Source: Kiloniellaceae bacterium (lineage in GTDB: Bacteria > Pseudomonadota > Alphaproteobacteria > Kiloniellales > J153). Taken from it: a stretch of DNA of 64,000 bases. Both the position numbers and the translations under genes were made by a program. Positions 1 through 64,000 of this stretch are shown piece by piece (position 1 is the first letter of the stretch; every line of letters begins with the position of its first letter). The stretch spans positions 310,001 to 374,000 of the forward strand of contig JAJFGO010000021.1 of NCBI GenBank assembly GCA_021776095.1. Reading direction: 5' to 3'. The notes under the pieces were generated by a model. It saw nothing but the letters and a program-made list of their open reading frames with translations. It was not told where the DNA came from and ran no database searches.

Positions 1-508
1 GGACCTTGATGTCGAAGAACAGGGGACCGGCCTCGTTTCGAATGCGTGGCAAGGCTTCTTCGAGGCCCGCCTGGTCGAACACATCGGCAGCGACCGGAAA
101 GCCGCAACCGACCGCGATGGCGGCTAGATCGGCGGGCCCGGCGGTGTGCGTCGCCTGCATGCCGGTCTCGCCATAGCGTTCGTTGTCGAGGACCACGACC
201 GTCAGGTTCTTGGGCGCTTGCAAGGCGATGGTCGCCAAGGCGCCAAGGCCCATGAGCATTTCGCCGTCGCCGGTGACCACCAGGACGCGGCGCGCCGGCT
301 GCGCCAGCGCCAGGCCCAGGCCGATCATCGCGGCACCGCCCATGGCGCCCCACAGGGGGAAGCTCAAGGGATGATCCCCGGCCGCGGTCGCATCCCAGGC
401 CGGCGCGCCCAGGCCCGTCACGACCAGCAGATCGCCACGATCGGCCAAAAGGCGTGCGACCACCTCGCGACGGCGCAGCGGATATTGCGTGCTTTGGGAG
501 GACAACAT
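1..508 (-). CDS. TPP-dependent 2-oxoacid decarboxylase, beta (TPP-binding) subunit, partial
   Basis: The gene runs off the left edge, leaving about 169 N-terminal codons. It is the TPP-binding half of a split decarboxylase of the sulfopyruvate/phosphonopyruvate decarboxylase type. The thiamine-diphosphate motif is clear: GDGEMLMGLGA at about residues 80-90, closed by LDNERYG near 107-113, matching the GDG-X(24-27)-N pattern. A glycine-rich stretch (WGAMGGAAMIGLGLAL) precedes it. I start at the ATG at 508; a GTG at 514 with GGGAGG eight bases upstream is equally possible. The stop of the alpha-subunit gene lies only 11 bases away, so the two are co-transcribed. The substrate cannot be read from sequence. 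Confidence 0.85.
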   Translation of the reverse strand, partial: MLSSQSTQYPLRRREVVARLLADRGDLLVVTGLGAPAWDATAAGDHPLSFPLWGAMGGAAMIGLGLALAQPARRVLVVTGDGEMLMGLGALATIALQAPKNLTVVVLDNERYGETGMQATHTAGPADLAAIAVGCGFPVAADVFDQAGLEEALPRIRNEAGPLFFDIKV

Positions 509-519
509 CTCCACCTCGC

Positions 520-1047
520 TCACCTCCCGAAGGTCTTGGCGCCGAGGACGCGTTGCGAAATCAGCACCGCCGCGCTGGCCGGACCATTGAAGACCATGCG
601 CGCCGCAGCATTGACGGTTTCGCCGATCTCCGCCGCCTGCGCCACCTCGAAAACCATGGTGCCGGTGGCACGCAGGACCTCCGGCGTCGCCTGCCCCATG
701 GGCACTTGCCAAGGATTGAACTCGCCCCACTGGCCACGCATGGTCACCAGCATCAACAAGGGGAATTGGCAGGTCCGCGCGAGCGAGAGCATATTCACGC
801 AGTTGCCCACGCCACTGCTTTGCATAAGGAGGACACCGCGCTGCCCGCCCAGCCAGGCCCCGGCCAAAAGCGCGATACCCTCTTCTTCCGTGGTCAAGGG
901 GACCGAGGCCATCTGCCCATCTTCGGCGCAGGCGTTGATCAACTCGCGGTGCCCGGCATCGGGCACGTAGGTAACCTGCCGCACCTGATGTTCGCGCAGA
1001 ACCGCGTGAACTTCGTCCGACCAATGCGCTGTCTCAGCCTGTTCCAT
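520..1047 (-). CDS. TPP-dependent 2-oxoacid decarboxylase, alpha (PYR) subunit
   Basis: A 175-residue protein matching the pyrimidine-binding half of TPP decarboxylases such as ComD or phosphonopyruvate decarboxylase. Visible family features are VTYVPDAGHRELI near the N terminus, PLTTEEEGIALLAGAWLGG with the conserved glutamate that activates TPP, and GVLLMQSSGVGNCVNML. It should pair with the downstream TPP-binding subunit to decarboxylate a 3-carbon oxoacid. ATG at 1047 is used; an in-frame TTG at 1056 is the alternative. It is transcribed divergently from the hydantoinase operon across about 175 bp. Sulfopyruvate, phosphonopyruvate or another oxoacid remain open. Confidence 0.85.
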   Translation of the reverse strand: MEQAETAHWSDEVHAVLREHQVRQVTYVPDAGHRELINACAEDGQMASVPLTTEEEGIALLAGAWLGGQRGVLLMQSSGVGNCVNMLSLARTCQFPLLMLVTMRGQWGEFNPWQVPMGQATPEVLRATGTMVFEVAQAAEIGETVNAAARMVFNGPASAAVLISQRVLGAKTFGR

Positions 1048-1167
1048 GCCCCTCAATCCGTTCGGCTTGCTCCGTGCCTTTGTTTTATCGTGTCGGCCGG
1101 GCGGGCGCCACCGCTACCCACTCTTGCGCGCGCGCGCCGGACCGGCTTACGCTGGTTCACTGCGGAT

Positions 1168-1189
1168 AGAGCAGATTTGGATTTGCTCT
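1168..1189. repeat. AGAGCA...TGCTCT hairpin in the divergent promoter region
   Basis: AGAGCAGAT at 1168-1176 faces ATTTGCTCT at 1181-1189 with one mismatch and a 4-base loop. It lies upstream of the hydantoinase start, and another AGAGCGG follows at 1203. It resembles the AGAGCAT palindrome at 53531-53567, so it may be a dispersed repeat unit rather than an operator. Confidence 0.45.
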
Positions 1190-1221
1190 GGTTGTTTGTC
1201 TTAGAGCGGATCGACCCAATC

Positions 1222-3330
1222 ATGAATGCCTCATCGGGCCAGGCCCGACTAGCCGTCGATATCGGCGGCACATTTACCGATGTCGTCCTTGAAATGGGCG
1301 AAACACTGGTCACGGCTAAGGTTCTGACCACACCCAGACAGCCTCAGGACGGTGTGCTGGCCGGCGTGGCCAAGGTCATGGCCGAGGCCGACCTCGCCCC
1401 GGGCCAGGTCGGCTTGATCATCCACGGGACGACCCTGGCGACCAACGCGTTGATCGAGCGCAAAGGCGCCAAGACCGCGCTGATTACCACCGAGGGCCTG
1501 CGCGATTCCCTGGAGATGGCCTACGAAAACCGTTTCGCCCAATACGATATTGCGATCGACCGGCCGGAGCCCCTGGTGCCGCGCTATCTGCGCTGGCCGG
1601 TGCGCGAGAGGCTGAACGCGGCGGGAGAGATCTTGCGCCCGCTGGACGAGGCCTCGGTCGAAGCCCTGGTCCCGCTGATCCGCGATGAAGGGGTGGAGAG
1701 CGTCGCCATCGGCCTGATCCACGCCTACGCCAACCCTGCGCACGAGCGCCGGGTGGCAGAGGTCCTGCGCGCCGCCCTGCCCGAGCTTAGCCTGACCCTA
1801 TCGTGCGAGGCCTGCCCGGAAATCCGCGAGTACGAACGGCAATCGACGACCTGCGCCAACGCCTATGTCCGGCCTTTAATGGCGCGTTACCTGACCGGCC
1901 TGGAATCGGCCTTGCGGGCCGGCGGTTTCACCTGCCCGTTTCTGCTCATGACGTCCGGCGGTGGCTTGACCAGCTTCGAGGCGGCGGTCCAGTTTCCGAT
2001 CCGCCTGGTCGAATCCGGCCCCGCCGGCGGGGCGATCCTGGCCAGCCGGATTGCCGAGGAATGCGGCCTCGACCGGGTACTGTCTTTCGACATGGGCGGC
2101 ACCACCGCGAAGATCTGTCTGATCGACGATGCCGAGCCACTCTCGTCGCGCAGTTTCGAGGTCGCCCGGGTCTATCGCTTTCTCAAGGGCAGCGGCCTGC
2201 CAATTCGCGTTCCGGCGATCGAGATGGTCGAGATCGGCGCAGGTGGCGGCTCGCTCGCCTGGGTCGACACCCTGAAGCGCATCAATGTCGGGCCGGAAAG
2301 CGCCGGATCGGAACCCGGCCCGGCCTGTTACGACCGGGGCGGCGAGGAACCGGCGGTGACGGATGCCGACCTGGTGCTCGGCCGGATCGATCCGGGCAGT
2401 TTCGCCGGCGGGTCGGTCACCCTCGCACCCGCTGCCGCGCGCGGGGCCATCGACCGGGTGCTCGCGCCGCTCGAGCTACAGGGCGCCGCGGCCGCCTTCG
2501 CCATCGCCGAGGTGGTCGACGAGAACATGGCCAACGCCGCGCGGGTCCACGCCATCGAATGGGGCAAGGAAATTGGCACCCGCACCCTGGTCGCCTTTGG
2601 CGGCGCCGCGCCGCTGCACGCGGCGCGCCTGGCGGAGAAGCTGGGTCTCGACCGGGTTCTGGTGCCGAGCGGCGCCGGTGTCGGATCGGCCATCGGCTTC
2701 CTGCGCGCGCCCATCGCCTACGAGGTGGTGCGCAGCCGCTATCAGCGCCTGTCCAGCTTCGATGCCGACGCAGTCAATGCTACTTTGGAGGAGATGCGCG
2801 AAGAAGCCCTGGCGATCGTGCGCCCGGCCGCGCCGGGGCAAGACTTGATCGAAATCCGCACTGCCTATATGCGCTATCTCGGCCAAGGCCACGAGGTCAA
2901 CGTGCGGGTTCCGGTCCGGCCGCTGACTGTGGCAGACGCCATAACCCTGAAGGCCGCCTTCGACGAGGTTTACACCGCGCTCTACAGCCGCACGATTCCC
3001 GATCTCGACATCGAGGTCCTGAGCTGGACCCTCACCGTCCAGACCCAAGTCGCGGCGCCGGAGGTTCTGCCCGGGGTGGCGGCGGAGAACGCGATACCGG
3101 CCCCGGTGGCACGGCGTGCGGTCTTCGACCCCGGCCAGGCGAAGGAACTCGACACCCCAATCTACCGGCGCGCCGACCTCAAGCCAGGCGTCACGATTCC
3201 CGGCCCCGCCTTGATCGTCGAGGACCAGACGACAACCGTCGTCTCGCCCAGCTTCGAGGCCGGGGTGAACTCGCTCGGCTATCTCGTGCTTGAGCGCACC
3301 GACGCACCAGGCAAGGAGAACCGCACATGA
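1222..3330 (+). CDS. Hydantoinase/oxoprolinase family protein, subunit A (HyuA-like)
   Basis: A 702-residue ATP-dependent hydrolase subunit of the N-methylhydantoinase/5-oxoprolinase/acetone carboxylase superfamily. The actin-like phosphate-binding signature RLAVDIGGTFTDVVLE lies at residues 8-23, and a second motif, VLSFDMGGTTAKICL, is near residue 290. GAGGGSLAW and GSEPGPACYDRGG follow, typical of the family. ATG 1222 is chosen because the ASKHA motif begins just after it; the open frame continues upstream without family sequence. The stop overlaps the start of subunit B in ATGA, indicating translational coupling. Substrate is not predictable from sequence; a cyclic amide or lactam is likely. 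Confidence 0.9.
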   Translation: MNASSGQARLAVDIGGTFTDVVLEMGETLVTAKVLTTPRQPQDGVLAGVAKVMAEADLAPGQVGLIIHGTTLATNALIERKGAKTALITTEGLRDSLEMAYENRFAQYDIAIDRPEPLVPRYLRWPVRERLNAAGEILRPLDEASVEALVPLIRDEGVESVAIGLIHAYANPAHERRVAEVLRAALPELSLTLSCEACPEIREYERQSTTCANAYVRPLMARYLTGLESALRAGGFTCPFLLMTSGGGLTSFEAAVQFPIRLVESGPAGGAILASRIAEECGLDRVLSFDMGGTTAKICLIDDAEPLSSRSFEVARVYRFLKGSGLPIRVPAIEMVEIGAGGGSLAWVDTLKRINVGPESAGSEPGPACYDRGGEEPAVTDADLVLGRIDPGSFAGGSVTLAPAAARGAIDRVLAPLELQGAAAAFAIAEVVDENMANAARVHAIEWGKEIGTRTLVAFGGAAPLHAARLAEKLGLDRVLVPSGAGVGSAIGFLRAPIAYEVVRSRYQRLSSFDADAVNATLEEMREEALAIVRPAAPGQDLIEIRTAYMRYLGQGHEVNVRVPVRPLTVADAITLKAAFDEVYTALYSRTIPDLDIEVLSWTLTVQTQVAAPEVLPGVAAENAIPAPVARRAVFDPGQAKELDTPIYRRADLKPGVTIPGPALIVEDQTTTVVSPSFEAGVNSLGYLVLERTDAPGKENRT

Positions 3331-5015
3331 CCCAAGCGTCCGCGCTCGAACAAGTTCAGCGACAGATCATGTGGAATCGCCTGCTCTCGGTGGTCGAGGA
3401 ACAGGCGCAAGTCTTGATCCGCACGGCGTTCTCTACCTCGGTGCGCGAGGCCGGCGATCTTTCCGCCGGAGTGTTCGATTTGCAGGGTCGCATGTTGGCG
3501 CAAGCCGTGACCGGCACGCCGGGGCATGTCAACGCCATGGCTGCCTCTGTCGGCTTTTTTCTCGATCGCTTTCCAGCCGATACCATGGCGGAGGGCGACG
3601 TTTACATCACCAACGACCCCTGGCTGGGCACCGGGCACACCCACGACTTCACCGTGGTGACCCCAACGTTCCTGGATGGCCGGATCGTGGCGCTTTTCGC
3701 CTCCACCAGTCATGTGGTCGATGTCGGCGGGCGGGGCTTCGGTGCCGATGCGAGCCAGGTTTACGAGGAAGGCCTGCGCCTGCCCATCATGGTGCTGGCG
3801 AAACGCGGCGTTATGAACGAGTCGCTCTTGGATATCGTGCGCGCCAACGTGCGCGAGCCGGTGCAGGTCGAGGGTGACCTCTATTCGCTCGCCGTGTGCA
3901 ACGAAACCGGTTGCCGGCGCCTGATCGAAATGATGCGCGAGTTCGAGCTGGATACGCTCGACGCCCTGGCCGAGACCGTGATCGAAAATTCGCGCCAGGC
4001 CATGCTGGAGGAAATCCGCGCCCTGCCTTTCGGCAGCTACGACAACGCCATGCGGATCGACGGCTATGAACGACCGATCGATTTGGTCGCGCGCATGACC
4101 ATCGGCGAGAGTGGCATCGATGTGGATTTCACCGGCACCTCCCCGGTCTCGGCCTATGGCATCAACGTGCCGTTGACCTACACTCAGGCTTACGCCTCCT
4201 TCGGCGTGCGTTGCGTGATCGGCGGCGCGGTGCCGAATAACGCGGGGTCCCTCGCGCCGGTCCGAGTGAGCGCGCCCGAAGGCTCGATCCTCAATGCGCC
4301 GGAACCCTGCGCCGTGACCGCGCGCCACTTGGTCGGGCAGATGCTGCCCGACGTGGTGCTCGGCTGCCTCTACCAAGCCAAGCCCGAGGCGGTGCCGGCG
4401 GAGGGCACCTCCTGTCTTTGGATCACCGCTTTGCTGGGCGGCCACGGCGTCGCGGGCGACAACGAAAGTGGCGGCGATCCACCGGGACAACCGTTCACCA
4501 TCAGCATGTTTCACGCCGGAGGCACCGGCGGGCGGCCGGGCCAGGACGGCTTAAGCGCGACAGCCTTTCCCTCAGGAGTCCGCAACACCCCGGTCGAGGT
4601 TAACGAGACCATCGCCCCTCTCATTGTCTGGCGGAAAGAATACCGCCGCGATTCCGGCGGCGCCGGCGAGCACCGGGGCGGCACCGGGCAGGTTATGGAA
4701 ATCGCCCATGCCCAGGGCGCGCCCTTCGCCGTCTCGGCCCTTTTCGACCGAATCCTGCACCCACCGCGCGGCCGGGGCGGCGGTGCGAAAGGCGTCTGTG
4801 GCCGGGTCAGCCTCGGCTCCGGCGCAGAGTTGTCGGGCAAGGGCCGGCAAACCATCCCGGCCGGCGACCGCTTGATTCTGGAAATGCCGGGCGGCGGCGG
4901 GCTGGGCGATCCCAATAAGCGGTTGGCGGCACTGGTTGCGCAAGACCTGCGCGACGGCCTGATTTCACCGGAAGCCGCCGAACGCGATTACGGCCGGGTT
5001 GACGAAGGAGACTGA
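3327..5015 (+). CDS. Hydantoinase B/oxoprolinase family protein (HyuB-like)
   Basis: A 562-residue partner of the preceding subunit A, with which it forms an ATP-dependent ring-opening amidohydrolase. Family hallmarks include DLSAGVFDLQGRMLAQ, GDVYITNDPWLGTGHTHDF near residue 90, FASTSHVVDVGG and the C-terminal IPAGDRLILEMPGGGGLGDP. It overlaps subunit A by 4 bp (ATGA), so synthesis is coupled. Length is normal for HyuB. The small gene after it starts 6 bp beyond the stop, giving a three-gene operon. The reaction is inferred from the family. Confidence 0.92.
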   Translation: MTQASALEQVQRQIMWNRLLSVVEEQAQVLIRTAFSTSVREAGDLSAGVFDLQGRMLAQAVTGTPGHVNAMAASVGFFLDRFPADTMAEGDVYITNDPWLGTGHTHDFTVVTPTFLDGRIVALFASTSHVVDVGGRGFGADASQVYEEGLRLPIMVLAKRGVMNESLLDIVRANVREPVQVEGDLYSLAVCNETGCRRLIEMMREFELDTLDALAETVIENSRQAMLEEIRALPFGSYDNAMRIDGYERPIDLVARMTIGESGIDVDFTGTSPVSAYGINVPLTYTQAYASFGVRCVIGGAVPNNAGSLAPVRVSAPEGSILNAPEPCAVTARHLVGQMLPDVVLGCLYQAKPEAVPAEGTSCLWITALLGGHGVAGDNESGGDPPGQPFTISMFHAGGTGGRPGQDGLSATAFPSGVRNTPVEVNETIAPLIVWRKEYRRDSGGAGEHRGGTGQVMEIAHAQGAPFAVSALFDRILHPPRGRGGGAKGVCGRVSLGSGAELSGKGRQTIPAGDRLILEMPGGGGLGDPNKRLAALVAQDLRDGLISPEAAERDYGRVDEGD

Positions 5016-5020
5016 ACCCC

Positions 5021-5947
5021 ATGTCCGACATCATCCTGCATCACTATCCGCAAAGCCCGGTGTCCGAGAAGGTACGTGCGGTCCTGGGCATGAAGGATTT
5101 GGCCTGGCGCTCGGTCATCATTCCCCGGGTGCCGCCCAAGCCGGACCTCGTGCCGTTGACTGGCGGCTACCGCCTGACCCCGGTTATGCAAGCGGGCGCC
5201 GATATCTATTGCGACAGCCAAGGCATCCTGCGCGAGTTGGAGCGGCGTTTTCCCGAACCAACGCTGTTTCCCGGCGGTGCCGACGGTCTAGCCTGGGGTC
5301 TCAGCCGCTGGACCGATGGGCGGTTTTTCACCGCCACCATCGCCGTAATCTTCGCCGACGTGGGCGAAGACATGCCATCGGCATTTCAGTGCGACCGCCT
5401 GATGCTCTATTTCGGTGCGGACTCCAGCATAGCCGGCTTGCAAGCGGCCTTGCCGGAGATGCTGGCCAGCCTGCGCGCGCAGTTCGACTGGATCGAGGAT
5501 CGCCTGGCCACCGGCCGGCGCTTCATGCTCGGCGACCAGCCGGGTCTGCCGGACGCCAATTGCTACTACTTGGCCTGGTTTCTGCGTAATCGCTACTCCA
5601 AAGGTCCGACGTTCCTGGCCCAGTTCCCCATGCTCTGTGCCTGGGAGGAGCGGATGCGCGCGCTCGGCCACGGCTCGGTCAGCACGCTCACCAGCACCGA
5701 AGCGCTCGAGATCGCCCGCGCGGCGGAGCCGGCGCCGCCCCCGGCCTCGGACCCGGACGACCCGAGCGGCCTGAAACCGGGCGACGCGGTTGAGGTGCAA
5801 GCCCAAGGCGTCAGCGGCACGGCGGGAATCAAGGGCCTGGTCCGCCACATCAGCGTGCAAGACATCGTGCTCGACCGCGACGACCCGCAGGTCGGCCACG
5901 TGGCCATCCACTTTCCGCGCGTCGACTATAGCATTGTTAGTGTGTAG
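5021..5947 (+). CDS. Glutathione S-transferase family protein with C-terminal extension
   Basis: A 308-residue protein with a GST-type thioredoxin fold at the N terminus (ILHHYPQSPVSEKVRAVLGMK, residues 4-24) and the TPVMQ segment followed by CDSQGILRELE, a GST glutathione-site pattern. An alpha-helical C-terminal domain follows (FDWIEDRLATGRRFMLGDQPGLPDANC). After residue 225 comes a Pro-rich linker and an extra domain of about 75 residues not found in ordinary GSTs of about 210 residues. It starts 6 bp after hyuB and so is the third gene of that operon, perhaps in glutathione-linked handling of the same substrate class. The substrate is unknown. Confidence 0.8.
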   Translation: MSDIILHHYPQSPVSEKVRAVLGMKDLAWRSVIIPRVPPKPDLVPLTGGYRLTPVMQAGADIYCDSQGILRELERRFPEPTLFPGGADGLAWGLSRWTDGRFFTATIAVIFADVGEDMPSAFQCDRLMLYFGADSSIAGLQAALPEMLASLRAQFDWIEDRLATGRRFMLGDQPGLPDANCYYLAWFLRNRYSKGPTFLAQFPMLCAWEERMRALGHGSVSTLTSTEALEIARAAEPAPPPASDPDDPSGLKPGDAVEVQAQGVSGTAGIKGLVRHISVQDIVLDRDDPQVGHVAIHFPRVDYSIVSV

Positions 5948-5998
5948 CTCGCGGCAAGGCCATCTTGACTCCGCCCCACACCGACATCATCATTCCGC

Positions 5999-6099
5999 CC
6001 GTTCCTAGGGGGGCCCGCTTGGGCTGAGATAGCGCCGGACACAGGTTTTCGGCGGTGACCCTTAGAACCTGATCCGGGTCATGCCGGCGCAGGGAACGG
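5999..6099 (+). promoter_or_regulatory. TPP riboswitch aptamer (THI element)
   Basis: Thiamine-pyrophosphate aptamer with the conserved cores GGGCTGAGAT (6021-6030) and the ACCCTTAGAACCTGATCCGGGT block (around 6058-6079). The closing helix P1 is perfect over 7 bp: CCGTTCC at 5999-6005 pairs with GGAACGG at 6093-6099. It precedes a ThiY-like binding protein and TenA, both thiamine-pyrimidine salvage functions, so binding of TPP should reduce their expression. Confidence 0.95.
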
Positions 6100-6137
6100 A
6101 ACTTGCCGCCACACGGGATCAATCGCCCCGGCGGCCG

Positions 6138-6190
6138 TCTCCTCGCAAGCCACCCCGGATCTCCCGCTGCCCGTGTAACGAGGAGATCCG
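6138..6190 (+). promoter_or_regulatory. Translational expression platform of the TPP riboswitch
   Basis: A 9-bp hairpin (CGGATCTCC at 6156-6164 with GGAGATCCG at 6182-6190) buries the Shine-Dalgarno AGGAG at 6181-6185, just before ATG 6193. An alternative anti-SD, TCTCCTCG at 6138-6145, also matches CGAGGAGA at 6179-6186. The anti-SD strand can instead pair with the aptamer: CCCGGATC at 6154-6161 is complementary to GATCCGGG at 6071-6078. This suggests an OFF switch acting on translation start. Helices are read by eye, without energy calculation. Confidence 0.75.
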
Positions 6191-6192
6191 TC

Positions 6193-7137
6193 ATGCCAAC
6201 CAAAATTCTGACCGCCACGTGCCTAACTTTCGCCCTCTCGCTGGTCGCGCTGCCGGCGCGGGCCGAGGCTCTGACCATCCTGCTCGACTGGTTCATCAAT
6301 CCCGACCATGGGCCAATCATCGTCGCCTACGAGAAAGGCTTTTTCGCCGAGGAAGGCCTGGAGGTCACGCTGATAGAACCGGCCGATCCGAACGACCCGC
6401 CCAAGCTGGTCGCCGCCGGGAAGGCCGAGATCGCTGTGTCTTATCAACCGCAATTGCACATACACGCGGCCGCCGGGTTACCCTTGGCGCGCATCGGCAC
6501 GTTGATCGCGACTCCGCTCAATACCCTGATGGTTCTGGACGAAAGCCCGGTCAAATCCATCGCCGATTTAAAGGGCAAGAGCGTCGGATTTTCGGTCGGC
6601 GGAACCGAGACGGCGATCTTGGGCGCTATGCTAGCCCAGCACGGGCTCACAATGGACGACGTCAAGCTGATCAACGTCAACTTCTCGCTCAGCCCGGCGC
6701 TGCTCAGCGGCCAAGTCGACGCGGTGATCGGCGCCTATCGAAATTTCGAGCTCAACCAGCTCGCCATCGAGGGGCGCAAAGGCCGCGCCTTTTATGTGGA
6801 GGAGGAAGGCGTGCCACCCTACGACGAGCTGATCCTGGTGGCCAACAGCGCGAAATTGGACGACCCGCGCCTGCCCAAGGTGCTGCGCGCCCTGGAACGC
6901 GGCGTGCAATTCCTGATCAATCACCCGGAGGAAGCCTGGGCCCTTTTCGCCGGGCACAAGAAGGACCTGGACGACAACTTGAACCGGCGCGCCTGGGCCG
7001 ACACCTTGCCGCGTTTCGCGCTGCGCCCGGCGGCGGTCGACCGCGGCCGTTACCAACGCTTCGCACAGTTCCTGCTAGCGACCGAGGTCATCAAGACCGC
7101 GCCGCCGGTGGAGAGCTATGTCGTCGAATTGCGATAG
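6193..7137 (+). CDS. ThiY/NMT1-like ABC transporter substrate-binding protein (thiamine pyrimidine precursor)
   Basis: A 314-residue periplasmic binding protein of the NMT1/THI5-like family. A Sec signal peptide of about 23 residues ends at LPARAEA. The mature start LTILLDWFINPDHGPIIVAYEKGFFAEEGLEV is the signature of the formylaminopyrimidine/HMP-binding ThiY group. ATG 6193 is preceded by AGGAG and by the TPP riboswitch, and is preferred over upstream starts that would place the riboswitch inside the coding region. tenA follows 7 bp downstream. No permease or ATPase gene is adjacent, so the transporter partners must be elsewhere. Role: capture of pyrimidine precursors for salvage. Confidence 0.88.
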   Translation: MPTKILTATCLTFALSLVALPARAEALTILLDWFINPDHGPIIVAYEKGFFAEEGLEVTLIEPADPNDPPKLVAAGKAEIAVSYQPQLHIHAAAGLPLARIGTLIATPLNTLMVLDESPVKSIADLKGKSVGFSVGGTETAILGAMLAQHGLTMDDVKLINVNFSLSPALLSGQVDAVIGAYRNFELNQLAIEGRKGRAFYVEEEGVPPYDELILVANSAKLDDPRLPKVLRALERGVQFLINHPEEAWALFAGHKKDLDDNLNRRAWADTLPRFALRPAAVDRGRYQRFAQFLLATEVIKTAPPVESYVVELR

Positions 7138-7144
7138 GTGCGCC

Positions 7145-7819
7145 ATGCCCAACGAACAAAACCCAGCACGCTTTTCCGAAGTCTTGCGGCAGGAAGCGGA
7201 ACCGTTCTGGACCCGAGCCGTCAGTCATCGTTTCACCCGCGACTTGATCGACGACAGTTTGCCGGACGCCGTCTATGCACGCTATTTGGTGCAGGACTAT
7301 ATCTTTGTGGATACGCTGGTCCGCGTTCTGGGCTTTGCCATCGCGCAAGCGCCGGACATGCCGCCCAAAACCAAACTCGCTGCCTTCCTCGCGGCGGTGA
7401 CGAGCGAGGAGAACGACTACTTCCTGCGATCCTTCCAGGCCCTGGGTGTGTCGAAGGAAGACTGGAGCACGGCGACATCGAACCACGCCACGCGGCGCTT
7501 CGGCGAAGTCATGCTCGGCGCCGCGCGTGAGGGTTATGCCGAAGCGCTCGCGGTTCTCTTGCCGGCGGAATGGGTCTACCTGACCTGGGCCAGTGCCGCC
7601 GGCGAAACGCGTCCTAAACGGTTCTACCTGGCCGAATGGATTGACATCCATGCCATCCCGGAGTTCGAGGCGTTTGTCGCCTGGCTGCGTAGCGAGATGG
7701 ACCGGGCCGGCGATGGCCTATCGCCGGCGCGGCGCGCGGGTCACAAACCTGTTCCGCGAGATCGCGGAACTGGAGGTCGCCTTCTTCGACGCGGCCTACG
7801 GCTAAGCACAAAGAATTAG
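7145..7819 (+). CDS. tenA: TenA family thiamine-pyrimidine salvage hydrolase, frameshifted near the 3' end
   Basis: TenA/THI-4 family protein, an aminopyrimidine aminohydrolase-type salvage enzyme. Residues 1-190 fit the family (EAEPFWTRAVSHRF, YLVQDYIFVDTLVRVLG, TSEENDYFLRSFQALG, LLPAEWVYLTWA, EWIDIHAIPEFEAFVAWLRSEMD). There is no cysteine in this part and AEW stands where Cys-type TenA has C-x-W, so it looks like the Cys-less TenA_E type. After about 7735 the frame gives an unrelated tail. The expected ending (ARVTNLFREIAELEVAFFDAAYG) lies in the next frame and stops at 7805. One extra base in GCGCGCGGG near 7731-7740 explains this. It is either a sequencing error or a recent inactivation. 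Confidence 0.85.
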   Translation: MPNEQNPARFSEVLRQEAEPFWTRAVSHRFTRDLIDDSLPDAVYARYLVQDYIFVDTLVRVLGFAIAQAPDMPPKTKLAAFLAAVTSEENDYFLRSFQALGVSKEDWSTATSNHATRRFGEVMLGAAREGYAEALAVLLPAEWVYLTWASAAGETRPKRFYLAEWIDIHAIPEFEAFVAWLRSEMDRAGDGLSPARRAGHKPVPRDRGTGGRLLRRGLRLSTKN

Positions 7820-7894
7820 GGTCGGCCCCATTTTCTTGGTTTCACACGTCCAGGCTTAGCCGCCCAAATCGGCGTGATCCTTGTTGCCGTTGCC

Positions 7895-7932
7895 ACAAAT
7901 CAAAACCGGCCCCGCGAAACGCGGAGCCGGTT
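7895..7932 (-). terminator. Rho-independent terminator of the malyl-CoA lyase gene
   Basis: AACCGGC (7904-7910) pairs with GCCGGTT (7926-7932), and CCGCG (7912-7916) pairs with CGCGG (7920-7924) around an AAA loop. Read on the minus strand the stem is followed by TTTTGATTTGT. It lies about 30 bp after the stop of the lyase gene. Confidence 0.8.
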
Positions 7933-7960
7933 CGGCATTAGGTAAAAAGTTTCGCGCGGT

Positions 7961-8944
7961 CTAGCCGCCCGAAGCGGCGATCTGCTCCGCCTTCTTGACC
8001 ATAACCTCGGCCTGGCGGATCGAGGCGATATCGATCAGGCGGCCGTCGAGCGCGACCGCACCCTTACCCTCCTTCGTCGCCTGTTCCATGGCCTCGATGA
8101 TGCGCTTGGCCTTGGTGATTTCCGCGTCGGAGGGGCTGTTGACCTCGTTGGCGAGGGCGATCTGGCTGGGGTGGATCGCCCACTTGCCTTCGCAACCCAG
8201 GCAGGCGGCGCGGTTCGCCTGCGCCTTGAATCCGTCGGGATCGGAGAAGTCGCCGAAGGGACCGTCGATGGGACGCAAGCCATTGGCGCGCGCCGCAATG
8301 ACCATGCGCGAAACGGCGTAATGCCACATGTCGCCCCAATGATACTCGCGCTCCCGACCGTTTTCCTGATCGGTTAGAACGCCGTAGAGCGCGTTGGGAC
8401 CGCCGATCACGGTGGTGCGCGCCTTGGTCGAGGCGGCATAGTCCGCGACCCCGAAATGCAGGCTCTCGTTACGCTTCGACGCGGCGGCGATCTCGTCCAC
8501 GTTGGCCATGCCCAGGGCGGTCTCGATGATGTGCTCGAAACCGATCCGCTTGGTCCGTTTCTTAGCGTCCTCGATCTGGGTGACCAGCATATCGACGGCG
8601 TAGACATCCGCCGCCGTTCCGACCTTGGGAATCATGATCATATCGAGGCGACCGTTGGTCTGCTCCAAGACATCGACCACGTCGCGGTACATGTAGTGGG
8701 TGTCCAGGCCATTGATCCGCAGCGACAAGGTCTTGCTGCCCCAATCGATATCGTTGATCGCCTGGATCACGTTCTTGCGCGCCTGTTCCTTGTCGTCGGG
8801 CGCCACTGCGTCTTCCAGATCCAGAAAGATCACGTCGGCGGCGGAGCCGGCGGCCTTCTCGAACAGCTTGGGATTGCTCCCCGGCACGGCTAGCTCGCTT
8901 CGGTTCAGGCGGGCGGTCGCCTGCTCGATAATGGTAAAGCTCAT
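7961..8944 (-). CDS. mcl: L-malyl-CoA/beta-methylmalyl-CoA lyase (HpcH/CitE family)
   Basis: A 327-residue CitE-like lyase that cleaves malyl-CoA to acetyl-CoA and glyoxylate, and beta-methylmalyl-CoA to propionyl-CoA and glyoxylate. It closely resembles remembered Methylobacterium/Rhodobacter Mcl sequences along its length: RSELAVPGSNPKLFEKAA near residue 14, VIFLDLEDAVAPDDKEQAR near 38, HYMYRDVVDV, FGVADYAASTKAR, and LRPIDGPFGDFSDPDGF with EGKWAIHPSQI. The start follows GGGGAGAGGG. It is a single-gene unit with its own terminator. Together with the mutase and MeaB genes 20 kb away it suggests an ethylmalonyl-CoA or related C2/C3 pathway. Confidence 0.93.
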   Translation of the reverse strand: MSFTIIEQATARLNRSELAVPGSNPKLFEKAAGSAADVIFLDLEDAVAPDDKEQARKNVIQAINDIDWGSKTLSLRINGLDTHYMYRDVVDVLEQTNGRLDMIMIPKVGTAADVYAVDMLVTQIEDAKKRTKRIGFEHIIETALGMANVDEIAAASKRNESLHFGVADYAASTKARTTVIGGPNALYGVLTDQENGREREYHWGDMWHYAVSRMVIAARANGLRPIDGPFGDFSDPDGFKAQANRAACLGCEGKWAIHPSQIALANEVNSPSDAEITKAKRIIEAMEQATKEGKGAVALDGRLIDIASIRQAEVMVKKAEQIAASGG

Positions 8945-9081
8945 ACCCTCTCCCCTCTAGACCTCAAATTGAATTTTGGCTGAACAACGGCGCGCACGCG
9001 CAAATCGGCGGGGAAAGTGCGCGCCCGGCCCCGGCTTGTCAACCGCACCGGGCCTGGGGCCAATCCGGGGCCTCGGAGGGC

Positions 9082-10041
<960 letters not shown>

Positions 10042-10045
10042 CGCG

Positions 10046-11965
10046 TCAGACGCCGTTGCCCAGCGCGGCCTCGATCGCTAGGGCGCGCGCCTCGTTTTCC
10101 AAACCGATCCGGCTCAAAGCGGAAACCGCCGCCCCTAGGGCCCGGCCGTGGGCGCCGACGGGGCCCGCGTCGCCCAAGAGAATGAGCGAGAGCAGCACCG
10201 TCTCGCCGACCCGGCGCGCCTCGCTGGCGTCTTCCAGGGCGTAGAGGAAGGCGGCATCGGGCATGGGCCGGCCGGCCGGATCGCGCCGGGCGGCGATGTC
10301 GACCCAACTCAGGGAATCCGTTTCGCCCAAGGCCTGAAACAAAACCCGCAGCAGCGCGATCGCGCCATCCGGTGGCGTCGCTCCGGCCGCTTCGCGCATG
10401 GCAAGCCAGGACGCCAGGTCGCCCTGGGTGGTCACGGAGTCGCCGCCGGCCAGGCGCGAGAAAGGCCACAGTGCGGCCACCGCCGCCGAGCCCTGTGAAT
10501 TGATGAGCGATTCTTGACGGCCCAAGGTCAACCAGTCGCCCGCCAAGTCGTGTCGACCCGTGGCATAAAGCATGCGGCCCGCCGTCGGCGCGAACCAGGT
10601 CAGTTGCGGCACGGCCTCGATTCCGCCGATCAAAGGGCCGTAAAGCGCGACAGCGGCCGGATAAAGGGCGTCGTCCTTGGCCATATCCAAGGCGACCCGT
10701 AAGACCTCGGCCCGGGTCGCCGGCAGGGCTTCGCCCTGAATCGCTTGGTACAACAAGGCGTGTGCGGCCGGGCCGTCCATCCGCGTCACCGCGCTCAAGG
10801 CGTTGCCCAACTGCTCGGGGTCGAACGACATGGCCTGATAGCCCTGGGCCAGGGCGGCGCCGTCAATGATACCTTGGGCGCAAGCCCGCACTGCCGCCGC
10901 AGAGCGCTCGGCCGGGGTCAGGTTGGGGTCCGTCGCCATGGCATAGAGCAAACCGGGCCCTGCGCCTTCGAGCGCACCGGTTGGCAGCGGTGCCTCCGCA
11001 GCATGCAACATTGCGATGTGCAGAGGCGTGAGGCTATCGGCGGCGGGCAATGGGCCCTTGGCCCCGATAAAGCGGTTGGCCAGGGCGAAATACAAGGGAT
11101 CGTCGGTCAGACCCTGCTCGCGCAGGAGATCGAGGCCCAGCATGCCGCGGTCCAGATCGCCGCCCGCCATGTTGCAGAACGCCATGGATTTTTGCCAGAA
11201 CGGCAGCTCGTGGTAGACCGCAATCGCGTTGCCGACCCGGCGGCAGGCCTCGTCGCGCTCGTGGCTCAGAAACAGCGCCTCGACATAAAGCCGCTCGAGG
11301 CTTTCCTGGGCCACATGGCCGGGCACCACCGAAAGCAGGGAGACCACGGCCGGCACCTCGCCCAAACCGGCCAGGAGCCGGGCGCGCAAGACCAGCAGGC
11401 CGACCGGCATGGCGGAATCCTGCGCCGTCAGGCCCGAGGCGCCCAGGGTGGCGCTGGCCAGGGCGGCCGGCTTGCCCGCCGGCGGCGGGGCCACGGAGAG
11501 CAGAAGCCGGCGGGTCAAATCCCGCATGGCGCGCGACGACATATGAGCCGGCAGGCGCTGCAACAGCCCCTCGATCACGCCGCGGGAGGTCCCGCGCCAC
11601 ATATCGATTCCGAAACCGCCGTCTTCCGGCCCCAGGGTGCCGATCGCCTCTGGCGGGATCTCGTCCAGACGATTGATCTCGATGCCCTGAACGCCCTGAC
11701 TACCCTGGATGCCTTGCCGGCCCTGACCGCTCAGGTCCGGAGCGCTGGGAGCGAAGCCGCTCGGTTCCGGGGCGGCCAGGGTGGCGGTCTCGGGCGCCGG
11801 AATCACGCGCAGGACGTTCCGAGGCACCAGGGTGACCGGGCTGGGCTGGACGCCCTGGCCCAAAGCGGGCCGGACAGATAGCGCGGCAACGCAAACCAAC
11901 GCCGAAAGACAAAGGGTTGCGACAGCATAGGTCGGGCGGCGAAGGTCAGCGTGGGAAGCGCTCAT
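10046..11965 (-). CDS. Large exported protein of unknown function, upstream of xerD
   Basis: About 639 residues, Ala/Leu/Gly-rich and largely helical, with no recognised catalytic motif. It begins with a hydrophobic signal or anchor ([18 protein letters not shown]) followed by a Pro-rich segment and then long helical repeats that look TPR/SEL-like, so most of it is probably periplasmic. ATG 11965 is chosen; an upstream GTG at 11986 has no better ribosome site. The start overlaps the end of the 46-residue membrane protein gene by 20 bp, and xerD follows within 4 bp, so the three form an operon. I recall this gene next to xerD and aroK in related genomes, but the function is unknown. Confidence 0.75.
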
Positions 11966-12086
11966 CGGGCAAAACTTTTTCGACACTTGCGGTAGGCGGC
12001 GGAATGTCCCAGGTGACCAGATAGGTAGCGCCAGCTACAATCGACCCAAGAACTAGGACAATCACGATCAAGCTCAATCTTCTCAT
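11946..12086 (-). CDS. Small membrane protein (46 aa) of unknown function
   Basis: A 46-residue reading frame with one transmembrane helix (LSLIVIVLVLGSIVAGATYLV) after a short MRR start, and a periplasmic tail [21 protein letters not shown]. The W-[DE]-IP-P...EKV-PDERFPR tail is one I associate with a small conserved protein of Rhodospirillales at this locus, which is the main support. Its 3' end overlaps the start of the next gene by 20 bp. No strong ribosome site is seen before the ATG. Another frame covering the same bases lacks these features. Function unknown; possibly a partner of the large exported protein. Confidence 0.65.
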   Translation of the reverse strand: MRRLSLIVIVLVLGSIVAGATYLVTWDIPPPTASVEKVLPDERFPR

Positions 12087-12311
12087 GAGGAATATTGACG
12101 AAAGTTAAAGGGACGGGATCGGGATATGACGGCATGTCACCGTCGGCCATTTTCTGCAGGTCCAATTCGCCGCCTCAGCATCTCGCGCTTGCCTATTTCA
12201 AGAACAAGAACGATAAGTTTCGACTATGGCGAATTTGCGGCAGTCTATACGTCGGCTTTCGAGTCTGGCAACGCTGGCAGAGCCCGAATCCGGGCAAAAA
12301 TCCTAGGCGCC

Positions 12312-12974
12312 ATGCCTGATTCAGGCCCCGGCGATAAACCCACGCCCAGCGCCGACCCGGTTCGCGCCCGGGCGCCCTCCCTGGGGCAAGCCCAGGGGTC
12401 TGGCCAAGGTCGGTCATCTGGCCAGGGCGCCGCCCAAACCGTCGTCCTGGTCGGATTAATGGGGGTGGGAAAGTCCTGCATCGGCCGCCGGTTGGCGGCC
12501 GAACTGGGCCTCGATTTCGTCGACGCGGACGCGGAGATCGAAGCGGCGGCCGGGTGCTCCATCGAAGATATCTTCACGCAGCATGGCGAAGCGGCGTTTC
12601 GCGACGGCGAGCGCCGGGTGATCGCGCGTCTGCTGGGCCGGCCGGCCCAGGTGTTGGCCACGGGGGGCGGCTCCTTCATGGACCCGCAAACCCGGGCCCT
12701 GATTAAAGAGGGTGCGATTTCGCTCTGGCTAAGGGGAGATCTGGACCTGCTGTTGAAGCGAACCGCGCGGCGCAATAACCGGCCGTTGCTCAAGCGCGGC
12801 GACCCGCGCGAAATTCTGCGCCGCTTGATCGAGGAACGCCACCCGATCTATGCCGAGGCCGATATTGTCGTCGACAGCCACGACGGCCCGCCGGAGATCA
12901 CCGTGAAGCGGGTGCTCGCCGCCATAAACTCCTACCGCGCCGACGCGGAACCGGCGCCCGGAAACGCGCCATGA
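12312..12974 (+). CDS. aroK: Shikimate kinase
   Basis: Phosphorylates shikimate to shikimate-3-phosphate in aromatic amino acid synthesis. The 220-residue protein has an atypical N-terminal tail of about 40 residues rich in Pro, Gly and Gln before the kinase core. The core shows the P-loop GLMGVGKSCIG (about 48-58), the shikimate-binding DADAEIE segment, GEAAFRDGERRVI, ATGGGSF and the lid arginine in RNNRPLL. ATG 12312 is the likely start; in-frame sequence upstream looks non-coding. It overlaps aroB by 4 bp (ATGA), the usual aroK-aroB pair. Confidence 0.93.
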   Translation: MPDSGPGDKPTPSADPVRARAPSLGQAQGSGQGRSSGQGAAQTVVLVGLMGVGKSCIGRRLAAELGLDFVDADAEIEAAAGCSIEDIFTQHGEAAFRDGERRVIARLLGRPAQVLATGGGSFMDPQTRALIKEGAISLWLRGDLDLLLKRTARRNNRPLLKRGDPREILRRLIEERHPIYAEADIVVDSHDGPPEITVKRVLAAINSYRADAEPAPGNAP

Positions 12975-14086
12975 CCGCCCCGACCCGCCAGCGCGTCGAT
13001 TTAGGCGAACGCAGCTACGACATCCTGGTCGGCGACGACCTGCTTGCCTCGGCGGGGCGGCATATGGCCCCCTTGCTGCGCCAGCCACGCGCCATCGTGG
13101 TGACCGACGCGACCGTCGCGGCCATTCACTTGGCCGCTATGGAGCGCTCCCTGGCAGACGCCGGCATTGCCTACGATGCGGTCGTCCTGCCGCCCAGCGA
13201 GCAAACCAAGGACTTCGGTCACCTGGAAAAGCTGATCGCGCGCCTGCTCGACATGAAGGTCGAGCGCAGCACCACCTTGATCGCCCTGGGCGGCGGGGTG
13301 GTCGGCGATCTGACCGGTTTCGCCGCGGCGATCGTGCTGCGCGGGATCGATTTCGTGCAGGTACCGACCACGCTGCTTGCACAGGTCGACAGCTCGGTCG
13401 GCGGCAAGACTGGCATCAACATGCCCCACGGCAAAAACCTGGTCGGCAGTTTTCATCAACCGCGCCTGGTCCTGGCCGACACGGCGGTCCTTTCGACCCT
13501 GCCGCGCCGGCAACTGCTAGCGGGCTATGCCGAGGTGGTGAAATACGGTGTGATCGACCGCCCCGAGTTCTTCACCTGGCTCGAGGGACACGGCATGTCG
13601 GTGATCGACGGCGACGCCGGTGCCCGTCAGCACGCCGTCATAGAAAGCTGCGCCGCCAAGGCCGCGATTGTTGCCGAGGACGAACGCGAAGCGGGCCCGC
13701 GCGCGCTCTTGAACCTGGGGCATACCTTCGGCCACGCGCTGGAAGCGGAAGTCGGATTCGGCGACGAGCTCCTGCACGGCGAAGCGGTTTCGATCGGCAT
13801 GGTTCTGGCGCTCGACCTGTCGGTTCGGCTCAACCTGTGCCCGGCCGAGGACGCGGCGCGTTTGAGGCGCCATCTTGCCGCCGTCGGTCTAACCACCGGC
13901 CTGGATTGCGTACAGGGCCGAATTTGGAATCCGCAACGACTGGTGCAACACATGGCTCGCGACAAGAAAGTTTCCGGCGGCTGGACGACCTTCGTGCTGG
14001 TGCGCGGTATCGGCCAAGCCATGCTCAGCGACGAGGTCGATATGACAGATGTGGAAGCTGTTCTAACCGATTCTTTACCCGCCTGA
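12971..14086 (+). CDS. aroB: 3-dehydroquinate synthase
   Basis: A 371-residue NAD- and Zn-dependent enzyme that converts DAHP to 3-dehydroquinate in the shikimate pathway. Diagnostic segments are GGGVVGDLTGFAAAIVLRGI (NAD site), PTTLLAQVDSSVGGKTGIN, GYAEVVKYG and the zinc-binding LNLGHTFGHALEAE. Length is normal. Its start overlaps the end of aroK by 4 bp, so the two are translationally coupled. Confidence 0.97.
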   Translation: MTAPTRQRVDLGERSYDILVGDDLLASAGRHMAPLLRQPRAIVVTDATVAAIHLAAMERSLADAGIAYDAVVLPPSEQTKDFGHLEKLIARLLDMKVERSTTLIALGGGVVGDLTGFAAAIVLRGIDFVQVPTTLLAQVDSSVGGKTGINMPHGKNLVGSFHQPRLVLADTAVLSTLPRRQLLAGYAEVVKYGVIDRPEFFTWLEGHGMSVIDGDAGARQHAVIESCAAKAAIVAEDEREAGPRALLNLGHTFGHALEAEVGFGDELLHGEAVSIGMVLALDLSVRLNLCPAEDAARLRRHLAAVGLTTGLDCVQGRIWNPQRLVQHMARDKKVSGGWTTFVLVRGIGQAMLSDEVDMTDVEAVLTDSLPA

Positions 14087-14166
14087 GCCGGGCCTCTTGC
14101 CTGGCACTCCGGCGCGAACCCTTGCAGGCCCCAATCCTTCTCATTCCCTGATCCGGCACGCAAACG

Positions 14167-15465
14167 ATGGAAACGGAAATTCTCTTGTCGATCGGCGCCA
14201 TCGTGGCGCTGCTTGTTTTCTCTGCCTTCTTCTCCGGCTCGGAAACCTCGCTGACCGCGGTCTCTCTGCCGCGCATGCACACCCTGGAGCAGCAGGGCGA
14301 GAACCGCGCCACCCTGGTCCGTGAGCTATGGCGGCAGAAGGAACGCCTGATCGGCGCCATTTTGCTCGGCAACAATCTCGTCAATATCATGGCCTCGGCC
14401 CTGGCCACCGGCATTATGATCCGGCTGTTCGGCGACGCTGGCGTTGTCTATGCGACGATCGCGATGACCCTAATGGTCCTGATCTTCGCCGAGGTTTTGC
14501 CCAAGACCTATGCGATTCACCATGCCGATGCGGTCGCACTCAGCGTTGCGCCGGTCATGCGCGTCGTGGTGATCTTGTTGTTCCCGGTGACCCACGCGGT
14601 TCATGTGGTGGCGCGGGGCGCATTGAAGATCTTCGGTATCGAGATGTCGGATCACCTCGATCCGGCGAAAACCGAAGAGGAACTGCGCGGTGCGATCGAC
14701 CTGCACGCCAGCGGAAGCGACGACGACCGCCACGAGCGGGCGATGCTGCGTTCCATCTTGGATCTAGCCGATGTCGAGGTCGGCGATATTCTGACCCACC
14801 GTAAGAAGGTGACTTCGGTCGACGCCGACTTGCCGCCCGCGCAACTGGTCCAAGAGGTCTTGCAAAGCGCCTATACGCGGCTGCCGTTGTGGCGCGACAA
14901 CCCGGACAACATCGTCGGCGTGCTGCATGCCAAGGACCTTTTGCGCGCGGTTCAGACCCAACCCAACCTGGCGGAGTTGGATGTTCTGGCGATCGCTGGC
15001 GAGTCCTGGTTCATTCCCGAATCGACCGACCTCTTGTCGCAGCTTCAGGCGTTTCGCTCGCGCCACGAACATTTCGCCATCGTCGTCGACGAGTACGGCG
15101 AGGTCCTGGGCATCGTGACCCTGGAAGACATTCTGGAAGAAATCGTAGGCGAGATCGCCGACGAACACGACGTGGAAATGGAAGGTGTCCAGATCCAAGC
15201 CGACAGTAGCATGCTGGTCGACGGCGGCGTGACCATCCGCGACCTAAACCGGCAATTCGAGTGGCGCCTGCCCGATGAAGAAGCCTCGACCGTCGCCGGC
15301 TTGGTGCTGCACGAGGCGCGGCGCCTTCCCAAGGTCGGTCAAGCCTTCGTTTTTCACGGCTTCCGCTTCGAGATCATGGGCCGCCAGCGCAACCAGATCA
15401 CGTCCATAAGGATACGCCCCCTGGACGGCGAGACTGAGGCGGACAGTACGGCCGCAGATCCGTAA
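14167..15465 (+). CDS. CNNM/CorC-type membrane protein with CBS pair (hemolysin-like)
   Basis: A 432-residue protein with an N-terminal DUF21/CNNM membrane domain (residues 1 to about 190, FSAFFSGSETSLTAVSLPRM at 19-38), a tandem CBS pair (about 205-335, with LEDILEEIVGEI ending it) and a C-terminal CorC/HlyC domain (about 345-425, FEWRLPDEEASTVAGLV). This family acts in Mg2+/Co2+ efflux; the hemolysin name is historical. It follows aroB by 80 bp, a pairing I recall from related genomes. The ion carried cannot be assigned. Confidence 0.9.
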   Translation: METEILLSIGAIVALLVFSAFFSGSETSLTAVSLPRMHTLEQQGENRATLVRELWRQKERLIGAILLGNNLVNIMASALATGIMIRLFGDAGVVYATIAMTLMVLIFAEVLPKTYAIHHADAVALSVAPVMRVVVILLFPVTHAVHVVARGALKIFGIEMSDHLDPAKTEEELRGAIDLHASGSDDDRHERAMLRSILDLADVEVGDILTHRKKVTSVDADLPPAQLVQEVLQSAYTRLPLWRDNPDNIVGVLHAKDLLRAVQTQPNLAELDVLAIAGESWFIPESTDLLSQLQAFRSRHEHFAIVVDEYGEVLGIVTLEDILEEIVGEIADEHDVEMEGVQIQADSSMLVDGGVTIRDLNRQFEWRLPDEEASTVAGLVLHEARRLPKVGQAFVFHGFRFEIMGRQRNQITSIRIRPLDGETEADSTAADP

Positions 15466-15509
15466 AGTCTTCGCTCGGCCCCGGTAAGCCCCTGAGCCCG
15501 GGGCGCCGT

Positions 15510-15537
15510 TTGACGCACCTTCGGCGGCGGTTATAGT
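15510..15537 (+). promoter_or_regulatory. Sigma-70-type promoter for the DUF2889 gene
   Basis: TTGACG at 15510-15515, a 16-bp spacer, then TATAGT at 15532-15537, 38 bp ahead of the ATG at 15575. It matches the -35/-10 consensus well for a G+C-rich genome. Confidence 0.6.
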
Positions 15538-15574
15538 GCGCCGCAACATTCCAATCCCGCCCAAAGAGCCAATC

Positions 15575-16165
15575 ATGCCCCTTTCGCCAAGCGCCGAACG
15601 CGAACACCTGCACACCCGAGCCCTGGATTTCCGGGGTTACCGGCGGGCCGACGGTCTGTTCGACATCGAAGGCCACCTCAGCGACGTGAAGTCCTACAGC
15701 TTTCCCAACGACCACCGGGGCGAGATCAAGGCCGGCGAGCCGATTCACGATATGTGGCTGCGCGTGACCCTGGACGAGGATATGGTGGTCCGCGATATCG
15801 AAGCCGTCACCGACAGCGGGCCCTATGGGGTATGCCCTGCGGTGACGCCCAATTTCAAACGCATGATCGGGCAACGCATGGCCGCCGGCTGGCGCCGGGC
15901 GGTACGCGAGAAGGTCGGCGGCGTCGAGGGCTGCACGCACCTGGCGGAAATGCTGGTGGCTATGGGAACCGTCGCCTTTCAGACCCTTTATCCCTATCTG
16001 GTCAAACGCCGGGCGGCCCAGCCGCGCAGCGGGCGGCCGCCCTTACTCAATACCTGCCACACCTTCCGCAGCGACGGCGAGGTGGCCCGCAAACTGTGGC
16101 CCGATTACTACGACGGGCTGGACGCAGACGCCGCGCCGGAGGCAATAAGCGAAGGAAAAGCCTAG
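15575..16165 (+). CDS. DUF2889 domain-containing protein
   Basis: A 196-residue soluble protein of the DUF2889 family. Hallmarks are EREHLHTRALDFRGYRRADGLFDIEGHLSD at residues 7-36, MWLRVTLDEDMVVRDIEA near 62 and GCTHLAEML near 117. No function is established that I know of, although such genes often sit near metabolic or redox genes. ATG 15575 follows the promoter at 15510-15537. No signal peptide or membrane segment is seen. Confidence 0.85.
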   Translation: MPLSPSAEREHLHTRALDFRGYRRADGLFDIEGHLSDVKSYSFPNDHRGEIKAGEPIHDMWLRVTLDEDMVVRDIEAVTDSGPYGVCPAVTPNFKRMIGQRMAAGWRRAVREKVGGVEGCTHLAEMLVAMGTVAFQTLYPYLVKRRAAQPRSGRPPLLNTCHTFRSDGEVARKLWPDYYDGLDADAAPEAISEGKA

Positions 16166-16232
16166 GGCGGTGGACCGGAAATCCGTCGCAACCAGGACGC
16201 CGTTACGGACCCTACGGCTCGGCGGTTTCGGT

Positions 16233-16655
16233 TTAGTCCAGGGTGGCTTGCGAAGCCGTGGCCGCCCGGCGCATGCGCCGGCGCCGCCCGGTATGGAGCG
16301 CGCCGTGACCGATACTGGCGTGGCCGTCTTCGGTTGCGGCGGCCCGAAAATAGGCCAGGGTGAAGACGCGGATCGCCGCGGTCAGGCTGGAGGCTTGGCG
16401 CCGGGCGTCAATCATGCCGCAAATCTCGTGCACGGTCCGGTCTTCCCGGCGGCAGATCTCCGCCAGGGCGTCCCACATCGCCGGTTCGAGACGGATGCTG
16501 GTGCGCCGCCGGCCGACAAAGACGTTGCGGTTGACCAGGGTGCTGACCGGTTTGGAAAACTCCAAATGGTTGGCCCGCTCAGAGAAACCTTTCGGCGCAG
16601 AATCCATATGACGAAGTCCCAACCTCTCCAGCACCCTACCTGCCATGGTAGTCAT
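16233..16655 (-). CDS. Ribbon-helix-helix domain protein
   Basis: Up to 140 residues. The core GRRRTSIRLEPAMWDALAEICRRED (about residues 48-72), followed by TVHEICGMI and SLTAAIRVFTLAYFR, is the RHH_4 type, related to Arc/MetJ DNA-binding folds. It is probably a small transcription regulator or antitoxin-like protein; no toxin gene is adjacent. The start is uncertain: ATG at 16655 or at 16607. It is convergent with the DUF2889 gene. Confidence 0.8.
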   Translation of the reverse strand: MTTMAGRVLERLGLRHMDSAPKGFSERANHLEFSKPVSTLVNRNVFVGRRRTSIRLEPAMWDALAEICRREDRTVHEICGMIDARRQASSLTAAIRVFTLAYFRAAATEDGHASIGHGALHTGRRRRMRRAATASQATLD

Positions 16656-16814
16656 GGAGCATCACATTACAACTAAAAAGGGCAATTCGCCGCAGATATA
16701 CACGTGCCGGCGGGTAACCGGGCGAAATCGCACCTTTGGCGGCACTGGAACCTGTTTCCGGGGACCAATCAGCCTATATTATCGGAGGAGACAGCCGTAA
16801 CCGAGGTGGACCGG

Positions 16815-17177
16815 ATGATCGTGCAAAGCAATATCGAAGCCAAGCTACGGGACGCCTTGAACCCGGCGCACCTGCAGGTCCTCAACGAAAGCCACATGCA
16901 CAATGTGCCGCCCGGCTCCGAATCCCATTTCAAGGTGGTCGTGGTCTCGGACCGCTTCGAGGGTCAGGCGCTCGTGGGGCGCCACAAGACTATCAACGCC
17001 CTCTTGGGGGATGAGTTGCAGGGTGGGGTTCATGCCCTGTCCATGCAGACCCTGACGCCGGCGGAATGGGCCCGGCGCGGGGGCGCTGTACCGGCCTCCC
17101 CCGCCTGCCGGGGCGGCGGCAAATCCGACCCCCAGGAAGCGCCCAAGGGCCGAAGCGAGCCGGACTCCGGTCATTAA
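16815..17177 (+). CDS. bolA: BolA family protein
   Basis: A 120-residue BolA/IbaG-type protein, which works with monothiol glutaredoxins in Fe-S cluster handling and stress response. The BolA fold is clear at residues 3-85: IEAKLRDALNPAHLQVLNESHMH, SHFKVVVVSDRFEGQALVGRHKTINALLGDEL and the invariant HALSMQTLTPAEW. A Gly/Pro-rich tail of about 30 residues is extra. ATG 16815 is used; the frame extends upstream without family sequence. It leads the bolA, J-domain, cobS order. Confidence 0.93.
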   Translation: MIVQSNIEAKLRDALNPAHLQVLNESHMHNVPPGSESHFKVVVVSDRFEGQALVGRHKTINALLGDELQGGVHALSMQTLTPAEWARRGGAVPASPACRGGGKSDPQEAPKGRSEPDSGH

Positions 17178-17279
17178 GACATTCGAGTTTAGAATTTTAG
17201 CCGTTTAGGCGGTTTCACAGTCCCCTGGGCCGCGGCGGCCGCCTTGCCACGGCGAGGGCCCAATTCCATACTTCGAGCC

Positions 17280-17837
17280 ATGCGACGTGTGAACCAAAAG
17301 GATATCGACGCCCCTTTCGAGCGCCCGCCCGAGCCGAACCGGCCGTGCCAGCACCCGGACTGTGAGGAACACGGACTCTACCGGGCGCCGGTGGCACGCG
17401 ACCGCTTGAACCAGTACTATTGGTTCTGCCTTGATCATGTACGGGCCTACAATCTGGCCTGGAATTTTTTCGCCGGGCTGAGCGAACGCGAGATCGAGCA
17501 TCAACGCCGCCACGATACCGTGTGGCAGCGGCCGAGCTGGCCGTTCGGGCGCGCCGGCGAGCGCGGAGCGGGGCCCGACGGGCCACGGATTCGCGACGAT
17601 TTTGGGTTCTTTTCCGACGGGCCGGAATCGTTCCGGGCGCGCCCCTTGAACGACGAGCAAAAGGCCTTGGCGGTCCTGGACCTCAGGGAGCCGGTGACCT
17701 TCCAGGACATCCGGGCCCGCTACAAGATTCTGGTCAAAAAACTGCATCCCGACGCAAACGGCGGCGACACCGCGGCCGAGGAGCGTTTGAAGGCCGTCAA
17801 TCTGGCCTACGCGGCCTTGAAGATCAGCTTCGCATGA
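17280..17837 (+). CDS. J-domain (DnaJ-like) protein
   Basis: A 185-residue protein whose C-terminal about 55 residues form a J domain (FQDIRARYKILVKKLHPDANGGD, then EERLKAVNLAYAALK), including the HPD tripeptide needed to stimulate a DnaK partner. The N-terminal part has paired cysteines and a CDLHV-like segment (CQHPDCEEHGLYRAP, YYWFCLDHVRAYN), suggesting a metal-binding start. Unlike true DnaJ, the J domain is at the C terminus and there are no G/F or zinc-repeat regions. This form commonly lies between bolA and cobS in alphaproteobacteria. Confidence 0.88.
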   Translation: MRRVNQKDIDAPFERPPEPNRPCQHPDCEEHGLYRAPVARDRLNQYYWFCLDHVRAYNLAWNFFAGLSEREIEHQRRHDTVWQRPSWPFGRAGERGAGPDGPRIRDDFGFFSDGPESFRARPLNDEQKALAVLDLREPVTFQDIRARYKILVKKLHPDANGGDTAAEERLKAVNLAYAALKISFA

Positions 17838-17904
17838 TTTACCTAGGTTAGCGCCAGTTATCGTGCCCTAGACGCGATACCCGCCGTACCAAGCCGATTG
17901 GCCT

Positions 17905-17940
17905 AAACACGGTTTGTTTTGGGCCCCAAACACAGTTTGT
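17905..17940. promoter_or_regulatory. Direct repeat upstream of cobS
   Basis: AAACACGGTTTGT (17905-17917) and AAACACAGTTTGT (17928-17940) are 13-mers differing at one position, 23 bp apart start to start. Each has an internal AAAC...GTTT dyad. They lie 18 bp before the cobS start, a likely regulator or promoter site; the protein is unknown. Confidence 0.5.
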
Positions 17941-17957
17941 CTGAGCAAGGAGTTACC

Positions 17958-18959
17958 ATGGCCTCCACCCCCGCCCTCGGAGGCGGCGACCTGCCGATGG
18001 ATGGACCGGACATCACCGTTTCGGTCCGGCAGACTTTCGGCATCGATTGCGATATGCAGGTCCCGGCCTATAGCCAATCCAGTGAGTACGTGCCGGACCT
18101 GGACGAGGTCTACCGCTTCGACCGCGACACCACGCTCGCGATCCTGGCCGGCTACGCCTACAACCGCAGGGTCATGATCCAGGGCTATCACGGAACTGGC
18201 AAGTCGACCCACATCGAACAGGTATCCGCGCGGCTCAACTGGCCCTGCCTGCGCATCAACCTGGATAGTCACATCAGCCGTATCGACCTGGTCGGCAAGG
18301 ACGCCATCGTCCTGAAGGACGGCAAGCAGGTGACAGAATTTCGCGAGGGTCTGTTGCCCTGGTGCCTGCAAAGGCCCATGGCGCTGGTATTCGACGAATA
18401 CGACGCCGGCCGGCCGGACGTGATGTTCGTGATCCAGCGGGTGCTGGAGGTCGAGGGCCGCCTGACATTGCTCGACCAAAATCGCGTGATCCGGCCGCAT
18501 CCGGCATTCCGGCTTTTCGCGACCACCAATACCATCGGCCTGGGCGACACCACCGGCCTTTATCACGGCACCCAGCAGCTCAACCAGGGCCAGATGGACC
18601 GTTGGAACATCGTCGCGACGTTGAACTACCTGGCGCATGACGAGGAAACCGAGATTGTTCTGGCCAAGTGCCCGGATTACGACAGCAAGGAGGGGCGTGA
18701 GCGTCTTTCGGCCATGGTCGCGCTCGCCGATTTGACCCGAAGCGGCTTCATCAACGGCGACATCTCGACCGTCATGAGCCCGCGCACGGTGATCACTTGG
18801 GCACAGAACGCCAAAATTTTCGACGACGTCGGTTTCGCCTTCAGGGTCACTTTCCTGAACAAGTGCGACGAAATCGAACGCCCGGTGGTCGCGGAATATT
18901 ATCAGCGCTGCTTCGGCACCGACCTGCCCGAAAGTGGAGTCAAGGCGACGTTGGTGTAA
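17958..18959 (+). CDS. cobS: Cobaltochelatase subunit CobS
   Basis: A 333-residue AAA+ ATPase subunit of the aerobic CobNST cobaltochelatase, which inserts Co2+ into hydrogenobyrinate a,c-diamide in cobalamin synthesis. The P-loop GYHGTGKST is at 76-84, Walker [14 protein letters not shown] near 151, and [31 protein letters not shown] is a strong CobS signature. AAGGAG precedes ATG 17958. Normally cobT follows directly; here it is 4.2 kb away, with three genes on the other strand between. Confidence 0.95.
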
Positions 18960-19017
18960 AAAGGGGAGGCGCGGAAACCCGTGCCAGCACCACTCCGGCC
19001 GGCGCCGGGAATCGCGC

Positions 19018-20697
19018 TTACTGCTGCGCCGTGTCGATCGCCAGCCCCTGCGCCGCCTTCTGGCACAGATCGCGCATGTCGCGGTGTTTCACGCCGCATT
19101 CCAAGGACATCATGTTGGCCTTGCGCGTATCGCCGAGCGAGAACGCGCGATAGATGATATCCGGATAGAGTGGCGGCGGCTTATCGAATTCCTCGAAAGC
19201 CGACTCGAGCACTTTGACCGACTCGGCACGGCGGCCCGACTCCCAATAAAGGTTGGACAGCTGGCGGTAGATCGCGAAGGCTGGACGCGGCCCCTTGAGG
19301 GCGAGTTCCAGGTTGGCGATCGCCTTAGCCTTCTTGCCTTGGGTCAAACGGGTCTTGAAGAAGGCATAGCGCGCCAACGAGTCGTGCTTCATGCGGCCCG
19401 AGACCGCCTGCCCGGCAGCTTTCTGCGCCTCTGACAACTTGCCGTCGGAAAGCAGCGCCAAGGCCTGCCGGGCATGACCGTAACCGGCCACGATGTTCGC
19501 GACTTCCGAAGATTTGAGCGCCCGGAGGAGCTCGACATTGCGCATGAGCGGCGCGGCATCGTCATCGGCGTGTTCGCGAAAATAATAATCCGATAAAGAC
19601 TCCGTGCGGCTTTCCGCATCGCGATGGCCCTCGGAAATTTCGTCGGTCGCCTCGTCTGCAGCGAAGCCCAAACGCTTTACCATGCCACTGAAGGCGGTGG
19701 CGAAATCGCCACGGTTCGCGGCGCTGCCCATCTCCTGCTCGATCTGCGCCTTTTGGGTATCCGCTTTCTTCGCCTTCAACACGGCTGCCGATTCTTGCCA
19801 GCTCTGTAACTTTTCCATGGCATCGAAGGCGGCTTGCGAATTGTAGCCGGCGGCGACCGTCAGATCGAAGCCAAGCAAATCGGCCTCGTCCTCCTGCTCG
19901 CGGGTGAAGGAGGGAAATAGCCCCTTGTCGGTGACGAACAGCAGCCCCTCGCCAATCAAAGACACGGCTAGCGCAGCTTGTGCCAAACGGTTGTCGCCGA
20001 ACTGCTGGGCCAAGGCGGCGGCCGTGCCGACCGCCAATTCCGCCGCCGCGACGAAATTCTGGTTCAGCTTCTGAAACCAATCGTTGTCGTGATGCTCGAG
20101 CAGAACGTGAGCGGCTTCGTGCGCCAGGATGTAGGCCAGTTCGTCTTCGGTACCGACGTTCTGCAAGATCGCCATGGGAATCCCGACCGCGCCGTCGGGC
20201 AAGGCCTCGGCAAGGCCGAAATCCTCCGACGCCGTCACGTAGTAGCGGACCGGGGCGCCGGTTACCGGAGAGGTGGCCAGCAGGCGGGCGCCGATGCCGT
20301 TCAGGTAACGCTCCATGACCGGGCTGTCCGCGACCCAGTTCTGAGTTATGCGCAAGAACGCCAGGCCGTCGGGAATCTTAATCTCGGCCGGTTCCGGCGG
20401 CTTGGCGGGAACGGCCGCGGAGTCGTCATCTTCGCCCATGCGCCCACTCGCTGCGCCGGCGGATTGCCCGCCGCTACGCGCCTGATGTTCCCGCGCCAGG
20501 CGTTCGAGTGGTGGGACCCAGGCACCCGGCTCAATGGAATCGATGAACTTACCTTCGAATTCGTCCTTGGTGTCGGCAAATGGGTTGATCGAGTCGAGGA
20601 AGGCAAAGGCGGGGCCATGGGGCGCGAGCGTCAAGACCGCCGCCAAGACGGCGGACATAGCGATCCGGCCGCCAAGCTCTGCAACCGTGCCGCGCAT
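19018..20697 (-). CDS. Exported M48 family metalloprotease with C-terminal helical repeats
   Basis: A 559-residue protein. Residues 1-32 form a signal peptide ending at GPAFA. The zinc motif HEAAH is at 193-197 in ELAYILAHEAAHVLLEHH, and the third ligand lies in REQEDEADLLGFDL, so the peptidase looks catalytically intact. After about residue 360 come TPR-like helices (ARQALALLSDGKLSEAQKAAGQAVSG, AKAIANLELALKG, RRAESVKVLESAF), an architecture like BepA/YfgC, which acts on outer-membrane protein assembly. The start codon shares one base with the stop of the upstream 125-residue protein gene. Role within this block is unknown. Confidence 0.85.
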   Translation of the reverse strand: MRGTVAELGGRIAMSAVLAAVLTLAPHGPAFAFLDSINPFADTKDEFEGKFIDSIEPGAWVPPLERLAREHQARSGGQSAGAASGRMGEDDDSAAVPAKPPEPAEIKIPDGLAFLRITQNWVADSPVMERYLNGIGARLLATSPVTGAPVRYYVTASEDFGLAEALPDGAVGIPMAILQNVGTEDELAYILAHEAAHVLLEHHDNDWFQKLNQNFVAAAELAVGTAAALAQQFGDNRLAQAALAVSLIGEGLLFVTDKGLFPSFTREQEDEADLLGFDLTVAAGYNSQAAFDAMEKLQSWQESAAVLKAKKADTQKAQIEQEMGSAANRGDFATAFSGMVKRLGFAADEATDEISEGHRDAESRTESLSDYYFREHADDDAAPLMRNVELLRALKSSEVANIVAGYGHARQALALLSDGKLSEAQKAAGQAVSGRMKHDSLARYAFFKTRLTQGKKAKAIANLELALKGPRPAFAIYRQLSNLYWESGRRAESVKVLESAFEEFDKPPPLYPDIIYRAFSLGDTRKANMMSLECGVKHRDMRDLCQKAAQGLAIDTAQQ

Positions 20698-21074
20698 CAA
20701 TTGCAGTTCCCCAAACCGCGCGAAGAGGCGTGGGCCTTGGCGATGTCCTGACACTTGGCCGTGATCTTCGAATTCTTCGCGTCGGTTTCTTTGACCTGAG
20801 CCTTGGTGATCCAAAACTTGCGACCCGACAATTCGACTTGATACCGACCGTTCACGGCCCCGTCCGAGAGTATCGCCAGAGGCAAGGCAATCTCCTTGGC
20901 GCTTATGGTCTTGACCTTCTTACCCTTGGGGTCGCCATAAAGAACGATCTTGCTACCGCGAAGCTTCTTAATTTCGGCCGCCATTGCCGAGCCGTCCCAA
21001 AACTGGCCCGTTGCCAAATAAGGGATCACAAAGGTAACCGCTAAAAATGCCGCAGTTTTTCTCCACGCCCCCAT
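20697..21074 (-). CDS. Small exported protein of unknown function, perhaps SH3-like
   Basis: A 125-residue protein with an N-terminal hydrophobic signal (TAAFLAVTFVIPYLATGQF). The mature part is Lys-rich and predicted beta: KIVLYGDPKGKKVKTISAKEIALPLAILSD, then GRYQVELSGRKFWITKAQVKET, a pattern like a bacterial SH3 domain (turn-rich, ending in W-I). The C terminus has two cysteines. A strong GAGGAGG ribosome site precedes the ATG, and the gene is coupled to the M48 protease by a shared base. Base composition is visibly more A+T-rich than neighbouring housekeeping genes. Confidence 0.75.
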   Translation of the reverse strand: MGAWRKTAAFLAVTFVIPYLATGQFWDGSAMAAEIKKLRGSKIVLYGDPKGKKVKTISAKEIALPLAILSDGAVNGRYQVELSGRKFWITKAQVKETDAKNSKITAKCQDIAKAHASSRGLGNCN

Positions 21075-21088
21075 TAGAACCTCCTCAT

Positions 21089-21113
21089 AGATTAGGTTCG
21101 ATCTGTCTAATCT
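21089..21113. promoter_or_regulatory. Inverted repeat ahead of the small exported protein gene
   Basis: AGATTAG at 21089-21095 and CTAATCT at 21107-21113 form a 7-bp dyad with an 11-bp spacer, 15 bp upstream of the ribosome-site/start region on the minus strand. It is in an A+T-rich stretch (21075-21160) that probably holds the promoter. Possible operator. Confidence 0.45.
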
Positions 21114-21226
21114 GAGTTGAGTTTTAATTTTCTATTAAACAAATAGTAGTGCGCCGCGCGCGCGAATGCGAGTCCGAATTCATGGAGCTCGCCATCGTAG
21201 GTCACCAAAACCGCAGCAATACCCTG

Positions 21227-23044
21227 CTACTTCCAGGTGCCGGCGCCGGGCCAAAACATTTTTCTTTTCCAGCGCTTGATCGCTTTCATAGACCTGCCCA
21301 CGGCCCATAGCATGAATTCACGGAATTGCGGGACGGACGTCGCTACAATGATGCCGACGAAATTGATCGGCGTTAGCTTCAGAACGAAGAACCCGAACCA
21401 TGTGAAGAACAGGAGCAATGCGAAGGCCGAGAGGGTCCAAATCAGAGCATAAAGTGCCTGAACTACGATCCATGTTTCGACTTTCAAATCCCTCTTTGCC
21501 TCCGTGACCCGGCGGGCATTAGTGATGTAAGTATGCCAAACTGCCGCGACCGCCATGGCCGCGAGCATCAAGAAAATTTCGAGGCGATCGTTACCGGCGC
21601 GATCTTGGTCGCGCAGAAGATTGTCCAATGCCATGGCGTGTAATTGCACGCCGGGCAATAACCCGTGGGTGGGTGGACGAATCAGATCGTCCGCCATGGT
21701 GAAGTTGCCGCCGTAAAACGCATAGGCACCATCGAACTCGAGATCCGCACCCTGAGTGTCGGAAAGAAATTCATGCGCTGAGATGGTCTCGTGGGGCGGG
21801 CAAATCTGCCGCAAGGGCTTCGTTATAAGAAAAGAGTCACGCGCGCTGGGCCACCCCGACCTGTCACCGAACCATTGGTCGGCAAGACCTCTGACAGTAC
21901 CGGCCAACCAGCCATAGAGAATATCCCATAGCCGCCCGATCACGGTTGACGACATGGTCGCGCAGCGAAAGCTGCCGCGGCTCGATTCTTCCGACCCCCA
22001 AGTTGCCCAGAATACCGATATTGGCTTTCCCTTTGTTAGGCTGTCGCAACTAAAATCCTCAAACGGCGCCAAGGGATCTTTAACGCCATACATGACCAGC
22101 GCCGCCGAAGGGCGTTCAATCTCGCAGTCGTAGCGTGGATAGAGGTTAAAGCTTTGGGGGTCTTCCGCGATATAGCGTGTCGAAGCCATGCCCGAAGCGG
22201 CGGCGGCCAATTGCGGCAGGACATTGGTGCAGTCAGGTTTCTTGTCGTCGAAATCACAGCGACGCGGCGCGGCGGCCGTAAGAAAGACCGGAATCCTCGA
22301 TGCCGCCTCGTCTGCCAGCATTGCGGCCTTTGGGCAATCCCAGTTGTTATCCCGATACGCCCGCGAAGCGAACAGCTGCATACCGGTTTGTCGGAGGGCA
22401 TGGCGGCATAGAAAACTTCGAAGCATCGCGACATTCGAGCCTTTTCGCTCATCGAAGAAACCGAAGTCGATGAACAACGCCTTAGGTGGAAGTGTCCCGA
22501 CGATCTTTTCCAAGATTGCCGTGTGCAGCGCGAAGGGCGGCGGCCAAGTGAGTCTCTTCAAGGAAATGTTTTTCTTTCCTTCGGGGCCTTTCCCAAATTC
22601 CTCGCGCGCCATGTCGGCGATCAAATCCGGGCAGAAATAGCCGTCTTGCTTGTCGAACTCTGGCACGACGCAGAATTTGTCGGTTTCTCCGACCTGCCGA
22701 ATCTGCCTGAGGGACGCATCGTTAGTCAGGACAACCTTGATATTTCGGATAGCGCACTTCGGATCGTTTTCATGCTTCGCGCCCTCTTGGCAATCCGGAT
22801 CTTCCTCGCGCTTGGCATTTTCCACTTCCAACGGGTCCGGATACATGGGGGCGACGACCCGGTAAAACAAAGCCGCCGAGGCATTGTCCGCGTTGGTCGC
22901 CACACCGATCGGATCGAATACCCAAAAAGCGACTAGGATCGAAAAAAATGCTAGGCCCCGGCGCCAAAGCTCCCGGCCGGACATTTCTCGGTGAATACCT
23001 CGGAATATCCCGATTATGACCCGGGATGCCTCGCCCAGCCTCAT
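21227..23044 (-). CDS. CHASE2 domain membrane protein without an attached output domain
   Basis: A 605-residue protein. One helix near residues 32-50 (LAFFSILVAFWVFDPI) is followed by a large periplasmic part and three C-terminal helices (LEIFLMLAAMAVAAVWHTYI; VVQALYALIWTLSAFALLLFFTWFGFFVL; FVGIIVATSVPQF). CHASE2 features include ALFIDFGFFDE, the GNFTMADD segment and HGLLPGVQLHAMALDNLL near 470. CHASE2 is normally the sensor half of kinases, cyclases or diguanylate cyclases; here the protein ends about 35 residues after the last helix with no effector. It is Lys-rich and lower in G+C than cobS/cobT. The signal sensed is unknown. Confidence 0.85.
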   Translation of the reverse strand: MRLGEASRVIIGIFRGIHREMSGRELWRRGLAFFSILVAFWVFDPIGVATNADNASAALFYRVVAPMYPDPLEVENAKREEDPDCQEGAKHENDPKCAIRNIKVVLTNDASLRQIRQVGETDKFCVVPEFDKQDGYFCPDLIADMAREEFGKGPEGKKNISLKRLTWPPPFALHTAILEKIVGTLPPKALFIDFGFFDERKGSNVAMLRSFLCRHALRQTGMQLFASRAYRDNNWDCPKAAMLADEAASRIPVFLTAAAPRRCDFDDKKPDCTNVLPQLAAAASGMASTRYIAEDPQSFNLYPRYDCEIERPSAALVMYGVKDPLAPFEDFSCDSLTKGKPISVFWATWGSEESSRGSFRCATMSSTVIGRLWDILYGWLAGTVRGLADQWFGDRSGWPSARDSFLITKPLRQICPPHETISAHEFLSDTQGADLEFDGAYAFYGGNFTMADDLIRPPTHGLLPGVQLHAMALDNLLRDQDRAGNDRLEIFLMLAAMAVAAVWHTYITNARRVTEAKRDLKVETWIVVQALYALIWTLSAFALLLFFTWFGFFVLKLTPINFVGIIVATSVPQFREFMLWAVGRSMKAIKRWKRKMFWPGAGTWK

Positions 23045-23115
23045 GGCTTGCCCCTGCTCCCCATGCCCGCGCCCATGGGCTGGTGGGTCTTTAACCGCCG
23101 CCCGGGGCGCGCTAT

Positions 23116-25029
23116 ATGGTTGGGCCCTGGGTTCTGAATATCAACGGTAAAATCGTGAGCGACGCCGAATCCCCGATCGAATGCTTTAAGCGCACGACCA
23201 GCGCCACGGTCCGGGCGATCGCGGAGCGTGACGACGTGTCGGCCGCCTTCACACCGGGCCCGCAAGGCCTGGTCGGCGACGAGGTGCGCCTGCCCCTGCC
23301 CGCACGCGACCTTCCGGCCGCGGAGGTTGCCACGGTCCGGGGCGAGGCGGACGCCGCGGCCCTGCGCCTGCGCTATCACAATCAGGCGATCCACCGGGCC
23401 TACCGGCCGGGCGCCGAGGACGCCCGCCTGATCTACGACACGGTCGAACAGACCCGCTGTGAGGCCCTGGGCATGCGGCGCATGGCCGGGGTCGCGGCCA
23501 ACCTGGACGCGGCCATGGAGGATCGCTACCGGGGCCGCGGTTACGCCCGCGCCACCACCCAAGAGGACGTGCCCTTGGCCGAGGTTTTGCGGGTTCTGGC
23601 GCGCGAGGCCATGACCGGGATGCCGCCGCCGCCCGCGGCCAAGGCCATGGTCGATCTGTGGCGCCCGCACCTGGAGCCCCGGGCCATGTCGGACCTGAAG
23701 GAGTTGAGCGAGCAAGTCGAGGATCAAGGCGCTTACGCCGAGGTTATGCGCCGCCTGATTCGCCACCTGGACATCGACATGGGCCAGGACGAAGATTTGA
23801 GCGAGGACGACGACCAGGAAGACCAGGGCGACGACGCCCAGGACGATTCCTCGGAGTCAGAGGGCGAAGGCGGCGAGCGCGACGCCGACGACGCCCAGGC
23901 CTCGCTAGAGGGCCAGCGCGGCGAGGCCAGCGACGCCGAGGGGACCGAGGAACAGCAGGCCGGCGCCGATAGCGAGATGATGCCGGGCGCCGGCGACGAG
24001 GAACCCGGCCGTCCGGGCGAACCGCCGCACCCAGAGGCCGGGCACAACACCCGCGACAAGGACGCCTATCGCGCCTTCACCCACGAATTCGACGAGATCG
24101 TCGAGGCGGCGGACCTGTGCGACCCGGACGAGTTGACCCGCCTGCGCCAGATGCTCGATCAGCAGCTCTCCAGCCTGAGCAGCGTCATCGCCCGACTGGC
24201 CAACCGGCTGCAACGGCGCCTGCTGGCTAAACAGACCCGCGATTGGGAGTTCAACCTCGAAGAAGGCATCCTCGATACCGCCCGCCTGACACGCGTGGTG
24301 ACCAACCCGATGCACTCCCTGTCCTTCAAGGAGGAAAAGGACATGGAGTTCCGCGATACCGTGGTCACCTTGTTGATCGACAACTCGGGCTCCATGCGCG
24401 GGCGTCCGATCACCGTGGCGGCCCTGTGCGCGGACATCCTGGCGCGCACCTTGGAACGCTGCGGCGTCAAGGTCGAGATTCTGGGCTTTACCACCCGCAT
24501 GTGGAAGGGCGGTCAGTCGCGCGAACGCTGGATCGCGGCGGGCAAGCCGCCCGGGCCGGGCCGCCTCAACGACCTGCGTCATATCGTCTATAAACCGGCC
24601 GATGCGCCCTGGCGCCGGGCACGCAAGAACCTGGGCTTGATGCTGCGCGAGGGCATCTTGAAGGAGAACATCGACGGCGAAGCGCTGATGTGGGCGCACA
24701 GCCGCCTGATCGGCCGGTCGGAGCAACGCCGCATCCTCATGGTCGTATCCGACGGCGCGCCGGTCGACGACTCGACCCTATCGGTCAACCCGGGCAATTA
24801 CCTGGAGCGCCACCTGCGCGAGGTCATCGGCTATATCGAGAACCGCTCGCCGGTTGAGCTGATCGCCATCGGCATCGGCCACGACGTGACCCGCTATTAC
24901 CGCCGCGCGGTCACCATCGTCGATGCCGAGCAATTGGGCGGCGCGGTCATGGAGCAGTTGGCCGACCTGTTCGACGAGGTCGGCCCAACCGCCGCCCCGC
25001 AACGCCCACGCCAACGCGTCCGGGCCTGA
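23116..25029 (+). CDS. cobT: Cobaltochelatase subunit CobT
   Basis: A 637-residue subunit of CobNST. N-terminal CobT sequence begins at [21 protein letters not shown]. Residues about 220-310 are an extremely acidic linker (runs of E/D, such as [14 protein letters not shown]), typical of the family. The C-terminal VWA domain has an intact [19 protein letters not shown] near 419 and [13 protein letters not shown] near 548. The start is uncertain: ATG 23116, or GTG 23155 closer to the first conserved residues. Separated from cobS by the M48/CHASE2 block. Confidence 0.93.
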
Positions 25030-25040
25030 CCTACGCCCTA

Positions 25041-25087
25041 GTGGTCCGATCCTAACGCTTGGTTCCCAAGCGTTAGGATCGGACCAC
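25041..25087. repeat. Perfect 22-bp palindromic hairpin (element A)
   Basis: A perfect inverted repeat: arms 25041-25062 and 25066-25087 (starting GTGGTCCGATCC, ending GGATCGGACCAC) with a 3-base TTC loop. It lies between the convergent cobT and hydrolase genes. It may act as a bidirectional terminator, but its sharply conserved ends suggest a repeat element. Confidence 0.85.
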
Positions 25088-25102
25088 CAAGCCGTTGATC
25101 TT

Positions 25103-25157
25103 GTGGGGCGACTTATCCAAACGGATGGGAACCATCCGTTTGGGTCGCACCACTAGG
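25103..25157. repeat. Second compound palindrome (element B), overlapping a stop codon
   Basis: GTGGGGCGAC (25103-25112) pairs with GTCGCACCAC (25144-25153) with one mismatch. After a TTAT bulge, CCAAACGGATGG (25117-25128) pairs perfectly with CCATCCGTTTGG (25132-25143). Its right end CCACTAGG mirrors CCTAGTGG at 25037-25044, so A and B are bracketed by a common terminal inverted repeat. The TAG stop of the hydrolase gene lies inside it. Confidence 0.75.
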
Positions 25158-25938
25158 CCATCAGATTGGTCTTGAAGAAGGCCAAGGTACGCGCCCAGGC
25201 GAGCATCGCGTCCTCGGCATCGTAGCGCGCCTGGGTCGGGTTAGCGAAGGCGTGGTCCGCCTCGTACCAATGGGCCTCCAGGCGCTTGCCGGCCTCCGCC
25301 ATGGCGGACCGGAAACCGGCGACCATGTCCTTGTCGATCCAGCCGTCGCGGGTCGCAAAATGACCCAAGACCGGTCCCTTCAATGCGGCCAACTCACTCG
25401 CCGGTTGATTGACACGGCCATAGTAGATCACCGTGGCATCGACCGGCGACGCGATCGAGGCGTTCAGGGACCAGCCGCCGCCGAAACACCAGCCGACGGT
25501 CCCGATCTTTCCGGTCGCGTCCTTGCGGTTCCGGAGCCAAGCGACCCAGGCCTTGAGGGTATCGCTCGCCGCCGGGCCCTTGACCGCCTGCATCAAGCTG
25601 CGCGCCTGGTCCGGCTGATCGGTGACCTTGCCGGCGTAGAGATCGACGGCCAGGGCGATGTAACCCTGTTCGGCCAACGACGCAGCCACAGATTTGATCT
25701 GATCGTTGAGACCCCACCATTCGTGAACCAACAATACCGCAGGCGCCGGGGTGACAGCCGGCAAGGCCAGCGCCGCCGTCACCGCCTTGCCGCCCCGGGT
25801 GGTAAGCCATACCTCCTGTAGGCTGGCGGCGGCGGCGCGCGCCAGGCGCGGGTCCGCGAGCACGGCAGCGAGCGGCAAACCGGCCAGGGGCGCGGCGGCC
25901 AGCGCGCGTACGACTTGGCGTCGGGCGATACTTGACAT
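25153..25938 (-). CDS. Dienelactone hydrolase family protein, exported
   Basis: A 261-residue alpha/beta-hydrolase. The N terminus (SSIARRQVVRALAAAPLAGLPLAAVL) carries an arginine-containing n-region and hydrophobic segment; RR-x is suggestive of, but not a full match to, a Tat signal. The catalytic triad is visible: Cys in GTVGWCFGGGWSLN, Asp in FATRDGWID and His in YEADHAFANP. Such proteins hydrolyse dienelactone or other esters; the substrate here is unknown. ATG 25938 is used. Its stop codon sits inside a palindromic repeat. Divergent from the lipoprotein gene. Confidence 0.88.
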   Translation of the reverse strand: MSSIARRQVVRALAAAPLAGLPLAAVLADPRLARAAAASLQEVWLTTRGGKAVTAALALPAVTPAPAVLLVHEWWGLNDQIKSVAASLAEQGYIALAVDLYAGKVTDQPDQARSLMQAVKGPAASDTLKAWVAWLRNRKDATGKIGTVGWCFGGGWSLNASIASPVDATVIYYGRVNQPASELAALKGPVLGHFATRDGWIDKDMVAGFRSAMAEAGKRLEAHWYEADHAFANPTQARYDAEDAMLAWARTLAFFKTNLMA

Positions 25939-25986
25939 AGGAGCCTCCGGGTTATGGCGATGGGTCAAACCACGACGAACGCAATC

Positions 25987-27051
25987 ATGGAGCGCCGGGC
26001 CGGGGATGACGAGGGACCTCGCGCGAACGTGAACGGCGCCCCCCGCCCCCGGCGTGCCCGCGAGATCTTGCTGGCCATGGTCAGTAGTCTGTTCGCGGCT
26101 GGTGCCTTACTGGCCTGCACCCCGACGCCGGTCATCCGGCAACACGCGGGCGACCTTGACTTGACTGCCACGCGCCTGAGCTTACCTGCGGACATCCCGG
26201 CCGGGGGTATCGGTGCACTGACCTGGTTGGGCGGCCTGGAGTTGCGCGCGCCCGACCGGCGCCTCGGCGGCCTCTCCGGCCTTTTGATCTCGCCCGACGG
26301 CACTCGGGCCACGGTGGTCTCGGACAAGGGCTATGCGGTGGGCTTCACCCTGCGCCACGACGCCGAGGGACGCCTGACCGGGCTGGCAGCGGGGCGCATC
26401 GCACCCCTGCGCGGCCCCGGCGGCGGGTTCTTGACCGACAAGCTCGACAAGGATGCCGAAGCCATGGCCCACCTGCGAGACGGCGCCTTGGCCGTCGCCT
26501 TCGAGCATAACCACCGCCTGTGGCGCTATGACAACGCGGAGGCGCCCTTCTCCGGTGTCCCAGTGCCTCTGGCGCCGCCGCCGGCCCTGAACGGCCTGGG
26601 CCTCAACAGCGGGATCGAGGCGCTGAGCGAGCTGGCCGACGGCGGCCTGCTGGCGATCGCGGAGGGCCGGGAAGACGCCAGTGATAGCCCGGCCTACCTG
26701 TGGCGGGGCGGCCGCTGGCACGGTCTGGCCTATCGCCGGGACGGCGGCTTTCGACCCACTGGGGCGGCCTTGCTGCCGAACGGCGACATCCTGGTGCTCG
26801 AGCGGTTCTTTAACCTTCTGCAGGGGGTCCGGGCCCGCCTGGTGCGGGTCCCGGGCGCCGCCGTGCGGCCCAACGCGCGCCTGAGCGGCCCGGTGCTGGC
26901 GACCCTGGCGCCGCCCCTGCCCCTGGATAACATGGAAGGCATCGCGGTGCGCCAGGGACCCGGCGGCGCGACGCAGATCTATCTGATTTCCGACGACAAC
27001 TACAACGCCCTGCAGCGCACGATTCTGCTGCATTTCGCGTTGCGGGAATGA
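25987..27051 (+). CDS. Esterase-like activity of phytase family lipoprotein
   Basis: About 354 residues. After an N-terminal basic stretch comes a lipoprotein-type signal (MVSSLFAAGALLACTPTP) with a lipobox Cys. The body fits the esterase-like/phytase-like beta-propeller family: GGLSGLLISPDGTRATVVSDKGYAVGFTLR, DKDAEAMAHLRDGALAVAFEH, NSGIEALSELADGGLLAIAEG and PLDNMEGIAVRQ. Starts at 25954, 25987 and 26077 are possible; the last begins right at the signal peptide. It precedes rpmB convergently, as I recall in many alphaproteobacteria. Physiological substrate unknown. Confidence 0.8.
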   Translation: MERRAGDDEGPRANVNGAPRPRRAREILLAMVSSLFAAGALLACTPTPVIRQHAGDLDLTATRLSLPADIPAGGIGALTWLGGLELRAPDRRLGGLSGLLISPDGTRATVVSDKGYAVGFTLRHDAEGRLTGLAAGRIAPLRGPGGGFLTDKLDKDAEAMAHLRDGALAVAFEHNHRLWRYDNAEAPFSGVPVPLAPPPALNGLGLNSGIEALSELADGGLLAIAEGREDASDSPAYLWRGGRWHGLAYRRDGGFRPTGAALLPNGDILVLERFFNLLQGVRARLVRVPGAAVRPNARLSGPVLATLAPPLPLDNMEGIAVRQGPGGATQIYLISDDNYNALQRTILLHFALRE

Positions 27052-27064
27052 TCCCCCAGAATCG

Positions 27065-27087
27065 AAAAGGGCCCGCCAAGCGGGCCC
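27065..27087 (-). terminator. Rho-independent terminator of rpmB
   Basis: GGGCCCGC (27069-27076) pairs with GCGGGCCC (27080-27087) over a CAA loop. On the minus strand it is followed by TTTTC. It lies 21 bp after the rpmB stop and may also serve the convergent lipoprotein gene. Confidence 0.75.
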
Positions 27088-27108
27088 CGAAACGCGGCGT
27101 GGAAAGGC

Positions 27109-27402
27109 TTAGGCGGCCTTGCCGGCCACGGCCTTCTGGACCTGGCGGCGCAGCACCCGCGCCTTGGTGCCCAGCTTTTCGCTCGGGGTCGAGAGCAGGA
27201 AAGCGTCGATGCCGCCGCGCTTTTCCACCGTGCGGATCGCGCTGGTGCTGAGCCGGACCTGGACCGACTGGCCCAGGGCGTCGCTGTACAGCGAGGCCTC
27301 TTGCAGGTTGGGCAGGAAACGCCGACGGGTCCTGTTGTTGGCGTGACTGACATTGTTGCCGGCCATCACGCCCTTGCCGGTGAAATCGCAACGTCGAGCC
27401 AT
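27109..27402 (-). CDS. rpmB: 50S ribosomal protein L28
   Basis: A 97-residue ribosomal protein of the large subunit. The N terminus [25 protein letters not shown] is diagnostic, with [36 protein letters not shown] following. ATG 27402 has GAGG upstream; longer in-frame starts are not L28. A terminator lies just downstream. Confidence 0.97.
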
Positions 27403-27545
27403 GGTTCGGACCTCAATAAAGCCTGTGTCTGAGCATAAGTGCGGATCGCCGGGCGGAGCCCCACCCGGTGCAGGCGGGGTTTTACGGCAGGCGCCCGGCC
27501 CCGTCAAGGCTTGGCGCAGGGACGGGGTCCGCCTTGGGGCGATCC

Positions 27546-28538
27546 CTAGGGGTGGCCCCGGAAGGCGGCCAACAGCCGTTCGGCGGCAGCGGTCGGCGTC
27601 ACCGTGCCGGCGCGCACCTCGGCCTCCAGGGCGGGCAGCCGGGCCGCGACCCCCGGATGGACCCGCAAAGCGGCCAGCAGGGTCTCGCTGACCTCGCTCC
27701 ACATCCAGGCCAGGGCCTGGCCGGCTCGCTTGCTCTCGAGCTCGCCGACGGCGCCGAGGGCGGCCCGGAATTTTTGGGTGGCATCCCAGATCTCGGCCAT
27801 GCCGGTCCCGTTCAGGGACGAGCATTTCAGAACCTCGGGCTTCCAGGCACGGCTGGCCGGGCGCAGAAACTGGAGCGCGCCCCGGTACTCGGCCGCGGCC
27901 TGCTCGGCCGGTGCCGCCAGCTCGCCGTCGGCCTTGTTGACCACGATCAGGTCGGCCAGCTCCATGATTCCGCGCTTGAAGCCCTGAAGCTCGTCGCCGG
28001 CGCCCGGCTGGAGCAGCAGCAGGAACATATCGACCATGTCGGCGACCGCGGTTTCCGATTGGCCGACGCCCACGGTTTCGACCAGCACCACGTCGAAGCC
28101 GGCGGCCTCGCAAACCAGCATGGCCTCGCGGGTACGCCGGGCCACGCCGCCCAGGGTATCGCCGGCCGGAGAGGGCCGGATAAAGGCCTCGGGCACCCGG
28201 CTCAGCTCGGCCATGCGGGTCTTATCGCCCAGGATCGAGCCCCGGCTGCGCCGCGACGTCGGATCGACCGCCAGCACCGCGACCCGATGGCCCTGTTCGA
28301 TGAGATACAGCCCGAAAGCCTCGATAAAGGTCGATTTGCCGACCCCGGGAACCCCGGTGATGCCGAGGCGGACCGCCTGGCCGCTGCGCGGCAGAATCCG
28401 GTCCAGCAGGTCTTCGGCCGCGACCCGGTGATCGGCGCGCGAGGATTCGACCAGGGTAATGGCCTGGGCCAGCGCCCGGCGCTCGCCCGCCAGAACGCCG
28501 CGCGCAAGGTTGCGGTCGCCGGGCCGGATCTCGTTCAT
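27546..28538 (-). CDS. meaB: Methylmalonyl-CoA mutase-associated GTPase MeaB
   Basis: A 330-residue G3E-family P-loop GTPase that protects methylmalonyl-CoA mutase and gates its B12 cofactor. The P-loop GVPGVGKST is at 62-70. [45 protein letters not shown] and the base motif VVNKAD (NKxD) are all present. It ends the mutase gene cluster, separated from the mutase gene by the exporter, VOC and small-protein genes on the same strand. Confidence 0.95.
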
Positions 28539-28557
28539 GGGATCAATCCCTGGCGGA

Positions 28558-28851
28558 TCAGCCCTTGGGGCGCAGGGCGTCGCCGAAGGCTTTCTCGGCG
28601 TCCTCTTCGATCTGCCGCCGGGTCGCTTCGTCGAGGGATTCGTAGACATCCTGGCGCTGCTGCCGATAGAGCGACATGGTGTCCTCGAGCAGCTTGTTGC
28701 GATCGCCCGTCGGGGCGGACGATGCGGCCTTGCCTCGCGCGGCCTTGCCCGGCGCAACCTTGGAAGGACCCGCCGAGGCCGGGCCGTGCTTGGCCATCTT
28801 GCCGCGCACGTGCCGGGGCACGAACAGAACCTGAAGCAGCTTGGTCAACAT
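28558..28851 (-). CDS. Small conserved-looking protein of unknown function
   Basis: A 97-residue soluble protein. It opens with a short hydrophobic stretch ([17 protein letters not shown]), then a Lys/Ala/Pro-rich low-complexity linker, then a charged helical C terminus ([39 protein letters not shown]). No family is recognised. It lies 19 bp upstream of meaB on the same strand, so it is probably co-transcribed with it. Its coding status rests on codon pattern and tight spacing. Confidence 0.6.
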
Positions 28852-28875
28852 GGGTCAAGATTAGGCCAGCCTTTC

Positions 28876-29319
28876 CTAAGGCTTCGTTGCCAAGGTGCGG
28901 GCCTCGGACGCATCGGGCGCGCCCGGGCCAAGCGGCTGACCGTAGCTGAATTCGACGAAATTGCCGTCCGGGTCGCGCAGACCGCAGTAATAGCCGACCG
29001 GATAGGGCTCGTCGCGCGGCGCCCAGGCCAGGCAACCGGCCGCCCCGGCCCGCACCGCGATGGCATCGACCGCCGCCCGGCTGGCCAGCGCGAAGCCGAA
29101 ATGGCTGTAGTCGCGTTCGCCCTGGTCGCGGCCCGGCCCGCCGGGGATCAGCACGAAGATGAAGTCCCGCGCGCGCCCGGGCTCGGCCAGCCAGACCACG
29201 CGGGTGCCGCCGTCGTCGCGCTCGTGCACGATCTCCATGGCGCAGAAATCCCGGTAGAAGGCGATACAAGCGTCCAAGTCGCGCACGTGCAGGGCAAGGT
29301 GGGTGAAGGCGGGCGTCAT
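28876..29319 (-). CDS. VOC family (glyoxalase/lactoylglutathione lyase-like) protein
   Basis: A 147-residue vicinal-oxygen-chelate protein with the two beta-alpha-beta-beta-beta units: FTHLALHVRDLDACIAFYRDF (His at residue 6) and, later, SHFGFALASRAAVDAI and GLRDPDGNFVEFSYGQ. Metal ligands typical of glyoxalase I-type enzymes are present (H, E in NFVEF). Its place between the mutase and meaB invites assignment as methylmalonyl-CoA epimerase, but the sequence is closer to general lactoylglutathione-lyase-like proteins, so I leave the substrate open. Confidence 0.82.
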   Translation of the reverse strand: MTPAFTHLALHVRDLDACIAFYRDFCAMEIVHERDDGGTRVVWLAEPGRARDFIFVLIPGGPGRDQGERDYSHFGFALASRAAVDAIAVRAGAAGCLAWAPRDEPYPVGYYCGLRDPDGNFVEFSYGQPLGPGAPDASEARTLATKP

Positions 29320-29410
29320 GGGGCGAGTTTAGCGGCGCGGCGACGGAAATTCGATCCCCAAGGAAACGCCCGTGGCCATAGAAAACAAATGTTGCAAGCC
29401 GCGTGTCGGT

Positions 29411-31261
29411 TCACTCTGCCGCCGGATCCTGGGCGACGGGAATGCCGGGCGGACTCTCCTCGACCTCCTCGCCGCCTTGTTGGCGCGCCCACATGGCAGC
29501 GTAGGTGCCCTCGCGCGTCAGAAGGTCCCGGTGCCGGCCGCGTTCCACGATTCGGCCGTCCTCCAACACCAAGATCTGGTCCGCCTCGACCACGGTCGAG
29601 AGCCGGTGCGCGATGGTCAGGGTGGTACGCCCGCGCGAAACCTCGCTCAGGCTGGTCTGGATCTCGCGCTCGGTCTTGGTATCGAGCGCCGAGGTCGCCT
29701 CGTCGAACATGAGAATCGCCGGGCGTTTGAGAATCGCCCGTGCGATGGCGGCGCGCTGTTTCTCGCCGCCCGATAGCTTCAGGCCCCGCTCGCCGACCAT
29801 GGTGTCGTAGCCGTCCGGCAGGCCGCGAACGAATTCGTCGATGCGCGCCAGGCGCGCCGCGTCCTCGACCTGCGCCCGGTTGGCCGCCGGATCGCCGTAG
29901 GCGATGTTGTAATAGACCGTGTCGTTGAACAGAACGGTATCCTGCGGAACGATGCCGATGGCGGCACGCAAACTATCCTGCGAGACCGCGCGCAGGTCCT
30001 GCCCGTCGATCAGGACCCGGCCTTCCAAGACATCGTAGAAGCGGAACAGAATCCGGCTGAGGGTCGATTTGCCGGCGCCGCTCGGCCCCACGATGGCGAC
30101 CGTCTTGCCGGCCGGGACCGTGAAGCTGACCCCTTTGAGGATCGGCCGGCGCGGGTCGTAACCGAAAACCACGTTCTCGAAAACGACCTCGCCACCCTCG
30201 ACCCGCAAGGTCGGCGCGTCCGGCCGGTCGACAACATCGGCCGGCGCATGCAGCAACTCGAACATGGTCTCGAGATCGATCAGGGACTGCTTGATCTCAC
30301 GGTACACCGTGCCCAAAAGGTTGAGCGGCATGGCAAGCTGAAGCATGTAGGCATTGACCATGACAAAATCACCGAGGGTCATGGTGCCTTGCAGAATCCC
30401 TCGAGCCGCCAAAATCATGATCGCGGTGATGCCGACGGCTACCGTCACGGCCTGGCTGACGTTCAGAACCGATAGGCTGATACGGCTCTTGACCGCCGCG
30501 CCCTCGTAATCCTTGAGCGCCGAATCGTAGCGCTGTGCCTCGTGCCCCTCGTTGCCGAAGTATTTGACCGTCTCGTAATTCAGCAGGCTGTCGATGACCT
30601 TGGTGTTGGCCTCGTTATCGGCGTCGTTCATGACCCGGCGCAGGCGAATGCGCCATTCGGTGATGGTGAAGGTCAGCCAGACATAGACGCTGATGCTGGC
30701 GGCGGTGATCGCCGCGAAGCGCCAATCGAACAACGCCCAAAGGATGCCGCAGACCAGCAGAATCTCGACAATGGTCGGCAGGATGTTGAAGAGGACGAAG
30801 GACAGGAGGAACTCGATCCCCTTGGTGCCGCGATCCATGGCCCGGCTGAGCGCGCCGGTCTGACGGTCGAGATGGAAGCGCAGCGAAAGCGCGTGCAAAT
30901 GCCGGAAGGTATTAAGCGCGATACGCCGGATCGCGTTCTGCGCGACCTTGACGAACAGCGCGTCGCGCACTTCGCCGAGCGCCAAGGCACCAACCCGCGC
31001 GGCGCCGTAGGCGAGCAACAGGGCGAGCGGAATCGCCACCAACAGATCGGCGGGCGTCCCCAGAGTATCGACGGCCTTGCTGAGCAGGATTGGCACAAAG
31101 ACGTTGGCGACCTTGGCGCCGATCAGCGCGATAATCGCCAGACCGACGCGCAAGCGCAGATCGAAACGGTCCTTCGGCCACAGATAGGGCAGCAAGAAGC
31201 GCAGGGTGCGCAACTGCCGGCGCGGCTGAAACTGGCCCGGTTCCATGGTGGTGGGCCGCAT
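29411..31261 (-). CDS. Atm1/ABCB7-like ABC exporter
   Basis: A 616-residue half-transporter: six-helix membrane domain (about 40-330) fused to an ATPase. Walker A is VGPSGAGKSTLSRILFRFYD, the signature is LSGGEKQRAAIARAIL, and Walker B is ILMFDEATSALD, followed by the switch His in IAHRLSTV. The segment LNYETVKYFGNEGHEAQRYDSAL is typical of Atm1/HMT1-type exporters, which carry glutathione-linked sulfur or metal compounds. The start is ATG 31261 or 31246. It lies 60 bp from the mutase gene; the metabolic link, if any, is not evident. Confidence 0.92.
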   Translation of the reverse strand: MRPTTMEPGQFQPRRQLRTLRFLLPYLWPKDRFDLRLRVGLAIIALIGAKVANVFVPILLSKAVDTLGTPADLLVAIPLALLLAYGAARVGALALGEVRDALFVKVAQNAIRRIALNTFRHLHALSLRFHLDRQTGALSRAMDRGTKGIEFLLSFVLFNILPTIVEILLVCGILWALFDWRFAAITAASISVYVWLTFTITEWRIRLRRVMNDADNEANTKVIDSLLNYETVKYFGNEGHEAQRYDSALKDYEGAAVKSRISLSVLNVSQAVTVAVGITAIMILAARGILQGTMTLGDFVMVNAYMLQLAMPLNLLGTVYREIKQSLIDLETMFELLHAPADVVDRPDAPTLRVEGGEVVFENVVFGYDPRRPILKGVSFTVPAGKTVAIVGPSGAGKSTLSRILFRFYDVLEGRVLIDGQDLRAVSQDSLRAAIGIVPQDTVLFNDTVYYNIAYGDPAANRAQVEDAARLARIDEFVRGLPDGYDTMVGERGLKLSGGEKQRAAIARAILKRPAILMFDEATSALDTKTEREIQTSLSEVSRGRTTLTIAHRLSTVVEADQILVLEDGRIVERGRHRDLLTREGTYAAMWARQQGGEEVEESPPGIPVAQDPAAE

Positions 31262-31321
31262 CAGAAGACCTTGGCGGCGTTAGCCTTGGCCACGCCTATG
31301 GAGAGGCTCAAGCTTGGCCCC

Positions 31322-33478
<2,157 letters not shown>

Positions 33479-33519
33479 GGTCCGCCCCCGGGCTGATTGG
33501 TGGCCTTGCTGGATGCGTC

Positions 33520-33536
33520 TGCTGCGCTGCAGTATA
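33520..33536 (-). promoter_or_regulatory. Promoter-operator motif upstream of the mutase, shared with panB
   Basis: On the minus strand TATACT is followed directly by GCAGCGCAGCA, about 42-58 bp before the mutase start. The same 17-mer with one change lies at 54495-54511 upstream of panB. TATACT would serve as -10 and TGCAGCGCAGCA would cover the transcription start, suggesting a repressor site. The TGC-rich pattern resembles operators reported for PhaR-family regulators, a comparison from memory. Confidence 0.5.
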
Positions 33537-33580
33537 CCCTGCCCACCATACGCAAGTCCAATTGACGATACGGGCGGAAT

Positions 33581-35404
33581 TCAGTGCCCGTCACGGCCTT
33601 TTGGCAGCACGCGCAGAAAGCTGACCGCCTCCCGATAGCCCTTCAGGACGACGGATTCCTCGCGCGACGTGAGGGTACGAAGCATTGGGGCCAGGGCCGG
33701 GTCCGCCGCCGCCTCGCCGGAGACCACAATATCGCCGCCCTCGCTCTGGGCCTGCAGACGGGCCGCCATGTTGACGGTCGAACCGAAATAGTCGAGACGG
33801 TCATTCAGGTTAACGGCGATGCAGGGGCCGAAGTGCAATCCCAGCTTGATGACGAGGCCCTGCCCGTCACTGTCTCGATTGAAGGCCGCCACTTTCAACT
33901 GCGCGTCGAGCGCGGCGCGAAAGGCGTCGCCAGGGTCGCTGAAGACCGCCATGACCGCGTCGCCGATGGTCTTGACCACGGCCCCGTTGTTGAGCCGCAC
34001 GATCCTGGTGAGAAAGGCAAAATGCTCGCGCACCAGATGATAGGCGGCCGCGTCGCCGATCGAGGCATAGAGCGCGGTCGAACCGCGCAGGTCGGTGAAC
34101 ATGAGTGCCACGCGGTTGACCGAAACCTCGTCGCCCGGGCGCAGCACCTGATCGGAGAAAAGATCGCGAAACACCTGCAAGGTGGTGACGCGGTCGGCGG
34201 TCAAGGCATCGCGAACCCAATGAAGTTCCTCGACGATGACGGTCCTTGGCGGCTCGGTCCGGTTTTCCAGGGCGATGTTGCCGGCCGCGGCGGACGGTTC
34301 GGCCCGCACCTCGCCGTCCTCGATAATGACCGTCGGGATACCCGCCGAAGTAACGTCGAAGCTGGCTTCGGGCCCCGGCTCCAAGGTGCGCGCGCGATAC
34401 GAACCTGGCGGCAGATCGATCTCCAGCGTGCGGCATTCACCGGGGGCAAGCGTGATTTGCAGCCAAATATGCGGCGTGCCCATGGGACCGAACAGGCAAT
34501 ATTCGCCCGCCACGATGCTTCGCACCGAGGCATCGGGCGTGAAGGTCACTTCGACGTTGCGCGAAAAGTCCCGGTCATAGTCAATGTTGCAAGTGTCGCA
34601 GTGGGCGCCTTTCGGCACTTCGTCGAGTGCGCTCACCTCCGCCTTGCCGATCCGGCACCGGGGGCAGAGCAGGTCCCAGCGTAGGGCCAGCAGGCCGGCC
34701 CTCGCTGCTTCCAGGCAGAGCTCGATTGCTTGCTGGCGCGGCACCTCCCACTCCCGCGCCAGGCGCAGGGGCCGGATGCGGATCAGATCGACCTCTTGCG
34801 ACTGCAGAACATAGTCGGCCAGGCGGCGCGCAAGGCCGTGGCCCCGAGTCGAAGCCTCGATCTTTTCCACAAGACGCTCGACCCGGTCGCGCGCGGCGGC
34901 CTCGGGGGGCGGGGCCTCATAGGCGAAAGGCATGGGGTTGGCGCCGGTGGCGAAGCGCTCCGCCTCGGCGGCCAGGTTCATGAACATGCCCTTGGTGGCG
35001 GCAAAGAACCGGGTCGCGAGCAGCACCCGGCCCAGCAGGTTGGCCGGGGCCGCCTCCACGGTGTAGTCGGCCCGGCAGCCCTCGTCCTCGCGAGTCAGCG
35101 TGAACTGAGCACAGAGGAAGCGGAGCGGGCCGTTACGCATGTCCCGGCAATGTCGGAACCAGCGATTGGCGACCCAATTGACCGGCTTGTCGTCCCAGGA
35201 CAAGGTGAAGGGGCCCATCCGGGCATGGCCGATAAACTGGACCGAGCCGTCGTCCTGCGGGATCTCGTCGATTATGTGCTTGGGCAGCTTCGCCGCCTCG
35301 TTGAAGCGCGCGGTGTCGGAGAGGATCGGCCAAATCGCCTCCAGCGGCGCGGCGAAGTGCCGGACGTAGGTTCGGCTTTGCGTGCCCGCGATTTTTTCGT
35401 TCAC
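33581..35404 (-). CDS. Class III adenylate/guanylate cyclase with SRPBCC-like N domain, zinc-ribbon and DUF5939
   Basis: About 607 residues. The N-terminal ~150 residues resemble an SRPBCC/START-like domain (TYVRHFAAPLEAIWPILSDTARFNEAAKLP). A Cys4 zinc-ribbon-like pair follows (LCPRC...HCDTC), then a beta-rich DUF5939 region. The C-terminal cyclase catalytic domain has ALMFTDLRGSTALYASIGD, with the metal Asp near the start, and VKTIGDAVMAVFSDP with the second Asp. It should make cAMP (or cGMP) in response to an unknown cue. No membrane segment is seen. GTG 35404 is chosen; an in-frame TTG 30 bases upstream is possible. Confidence 0.85.
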   Translation of the reverse strand: MNEKIAGTQSRTYVRHFAAPLEAIWPILSDTARFNEAAKLPKHIIDEIPQDDGSVQFIGHARMGPFTLSWDDKPVNWVANRWFRHCRDMRNGPLRFLCAQFTLTREDEGCRADYTVEAAPANLLGRVLLATRFFAATKGMFMNLAAEAERFATGANPMPFAYEAPPPEAAARDRVERLVEKIEASTRGHGLARRLADYVLQSQEVDLIRIRPLRLAREWEVPRQQAIELCLEAARAGLLALRWDLLCPRCRIGKAEVSALDEVPKGAHCDTCNIDYDRDFSRNVEVTFTPDASVRSIVAGEYCLFGPMGTPHIWLQITLAPGECRTLEIDLPPGSYRARTLEPGPEASFDVTSAGIPTVIIEDGEVRAEPSAAAGNIALENRTEPPRTVIVEELHWVRDALTADRVTTLQVFRDLFSDQVLRPGDEVSVNRVALMFTDLRGSTALYASIGDAAAYHLVREHFAFLTRIVRLNNGAVVKTIGDAVMAVFSDPGDAFRAALDAQLKVAAFNRDSDGQGLVIKLGLHFGPCIAVNLNDRLDYFGSTVNMAARLQAQSEGGDIVVSGEAAADPALAPMLRTLTSREESVVLKGYREAVSFLRVLPKGRDGH

Positions 35405-35451
35405 CGATCCGTCCCAGCGCTCACGCGCTAACAATGGCTATCGGTAGTTAG

Positions 35452-36327
35452 TTAGTCCTGCCAACGGAACATGGGAAGGGCGGCGGCGGGGTTATGCCCC
35501 TCGGCCGTGCATTGGGCGGCCAGGCGCTCGGGGGTCGCGTAGCCCCGCTCGTCCACGCCCAGATCGCCGGCCTGCAGGCCGTTCATGATGAAAATGCCGT
35601 CGATCCCCACCGCGTTGGCGCCCGCGATATCGGTCCGCAAGGTATCGCCAATGGCCGCAATGCGGGCACGCGCTATACCCTCAAGCGCGGGGAAACAGGC
35701 ATCGTAGATACTGGCGTGAGGCTTGCCGTGATAACGCACCTCGGCGCCGATCTCCTCGTAGCGGGCGGCGATGATCCCGGCGCAGATCTCGCGGTGCGCG
35801 CCGCGCATGACCTCCAAGTCCGGGTTGGCACAGATCATGGGCCGGCCATGGCCGGCCGCGGCCTGCAGAAAGTCCTCGTAATCCGCCACCGTGTCCTCTT
35901 CGTCCAAGGAGCCGGTATTCAGGACGAAATCCGCCTCAGCCAGATCCCCGACGAAGCTGTAGCCGAGCCCTTCGCGCATGTTGAGATCGCGCTCCGGGCC
36001 CAGGTGATAGCAACGCTGACCGAGCGCGCGGTACCAATCGTCCGGGCGCTGCGCCAGGTGGCGCCAGGCATCTTCGCCGGACGACATCACCGCGGTCGCC
36101 AGGGCCGGTGCGATACCCATCTTTTCGTTGCGCGCCATGATCGCCGAAACCCGGCGCGGCGCGTTGGACAGGATCACGGCCCGCTTTCCGGCCGCGCGAA
36201 ACCTCTCCAGGCAGTCGATCGCCGCCGGAAAGGCCTGGACCCCGTCGTGAATCACACCCCAGAGATCGATGATAAAACCGTCGTACCGCTCGGCGAGCGG
36301 GGCAAAGCCGTCGTGGATCGGGATCAT
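35452..36327 (-). CDS. HAD-IIA family phosphatase (TIGR01459-type)
   Basis: A 291-residue HAD phosphatase of the NagD-like IIA class. Motif I appears as GFIIDLWGVIHDG (D-x-W-G-x-x-H) at 18-30, motif II as VILSNAPRR, and motif IV as IAAIGDTLRTDIAGANAVGIDG. The DLWGV form is typical of the TIGR01459 subfamily seen in alphaproteobacteria. The substrate, probably a sugar or nucleotide phosphate, is not known. ATG 36327 is preferred; an upstream extension lacks family sequence. Confidence 0.87.
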   Translation of the reverse strand: MIPIHDGFAPLAERYDGFIIDLWGVIHDGVQAFPAAIDCLERFRAAGKRAVILSNAPRRVSAIMARNEKMGIAPALATAVMSSGEDAWRHLAQRPDDWYRALGQRCYHLGPERDLNMREGLGYSFVGDLAEADFVLNTGSLDEEDTVADYEDFLQAAAGHGRPMICANPDLEVMRGAHREICAGIIAARYEEIGAEVRYHGKPHASIYDACFPALEGIARARIAAIGDTLRTDIAGANAVGIDGIFIMNGLQAGDLGVDERGYATPERLAAQCTAEGHNPAAALPMFRWQD

Positions 36328-36440
36328 AGGGGGGGTCCAGCAAACCGATGAAGCCGGACCTTGTGCCATAGCGGCGCGTTGGAGGAAAGCCTGGGCGGAA
36401 AACCCGGGGCGACCCGGCACCACCATTTGGCGTCCCGATT

Positions 36441-36468
36441 TTGAGGCCGGCCCGGATTGCGCTATACT
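36441..36468 (+). promoter_or_regulatory. Sigma-70-type promoter for the secreted/membrane gene pair
   Basis: TTGAGG (36441-36446), 16-bp spacer, TATACT (36463-36468), 32 bp before ATG 36501. GGGAGGAG just upstream of the ATG is the ribosome site. Confidence 0.6.
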
Positions 36469-36500
36469 TTTTCCTTGGGCCGAACACCGGGAGGAGCGAA

Positions 36501-37004
36501 ATGCCCCGAGTTCACCGGCTTTCCTATTATGGTTTCGGTTTTCCGGCCGCTCTGGCAATTCTGTGGCTCACGATCTTCATGCCTACAGCAAGGGCGGGCG
36601 ATATGGTCCCCGTGGCAGGCATATCTCCCGACGCGCAGCGCTGGTCGATTCTCGATGGACAGGAGTTCAGCGGCCAATTTGGCGCAATAGGAAAAGGCGC
36701 AAAGGGAAACGATAGCTGGATATTCGACAACGGCACGTTCTTGTCCAAGAGTTGCCTCGAATGCGGCTTTCCGGAGACCCAATATCTGGTTCGATTCGAA
36801 AACGAAGAGGTTCTGTTCGAAGCCGAAACCCAATGCCCCGTATCGGATGCCACGATCGCCTGGCAGGGCACGATAAAGGACGGCAAAATCGAGGGTGTCT
36901 ATACCTGGATAAAGAAGCGCTGGTACTGGACGATTGAGAAGGAATTCTGGTTCAAGGGCACGCTTACGGAGGTTCCCCCGGACCGGAGGGTGGAACTTAA
37001 TTGA
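36501..37004 (+). CDS. Secreted protein of unknown function
   Basis: A 167-residue protein with a signal peptide (PAALAILWLTIFMPTARAGD, cleavage after about residue 34). The mature part is rich in aromatic and charged residues (SWIFDNGTFLSKSCLECGF, TIAWQGTIKDGKIEGVYTWIKKRWYWTIEKEFWFKG) with three cysteines. The W-x-G-x-I...G-x-Y-x-W pattern looks like a small beta-barrel, but no family is recognised. It has a clear promoter and ribosome site and overlaps the next gene by 4 bp. Confidence 0.75.
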   Translation: MPRVHRLSYYGFGFPAALAILWLTIFMPTARAGDMVPVAGISPDAQRWSILDGQEFSGQFGAIGKGAKGNDSWIFDNGTFLSKSCLECGFPETQYLVRFENEEVLFEAETQCPVSDATIAWQGTIKDGKIEGVYTWIKKRWYWTIEKEFWFKGTLTEVPPDRRVELN

Positions 37005-37678
37005 CGGTGAGGGCGCAGCGTGAGGGGCCACGTCGGGTTCGCGCGCTCTGTGCGATCGTCCTGGTAGTTGCCGCCATTGTCGCGGCCAATTATCTAAGCG
37101 ATTGGCTGGCCGAGATACTTCAGATCGAGCTGGGCCCGAAAACCGAGCACGTTGTTCACAGGCTGCTGATGATTTCAGCGCTGGCCTATACGCTGCTGAT
37201 TGCCATTCCCTTCGTTCCGGGTGTGGAGATCGGCTTCTCGCTCATTATGCTCTTCGGCGCCAAGGTCCTGTTCCTGCTCTATCTTTGCACACTTGTTGGG
37301 CTTAGCTTGAGCTTCCTCGTGGGTTTCCTGTTCCCCGTGCCCGTGCTGCGGAAGCTCCTGAGCGATCTCTCGCTGCGACGAGCAAGCGATTTCGTCGGCA
37401 GAATTCAACGAATGGATAGCGCGCAACGACTGAACTACCTGGTATCGCGGTCGCCGAGACGGCTGGTTCCTCATTTGTTGCGCTATCGCTACGTCGCGGT
37501 CGCACTGGCGATCAATACACCCGGCAACTCGGTCATAGGCGGCGGAGGCGGCATCGCGTTCTTGGCCGGCGTCAGCGGACTGTTCTCGCCAGGGGCCTTT
37601 TTTGCGACTCTCGCCATCGCCATCGCGCCGGTGCCCCTGGTGGTATTGGTACTCGGCGAGCATATTCTTCTGGCGTAG
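37001..37678 (+). CDS. Integral membrane protein, possibly DedA/VTT-like
   Basis: A 225-residue protein with five or so hydrophobic helices (residues 15-32, 52-70, 78-112, 165-190, 195-225). The segments AIPFVPGVEIGFSLIMLFG and AINTPGNSVIGGGGGIAFLAGVSGLF recall the reentrant P-x-x-P/G-rich elements of the TVP38/DedA (VTT) superfamily, though the match is weak. It probably starts at TTG 37001, overlapping the previous stop as TTGA. It and the secreted protein form a two-gene operon. Function unknown. Confidence 0.7.
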   Translation: MTVRAQREGPRRVRALCAIVLVVAAIVAANYLSDWLAEILQIELGPKTEHVVHRLLMISALAYTLLIAIPFVPGVEIGFSLIMLFGAKVLFLLYLCTLVGLSLSFLVGFLFPVPVLRKLLSDLSLRRASDFVGRIQRMDSAQRLNYLVSRSPRRLVPHLLRYRYVAVALAINTPGNSVIGGGGGIAFLAGVSGLFSPGAFFATLAIAIAPVPLVVLVLGEHILLA

Positions 37679-37696
37679 GTTTGCCGCTCTTGGGTT

Positions 37697-39058
37697 CTAG
37701 GCGGCCGGGCGGGCCAGACGGGGTTCGCCGAACAGGTAACCCTGGCCGAAATCCACCTCGTGGTCCAGAAGGTCGATCAACCGGGCCTCGTCCTCGACCT
37801 TCTCGACGATCAGGTCGATCTGATGTCGGCGCAGATCGTCCAGCAAGCCGCGGCGTTTACTCAGGGTCTTAATCAGAAGCCCGACCTCGACCTTGACGAA
37901 GCTAACTTGCCGCGCGGCCAAAACACGGGGGTCCAGATCGACGTCGCTCACCTGATCCAGGGATATGCGGCAACCGAGCATTGACAGGCGCGATAGGAGG
38001 CCGGCGCCCGCCTCGGCCCAGCGTTCGAAATCGGCCTGGGCGAACTCGAAGATCAAGTGCCCCGCCAGCTCCTGGTTATTGTCCAGGAAATCCAGGAAAT
38101 CGCTGAAGAAATCCCTATCGGCCAGAGTGTGCGACGAGATGTTGCAGAAGAAATCCAGATTCTGACTCTTGCGTTGGATCTTGCGGATCAATTGCACGCA
38201 GCGGAACAGCAGCATGTTGTCGATAGCGGTGATCAGATTAGCCTGTTCGGCGATCGAGATATACTGCTCCGGCAGGACCATGCTGCCGTCCTCGGCTCGC
38301 AAGCGCGAGAAGCATTCGTAGAATCGGCGTTTGCGTTGCGGCAGACTGACGATGGGCTGCAGCACCAAGTCGATCTGATCGTTGCGCAGCGATGCGCGCA
38401 CGACCTCCAAGACCTGATCGTCGCTGAGAACCTTTGAGACTGGCGGCAGGGAGCCGGGCGCCGTCGACGCGGCATCGTGAACCAGCACGGCCGCCGGAAG
38501 TTTGCTACCGAATTTGCTGCCGTCCGCCGCAGTCTTCTTTGCGCCTCTCGGCTTGACCTTCGGCGTCACATCTTTGGTTGCCACGGCAACGGCGCCGGCG
38601 CCAGTCGGCGCACTTGACGCTGCAACCGACCCCATATTCATGGCCGCCATCGCCGCTGGCGAAAGTTGCGCCATAAGAGTTTTCAGCACTTTGACTTCAG
38701 ACATGATCTCGTCGATGGTCCGCCCGCCAGCACGCAGATTGCCGGATGCCCCAGCGGCGGCCATGGCCTCGCGCAGGCCGGAAATTTCCCGGCGCATCCA
38801 GTCCATCTCTTCCCGCTGGACCTTGGCGTCCTCGGCAAGCAGGAATTCGGTCTCGCGATGGCGCCGTACCTGGAGGAAACGGGCCAACCCCTCGTGCACC
38901 AGGGCGCTGGCCAAAAATATCAAGGCGGCGAGACCGTAAGCTTCGAATTGACCGAGCGTCGGGAACCAAGGCGCAAAAATGCGCGGCCCGTGCAGCGCAA
39001 TCGCTGCGGCGAGCGCCGCGTAGGCGCAGAAACCGAATAGGTGCAAAAGGTAGGGCAT
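37697..39058 (-). CDS. TipF-like membrane protein with degenerate EAL domain
   Basis: A 453-residue protein: two N-terminal helices (LFGFCAYAALAAAIALHG; YGLAALIFLASALVHEG), a coiled coil (about 70-115), a linker, and an EAL domain from about 220. The catalytic signature is altered: EAL reads ECF, and the DDFGTG loop reads DQVSD, so phosphodiesterase activity is doubtful. Length and architecture match Caulobacter TipF, a c-di-GMP-binding factor for polar flagellum assembly. No flagellar genes lie nearby, so this rests on architecture only. Confidence 0.75.
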   Translation of the reverse strand: MPYLLHLFGFCAYAALAAAIALHGPRIFAPWFPTLGQFEAYGLAALIFLASALVHEGLARFLQVRRHRETEFLLAEDAKVQREEMDWMRREISGLREAMAAAGASGNLRAGGRTIDEIMSEVKVLKTLMAQLSPAAMAAMNMGSVAASSAPTGAGAVAVATKDVTPKVKPRGAKKTAADGSKFGSKLPAAVLVHDAASTAPGSLPPVSKVLSDDQVLEVVRASLRNDQIDLVLQPIVSLPQRKRRFYECFSRLRAEDGSMVLPEQYISIAEQANLITAIDNMLLFRCVQLIRKIQRKSQNLDFFCNISSHTLADRDFFSDFLDFLDNNQELAGHLIFEFAQADFERWAEAGAGLLSRLSMLGCRISLDQVSDVDLDPRVLAARQVSFVKVEVGLLIKTLSKRRGLLDDLRRHQIDLIVEKVEDEARLIDLLDHEVDFGQGYLFGEPRLARPAA

Positions 39059-39164
39059 TTCCCCTTGGGGGCGGCTTTAAGCTCAGCCCCAATGTGCCGC
39101 CCCAGGTCTTGAAAGAGGGTTAATAAGAGGTTGTTATAGCTGCGAAACAAACTGGAGCCCTGGT

Positions 39165-39512
39165 ATGACGGTCACGATCTATCACAACCCGCGATGCAGC
39201 AAATCCCGGCAAACCCTGGCGCTTTTGCGTGAACGCGGGATCGAGCCACAGATCGTCGAGTACCTGAACACACCGCCGGATGCCGCGCGCCTGGGCGAAA
39301 TCCTGGACATGCTGGGCCTGGAGCCGCGCGCGATCATGCGCAAGCACGAAGCGCCCTTTAAAGACCAGGGTCTGGACGGTCCGGCCTTGGACCGCGCCGC
39401 CTTGTTGCGCGCCATGGTCGAAAACCCGATCTTGATCGAGCGGCCGATTGTGGTGAAAGGGGCCAAGGCCGCCTTGGGCCGGCCGCCGAACGCCGTGCTG
39501 GATATCCTTTAG
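39165..39512 (+). CDS. arsC: ArsC-family arsenate reductase (glutaredoxin type)
   Basis: A 115-residue thioredoxin-fold protein that reduces arsenate using glutathione/glutaredoxin. It opens with TIYHNPRCSKSRQTLALLRE, with the catalytic Cys at residue 11, followed by YLNTPPDAARLGEILDMLG, NPILIERPIVV and the anion-binding arginines. The family also includes YfgD-like proteins of unknown role. No other ars genes are present, so an arsenic role is inferred from family only. Confidence 0.9.
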   Translation: MTVTIYHNPRCSKSRQTLALLRERGIEPQIVEYLNTPPDAARLGEILDMLGLEPRAIMRKHEAPFKDQGLDGPALDRAALLRAMVENPILIERPIVVKGAKAALGRPPNAVLDIL

Positions 39513-39516
39513 CGCA

Positions 39517-40128
39517 TCAATCTGCGACCTTGGGACGGTCCAGGTCGGCCCGCAGGGCGCTCATGTGAGCCGCGAAAAGCACCAATTCGTCGCAGAACCG
39601 CTCGATCCGGGCCAAGATGTCCGGGTCCTCGACCCGGTAAACCCCGGGCGACGAGGCCGTGAAATCCGCGTCGCGGGTGCAGACATGGGTCGGGATCGAA
39701 ACGCCCAAGAGGCCGCGCACGACCTGACGCAGATGATCGACCGCCTGGGTCGAGCGGCCGCTATGGGCGGCCAGCCCGACCGGCCGATAGCGCATGTCGC
39801 GCAACATCAAATGGTCCAGCGCGTTCTTGAGAACCCCGGAATAGCTGTTGTGGTAGATCGGAGTCGCCAGGACGAAAGCCTCGGCCGTCTCGGCGGCCCG
39901 GAACAGCCCGGCGGTCGTAGGGTCCGGGTGCCGGTCCCTTTCCGCGCGCAAGGCAAGATCGATCTGCGGCAAGGGCGTCTCGAAGAGATCGAGCACCTCG
40001 ACCCGGGCGCCGCGCGCCGCCAAGCCCCGGCGGATTTCCGACGCCAGGGCGCGCGTATAGGACTCCCGGCGGGCGCTGCCGACCAGCATGAGGATCTTAG
40101 CCGAGGAGGTGGAGTCTTTAGGCGCCAT
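39517..40128 (-). CDS. NADPH-dependent FMN reductase
   Basis: A 203-residue flavodoxin-fold reductase. The FMN phosphate-binding start is ILMLVGSARRESYTRALA, and LATPIYHNSYSGVLKNALDHL is the conserved FMN-stacking loop of this family (also called chromate/azo reductase-like). ATG 40128 is chosen. It ends 4 bp from arsC in convergent orientation. Substrate unknown; probably quinones or metals in oxidative stress. Confidence 0.88.
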   Translation of the reverse strand: MAPKDSTSSAKILMLVGSARRESYTRALASEIRRGLAARGARVEVLDLFETPLPQIDLALRAERDRHPDPTTAGLFRAAETAEAFVLATPIYHNSYSGVLKNALDHLMLRDMRYRPVGLAAHSGRSTQAVDHLRQVVRGLLGVSIPTHVCTRDADFTASSPGVYRVEDPDILARIERFCDELVLFAAHMSALRADLDRPKVAD

Positions 40129-40319
40129 GGCGGCCAGAGAGTTAGCGGTATCGCGCCAGGCGCGCAACGCCGCGCCGCCGCGCAGGTTCGCCAAACGGCC
40201 ACCTGGGGGTGTGGCATGGCCGGCCGGAGACCTATATAAGGCCCAGAACACGGGCCCACTATAGGCCCCAACGCCACCCCGACGCTTTCCAGCCACCTGC
40301 CGATCCGGGATTGCCGCCT

Positions 40320-41669
40320 ATGACCATGGACGCCGACGCCAACGCTCTCGATCTGCTCAGCGACTTGATCGCCAAGGCCAAGGCGGCCGGGGCCGATGCC
40401 GCCGACGCGGTGTTCGTGTCCGGGGTTTCCCTGTCTCACGCCCAGAGGCTGGGCAACTTGGAGCGCCTGGAACGGGCCGAGGGCCACGATCTGGGTTTGC
40501 GCGTTCTGATCGGCAAGCGTCAGGCCATCGTGTCTTCGACCGATCACTCCAGCGCGGTTCTGGCGGAACTTGTCGAGCGCGGGGTCGCCATGGCTCGTAG
40601 CGTGCCGGAGGACCCCTATTGCGGCCTGGCCGAGCCCGATCAGCTGGCCCGCGACATTCCGGCGCTGGAGATCTGCGATACCGCCGAACCGACGCCGGAA
40701 ACCCTGATCGAGCGGGCCAAGGCCTGTGAGGACGCCGCGCGCGCCGTGACCGGCGTGACCAACTCCGAAGGGGCCGAGGCCGGCTGGAGCCTGACTCGAA
40801 TTGCCCTGGCGGCCTCAAACGGTTTCGCCGCCGGCTATGCCGGCTCCGGCCATTCGGTCGGGGCCGCTGTCTTGGCCGGCGAGGGCCAGGGCATGGAGCG
40901 GGACTACGAATTCTCCTCCACCGTGTTCGGCGCCGATTTGGAGGATCCGGCAGTGCTAGGCAAGAAAGCCGGGGAGAAGGCGGTTAAGCGCCTGGGCGCG
41001 CGCAAGGGCGCGACCGGTAAGGCGCCGGTGATCTACGACCCCCGGGTGTCCAACGGGATTCTGCGCCACCTGGCCGGGGCGATCAGCGGCCCGGCCATCG
41101 CGCGCGGCACCAGCTTCCTGAAGGACAAACTGGGCGAGGCAATCTTCGCGGCCGGCATCACCATCGTCGATGATCCGCACCGGCAGCGCGGCCTGCGCTC
41201 CAAGCCCTTCGACGGCGAGGGCATCGCCAACGCGCGCCGCGCGATCGTCGACGGCGGCCGCCTGACGACCTGGATCATGAGCCTGAGTTCGGCCCGCCAG
41301 CTTGGCCTGGAGACCACCGGCCATGCCGCGCGCGGCACCTCCAGCCCGCCCTCGCCCTCGATCACCAATCTCTACATGGAACCGGGCAGTGCGACCCCGG
41401 CGGAGCTCATGGCCGATATCAAGTCGGGCTTCTACGTGACCGAGATGATGGGCATGGGGGTGAACGGCGTGACCGGCGATTACAGCCGCGGCGCCACGGG
41501 CTTTTGGATTGAAAACGGCGAACTGGCCTATCCGGTCAGCGAGGTCACGGTCGCCGGCAACCTCAAGGACATGTTCGCCAACCTAACCCCGGCTAACGAC
41601 CTGACCTTCCGCTACGGCACCGACGCGCCCACCCTGCGCATCGACGGTATGACCGTGGCTGGAGCGTGA
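40320..41669 (+). CDS. pmbA: TldE/PmbA family metalloprotease partner
   Basis: A 449-residue protein. PmbA (TldE) forms a heterodimeric peptidase with TldD that processes modified peptides and unfolded peptides. Family features include GLRVLIGKRQAIVSSTDHS near 60, KKAGEKAVKRLGARKG, GTSFLKDKLGEAIFA near 265, and the C-terminal GSATPAELMADIKSGFYVTEMMGMGVNGVTGDYSRG. As expected for TldE it lacks the HExxxH of TldD; tldD is not in the window. ATG 40320 is used. Confidence 0.93.
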   Translation: MTMDADANALDLLSDLIAKAKAAGADAADAVFVSGVSLSHAQRLGNLERLERAEGHDLGLRVLIGKRQAIVSSTDHSSAVLAELVERGVAMARSVPEDPYCGLAEPDQLARDIPALEICDTAEPTPETLIERAKACEDAARAVTGVTNSEGAEAGWSLTRIALAASNGFAAGYAGSGHSVGAAVLAGEGQGMERDYEFSSTVFGADLEDPAVLGKKAGEKAVKRLGARKGATGKAPVIYDPRVSNGILRHLAGAISGPAIARGTSFLKDKLGEAIFAAGITIVDDPHRQRGLRSKPFDGEGIANARRAIVDGGRLTTWIMSLSSARQLGLETTGHAARGTSSPPSPSITNLYMEPGSATPAELMADIKSGFYVTEMMGMGVNGVTGDYSRGATGFWIENGELAYPVSEVTVAGNLKDMFANLTPANDLTFRYGTDAPTLRIDGMTVAGA

Positions 41670-41786
41670 GCGAGCGGCCCGGAACGGCGTTCTAGGCACG
41701 AAAAATCTCTATTCCACCGCACTAGGCGCGGCGCCGGGCCCCGTGGTATTGTCCCGCGCCTTCCCCTGACACATACATGGCAAGCC

Positions 41787-43718
<1,932 letters not shown>

Positions 43719-43779
43719 CGGCTCCTGAACCGCGCGCCCATAGAAACCGAACCATTCTGAGACCGGCCCCACTAGCCGC

Positions 43780-44514
43780 ATGAATTTTAGCAAACGCATC
43801 CTGAAATCGCCCCTGGCCCAAGCGGCCCTGGTTCGGCTCGCGGCGGCCTATCTGCATCTGGTTTACCGAACCACCCGTTGGATGACGGTTCAGCCGCCGT
43901 CGACCACCGACTTGATCGCCAAGGGCCTTCCTTTCATCGCCTGCTTCTGGCACGGCCGCATGGTGTTGATGCGCGCGGCGATCCCACCCGACGCGAGCAT
44001 CCATATCCTGATCTCGCAACATCGCGACGGGGTTCTCATCTCGCGCGCGGCGGCGCAGTTGGGCGTGCACACCGTAACCGGGTCGAGCAAGAGCGGTGGC
44101 GCCGCCGCGCTGCGGACCATTCAACGGCTGCTCGACGACGGGCAATGCGTTGCCGTGACCCCCGATGGCCCGCGCGGCCCGCGGATGCGTGCCAAGACCG
44201 GCGCAATCAAGGCGGCCCAAATCTCGGGCGCGGCAATCCTGCCGCTTTCGGGCGCGGTCAGCCGGCGGCGGATCGTCGGGTCCTGGGACCGTTTCTGCCT
44301 TGCCCTGCCCTTCGGGCGCGGCGTGATCTTTTGGGGCGAGCCGATCCACGTGCCCGCCAAGGCGGACGACGCGGAACTGGAACGCCTGCGGCTGGTCTTG
44401 GAGGAACGCCTGAACGGCCTGACGGCGGAGGCCGACCAACATTTCGGCCAGCCCCTGGTTCAGCCGGCGGCGGCCCAGGCGCCGAACAAGACCCCGCGCC
44501 ATGCGCGCACCTGA
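43780..44514 (+). CDS. DUF374 lysophospholipid acyltransferase family protein
   Basis: A 244-residue membrane-associated acyltransferase-like protein. It has ACFWHGRMVLMRAA near 48, LISQHRDGVLISRAAAQLG near 69, the TGSSKSGGAAALR segment, and the highly conserved AVTPDGPRGPRMRAKTGAIKAA near 125, all DUF374 marks. Such genes sit beside waaA and lpxK and are thought to act in lipid A or outer-membrane lipid metabolism. Here waaA is absent and the gene overlaps lpxK by 14 bp. Confidence 0.9.
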   Translation: MNFSKRILKSPLAQAALVRLAAAYLHLVYRTTRWMTVQPPSTTDLIAKGLPFIACFWHGRMVLMRAAIPPDASIHILISQHRDGVLISRAAAQLGVHTVTGSSKSGGAAALRTIQRLLDDGQCVAVTPDGPRGPRMRAKTGAIKAAQISGAAILPLSGAVSRRRIVGSWDRFCLALPFGRGVIFWGEPIHVPAKADDAELERLRLVLEERLNGLTAEADQHFGQPLVQPAAAQAPNKTPRHART

Positions 44515-45493
44515 ATTCTGGCGCCACGGCGGTCTTTGGCCCGCGCTTCTGTCGCCCTTAGGCGCGGCCTACGACCTGGCCGGGCGCCTGCGCCGCCTGC
44601 TGGCCCGCCCGGTTGAAGTCGGCCCGCCGGTGATTTGCGTCGGGAATCTGGTCGCCGGGGGCGCCGGTAAGACCCCCGTGGCAATCTCTCTCCTGGCCCT
44701 GCTGCAGTCCCGGGGATGGGCCGCCCACGGCCTGACTCGTGGCTATGGCGGGCGCCTGCCCGGCCCCCTGCGCGTCGATCCGGCCCATCACGATGCCGGC
44801 CAGGTCGGTGACGAGGCCCTTTTGCTGGCTCGCGCCGCGCCGACCTGGATGGCGCGCGATCGAGCTGCCGGGGCCCGCGCGGCAGCCCAGGCCGGGGCCC
44901 AGGCGATCGTCATGGACGATGGGCTGCAAAACCCGCGCCTGGCCAAGCGACTTTCCCTGGTGGTGATCGACGGCGCCTATGGCTTCGGCAATGCCAAAGT
45001 GATCCCGGCCGGCCCCCTGCGCGAGCCGATCGCACGCGGCCTGGCACGGGCCCAGGCCGCAATTCTGCTGGGGGAGGACACCTCTGGCGTGGGCGCGTTC
45101 CTGGCGAACCGCCTGCCCATCCTGCGCGCGGATTTGGCGCCGCGCGGCGATGCACCGAGCCTGGCCGGGCGGCGCATCCTCGCCTTCGCCGGGATCGGCC
45201 GGCCGGAGAAGTTCTTCGCCACGCTTGAGGCCATGGGCGCGATCTTGATAGAACGCCAGGCCTTCGCCGACCATTACCGCTATCGCCGGGACGAGATCGA
45301 AAACATGATTGCACGCGCCGAATCGGCCGGGGCCATGGCGGTGACCACCGAAAAGGATCAGGTGCGACTACCTGTCGATTTGCGCGACCGGGTGACCGCC
45401 CTGCCGGTCAAGGTCGTCTGGCACGACCCAGGCAAGATCGAGTCCTTGTTGACCGGCGCGCTGGAACACCAACCGCGCGGCGCGGCGTCATGA
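44501..45493 (+). CDS. lpxK: Tetraacyldisaccharide 4'-kinase
   Basis: A 330-residue kinase that phosphorylates the 4' position of the lipid A disaccharide. The Walker A-type motif is GNLVAGGAGKTPVAISLL (about 49-66). GLTRGYGG, DEALLLARAAPTWMARDR, MDDGLQNPRLAK, AFAGIGRPEKFF and TTEKDQVRL are typical LpxK blocks. It overlaps both neighbours (14 bp with DUF374, 4 bp with lpxL), so the lipid A genes are one transcript. Confidence 0.94.
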   Translation: MRAPEFWRHGGLWPALLSPLGAAYDLAGRLRRLLARPVEVGPPVICVGNLVAGGAGKTPVAISLLALLQSRGWAAHGLTRGYGGRLPGPLRVDPAHHDAGQVGDEALLLARAAPTWMARDRAAGARAAAQAGAQAIVMDDGLQNPRLAKRLSLVVIDGAYGFGNAKVIPAGPLREPIARGLARAQAAILLGEDTSGVGAFLANRLPILRADLAPRGDAPSLAGRRILAFAGIGRPEKFFATLEAMGAILIERQAFADHYRYRRDEIENMIARAESAGAMAVTTEKDQVRLPVDLRDRVTALPVKVVWHDPGKIESLLTGALEHQPRGAAS

Positions 45494-46395
45494 AAAGGCT
45501 CCGCCACCTCCTGGAAGCCGGTGGCCTCGTCATTACGCTGGCCCTGCTGCGGGCCCTGTCGCCCGAGGCGGCCTCAAATCTGGGCGGCTTCATCTGTCGA
45601 AAGATCGGCCCGCGCCTGCACGCCAGCGAGCGGGCCCGGCGCAATTTGCGCTTGGTCATGCCCGAACTCTCTGCACAAAGAATCGAAGAGATCGTGGTCG
45701 GGATGTGGGACAACCTGGGCCGGGTATTCGGCGAATATCCGCACCTCGGCCGAATCGGCGACAGACATTCGGGCTACATAGAACTGGTGGACCATGGGCC
45801 GGTGCGCGACCTGCTCGCACGACCCGGCGCCGCCATTCTATGTTCCGCGCACATCGCCAACTGGGAGATCTTGCCGGTCATGGCCGCGACTCACGGCCTC
45901 GATATGACAAGCATCGTGCGCGAACCGAACAATCCTCTGGTGCGCGCGACCATCGACCGGATCCGCGGCGTGGCCGGCGGCGGGCGCATTCCCAAGGGCG
46001 AGGCCAGCGCAAAAGAATCGTTCAAGGTTTTGCGCGATGGCCGCATCATGGCACTTCTATTCGATCAAAAGCTCAACCGTGGCCTTTCGATTCCGTTCTT
46101 CGGAGCCGACGCTATGACCACCGCGGCTCCGGCACAACTGGCCTTGCGGTTCCGTTGTCCGCTGGTGCCGGTCCGCATTGAGCGCACCGGGCCGGCCCGC
46201 TTTCGGGTCAGCGTGCAGGAAGCGCTAACCTTGCCCGATAGCGGCGACAAGCAGCGGGACATGGTGCAGGTCACGCGCGAATTGAATACGATTCTAGAGG
46301 ATTGGATCCGCGCGCGTCCCGAACAATGGTTCTGGCTGCACAGACGCTGGCCCGACGAGGCCTACGGGAATACCGGCGCCAAGACTGGGGCCTAG
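45490..46395 (+). CDS. lpxL: Lipid A biosynthesis lauroyl acyltransferase family protein
   Basis: A 301-residue LpxL/LpxM-type late acyltransferase that adds a secondary acyl chain to Kdo2-lipid A. The catalytic HX4E motif appears as CSAHIANWEILP near 118-129, with LNRGLSIPFFGADAMTTAAPAQLALRF and EQWFWLHRRWPDE following. A hydrophobic N-terminal region (LVITLALLRALSP) anchors it. It overlaps lpxK by 4 bp. Chain-length preference cannot be told. Confidence 0.9.
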   Translation: MKRLRHLLEAGGLVITLALLRALSPEAASNLGGFICRKIGPRLHASERARRNLRLVMPELSAQRIEEIVVGMWDNLGRVFGEYPHLGRIGDRHSGYIELVDHGPVRDLLARPGAAILCSAHIANWEILPVMAATHGLDMTSIVREPNNPLVRATIDRIRGVAGGGRIPKGEASAKESFKVLRDGRIMALLFDQKLNRGLSIPFFGADAMTTAAPAQLALRFRCPLVPVRIERTGPARFRVSVQEALTLPDSGDKQRDMVQVTRELNTILEDWIRARPEQWFWLHRRWPDEAYGNTGAKTGA

Positions 46396-46422
46396 ATCCG
46401 TCTTAGACGAAGTAGCGGCCGC

Positions 46423-46773
46423 TCACGGACGTTCCGCGACGATGCACTCCATATCCACGGCTTTGAGCTGCTGACACATATCGATGGCCATGAGCCGGTT
46501 CGGAAACGGCCCGGTCTGCATCCGGAAGAAGACGCCCCTGTCGCCCAGGTCGACCTGCCGCAAGATGAGGTTCATATCGCCCAGCAACTCGGTGTGATTA
46601 CTTTTCAGACGGGACCATTCTTCGTTCGCCCGCGCCTCGGACTTCACCGCGGCGATTTGGACTACGTAAAGCGGTTCCGCCACCGCCGGGCCGGCGAATG
46701 CCATCAGCCCGACCGCGAGCGCCATACCGCGGAAACCAAACCTGACCGGTACCGGCGTTTCTGTATGCATCAT
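46423..46773 (-). CDS. Exported SPOR-domain protein
   Basis: A 116-residue protein with a signal peptide (GMALAVGLMAFAGPAVAEP, cleavage near 33). The mature part is almost entirely one SPOR domain: YVVQIAAVKSEARANEEWSRLKS, LGDRGVFFRMQTGPFPNRLMAIDMCQQLKA. SPOR binds denuded peptidoglycan at septa, so the protein probably localises to division sites. It is convergent with lpxL and lies 30 bp downstream of the M23 protein gene on the same strand. Confidence 0.85.
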   Translation of the reverse strand: MMHTETPVPVRFGFRGMALAVGLMAFAGPAVAEPLYVVQIAAVKSEARANEEWSRLKSNHTELLGDMNLILRQVDLGDRGVFFRMQTGPFPNRLMAIDMCQQLKAVDMECIVAERP

Positions 46774-46803
46774 CTCTCTCGCAGTTCCGTTATTTGTGCA
46801 TCT

Positions 46804-47673
46804 TCACTCGGCCTTCGCCTCGGCCGCCGGCATGGGCGGCACAAAGAATGCCGGGTCGAGACGCTCGGTGAACCAATTAATCCGCCAATCCAGATGTGCG
46901 CCGGTCGCGCGTCCGGTCGAACCGACGGTGCCCAGAACATCGCCTTGGCGCAGGCGCTGGCCCGACTCGACCGTGACATCCTTCAGGTGAGAGTAGACCG
47001 AAGTCAAGCCATGGCCGTGATCGAGCAGCACCGTGCCGCCGGTGAAATACAAATCCGGCGCCGCGATCGCCACCACGCCGTCGGCCGGCGCACGCACGGG
47101 CGTGCCCGCCGGCACCGCGATATCGAGGCCGTAATGGGGCCGGCGCGGCTCGCCGTTCAAGATTCTCTGGCTGCCGAAGACGCCGCTAATCGGGCCGACG
47201 GTCGGCCAGATAAAGCCGGTTTCGAACAAGGGCTCCGGCCGGTCGACCGCGCGCGCCGCCGCGATGACCTCGGCCTCGGCGCGGATTCGGGCCAGCACCG
47301 ATTCAGGCGGTGTGACCATCTTGGACGGCAGGCCCTCGATTCGTTGGATCTTGTACTGCCGCGCCTCGATCCTCAGCACACGCTCTTCCCGGGTTCCGTC
47401 CGGCAGGACGACGACGAGCGTCGCCTCCGGCGGGGCGTCGCGCCCAAAGCCGAACACGAAACGGCCGGCGTCGGAGACCCGAACGTTCCGCCCGTTCAGG
47501 GTGATGCGGGCACCGGGTTCGCTGGCGCCGAACACGACGCCGCCTTGCACCAGTTGGCCCTCGAACTTGACCGGCGCCGCTTGCCCCGGCCCGCCCGCGA
47601 GCAGTTGCAAGACGAAAGCTAAGGCCAACGCGGGCAACAGCGTCCAATTCTTTCGTGCGGCGATTCTGGTCAA
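46804..47673 (-). CDS. M23 family peptidoglycan-binding/endopeptidase protein
   Basis: A 289-residue exported protein. The start is TTG 47673, with AGGAG seven bases upstream; a longer frame would overlap xseA heavily. The signal segment is LLPALALAFVLQLLAGG. The C-terminal LytM domain has HYGLDIAVPAGTPVRAPADG with the H-x3-D zinc ligands. The last motif, normally HLHW, reads HLDWRINW, so one zinc ligand is Asp. It lies between the SPOR gene and xseA and may act in cell separation. Confidence 0.85.
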   Translation of the reverse strand: MTRIAARKNWTLLPALALAFVLQLLAGGPGQAAPVKFEGQLVQGGVVFGASEPGARITLNGRNVRVSDAGRFVFGFGRDAPPEATLVVVLPDGTREERVLRIEARQYKIQRIEGLPSKMVTPPESVLARIRAEAEVIAAARAVDRPEPLFETGFIWPTVGPISGVFGSQRILNGEPRRPHYGLDIAVPAGTPVRAPADGVVAIAAPDLYFTGGTVLLDHGHGLTSVYSHLKDVTVESGQRLRQGDVLGTVGSTGRATGAHLDWRINWFTERLDPAFFVPPMPAAEAKAE

Positions 47674-47728
47674 ACGCGTGCTCCTGCCAATTCCGTCTAT
47701 CCTGCCCCACGAGCGGTTAAGCAGCCGC

Positions 47729-49174
47729 TTATAACAAAGACCCCTGCCCGCCCTCGCCGCGCGGTGGCGCCTTGCGCCGGGCCGCTGGGCGGGGAGATTC
47801 GGAATCTGCATGGGCCGCGATCCGGTCGTCACCGGCGAATTCGATGCTGAGCGCCGCCCCGGGCCCGATATCGGCGGAGCGGGAAACGATGCCGGCCGAT
47901 CCGTGGACCACGGCGAAACCGCGCCGCAGGGCGCTTTGGTAGGAGACCGTCTCCAGCACCCGCCCCAAAGCCGCCAGGGCCTCCCCGGCGCGCAGAAGCG
48001 CGTTCGGCCGCGCTAACAAAGTTTGGAGCCTATGGCCGGCCTCGTTCAGGCGTTCCTGGGCCAGGGCCAGCTGGCGCTGCGGATGGGGCAAGCGCGCGGC
48101 CAGATCCCCAACCCTTTCGCCGCGCTGGGCCAGGAGCCGCCGCGCCGCGCCGTGCAGCCGTTCGGCCCGGTCGTCCAGGCGTTGGCTCTTTTCCTCCAAA
48201 AGCCGCAGCGGGTGGGGCAGACCCCGCCCCAGGCCCTCGATCACCGTGCGGCGCTCGGCCAGGCCACGCTGCCAACCGGCATGCAGGCGGCGTTCGCCCT
48301 CCATGATCTGCGCGACCAGGTCGGCACGGACCGGAACCGCCATTTCGGCGGCCGCTGTCGGAGTCGGCGCCCGGCGGTCCGCGGCGAAATCGATCAGGGT
48401 GACGTCGGTTTCGTGCCCGACAGCGGAGATCAGCGGAATGCGCGAGGCTGCGGCGGCGCGCACGGCGACCTCCTCGTTGAAAGCCCAAAGGTCCTCGAGG
48501 CTGCCGCCGCCGCGCGCGACGATCAGCAGATCGGGGCGGGGCACCGCGCCGTCCGGCGCCAAGCCGTTGAAGCCCTCGATCGCCGCGGCGACCTGCGCGG
48601 CCGCGCCCTCGCCCTGGACCAGCACGGGCCAAACCAAGACGTGGCGCGGGAACCGGTCGGCCAGGCGGTGCAAGATATCGCGGATCACCGCGCCGCTGGG
48701 CGAGGTCACGACGCCGATCACCTCTGGCAAGTAGGGCAAGGGTTGCTTGCGCGCCTCGTCGAACAGCCCTTCGGCGGCCAACTTTCGTTTGCGCTCTTCC
48801 AAGAGCTTGAGCAGCGCGCCCTCGCCGGCCCGCTCGATTTGCTCGATCACGAGCTGATACTTGGAGCGCCCGGCATAGCTAGTCACCCGGCCACTGGCGA
48901 TTACCTCCATGCCGTCTTCGGGCGCGACCGACAAACGCCCGGCGACGCCGCGCCAGCAGACCCCGTCGATGACCGCATCGCGGTCTTTCAGGGTCATGTA
49001 GAGATGGCCGCTGGCCGCGCGCTTGAATCCGGAAACCTCGCCGCGCACGCGAACCCATTCGAAGTTTCCCTCGAGGGTTCGCTTGATCGCTTGCGATATC
49101 TGCGAAACCGTATAAACGGGCAGGTTCGGGGCGCCTGGCGCGGCGTCGTCGTTTTGGCTCGAAGGGTCGCTCAT
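47729..49174 (-). CDS. xseA: Exodeoxyribonuclease VII large subunit
   Basis: A 481-residue catalytic subunit of ExoVII, which degrades single-stranded DNA with the XseB small subunit. The N-terminal OB domain ([49 protein letters not shown]) and the catalytic core ([75 protein letters not shown]) are complete. xseB is not in the window. Confidence 0.96.
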
Positions 49175-49266
49175 GATGCGCCGCCTATGTTACAAGACGC
49201 CGGGCGCCCGGGCCAGGGACACGGGCACAAAAGGCACGGCCCGCCGGAGAGGAGTTTGAATAGAGC

Positions 49267-50547
49267 ATGAAAATTCTGGTTGTCGGCTCGGGCGGGCGCG
49301 AGCACGCGTTGTGCTGGAAGATCGCGGCGTCCCCACTGTGCGACAAGCTCTATTGCGCGCCGGGCAACGCCGGAATCGCCCACGAGGCCGAATGCGTGCC
49401 GATCGAGGCGAGCGATCTGGCTGGCTTGTGCGCTTTCGCCGAGGACAAGGCGATCGACTTGGTCCTGGTCGGCCCGGAAGCGCCCTTGGTCGCAGGCCTG
49501 GCGGATCTCTTAACCGAGCAAGGCACCAAGGTTTTCGGGCCGAGCCGCGCCGCCGCCATGCTGGAAGGCTCGAAAGGGTTCTTGAAAGACCTTTGCGCGA
49601 AATACGACATCCCGACCGCCGAATACGGCCGCCTGGCCGATCCGACCTCGGCCAAGAGCTTCGTGCGCGAAAGCGACATGCCCCTGGTCATCAAGGCCGA
49701 CGGATTGGCCGCCGGAAAGGGCGTGGTCATCGCCAACACCTTGGCGGAGGCCGAGGCCACGATCGACGAAATGATGGTCGAAAAGACCTTTGGCGCCGCC
49801 GGAACGTCGTTGGTCATCGAGGAGTTCCTGGAGGGCGAGGAGGTCAGCTTCTTTGCCCTGGTGGACGGCAAGAACATCCTGCCCCTGGCCTCGGCCCAGG
49901 ATCATAAGCGGGCCGGCGAGGGCGAAACCGGACCGAACACGGGCGGCATGGGCGCCTATTCCCCGGCACCGGCCTTGACGCCAAAAATGCAAGCCCGGGT
50001 CATGAAGGAGATCATCGAACCGACGGTGCGCGCCATGGCCGACGAGGGTCAGCCATACAGGGGTGTGCTCTATGCCGGTCTGATGATCACCGAAGACGGG
50101 CCGATGCTGATCGAATACAACGTGCGCTTTGGCGATCCCGAGTGCCAGGTCCTGTGCATGCGCCTGAAATCGGACCTTCTGCCGGCCTTGCTCGCGACAT
50201 GCGACGGCGTGTTGGACACCTTGGATCTGCGCTGGCACGACGATGCCGCCTTGTCGGTGGTCATGGCCGCCCAGGGATATCCCGGCGCCTACCGCGAGGG
50301 CACTGAAATCCACGGCGTGGAGAAAGCCGCGGCGCTGGACGACGTGGAGGTCTTTCACGCCGGCACCAAGGCGGGCCCCGGCGGGACCTTGCTTTCGGCC
50401 GGCGGCCGGGTGTTGAACGTGACCGCCAGCGGCCGCACGATCGTCGAGGCCAAGGCCCGCGCCTATGCCGCGGTCGACCTGATCGATTGGCCCGAGGGTT
50501 TTTGCCGGCGCGATATCGCCTGGCGGGTGTCGTCCCAGCACAATTAG
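49267..50547 (+). CDS. purD: Phosphoribosylamine-glycine ligase (GARS)
   Basis: A 426-residue ATP-grasp ligase for the second step of purine synthesis. It starts with [38 protein letters not shown] is the ATP-grasp site, and [18 protein letters not shown] and [12 protein letters not shown] complete the active site. It is divergent from xseA over 90 bp. Confidence 0.97.
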
Positions 50548-50862
50548 GGCTGGGAGCGCCCGGGGCGCGCAATTCGCCGAATACCCTAGAACAGCCGGGC
50601 GAGTCTCGGGTAGTCTAGGGGCGGGGAGATCGTTGCGAGACCGCCGTCCGGTCAGACCCGTCCAGGGTCGAGCGAGGCGATCGGTCAAAGCGCGCCGGCC
50701 GGCCGGGCCAGTTTCCGGGCGGCAAGGGAACCGAATACGGCTGCTTGGGTGGGAAGCGGCCGATTGGGCGGCGCGGGGTCGGGTTGGATGCCGCGAAGGG
50801 CCATACCCCATTGGCCTGCGTGGCGCATATGGGGAACTTGCGTGCTCCACCAAAGCACCAAG
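50548..50862. other. 315-bp gene-free stretch between purD and the next gene
   Basis: No gene is supported. It has a short GCGCC-CGG-GGCGC hairpin right after purD (about 50556-50568) and a CCCTAGA/TCTAGGG dyad (50584-50590 with 50614-50620). Neither is followed by a T-run. A possible dyad CCCCAT...ATGGGG lies near 50807-50834. Nothing else was identified. Confidence 0.5.
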
Positions 50863-51420
50863 ATGAGGATCTATGAGAAGCTCGTAGCGTCGCTCGGCCG
50901 GGCGCGCCAGGGTAAGCGTGAGCTCGATATCGTAGTCTCGTTCATGCTCGGCGACACCACCAGCGAAACCGGCAAGATGGTCGCGCTTTTGGTCGAGGAA
51001 GGTTATCCCTGGGACGTAATCTCGGACCTGCTCGACGAGGACCTGCCGGCCTATACCTCATCCTTGGATGCTGTCCTACCGGGCGAGAACGTGGTGCTCT
51101 CGGCCTATTCCAGAAAGCGCCGGCAATGGGTCGCCGTGCACCGGACCGTGGACGGCGCGCAGATTTCCGCCTGGGCCGCGACGGAGTGCCTGGCGCGGCG
51201 CCTGGCCGGACTGCAAGCCCGCAAGAGCGCCGCCGTCCAAGCCGCGAACCAGCGCCCAACCCAGGCGCCCCGGCCGGCCGCCCGAAAGGCCCCGGCAGCC
51301 CCGGTGCCTCCAAGACCCGCCGCGGCGCCGCCACACGCCAGGCCGGTGCGCCCGGCCGCACCAAAGCCGATGGCAAAACGCAACACGGAAAGCGGGGACG
51401 AATGGCGAATTTTATTTTAG
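50863..51420 (+). CDS. Protein of unknown function upstream of mipZ
   Basis: A 185-residue soluble protein. The first ~115 residues (MRIYEKLVASLGRARQGKRELDIVV, GDTTSETGKMVALLVEEGYPWDVISDLLDEDLPAYTSSLDA) look like a globular domain reminiscent of small regulatory proteins; the rest is an Ala/Pro-rich disordered tail ending in a basic stretch. No family is recognised. The ATG lies 94 bp before mipZ on the same strand, so it may belong to the same transcription unit. Confidence 0.7.
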   Translation: MRIYEKLVASLGRARQGKRELDIVVSFMLGDTTSETGKMVALLVEEGYPWDVISDLLDEDLPAYTSSLDAVLPGENVVLSAYSRKRRQWVAVHRTVDGAQISAWAATECLARRLAGLQARKSAAVQAANQRPTQAPRPAARKAPAAPVPPRPAAAPPHARPVRPAAPKPMAKRNTESGDEWRILF

Positions 51421-51513
51421 GCCGGGCCCAGGCCATGAGGGCAGCATCCGGCGCGACGGCTGGCCGAAGCGATGCCGGCCGGCCCCGCCGCCATTAAGCC
51501 GAGCCGGACCACC

Positions 51514-52380
51514 ATGGACGACCCCCTGATCCCGGAAACGGCCGGCCGCGCGCGGCCCTATATTATCGTGGTCGGCAACGAGAAGGGCGGCACGGGCAAG
51601 TCGACCACCGCCATGCACCTGATCGTCGCCTTGTTGCAAATGGGGTACCGGGTCGGCAGCATCGATTTGGACGCCCGGCAAAGCACCCTGACGCGCTATC
51701 TGGCGAATCGGCAGGCCTATGCGGAGGCCAGCGGCCATGCCCTGCAAACCCCGACGCATCGACACGTCGCGCGAATTGCCGCGAAAACCAAGGCGGAGGC
51801 CGAAACCCAGGAGCGCGCCAAGCTGCGCCAAGCCTTTCAGGATTTGATGGACTGCAACTTTGTGGTCGTCGATACCCCGGGCAGCGACACCTACCTTTCG
51901 CACCTGGCCCATGAAAATGCGGATACCCTAGTCACGCCGCTGAACGACAGCTTTCTCGATATCGACATGCTGGCCCGGATCGATCGGGAGCGGCGCGAGG
52001 TTTCGGCGCCGAGCCCTTATAGCCAAATGGTTTGGGAAAACAACAATCGGCGGGTCATGGCCGGGCGGCCGCCGGTCGATTGGATCGTCATGCGCAACCG
52101 CCTGACCCACATCGAAGCGCGCAACAAGCGCGAGATCGCGGGTCTAATGGATCAGCTGGCGCACCGCATCGGATTCCGGGTCGCGCCCGGGTTCGGCGAG
52201 CGGGTGATCTTTCGAGAGCTGTTCCTGAAGGGCTTGACCGTGCTCGACTACAGCCACGATAACCCGGACTTGCAAGCGAACCCGAGCCACGACGCCGCCC
52301 GTGGGGAGATCCGCAACCTGCTCGAAGCAATCGGCTTGGTGCAAACGGAACCGGCCCAAACCGAGACTGTAACCGGCTAA
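51514..52380 (+). CDS. mipZ: Division plane positioning ATPase MipZ
   Basis: A 288-residue ParA-like ATPase which forms a bipolar gradient from ParB and inhibits FtsZ near the poles, placing the division site. The deviant Walker A motif is VGNEKGGTGKSTTAMHL near 20, with DLDARQSTLTRYLANR, VVVDTPGSDTYLSHLAHENADTLVTPLNDSFLDIDML and DWIVMRNRLTHIEARNKR following, all MipZ-specific. ATG 51514 is used. MipZ is confined to Alphaproteobacteria, supporting the taxonomic call. Confidence 0.94.
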   Translation: MDDPLIPETAGRARPYIIVVGNEKGGTGKSTTAMHLIVALLQMGYRVGSIDLDARQSTLTRYLANRQAYAEASGHALQTPTHRHVARIAAKTKAEAETQERAKLRQAFQDLMDCNFVVVDTPGSDTYLSHLAHENADTLVTPLNDSFLDIDMLARIDRERREVSAPSPYSQMVWENNNRRVMAGRPPVDWIVMRNRLTHIEARNKREIAGLMDQLAHRIGFRVAPGFGERVIFRELFLKGLTVLDYSHDNPDLQANPSHDAARGEIRNLLEAIGLVQTEPAQTETVTG

Positions 52381-52525
52381 ACGAACCGGTCGGCCGCTGC
52401 GTCGGGCGAGAAAACGGCGCGCATCAAGACGCCGAAGACTTCGACCCGATTGAATGGGATCGAGTCACGACTTTGATCGGGTCACGACCCTGGCCAGATT
52501 TTCGATGAGGGACGTACAAAAGGAA

Positions 52526-52594
52526 GAAGGCGTCAGGTGCGCGGACGCGGGGCCCTTCGCAATGCACTCCGAGGAGTACAACCCTGACGCCTTC
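52526..52594. ncRNA. Candidate structured RNA or regulatory hairpin
   Basis: GAAGGCGTCAGG (52526-52537) pairs perfectly with CCTGACGCCTTC (52583-52594) over a 45-base loop. The loop contains an ACTC/GAGT stem (52566-52569 with 52574-52577) and a TGCG...CGCA pair. No known RNA family is recognised and no T-run follows. Orientation is unknown. Confidence 0.35.
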
Positions 52595-52810
52595 CGAACC
52601 TTGGTCGCCTCGGGGGCTCGAAATCTTTCCGCTCGTGCAACTCCGAGAAGCTACCGATCAGATCGACCCGGCGGCCCGAAGACCGCTAGCCTCATCAGAC
52701 ACACAAACCCTAGGGCCGCGCACCCGACGAACCTGTGACCCCTAAAGATCCTTCCGGTTCGCGTACTTGAAACCCGAAAGCCCCAAGCACGAGAATTATG
52801 ATTATTTATT

Positions 52811-52917
52811 TGGGCGCCGCGAACAATCGCAATCGGAAGTAATCGGCAAGAAATCTGTGGAGCAAATTCGTGTATTTGCACAATCCGCCCACAGATTTTT
52901 CCACAAGACGGCGCCCA
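52811..52917 (+). ncRNA. Candidate small RNA with nested stems
   Basis: Outer stem TGGGCGCCG (52811-52819) with CGGCGCCCA (52909-52917); inner stem AAATCTGTGG (52851-52860) with CCACAGATTT (52889-52898), followed by TT; apical stem GCAAAT (52862-52867) with ATTTGC (52874-52879). All pairs are perfect. A TATGAT at 52797-52802 would place transcription start at about the first base of the outer stem, but no good -35 is seen. It could instead be a terminator with flanking stems. Confidence 0.4.
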
Positions 52918-53045
52918 TGCCGCCATTGACCAAACCACGACTGGTGTTCGCGTCAAGCTTCAACGGAAATCGCGCGCCGTTGCCGCGCACCGGGTCTTAG
53001 GTTCTAATCCGCCCGACAAAAAGATTTGCCGCAGGGAACCGCCGC

Positions 53046-53534
53046 ATGACCGACGACAACGCGCCGTCCAGGACCTTTCCAGTGTCCTGGGATCAATTGC
53101 ACCGCGACGCCAAGGCGCTGGCCTGGCGCTTGATCGAGGCCGGCCCTTGGTGCGGCATTGTCGCCATCACGCGCGGCGGCTTGGTGCCGGCGGCCATCGT
53201 CGCGCGCGAATTGGAAATCCGCCTGATCGATACCTTCTGCGTCGCTACTTACGACGACCAAGAGATCGGCGACGTGCGCATCCTCAAGGGTGTCGAGGGC
53301 AACGGCTACGGTTGGCTGATTATCGACGACCTGGTCGATACGGGCCAGACCGCCAAGGTGGTTCTGGAACAGTTGCCCAAAGCGCACTTGGCAACCGTAT
53401 ATGCGAAACCGGCCGGGCGGCCGCTGGTCAAAACCTTCATTACCGAAGTCAGCCAGGACACCTGGATCCTATTCCCCTGGGATACCGAACTTCGGTCGGT
53501 ACCGCCCCTGGCCCGCGGCATCGCCGGGCGCTAG
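53046..53534 (+). CDS. gpt: Xanthine/guanine phosphoribosyltransferase
   Basis: A 162-residue type I phosphoribosyltransferase that converts xanthine or guanine and PRPP to the nucleotide. The PRPP loop is [16 protein letters not shown] near 96-111, and [36 protein letters not shown] and [17 protein letters not shown] are typical of Gpt. Complete. Its TAG stop lies inside the palindrome at 53531-53567. Confidence 0.92.
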
Positions 53535-53567
53535 AGCATATTCCGATCATATCGAACCATGCTCTAG
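53531..53567. repeat. CTAGAGCAT palindrome between gpt and panB
   Basis: CTAGAGCAT (53531-53539) is the reverse complement of ATGCTCTAG (53559-53567), with CGAT/ATCG (53544-53547 and 53551-53554) inside. It overlaps the gpt stop and lies between convergent genes. Similar AGAGCAT palindromes are common in Alphaproteobacteria. Confidence 0.65.
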
Positions 53568-53582
53568 CCTCGACGTCGGCGG

Positions 53583-54397
53583 TTACGTGAGTTTGAGGTC
53601 CGCGGCCTTGGCCGCGGCAAAGCAATGCCGATCCTCCGGGAAGCGCCGCGCCGTCACATCCTCGGCGTAGCGCGCCACGGCAAGCGAGATATCCCGGTTC
53701 ATCTCGGCGTAGCGCTTGACGAATTTCGGAACAATCTCTCCAGATAGGCCGACCAGATCTTCGGTCACCAGGATCTGTCCGTCGCAGGCTGGGGAGGCGC
53801 CGATGCCGATGGTTGGAATCGGCACCCGCTCGGTAACCCGGCGCGCCACCGGCTCCGTGGTGGCTTCGATCACCACGGCGAAAGCCCGGCCTGCGCGATC
53901 GCGTCGGCGTCCCGCAAGATCCCTTCGGCCGACGCTTCGCTGCGCCCCTGGGTCCGAAATCCGCCCAGGGCCATAACCGATTGCGGCGTAAGTCCGATGT
54001 GCCCGAGAACCGGCACCCCGCGCGAGACGAGAAAGGCCACGGTTTCGGCCATGGCGAGGCCGCCTTCGAGTTTGACGCCCGCGCACCCGGTTTCGGCCAT
54101 GAGCCGGGCCGCGTTGGCGAAGGCTTGCTGCAGCGATTCCTGGTAGCTGCCAAAGGGTATATCGACGATCACGCAGGCCCGCTTCGCCCCGCGCGCACAG
54201 CCTAGCCGTGCGCCACCAATCATGTCGAGCGTCACGGCCAGGGTCGTGTCCATGCCATACAAGACCATGCCCAGGGAATCGCCCACTAACAAAAGATCGA
54301 CATGGGGATCCAATGCCCGGGCCATGGGGGCCGTGTAGGCGGTCAGGCAGACAAGCGGCGCGGCACCCTTGCGCTGCCCCATATCCTGGATGGACAA
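53583..54397 (-). CDS. panB: 3-methyl-2-oxobutanoate hydroxymethyltransferase, frameshifted
   Basis: PanB makes ketopantoate for pantothenate and CoA synthesis. The N-terminal part is read from ATG 54397 ([50 protein letters not shown]). After AIAQAG near 53885 the frame hits a stop at 53870. The expected remainder ([46 protein letters not shown]) lies in another frame and stops at 53583. One G missing from the GGGC run near 53884-53887 explains it. PanB is normally needed, so a sequencing error is likely; the join would give about 270 residues, normal length. Confidence 0.88.
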
Positions 54398-54479
54398 GGA
54401 CTTGTCGGGACGGTCAAGACTCAGCTTCTTGCTCCCAGCGGTGCGCCGACGCCGATCCCTTCGGCATCAGGCTCCGTGG

Positions 54480-54511
54480 TTTATAGGATTGATTTGCTGC
54501 GCTGCAATATA
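54480..54511 (-). promoter_or_regulatory. panB promoter region with the shared TGC-rich motif
   Basis: On the minus strand TATATTGCAGCGCAGCA (54495-54511) matches the motif upstream of the mutase gene at all but one base. A second promoter reading is TTGCAG-N16-TATAAA (54507 to 54480), about 85-110 bp before the panB start. Both share the same bases, so a regulator bound to the TGC motif would affect initiation. Confidence 0.5.
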
Positions 54512-54527
54512 GCGTGCGTCGGCGCGG

Positions 54528-55283
54528 TCAGAAGCCGCCCGCTAGTTCCTCCAAGGCACGCCGATCCGAGATCTCGACCTTGCCGTTGCTCTGCAAGGCA
54601 ATGACGCCGCTTTGTTTCAGTTGGGTGAAGGTGCGGCTTACGGTTTCGGTGGTCAGGCCCAGAAAATCGCCGATGTCGTTTCGGCTCATGGGCACAGAGA
54701 CAGGGTTGTCCTTCTGGCCACGCTGAACCGCCCGGCGCGACAACATAAGCAAAAAAGACGCCACCTTCTCGCGCGCCGTCTTGCGGCCGAGCAAAAGCAT
54801 CTGTTCCTGGGCCACGGCCAGTTCGTGGCTGGCCATGCTTAGCAAGCGATGCTCCATCTTGGGATAGAGTTCCAGCAGGGGCTCAAGCTTTTTCCGGGGG
54901 AAGCGGCACAGGGTCGAGTACGTCACGGCCTCGGCGCTATAGGCGTAGGTCCGGTCGTTTGCGAGGCCGAGGAAATCGCCCGGAAACAAGAAACCGGTCA
55001 TCTGCCGCCGCCCGTCCGGCAACAGCTTATAGATCTTGATTGCCCCGGCGGTAACATTGAAAACGTGCTTGGCCGGCTCGGCCTCGTCGAACAGGGGCTC
55101 CCCCGGGCCCAGCTCGACCAAGGTGACGATGCCCGCCATGTCGGCGACCTCCTGGTCGTCCAAGGCCGCGCACAGGGTCAAATGGCGGACGCTACAGGCG
55201 CTGCAGGGCGAGGCCGGGCCCCCGGGCCGCGATCTCGCACCCGGCAGATTGTCTGTCATCTTCTTGATCTCAAAGGACGCCAT
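54528..55283 (-). CDS. fnr: Fnr/FixK-type Crp family transcription regulator with four cysteines
   Basis: About 251 residues. The N-terminal cysteine cluster PCSACSVRHLTLCAAL plus Cys in STLCRFPRKK gives the four ligands expected for a [4Fe-4S] oxygen sensor. The cyclic-nucleotide-binding-like fold follows, then the HTH SRNDIGDFLGLTTETVSRTFTQLKQSGVI near the C terminus. ATG 55283 is used, with ATG 55259 as alternative. It is divergent from the gene at 55479, and an FNR-type box lies between them, suggesting autoregulation and control of anaerobic genes. Confidence 0.88.
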   Translation of the reverse strand: MASFEIKKMTDNLPGARSRPGGPASPCSACSVRHLTLCAALDDQEVADMAGIVTLVELGPGEPLFDEAEPAKHVFNVTAGAIKIYKLLPDGRRQMTGFLFPGDFLGLANDRTYAYSAEAVTYSTLCRFPRKKLEPLLELYPKMEHRLLSMASHELAVAQEQMLLLGRKTAREKVASFLLMLSRRAVQRGQKDNPVSVPMSRNDIGDFLGLTTETVSRTFTQLKQSGVIALQSNGKVEISDRRALEELAGGF

Positions 55284-55430
55284 CTCGGCCTGCAGGTCAT
55301 TCAAGAGCCAGCTAATATTTTTACACGGCCACGCATATGAATCCAGCCTCTCGCTGGCCACGTTAACCATGGCGCAAAAAAAGCCGGAGCCGGAACAGGT
55401 CCCGGGCAGCCTAGCGCGCTGCGCCTGCCA

Positions 55431-55444
55431 TTGATGTAGGTCAA
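55431..55444. promoter_or_regulatory. FNR/FixK box
   Basis: TTGATGTAGGTCAA matches TTGAT-N4-ATCAA with one mismatch. It lies between the divergent fnr gene and the gene at 55479, about 150 bp from the fnr start and 35 bp from the other start. Confidence 0.75.
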
Positions 55445-55478
55445 GGACGGTCCCGGCGCCAGCCCCCAGCATACCGCC

Positions 55479-56024
55479 TTGGCCATACAAATCGCCTATG
55501 GACTCTTCGTGCGAGAACTGATCACAAAACCGCTATCCGGCAAGCTAGTCGACCAGGCCTTCCCTCTTGTGCAGGCCGCCTTGCCAAGTGTCGATTTGGA
55601 ACAATGGCGCCACTTCGCGGGGCAACTGATCTGCCCTGAGGCACCCGACAACACCGGTATCCTAAGTGTGCTGACGGAGCAGGGCTATATCGCCGGCTTG
55701 AGTATCTATCGCATCGAGCCGAGCCTTGCCCACGGGCCCGTGCTGATCGCCGACCATTTCATGGCCCTCGACCTTTTCAATCGCGCGGCCGTCGTCAACG
55801 CCCTGGCAGATTTCCTGGAGGATCTAGCCCGGCGGCGCGGCTGCACCGCTTTGCACACACATATCCCGGAAAAAGACGGGGTATGGCAGGGTCCGGCCGA
55901 TGGTCTGGTCTCGATCTTGCGCGATCGCGGCCACGCCATCGAATCCCTGCGTTTGTGCAAGCAGTTCGGCAACGCCGCGCAACTTACGGTCGGGACCCCT
56001 CGCGATCGGGCAAGATTAGCGTAA
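55479..56024 (+). CDS. Unknown protein, possibly N-acetyltransferase-like
   Basis: About 181 residues with a TTG start; GTG at 55509 (VRELITKPL) is an alternative. The hydrophobic strand and helix pattern (ILSVLTEQGYIAGLSIYRIEPSL, VVNALADFLEDLARRRGCTALHTHIPE, GLVSILRDRGHAIESLRLCKQF) is compatible with a GNAT-like fold but no A-motif is convincing. It is divergent from fnr with an FNR box 35 bp upstream. The 3' end overlaps the histidine kinase gene by 41 bp on the other strand. Confidence 0.65.
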   Translation: MAIQIAYGLFVRELITKPLSGKLVDQAFPLVQAALPSVDLEQWRHFAGQLICPEAPDNTGILSVLTEQGYIAGLSIYRIEPSLAHGPVLIADHFMALDLFNRAAVVNALADFLEDLARRRGCTALHTHIPEKDGVWQGPADGLVSILRDRGHAIESLRLCKQFGNAAQLTVGTPRDRARLA

Positions 56025-57390
56025 ATCGGGTGCCTTCGGCGGTCGAAGCCGCCAAGCGCAAATCACCGCCATGGGCGCGCATCAATTCGCGCGCGATCGC
56101 CAGACCCAATCCTGTACCGCCCGGCCGCGCGGCTCCGGCAAAGGGCTTGAACAGATTTTCCCGCGCCTTGGTCGCCAAGCCCGGACCGTTGTCGGCCACT
56201 TCGATGAGCACCTGATCGCCGTCCCGCCGGGCGCTCACCTCAACCCGCGCCGCGCCGGCATGGATTGAATTCAGGCTGAGGTTGCTCAGAACCCGGTGCA
56301 GTTGCTCCTGATCCGCCTCGATCTCGAAGGCGCCGTCGATCAGGCAGCCGAGCGCCGGGGATCCGTTGACCTTTTCCGGCAGATTTTCGCGCACTGTGGC
56401 GACCAGTTCGGTTAAATCGAAGCGCGTCGGTTCGATCCTGGGCGCGCCGTGACGGGTATAATCGAGGGTCTGGGCGCAGAGGTCGACGGCGCGGTCTATA
56501 GCGCCCATCAGGGTTGGGGTCACGCGCTGAACCTCTGGGTCGCCGCTGCCCATCAGCCGGTCCGAGACCAGGCGCGCGGTGGCCAAGATATTTCGCAGAT
56601 CGTGATTGATCTTGGTCACGGCGGTGCCAAGCGCGGCCAAACGCGCGCGTTGCTGCAGGGCATCGCGCAAGCCGCGCTGCATGTTGGCCAATTCGCGCCG
56701 GGCAACGCCGATTTCGTCGCTACGCCCGGTCGGCTGGGCGATCCTCGACGCATCCTCGGGATTATCGCGGAATCGCGCCATGTTCGCGGTCAGGCGGCGC
56801 ATGGGCCGCACCATGAGCAAGTGAAGGCTGAGATAGACCAACGCCGCGGTGAACAGCGAAATGACGAAAGACAAGCCCAGGATCCGGTTGCCATAACCGA
56901 TCATGAGGGCGCGCAGTTCGGCCTCGTCGAGAACGATCTCCACGACCACCTCGGGATTCTTCGGCGAGGCCCCAACCACCCGCAGCACGCGGCGACCGTC
57001 GCCCATCAAGGTTCCCAGCGCGCTTCCGATCAGGCCGAAAAAATGGGTGTCGCGCAGATCGACGCTGGCATCCAACCGGTCGGGCTTGGCGCTCATCAGC
57101 ATCAGCTTGCCTGCGCCCGGCTTGGTCATAGCCACCATATAGGCGCCGACATGAGTCAGCAGCTCGCGCTCCAATTCTTCGCCGACCATATTGTCGGGAG
57201 TCGCCTCGAGGGCCAGGATCGCCAGGTGCGCATCGGCCAAACGTTCTTCCAGATAGGTCAGCCGAAAACGCCCGATGGACGGCGCGAAAATCAAGACCTC
57301 CGCCAACATCACGAAGGCGATCGTCAAGAGCAACAGCTTGGCCGACAGGCTCTTGGCCAGCGGCGGCAGTCTTAAATTGGTCACCGTCAT
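55984..57390 (-). CDS. Orphan sensor histidine kinase
   Basis: A 468-residue membrane kinase. The first helix (LSAKLLLLTIAFVMLAEVLIFAP) and a second (LGLSFVISLFTAALVYLSLHLL) bracket a periplasmic sensor domain of about 140 residues. A HAMP follows (RRLTANMARFRDNPED), then the H-box LGTAVTKINHDLRNILATARL, where His precedes DLRN, an N-box NLSLNSIHAGA and G-boxes ADNGPGL and GGTGLGLAIAREL. No response regulator is adjacent. Ligand unknown. Confidence 0.9.
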   Translation of the reverse strand: MTVTNLRLPPLAKSLSAKLLLLTIAFVMLAEVLIFAPSIGRFRLTYLEERLADAHLAILALEATPDNMVGEELERELLTHVGAYMVAMTKPGAGKLMLMSAKPDRLDASVDLRDTHFFGLIGSALGTLMGDGRRVLRVVGASPKNPEVVVEIVLDEAELRALMIGYGNRILGLSFVISLFTAALVYLSLHLLMVRPMRRLTANMARFRDNPEDASRIAQPTGRSDEIGVARRELANMQRGLRDALQQRARLAALGTAVTKINHDLRNILATARLVSDRLMGSGDPEVQRVTPTLMGAIDRAVDLCAQTLDYTRHGAPRIEPTRFDLTELVATVRENLPEKVNGSPALGCLIDGAFEIEADQEQLHRVLSNLSLNSIHAGAARVEVSARRDGDQVLIEVADNGPGLATKARENLFKPFAGAARPGGTGLGLAIARELMRAHGGDLRLAASTAEGTRFTLILPDREGSRP

Positions 57391-57512
57391 GGCGCAACTA
57401 TACCATGAAGGGAACCGTACATAAATCTAGTGGAATGGCGCAGCCGAAAATCGCGCTTCAGACTGGATACCGGTCCGAGACTGGGGCGTATCGCGGCACG
57501 CTGGGTGGCGCG

Positions 57513-57554
57513 CCGCTACCGTCCAAGGGAGAGGGAGGGTTTGGACGGTAGCGG
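57513..57554. repeat. Perfect 14-bp hairpin downstream of the CNPC-repeat gene
   Basis: CCGCTACCGTCCAA (57513-57526) pairs perfectly with TTGGACGGTAGCGG (57541-57554) over a 14-base G-rich loop. It lies about 43 bp after the CNPC gene stop and 120 bp from the kinase start. On the minus strand no T-run follows, so it may be an attenuating or mRNA-stabilising hairpin rather than a standard terminator. Confidence 0.6.
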
Positions 57555-57596
57555 ACGCGCCGGCACCTCAGCAATTAAAGGCCAGCCATTTTTGAA

Positions 57597-57863
57597 TTAG
57601 TTGGCCTTCGGCTTGCAGGGGTTGCAGGCTTTCGCTGCACAGGGATTGCACTTCGCCGCACAGGGATTGCACTTGGCCGCCGCGCAGGGGTTGCATTTCG
57701 CCGCCGCACAGGGATTGCACTTGGCCGCGCAAGGGTTGCACTTCGCCGCACAGGCGGCAATCTGCACCGTGGTATCCGCCGCCTTCGCAGCAGCGCCGGG
57801 AAGGACCATGGCACCGCTCGCCAGGGTCGCGACGCTGAGCGCCAGAACTGTTTTCTTGATCAT
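57597..57863 (-). CDS. Secreted Cys-rich protein with CNPC tandem repeats
   Basis: An 88-residue protein. A signal peptide (MIKKTVLALSVATLASGAMVLPG, cleavage near AAAKA) is followed by six copies of CNPCA[AK]-type units, each with Cys-Asn-Pro-Cys, spaced by AAK or AAAK; 13 cysteines in about 50 mature residues. The simplest reading is a metal-binding (Cu, Zn or similar) or thiol-buffering secreted protein. No modifying enzyme (DUF692/MNIO-type) is adjacent. The repeats are also direct DNA repeats of 18-24 bp at 57613-57755. Confidence 0.85.
   Translation of the reverse strand: MIKKTVLALSVATLASGAMVLPGAAAKAADTTVQIAACAAKCNPCAAKCNPCAAAKCNPCAAAKCNPCAAKCNPCAAKACNPCKPKAN
57613..57755. repeat. Tandem DNA repeats encoding CNPC units
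   Basis: Units of about 18-24 bp such as GCACTTGGCCGC and CAGGGATTGCACTT recur six times in phase with the protein repeats. They are coding repeats, prone to length variation by slippage or recombination, not a CRISPR array. Confidence 0.8.
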
Positions 57864-58127
57864 ATAAGTCGCCTCCTAGAGTGATGCCTTGCCGGCGGTT
57901 TCGCCGGCCACGTTCCTCGGGTCGAAGCCGCAAGTCAGTGCACGTTGCACTTGCGGGCCGGATCGGAGATATCGTGTTCCGTAATAATGGCAACTCGGCC
58001 CAGAATTCACGACTCACGTCTGGGAGTTTTGGTTCACAAGTCCGTGAAAGTTATCACGAATTTGTCCCCGCGCCGGATCGCCGCCGGGCGCTTCCGGGGC
58101 CCTAGGCGCGACGCGACGCCGCGCGGC

Positions 58128-59552
58128 TCAACCCAACCGGGCAAGCAGTCGGACCAGCCATTTGGTCCGCGCGCTGAATAGCTTAGGCAAATAATAGCTG
58201 CCCGCGGCCCGTTTGCTGGCCTCGCCCAATGTCGGGTAAGGCGCGATCATCTGGGCCAGGGCTCCGACCTTCAAGCCCTGGGAAATCGCCAGGACCCAGG
58301 GTTGGATCAACTCGCCGGCCTGGCTGCCGACTATGGAGGCACCCAGGATTTTGCCGCCGGGCGTCGTGATCGCCTTGACCAGCCCGCTGCCGTGCCGTTC
58401 CGCCTGGGCCCGGTCGTTTTCGGCGAACGGCCAGCGCAGGATACGCACCTCACCGTGGGCCTGGCGCGCCGCCTCCTCGGTCAGGCCGACCTGGGCCAGC
58501 TCCGGCGCCGTGTAGGTAACCCAGGGCAGAGCCCGGATATCGACCTTGGCGGGCAAGCGGAACAGCACGTTCTTAATGACGATCCCGGCATGGTATCCGG
58601 CCATGTGGGTGAAATGCGGGCCGCCCGCCGCATCGCCCGCCCCGTAGACCCGGGGATTGCTGGTGCGCAGGCGGCGGTCGACCACCAGGCCGCCCCGGTC
58701 ACGGTCGACGCCCGCCGCTTCCAGGCCCAGATCGTCGAGCGCCGGCGCACGCCCGGCGGCGAGCAGCAGGGTCGAGCCGGCGATGGTTAGATTTTCGCCA
58801 TCGCGCTCGATCCGGACCGCGACCTCCGCCCCGGACCGCTCCACGGCGACCACCTTGGCGCCCTCGTGCAACTCGATCCCGTCGGCCCGCAGGCGATTGC
58901 GCAGGACCGCGACCAGCTCCGGATCGTCCTTGGGCAGAATGCCGCCCATCTCGACGATGCTAACCCGCGCGCCGAGCAGGCGAAACGCCTGTCCCAGCTC
59001 GCAACCGATCGGGCCGCCGCCGATCACGATCAGATGGGCCGGCAGTTGGGTCAGGCCGAACACCGTCTCGTTGGTCAGGAAATCGACCCCATCGAGCCCG
59101 GGAATGGGCGGCACCATGGGGCGCGACCCGGTCGCCACCACAAAGCGCCGGGCGCGGACCCGGACCCCGCCGGCCTCGACCTCCCGGCTGTTGACGAAGC
59201 GCGCGGCGTGGCGCAGCACGGTGACGCCCAGGCCCTCGAAACGCTCGACCGAATCCATCGGGGCAATGGCCTCGATCACGCCGCGCACGTGGTCGTGGAC
59301 ACCGCGAAAATCGACCCGTGGCGCCTCGAAATGAACCCCCAGGGCCGCGGTATGGCGGTGGGTTGCCGCCGCCTTGGCCGCGACCAGCAGGGCCTTGGAG
59401 GGGATGCAGCCGTAATTGAGGCAGTCGCCGCCCATCTCTGCCTTTTCGATCAGAACCGTCTCGGCGCCCATTTGCGAGGCGCCGGCGGCAATCGAAAGGC
59501 CGGCCGAACCCGCGCCCAGCACGCAGATATCGGGCGTCAGCATCCCCGTCAT
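58128..59552 (-). CDS. Mercuric-reductase/dihydrolipoamide-dehydrogenase-like flavoprotein
   Basis: A 474-residue pyridine nucleotide-disulfide oxidoreductase. The FAD motif CVLGAGSAGLSIAAGA opens it, the redox-active disulfide is in GGDCLNYGCIPSKAL, and the NADPH site is VIGGGPIGCELGQAF. Near the C terminus the usual active-site His-Glu (HPTxxE) reads YPTLGE, with Tyr in place of His, as in a subgroup of this family. ATG 59552 is used; ATG 59543 is possible. It follows the TVP38 gene by 52 bp in the same operon. Substrate unknown. Confidence 0.9.
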   Translation of the reverse strand: MTGMLTPDICVLGAGSAGLSIAAGASQMGAETVLIEKAEMGGDCLNYGCIPSKALLVAAKAAATHRHTAALGVHFEAPRVDFRGVHDHVRGVIEAIAPMDSVERFEGLGVTVLRHAARFVNSREVEAGGVRVRARRFVVATGSRPMVPPIPGLDGVDFLTNETVFGLTQLPAHLIVIGGGPIGCELGQAFRLLGARVSIVEMGGILPKDDPELVAVLRNRLRADGIELHEGAKVVAVERSGAEVAVRIERDGENLTIAGSTLLLAAGRAPALDDLGLEAAGVDRDRGGLVVDRRLRTSNPRVYGAGDAAGGPHFTHMAGYHAGIVIKNVLFRLPAKVDIRALPWVTYTAPELAQVGLTEEAARQAHGEVRILRWPFAENDRAQAERHGSGLVKAITTPGGKILGASIVGSQAGELIQPWVLAISQGLKVGALAQMIAPYPTLGEASKRAAGSYYLPKLFSARTKWLVRLLARLG

Positions 59553-59604
59553 GACATTGGGCCCCCTCCCAGGATGCGCCGGGTTTCGGCGTATTTCGGA
59601 CCGG

Positions 59605-60345
59605 TCAGCCGGCGCCGGCCCGGCGCGCCTTGATCTTCTTATAAACCACCGGCAGCACAGCCAAAATGGCCATCCCAACGATCGGGATCAGGATCTCGGG
59701 CGTAAAAATGATCCGCAGGTCGGGACTGCCCCCGGCATCGAGGATCGCGCCCAGGCCGTTGCCCAGACTGGCATAAACAAAGGTGCCGGGGATAATCCCG
59801 ATAAAGGTGCCGATCACATAGACCCGCAAGGACACCCCCAGAAATGCCGGGACCAGATTTACCAGCCAGAACGGGAACAGGGGGATGAGGCGCAGGACCA
59901 GCAAGTAATTGAGGGCATTTTCGCGAAACCCCTCCTCCATGCGGCGCAGGCCCGGGCCTGCCTTGGCCCGCAGGAAATCGCCCAGTGCCGTGCGCGCCGC
60001 CAGAAACACCGCCGTCGCCCCGATGGTGGCGCCGATGACCACACAAAAGGTCGCCGGCACCGTGCTGAACAAGAACCCGGCGGCAATGGTCAGGATCGCC
60101 CCGCCCGGGATGGAGAAGGCGACGACCAGGGCATAGACCCCGACGAAAACCGCGCCGGTCAACCAGGGTTCGCTCTCGACCTGGGCGCTCAGCCAGTGGC
60201 GATGCTCGCGCAGGGCATCCAGGCCGACGTAGCGATCCAGGCCCAGTACGAAAAACAAGATCAGACCGGCGATCAGCACCGCCAAAGGCGCCAGGCGGCC
60301 GAGCAGCCGCCGCTTTCCGGCTTTTGGGCCGCTCGAATTCGTCAT
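59605..60345 (-). CDS. TVP38/TMEM64 family membrane protein (VTT/DedA)
   Basis: A 246-residue protein with about six helices. The VTT core is visible: AFSIPGGAILTIAAGFLFSTVPATFCVVIGATIGATAVFLAARTALGDFL, then RLIPLFPFWLVNLVPAFLGVSLRVYVIGTFIGIIPGTFVYASLG. Proteins of this family act in lipid scrambling or undecaprenyl-phosphate recycling. Its pairing with the disulfide oxidoreductase is one I recall, sometimes as a fusion. ATG 60345 is used. Confidence 0.92.
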   Translation of the reverse strand: MTNSSGPKAGKRRLLGRLAPLAVLIAGLILFFVLGLDRYVGLDALREHRHWLSAQVESEPWLTGAVFVGVYALVVAFSIPGGAILTIAAGFLFSTVPATFCVVIGATIGATAVFLAARTALGDFLRAKAGPGLRRMEEGFRENALNYLLVLRLIPLFPFWLVNLVPAFLGVSLRVYVIGTFIGIIPGTFVYASLGNGLGAILDAGGSPDLRIIFTPEILIPIVGMAILAVLPVVYKKIKARRAGAG

Positions 60346-60542
60346 CCCCACACCCGTTCGTCCCCTCGGCACCTCGGCCCCCCCGATACGCCGGCCCGCC
60401 TTTTTAATATCGCAAGCTAACACGGACCAGTAACCATGGCGTGAAGCCCTCCGGTTGCCATGGGTTTGCCGCTCCCCGGCCCGCCACACGGCCCCTATCG
60501 GGAGAAGCCGGCACCGACAGGCCTGGCAAGGGCCCGGTAGCG

Positions 60543-60571
60543 TTGACAGAGCGGGTGGCGGCTCGTATACA
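60543..60571 (+). promoter_or_regulatory. Near-consensus sigma-70 promoter for rpmH
   Basis: TTGACA (60543-60548), 17-bp spacer, TATACA (60566-60571), 41 bp before the GTG start. The -35 is perfect and the spacing ideal, fitting a ribosomal protein operon. Confidence 0.85.
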
Positions 60572-60612
60572 GCGAGCCGAATTCAATCCTTCCAGACACC
60601 GGAGCAACTGCC

Positions 60613-60747
60613 GTGAAGCGCACCTATCAACCAAGTGTGCTGGTCCGCAAGCGCCGCCACGGGTTTCGTGCCCGTATGGCGACCGCGGGCGGCCGCAACA
60701 TCGTCGCGCGCCGGCGCGCCAAGGGTCGCAAGCGCCTCTCCGCGTAA
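60613..60747 (+). CDS. rpmH: 50S ribosomal protein L34
   Basis: A 44-residue ribosomal protein with a GTG start: [21 protein letters not shown], then [22 protein letters not shown], a diagnostic basic sequence. Preceded by the promoter at 60543-60571. It is followed by rnpA in the universal rpmH-rnpA order. Confidence 0.97.
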
Positions 60748-60753
60748 GCCGCG

Positions 60754-61185
60754 ATGATGCCCACCATCGGGCGATTAAAGACGCGGCCCGACTTCCTGAA
60801 GGTGGCCGCCGCGCGCGCGAAGTGGGTGACCCCGGGCTTGATCTTGCAGGCCCGCCGGCGCCCGGCGCCGGAGCCGACCATCCAACGCGACCGGCCGGTC
60901 CTTGAGAGCGGCGATCCGGAAATCCGGATCGGATTCACGGTCAGCCGAAAGGTTGGCAACGCGGTTCGGCGCAACCGGGCGCGGCGGCGGCTTCGGGCCG
61001 TGGCCCAGGAGATCATGCCGGGCTGCGGGCGCGCGGGGACCGACTATGTCCTGATCGGGCGCCGCGAGACGCTCGAGCGGCCCTATACGGCCTTGCGCGA
61101 CGACCTGTGCGCGGCGCTCAAACGGCTGGAGCGGGACCGAGGCGCCGGCCGGGCGCCGCGGGTAGGAAGGCAGAGACGCCCATGA
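60754..61185 (+). CDS. rnpA: Ribonuclease P protein component
   Basis: A 143-residue protein subunit of RNase P, which matures tRNA 5' ends. The RNR-like signature appears as GFTVSRKVGNAVRRNRARRRLRAVAQEI, with LKTRPDFLKVAAAR at the start. ATG 60754 or 60757. It is 6 bp after rpmH and overlaps yidD by 4 bp. Confidence 0.93.
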   Translation: MMPTIGRLKTRPDFLKVAAARAKWVTPGLILQARRRPAPEPTIQRDRPVLESGDPEIRIGFTVSRKVGNAVRRNRARRRLRAVAQEIMPGCGRAGTDYVLIGRRETLERPYTALRDDLCAALKRLERDRGAGRAPRVGRQRRP

Positions 61186-61472
61186 CGATTTTTCAGGTCT
61201 TGGCACTTGGCGCGATTCGCGCCTACCAATGGTTCATCCGGCCGATCCTGCCCATGAGCTGCCGCTATTGGCCGAGCTGTTCCGAGTACGCCCTGGAGGC
61301 GGTGCAGCGGCACGGCCCCTGGCGCGGTAGCGCGCTATCGCTCTGGCGCCTGCTGCGCTGCAACCCCTGGGGCGGCTCCGGGATCGACCCGGTCCCGACC
61401 CACGACCGCCCTTTCATTCGCGCCGCGCGCCAGGACGCTAATTGCAACCTCGCGCGCCACGACCACATCTGA
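61182..61472 (+). CDS. yidD: Membrane protein insertion efficiency factor YidD
   Basis: A 96-residue YidD with the conserved SCRYWPSCSEYALEAVQRHG and RLLRCNPWGGSGIDPVP. Aids YidC-dependent membrane insertion. It overlaps rnpA by 4 bp and precedes yidC by 33 bp. Confidence 0.95.
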   Translation: MTIFQVLALGAIRAYQWFIRPILPMSCRYWPSCSEYALEAVQRHGPWRGSALSLWRLLRCNPWGGSGIDPVPTHDRPFIRAARQDANCNLARHDHI

Positions 61473-61505
61473 ACGACCGAGACCGCACCGGATCCAAAAA
61501 AACTC

Positions 61506-63284
61506 ATGGAACAAAAAAACCTAATCCTGGCGATTGCCCTCTCGGTCGCCATTCTGATCGGCTTTCAAGTTTTCGTCGGCGATCAGCAGGTCGCCCCGCC
61601 CGGCGGCGAGGCCGTGACGCAGAGTGCCGGCGGCACAGCCGTACCGACCGCCCCGCCCGGCGGCGTGCCCGCCACTGGTGTACCGGGCGGGCCCAGCGTC
61701 CCGACCGCCGGCCAGGCGCAAAGCATTCCGGCCGCGTCCGCCGAAGTGACCCGCGCCGAAGCGATTAAGCGGGCGCCGCGGGTCCGCATCGAAACCCCGA
61801 CGCTGAGCGGCTCAATCTCTCTGTTGGGTGGCCGGATCGATGACCTGACCTTGACCCAATACCGGGAAACCATCGAGCCCGACAGTCCGGAGATCGTCCT
61901 GTTATCGCCGCAGGATTCGGCCAATCCGTATTTCGCGGACTTCGGCTGGACCGACGCGGGCAGCGGCACGGTCCTGCCCAACGCAGCCACCCTCTGGCAG
62001 TCCGACGGCCATGTCTTGTCGCCGACCCAGCCCGTGACCTTGTCATGGAACAACGGCGCCGGTCTGCGCTTCGAGACCTTCTACGAGATCGACGAGAACT
62101 ATTTCTTCACGGTCACCCAGCGCGTCTACAACGATTCCGACGCCGCGGTCACCCTGCTGCCCTATGGCCTGATCTCGCGCACCGGCACGCCCGATATCCT
62201 GGGCTTCTATATTCTGCACGAAGGGCTGCTCGGCGTTTTCGACGAGACCCTGAAGGAAATCGACTACTCCGATTTGAGCGACGACGGCCCGGTCCAGGTG
62301 GAGACGACCGGCGGCTGGCTGGGCATCACCGACAAGTACTGGCTGGTCGCCCTGGTCCCCGATCAGGAAAAGGCCATCAATGCGCGCTTTCTGCACGACG
62401 GGCGCAGCGGCGCCGACAAGTATCAGACCGATTTCCTTTACGGCGCCGCCAACTTGCAACCCGGCGCCGCGACTGAGATCAAAAGCAATCTTTTCGCCGG
62501 CGCAAAGAAGGTTTTGCTGCTGGACGATTACGAAACCGAGAACGGCATCGCCCGATTCGACTTGGCGGTCGACTTCGGCTGGTTTTATTTCCTGACCAAG
62601 CCCCTGTTCTACGCCCTGCATTACATTACGGACCTGATCGGCAATTTCGGCGTGGCGATCCTGATTCTCACCGTCGGCGTCAAGCTCGTGTTCTTTCCCC
62701 TGGCCAACAAGTCTTACGCGGCCATGGCCAAGATGAAGAAACTGCAGCCGGAGATGATCAAACTGAAGGAACGCTTCGGCGACGACAAGCAGCGCCTGAA
62801 CCAGGAGATGATGGCGCTCTACAAGAAAGAAGGCGCCAATCCCATGGCGGGCTGCCTACCGATCGTGGTTCAGATTCCGGTGTTCTTCGCACTTTACAAG
62901 GTGATGTTCGTCACCATCGAAATGCGCCACGCGCCGTTCTTCGGCTGGATCCAGGACCTCTCCGCCCAGGACCCGACCTCGATCCTGAACGGCTTCGGAC
63001 TGCTGCCCTGGGGGGTGCCGCAGTTGGGCGCGCTGGACCCGATCAACCTAGGCGTCTGGCCGATCCTGATGGGCCTGACCATGTTCCTGCAGCAGCGCTT
63101 GAATCCGCAGCCGCCGGACCCGATCCAGGCCAAGATTTTCCTGTTCATGCCGATCATCTTCACGTTCCTGCTGTCACAGTTCCCGGCCGGCCTGGTGATT
63201 TACTGGACCTGGAACAACACGCTTTCCATCGCCCAGCAGGCCGTGATCATGCGGCGCCACGGCGTACGCATAGGCCGGACGTGA
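61506..63284 (+). CDS. yidC: Membrane protein insertase YidC
   Basis: A 592-residue insertase. An N-terminal anchor (LILAIALSVAILIGFQVFVG) is followed by a low-complexity linker (rich in Ala, Pro, Gly), a periplasmic beta domain, and five-helix core with NFGVAILILTVGVKLVFFPLANKSYAAMAKMKKLQPEMIKLKERFGDD and GCLPIVVQIPVFFALYKVM. Complete length for a Gram-negative type. The last codon overlaps the next start as GTGA. Confidence 0.97.
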   Translation: MEQKNLILAIALSVAILIGFQVFVGDQQVAPPGGEAVTQSAGGTAVPTAPPGGVPATGVPGGPSVPTAGQAQSIPAASAEVTRAEAIKRAPRVRIETPTLSGSISLLGGRIDDLTLTQYRETIEPDSPEIVLLSPQDSANPYFADFGWTDAGSGTVLPNAATLWQSDGHVLSPTQPVTLSWNNGAGLRFETFYEIDENYFFTVTQRVYNDSDAAVTLLPYGLISRTGTPDILGFYILHEGLLGVFDETLKEIDYSDLSDDGPVQVETTGGWLGITDKYWLVALVPDQEKAINARFLHDGRSGADKYQTDFLYGAANLQPGAATEIKSNLFAGAKKVLLLDDYETENGIARFDLAVDFGWFYFLTKPLFYALHYITDLIGNFGVAILILTVGVKLVFFPLANKSYAAMAKMKKLQPEMIKLKERFGDDKQRLNQEMMALYKKEGANPMAGCLPIVVQIPVFFALYKVMFVTIEMRHAPFFGWIQDLSAQDPTSILNGFGLLPWGVPQLGALDPINLGVWPILMGLTMFLQQRLNPQPPDPIQAKIFLFMPIIFTFLLSQFPAGLVIYWTWNNTLSIAQQAVIMRRHGVRIGRT

Positions 63285-64000
63285 GCCCGGGCGGCGCGGC
63301 CGACGGCCCGGCGCCGGACACGGCCGCCCTCGCGCAATCGGACACCGAGCCGACACCCCAAGAGATCGAAGCGGGACGCCACCTCTTCGCGCAAGCCTGC
63401 GAATTTCTCGGCGCCGCCGTGGACGACTCTTGGATGCCGCGCACCGGTGCACCGGAAATCGCCTTCGCCGGGCGCTCCAACGTCGGCAAGTCCAGCCTGG
63501 TCAACGCACTGACCGGCCGCAAAACCCTGGCGCGCACCTCGAACACGCCGGGGCGCACCCGGCAGCTCAATTTTTTCGATCTGGGGGGGCGCCTGATCCT
63601 GGTCGACTTGCCGGGCTATGGCTATGCCCGCGCCGCGAAGACCGAAGTGCAACGCTGGTCGGCCTTGAGCGAGCGTTACCTCAAAGGCCGGCCACAATTG
63701 CGCCGGGTGCTGTTGCTGATCGACTCCCGCCACGGCCTGAAGGATACCGATCAAGGCATCATGGCGGGCCTGGACGAGGCGGCGGTTTCCTATCAAATCG
63801 TGCTGACTAAGGCGGACAAGCCGAAGCCGGCCGCCCTGGCCGAAACCTTGGAGGCCACAGCGCGCGCACTGGTCCGCCGCCCGGCGGCCCATCCGGAGAT
63901 CGCGGTCACCAGCGCCGCGGTGGGCATCGGGATCGCCACCCTGCGGGCCACCCTAGCCGCGCTGGCCGAACCCCAGGCGGTGGCGCCGACGCACGAAGAG
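63281..64000 (+). CDS. engB: Ribosome biogenesis GTPase EngB, 3' end cut off
   Basis: Translated from GTG 63281 (overlapping the yidC stop), 240 codons are visible. The G1 loop FAGRSNVGKSSLVNALTG is near residue 66, G2/G3 in NTPGRTRQLNFF and DLPGYGYA, and G4 in LTKADKP. The N-terminal extension of ~45 residues is acidic and Ala/Pro-rich. The frame is open to the window end, probably within the last residues of the protein. Needed for 50S subunit assembly. Confidence 0.95.
   Translation, partial: MSPGGAADGPAPDTAALAQSDTEPTPQEIEAGRHLFAQACEFLGAAVDDSWMPRTGAPEIAFAGRSNVGKSSLVNALTGRKTLARTSNTPGRTRQLNFFDLGGRLILVDLPGYGYARAAKTEVQRWSALSERYLKGRPQLRRVLLLIDSRHGLKDTDQGIMAGLDEAAVSYQIVLTKADKPKPAALAETLEATARALVRRPAAHPEIAVTSAAVGIGIATLRATLAALAEPQAVAPTHEE

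Follow-up and report, generated by a model that had tools for sequence, protein, structure and literature searches.

Bufferins, as described in a survey of MNIO (DUF692) enzymes, are exported, cysteine-rich RiPPs that chelate copper (PMC12452194). The same survey reports, as preliminary results, that the bufferin signal peptide forms part of the recognition sequence, and it records a rare fusion of Buf1, cytochrome c and an FGE-sulfatase domain (PMC12452194). Cytochrome P460 proteins are defined by a heme-lysine cross-link (PMC11928373), and the letters KCNPC also occur in work on the metallothioneins of a plant (PMC11151532).

We analyzed a 64,000-nucleotide stretch of a Kiloniellaceae genome (the window), in which the initial annotation had read a secreted protein with six tandem CNPC units, an extreme cysteine content and a mature part of about 55 residues. 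The open reading frame was found where it had been placed, on the minus strand (Table 1). Its translation reads MIKKTVLALSVATLASGAMVLPGAAAKA / ADTTVQIAACAAKCNPC... and continues through six CNPC units that start at residues 42, 49, 57, 65, 72 and 80 of the 88-residue protein. A Sec-type signal was recognized by eye (KK, a hydrophobic stretch and an AxA site), as is looked for in a bufferin-type precursor, so that secretion is predicted as before, and the likely cleavage site, also placed by eye, lies between AKA and ADTTVQ. Cleavage there would leave 60 residues, close to the earlier estimate but somewhat longer, with 13 cysteines (21.7%) and a predicted pI of 8.9; the extreme cysteine content is thus borne out.

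Because the DNA of the array is a GC-rich 21/45-bp tandem repeat and a mirrored 88-residue open reading frame with a TTG start exists on the plus strand, the gene might be thought a low-complexity artefact or a chance frame. We take the plus-strand frame to be a shadow of the CNPC repeat. Shuffling the letters of the mature protein 20,000 times gave a mean of 0.04 CNPC units and a maximum of 2, and across the six units codon positions 1 and 2 were invariant and position 3 showed three changes, variation at the third position alone implying that the protein is kept and not only the DNA repeat. Together with the AGGAGG ribosome-binding site and the strong stem-loop that follows the stop codon, these results led us to regard the gene as real. 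Frame, signal and ribosome-binding site are moreover conserved across families; loss of the frame in relatives, which would have counted against the original reading, was not what we found, the repeats staying in frame. We give an artefactual origin next to no credence.

The short CNPC gene is probably transcribed as a separate unit. An upstream block that is near-identical in four genomes of the genus is presumed from its sequence to be a promoter or operator; its 29-base core, allowing up to 6 mismatches, was absent from loci outside the genus among those then compared. A 32-base pattern of the block had a single site in its own genome (≤3 mismatches), so no shared regulon is shown and the block was rejected as a regulon mark. 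The 121-nt stretch holding the stem-loop gave a z score of −5.9, and since no U run follows, the element is mRNA stabilizing or terminator-like at most. By consensus, neither a sigma-70-like promoter nor a U-run terminator was found at the gene, and positions 53000 to 61000 held no Rfam element at gathering level. Elsewhere in the window, a 57-bp tandem repeat of about two copies (61592-61709) lies in the early part of an open reading frame (61506-63284) that looks YidC-like by eye.

Table 1. Features in and around the short CNPC gene (positions in the window)
Feature	Position	Strand	Remarks
Orphan sensor histidine kinase	55984..57390	minus	HAMP (weak), HisKA, HATPase_c
Stem-loop after stop codon	57513..57554	minus	14-bp perfect stem, 14-nt loop
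Short CNPC-array protein gene	57597..57863	minus	88 residues including signal; stop codon 57597-57599
Cys array, six CNPC units	57615..57752	minus	residues C38-C83
Sec-type signal region, 28 residues	57780..57863	minus	by eye
Ribosome-binding site AGGAGG	57872..57877	minus	8 nt before ATG; kept in genus
Upstream block CGTGATAACTTTCACGGACTTGTGAACCAAAA	58027..58058	minus	near-identical in four genomes of genus; presumed promoter/operator
FAD pyridine nucleotide-disulfide oxidoreductase	58128..59678	minus	MerA/lipoamide-dehydrogenase-like, CLNYGC site; translation probably starts farther in
VTT-domain membrane protein, PF09335	59605..60489	minus	Pfam

AlphaFold2 modeling of the short protein from 14 rows gave a mean pLDDT of 42 and no fold, and the chain is accordingly predicted to be disordered. 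No Pfam or NCBIfam model reached its cut-off on the scanned short array proteins or on the array part of the P460 fusion described below. Homologues with a variable number of repeats, which the initial annotation had anticipated, were readily found: short array proteins in 24 named loci and the window span 65 to 100 residues with 8 to 16 cysteines. Short CNPC matches occurred in 30 of 58 related genomes and in at least 18 of 289 genomes of a class-wide sample, where the list of carriers is incomplete (G223 and G283 turned up later) and its counts are therefore lower bounds. Only four matches came from a phylum-wide sample of 398 genomes, namely the window's own genome, one known carrier and two weak ones belonging to a single genus outside the class; divergent short arrays escape this kind of search, and some genomes are incomplete. 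The motif itself drifts, CGAC replacing CNPC in three proteins of the window's type (L152, L153 and L161) and in three P460 fusions (L227, L231 and L248), and a single NPC replacing it in L213 and L234. Cysteine density stays through these changes, and Asn-Pro is not kept. Among the named kinase relatives (the best 80 of 273), the window is nearest to the Kiloniellaceae metagenome genomes OFTM28, OFTM138 and OFTM267.

Array proteins came in three kinds, of which the window gene represents type A. Type B, some 340 to 430 residues long in most rows, consists of a signal, an array, a CxVPRL-type linker, a second array and a cytochrome P460 domain. This sister protein is a member of the cytochrome P460 superfamily: PF16694 matched it at 28.7 bits (cut-off, 27; 35.6 bits for the plain P460 paralogue), a single CxxCH stood near the C terminus in all 15 rows, and a model with a mean pLDDT of 82 matched, in Foldseek, five P460/c′-beta chains (7ead, 6hiu, 9hrk and 7s5o; E, 2.6e-4 to 9.8e-4) and, at an E of 0.01, 2je2. 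A sequence search of the PDB with the P460 domain returned nothing relevant and no P460 protein. A lysine, K102 of A3, was invariant in the 15 array-P460 rows and is at most a candidate for the heme-crosslinking residue, as no alignment to Lys70/Lys78 was obtained. The short and P460-fused array genes are adjacent in L158, L163 and L167. One P460 protein (L165:4903-5862) carries cysteine arrays ahead of its P460 domain and also within it, as an insertion. Type C, a second short array protein, was seen in four genomes, with a kinase, a PF00174 molybdopterin oxidoreductase (which we take to be of the MsrP type) and, in three of the four, an OmpR-type regulator as neighbors. In L031 to L046 (e.g., L031:1-6888), which come from the window's order, the P460, array-P460 and Sel1 genes run divergently to a suf set with an Rrf2 regulator; on this suf side, relatives of SufB turned up in 11 and those of Rrf2 in 12 further compared loci.

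In the window, the gene order is VTT protein, MerA-like disulfide reductase, CNPC gene and orphan kinase, next to which no response regulator lies. The reductase scored below the NCBIfam cut-offs of both MerA (366 versus 454 bits) and RclA (203 versus 740) and, to judge from its sequence, shares only a superfamily with them. The initial annotation had pointed to the kinase and the disulfide oxidoreductase as neighbors, and frequent neighbors they are: among 48 other loci, about half of them fetched around the short gene, relatives of the kinase occurred in 28, of the reductase in 20 and of the VTT protein in 22 (L029 and L050 represent a single site, which lowers the kinase and reductase counts by one each). 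However, an array gene (filter, at least 4 PC motifs) lay upstream in only 27 of the named kinase loci (the best 80 of 273) and not in the other 53, of which L092 and L109 have less than 250 bp upstream and are too short to judge; when the 53 were rescanned for any cysteine-rich upstream frame, the frames were judged to be noise only. The operon without the CNPC gene occurs in Kiloniella, Parvibaculum and others. In itself, a VTT–MerA-like reductase–kinase operon is found in many Alphaproteobacteria. Outside the order, 13 short-array loci had the kinase nearby in 9 cases, an array-P460 gene in 2 and neither in 2, and in L155 and L157 the kinase was kept and reductase and VTT were not seen. The pattern at these two loci and at kinase loci with and without an array implies that the kinase is a common neighbor without being an obligatory one, and its value as proof of function is weakened accordingly. 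On a kinase tree of 72 loci, 36 of them with an array gene, array presence required 8 changes, at least 4 of them forced by starred branches, and was clustered relative to 500 shuffles; the tree came from a quick search, contains several long branches and leaves out 18 of the 80 loci, including one positive (L081).

The initial annotation had also treated the CNPC gene as a single gene, which proved too narrow, since the array-P460 gene, a DUF6969 gene and a PF03781 gene go with it. The DUF6969 gene (PF22308; E, 4e-82 to 1e-83) and the PF03781 gene recur near array genes of other families. Among the related genomes, DUF6969 was present in all 30 CNPC carriers and in 15 of 28 others (P = 1.2e-5), and an orthologue of the PF03781 gene was present in 25 of 30 and 7 of 28 (P = 1.4e-5), with the caveat that these P values ignore phylogeny and that the sampled genomes are related, not independent. 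Counted by genus, the association was weaker but kept, at 15 of 15 versus 7 of 11 for DUF6969 (P = 0.022) and 12 of 15 versus 2 of 11 for PF03781 (P = 0.0043). In the class sample, 17 of 18 CNPC carriers (all but G064) and 45 of 271 others had DUF6969. Part of the statistics includes four genomes that joined the CNPC set post hoc (G018, G048, G052 and G053), on the basis of arrays read in L249, L225 and L224 and, for G052, of frame length only; both versions were computed. The seven CNPC-negative genomes with PF03781 comprise three with another array subtype, one more that frame length assigns to this group, and three in which no array was found (G009, G016 and G023). A genus of eight genomes (g8) gave no match to CNPC, DUF6969 or PF03781, and the two other sampled genera of its family have the system.

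The partners are also linked physically. PF03781 adjoins DUF6969 in 26 of the 32 PF03781-positive relatives, including the window's genome, and, of the 25 class-sample genomes with a P460 match as well as DUF6969, 17 have the best such match no more than 7 kb from DUF6969 (counting G084, whose P460 array content was left unread). In L167, DUF6969 comes first, followed by PF03781, short CNPC and array-P460, and in L160, which otherwise has the window's own arrangement, DUF6969 sits between the type-A gene and the window-type kinase. The window's genome has all four genes at three separate loci: the DUF6969-PF03781 pair lies at about 113.7 to 115.4 kb of C36, the contig of the window, some 195 kb before the window starts, and the array-P460 gene lies on contig C113. 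Two DUF2336 proteins adjoin the pair there (L222:3333-5817), and DUF2336 relatives were matched in 14 loci numbered L151 or higher, some of which represent a single place more than once. Among 40 DUF6969 loci, of which 20 were chosen for a known nearby partner or a strong match and 20 mostly came from CNPC-negative genomes, an array gene was near in 17 (3 of these recognized only on later reading), L214 was doubtful, and 22 showed none (L204, L207 to L212, L215 to L223 and L237 to L242, the window genome's own copy being L222); 18 of the 22 belong to the set picked mostly for having no CNPC match or for strong second-clade matches. The 20 loci mostly from CNPC-negative genomes gave 3 with an array gene nearby, 1 doubtful and 16 with none. 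A strict tie of DUF6969 to arrays was thus rejected, given these 22 loci and the 15 noncarriers that have the gene. A second DUF6969 clade (L237, L238, L239, L240 and L242) is 63 to 67% identical to the L158 protein; no PF03781 or Cys-array matches were found near its loci, and the neighbors in L238 look phage-like by eye.

The PF03781 partner of the window's genome matched its domain at an E of 9.9e-44 and, from an N-terminal signal placed by eye, would be exported; DUF6969, with no obvious signal, would be cytoplasmic. The PF03781 partners form a tight subfamily with the motif GGSWDDxGCGxCR, its GCGxC present in all 20 distinct rows. ToxD, CalU17, OvsA, PvdO and FGE are the nearest solved structures, EgtB also being among the relatives with structures, and the scores of the partner fell well short of the NCBIfam cut-offs of SenA, EgtB, PvdO and OvoA. 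Taken together, these results suggest a dispersed, multigene alphaproteobacterial system made up of the short CNPC protein, the array-P460 protein, DUF6969 and an exported PF03781 protein with GCGxC, which probably deals, beyond the inner membrane, with reactive metals or with sulfur chemistry. Several results speak against a strictly coupled system: the wider distribution of DUF6969, the five CNPC carriers without PF03781, the class-sample carrier without DUF6969 (G064), the short-gene carriers without a P460 match and the scatter of the four genes over three loci in the window's genome.

How might such a system work? The reading we favor, with a confidence somewhat short of even, is that the array is an exported, disordered thiol sink for soft metals or oxidants, served by the P460-array protein, DUF6969 and the PF03781 protein. 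We infer from the sequences that the chain would leave through Sec and that the helpers would act on it: its dense periplasmic thiols would bind soft metal ions of the copper type and/or take up oxidants, the P460-array protein would couple the same kind of array to heme, and the PF03781 protein and DUF6969 would keep, load or oxidize the array cysteines. We favor the sink for three reasons. Cysteine density is kept in the arrays, in contrast to proline and asparagine; the chain is predicted to be disordered; and some neighbors have to do with thiols, sulfur or metals, namely suf genes, PF00174, MerT and an RND pump (both in L162), a PF04143 sulfur transporter (L162 and L224) and a signal-bearing rhodanese beside DUF6969 (L220 and L223). 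Among the annotated neighborhoods, metal-resistance genes occurred in L162 only, whose peptide is a divergent relative. A CxxC array exported through Sec may be oxidized to disulfides, which would stop metal binding. The closest rival of the thiol sink is a modified precursor, RiPP-like and independent of MNIO, in which the signal would be the recognition sequence and PF03781 and/or DUF6969 would modify the array cysteines (by oxidation or C-S chemistry) either ahead of export or after it, to give a product that would chelate metal or pair with the P460 protein. We consider such a precursor possible, though on balance unlikely. It draws on the co-occurrence and clustering of the array with two enzyme-like families, and on the signal region, whose mean pairwise identity in four genomes of the genus is 83%, versus 24% for the signals of plain P460 proteins of the same genomes (starts of the latter placed by eye). 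Some of the structurally characterized relatives of the partner, which include CalU17, OvsA, EgtB, PvdO and true FGE, act on sulfur or carry out oxidations, and the C-x-P of CNPC presumably resembles the CxPxR site of FGE. The role in recognition that preliminary results are reported to give the bufferin signal points the same way (PMC12452194). However, proline is dispensable, and arrays with CGAC share the same partners, which makes FGE-like recognition of CxPxR unlikely and led us to disfavor it; 5 of the 30 CNPC carriers lack PF03781. The GCGxC of the partner, moreover, may differ from the copper-binding active-site Cys pair of FGE with its canonical spacing.

The initial annotation had offered metal buffering or a precursor for modification, and both remain the leading readings; what has fallen is the version of the latter in which DUF692-type enzymes would be found near relatives. 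A bufferin proper would share with the CNPC protein a Sec signal and abundant cysteines (PMC12452194), but MNIO is absent from 16 of the 30 carriers, its presence shows no association (Fisher P = 0.61), and in the other 14 carriers the gene is either on a different contig or separated from the array gene by more than 700 kb. We therefore rejected a dependence on MNIO, and we regard a bufferin in the strict sense as very improbable. Bufferin models such as Buf1 (DUF2282) gave no Pfam or NCBIfam match over cut-off, and Pfam scans of selected neighbors revealed no DUF2063-type partner. A single MNIO gene is present in the window's genome, on a contig different from that of the window (L170, G000:C35:102654-103445). 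A structural role, in which disulfides between short and P460-fused arrays would build a scaffold, in the periplasm or at the surface, and so bring the heme protein into clusters, would suit the repeat common to both proteins, their adjacent genes in three loci, the array within the P460 domain of L165 and the predicted disorder; we nonetheless think it doubtful, as no anchor or assembly motif was seen and, in the class sample, 4 of the 15 genomes with the short gene gave no P460 match. Also improbable, in our estimate, is a periplasmic carrier of sulfane sulfur or persulfide: the suf operon, the PF04143 transporter, the rhodanese and the MsrP-type neighbors would fit it, but each occurs in few lineages and none is general. 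We put forward, quite tentatively, a new MNIO-free class of ribosomally made, Sec-exported, posttranslationally processed Cys-array peptides, in which DUF6969 and PF03781 would act on free and P460-grafted CNPC, CGAC and NPC arrays to give a heme-coupled envelope polymer that handles metals or sulfur.

If linkage reflects function, the system offers a first lead on DUF6969 and explains an unannotated family of Cys arrays. It also provides a test of whether exported cysteine-rich chelators need MNIO enzymes. Cytochrome P460 proteins with long Cys arrays are described here, and none was found in the literature searched; nor did that search, outside of which most subscription journals lay, find a published account of a CNPC-array system or of DUF6969.

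Compared with known systems, the CNPC protein shares dense cysteines suited to soft metals with metallothioneins and with periplasmic copper-storage proteins such as Csp1; in contrast to them, it has an export signal together with a regular, unfolded array. No Pfam metallothionein model matched it, the only hit being PF03940 (MSSP) at an E of 0.97, below cut-off. The sister protein has in common with cytochromes P460 and c′-beta the PF16694 match, the fold matches and the CxxCH, perhaps also the cross-linking lysine if its invariant lysine corresponds to it, and adds to them two Cys arrays and a CxVPRL-type linker before the heme domain. With SUMF1/FGE, EgtB/OvoA and PvdO, the partner shares the PF03781 family, within which it forms a GCGxC subfamily of its own. 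The bufferins (Buf1/DUF2282, Buf2 and EGKCG/oxazolin) are like the CNPC protein exported and cysteine rich, with a Sec signal instead of a leader, and their rare fusion with cytochrome c and PF03781 resembles the partners found here (PMC12452194). Unlike them, the CNPC system has no linked MNIO and has repeated CNPC, CGAC or NPC arrays and P460 and DUF6969 partners. By analogy, then, bufferins appear to be the nearest precedent, the likeness being one of working and not of membership.
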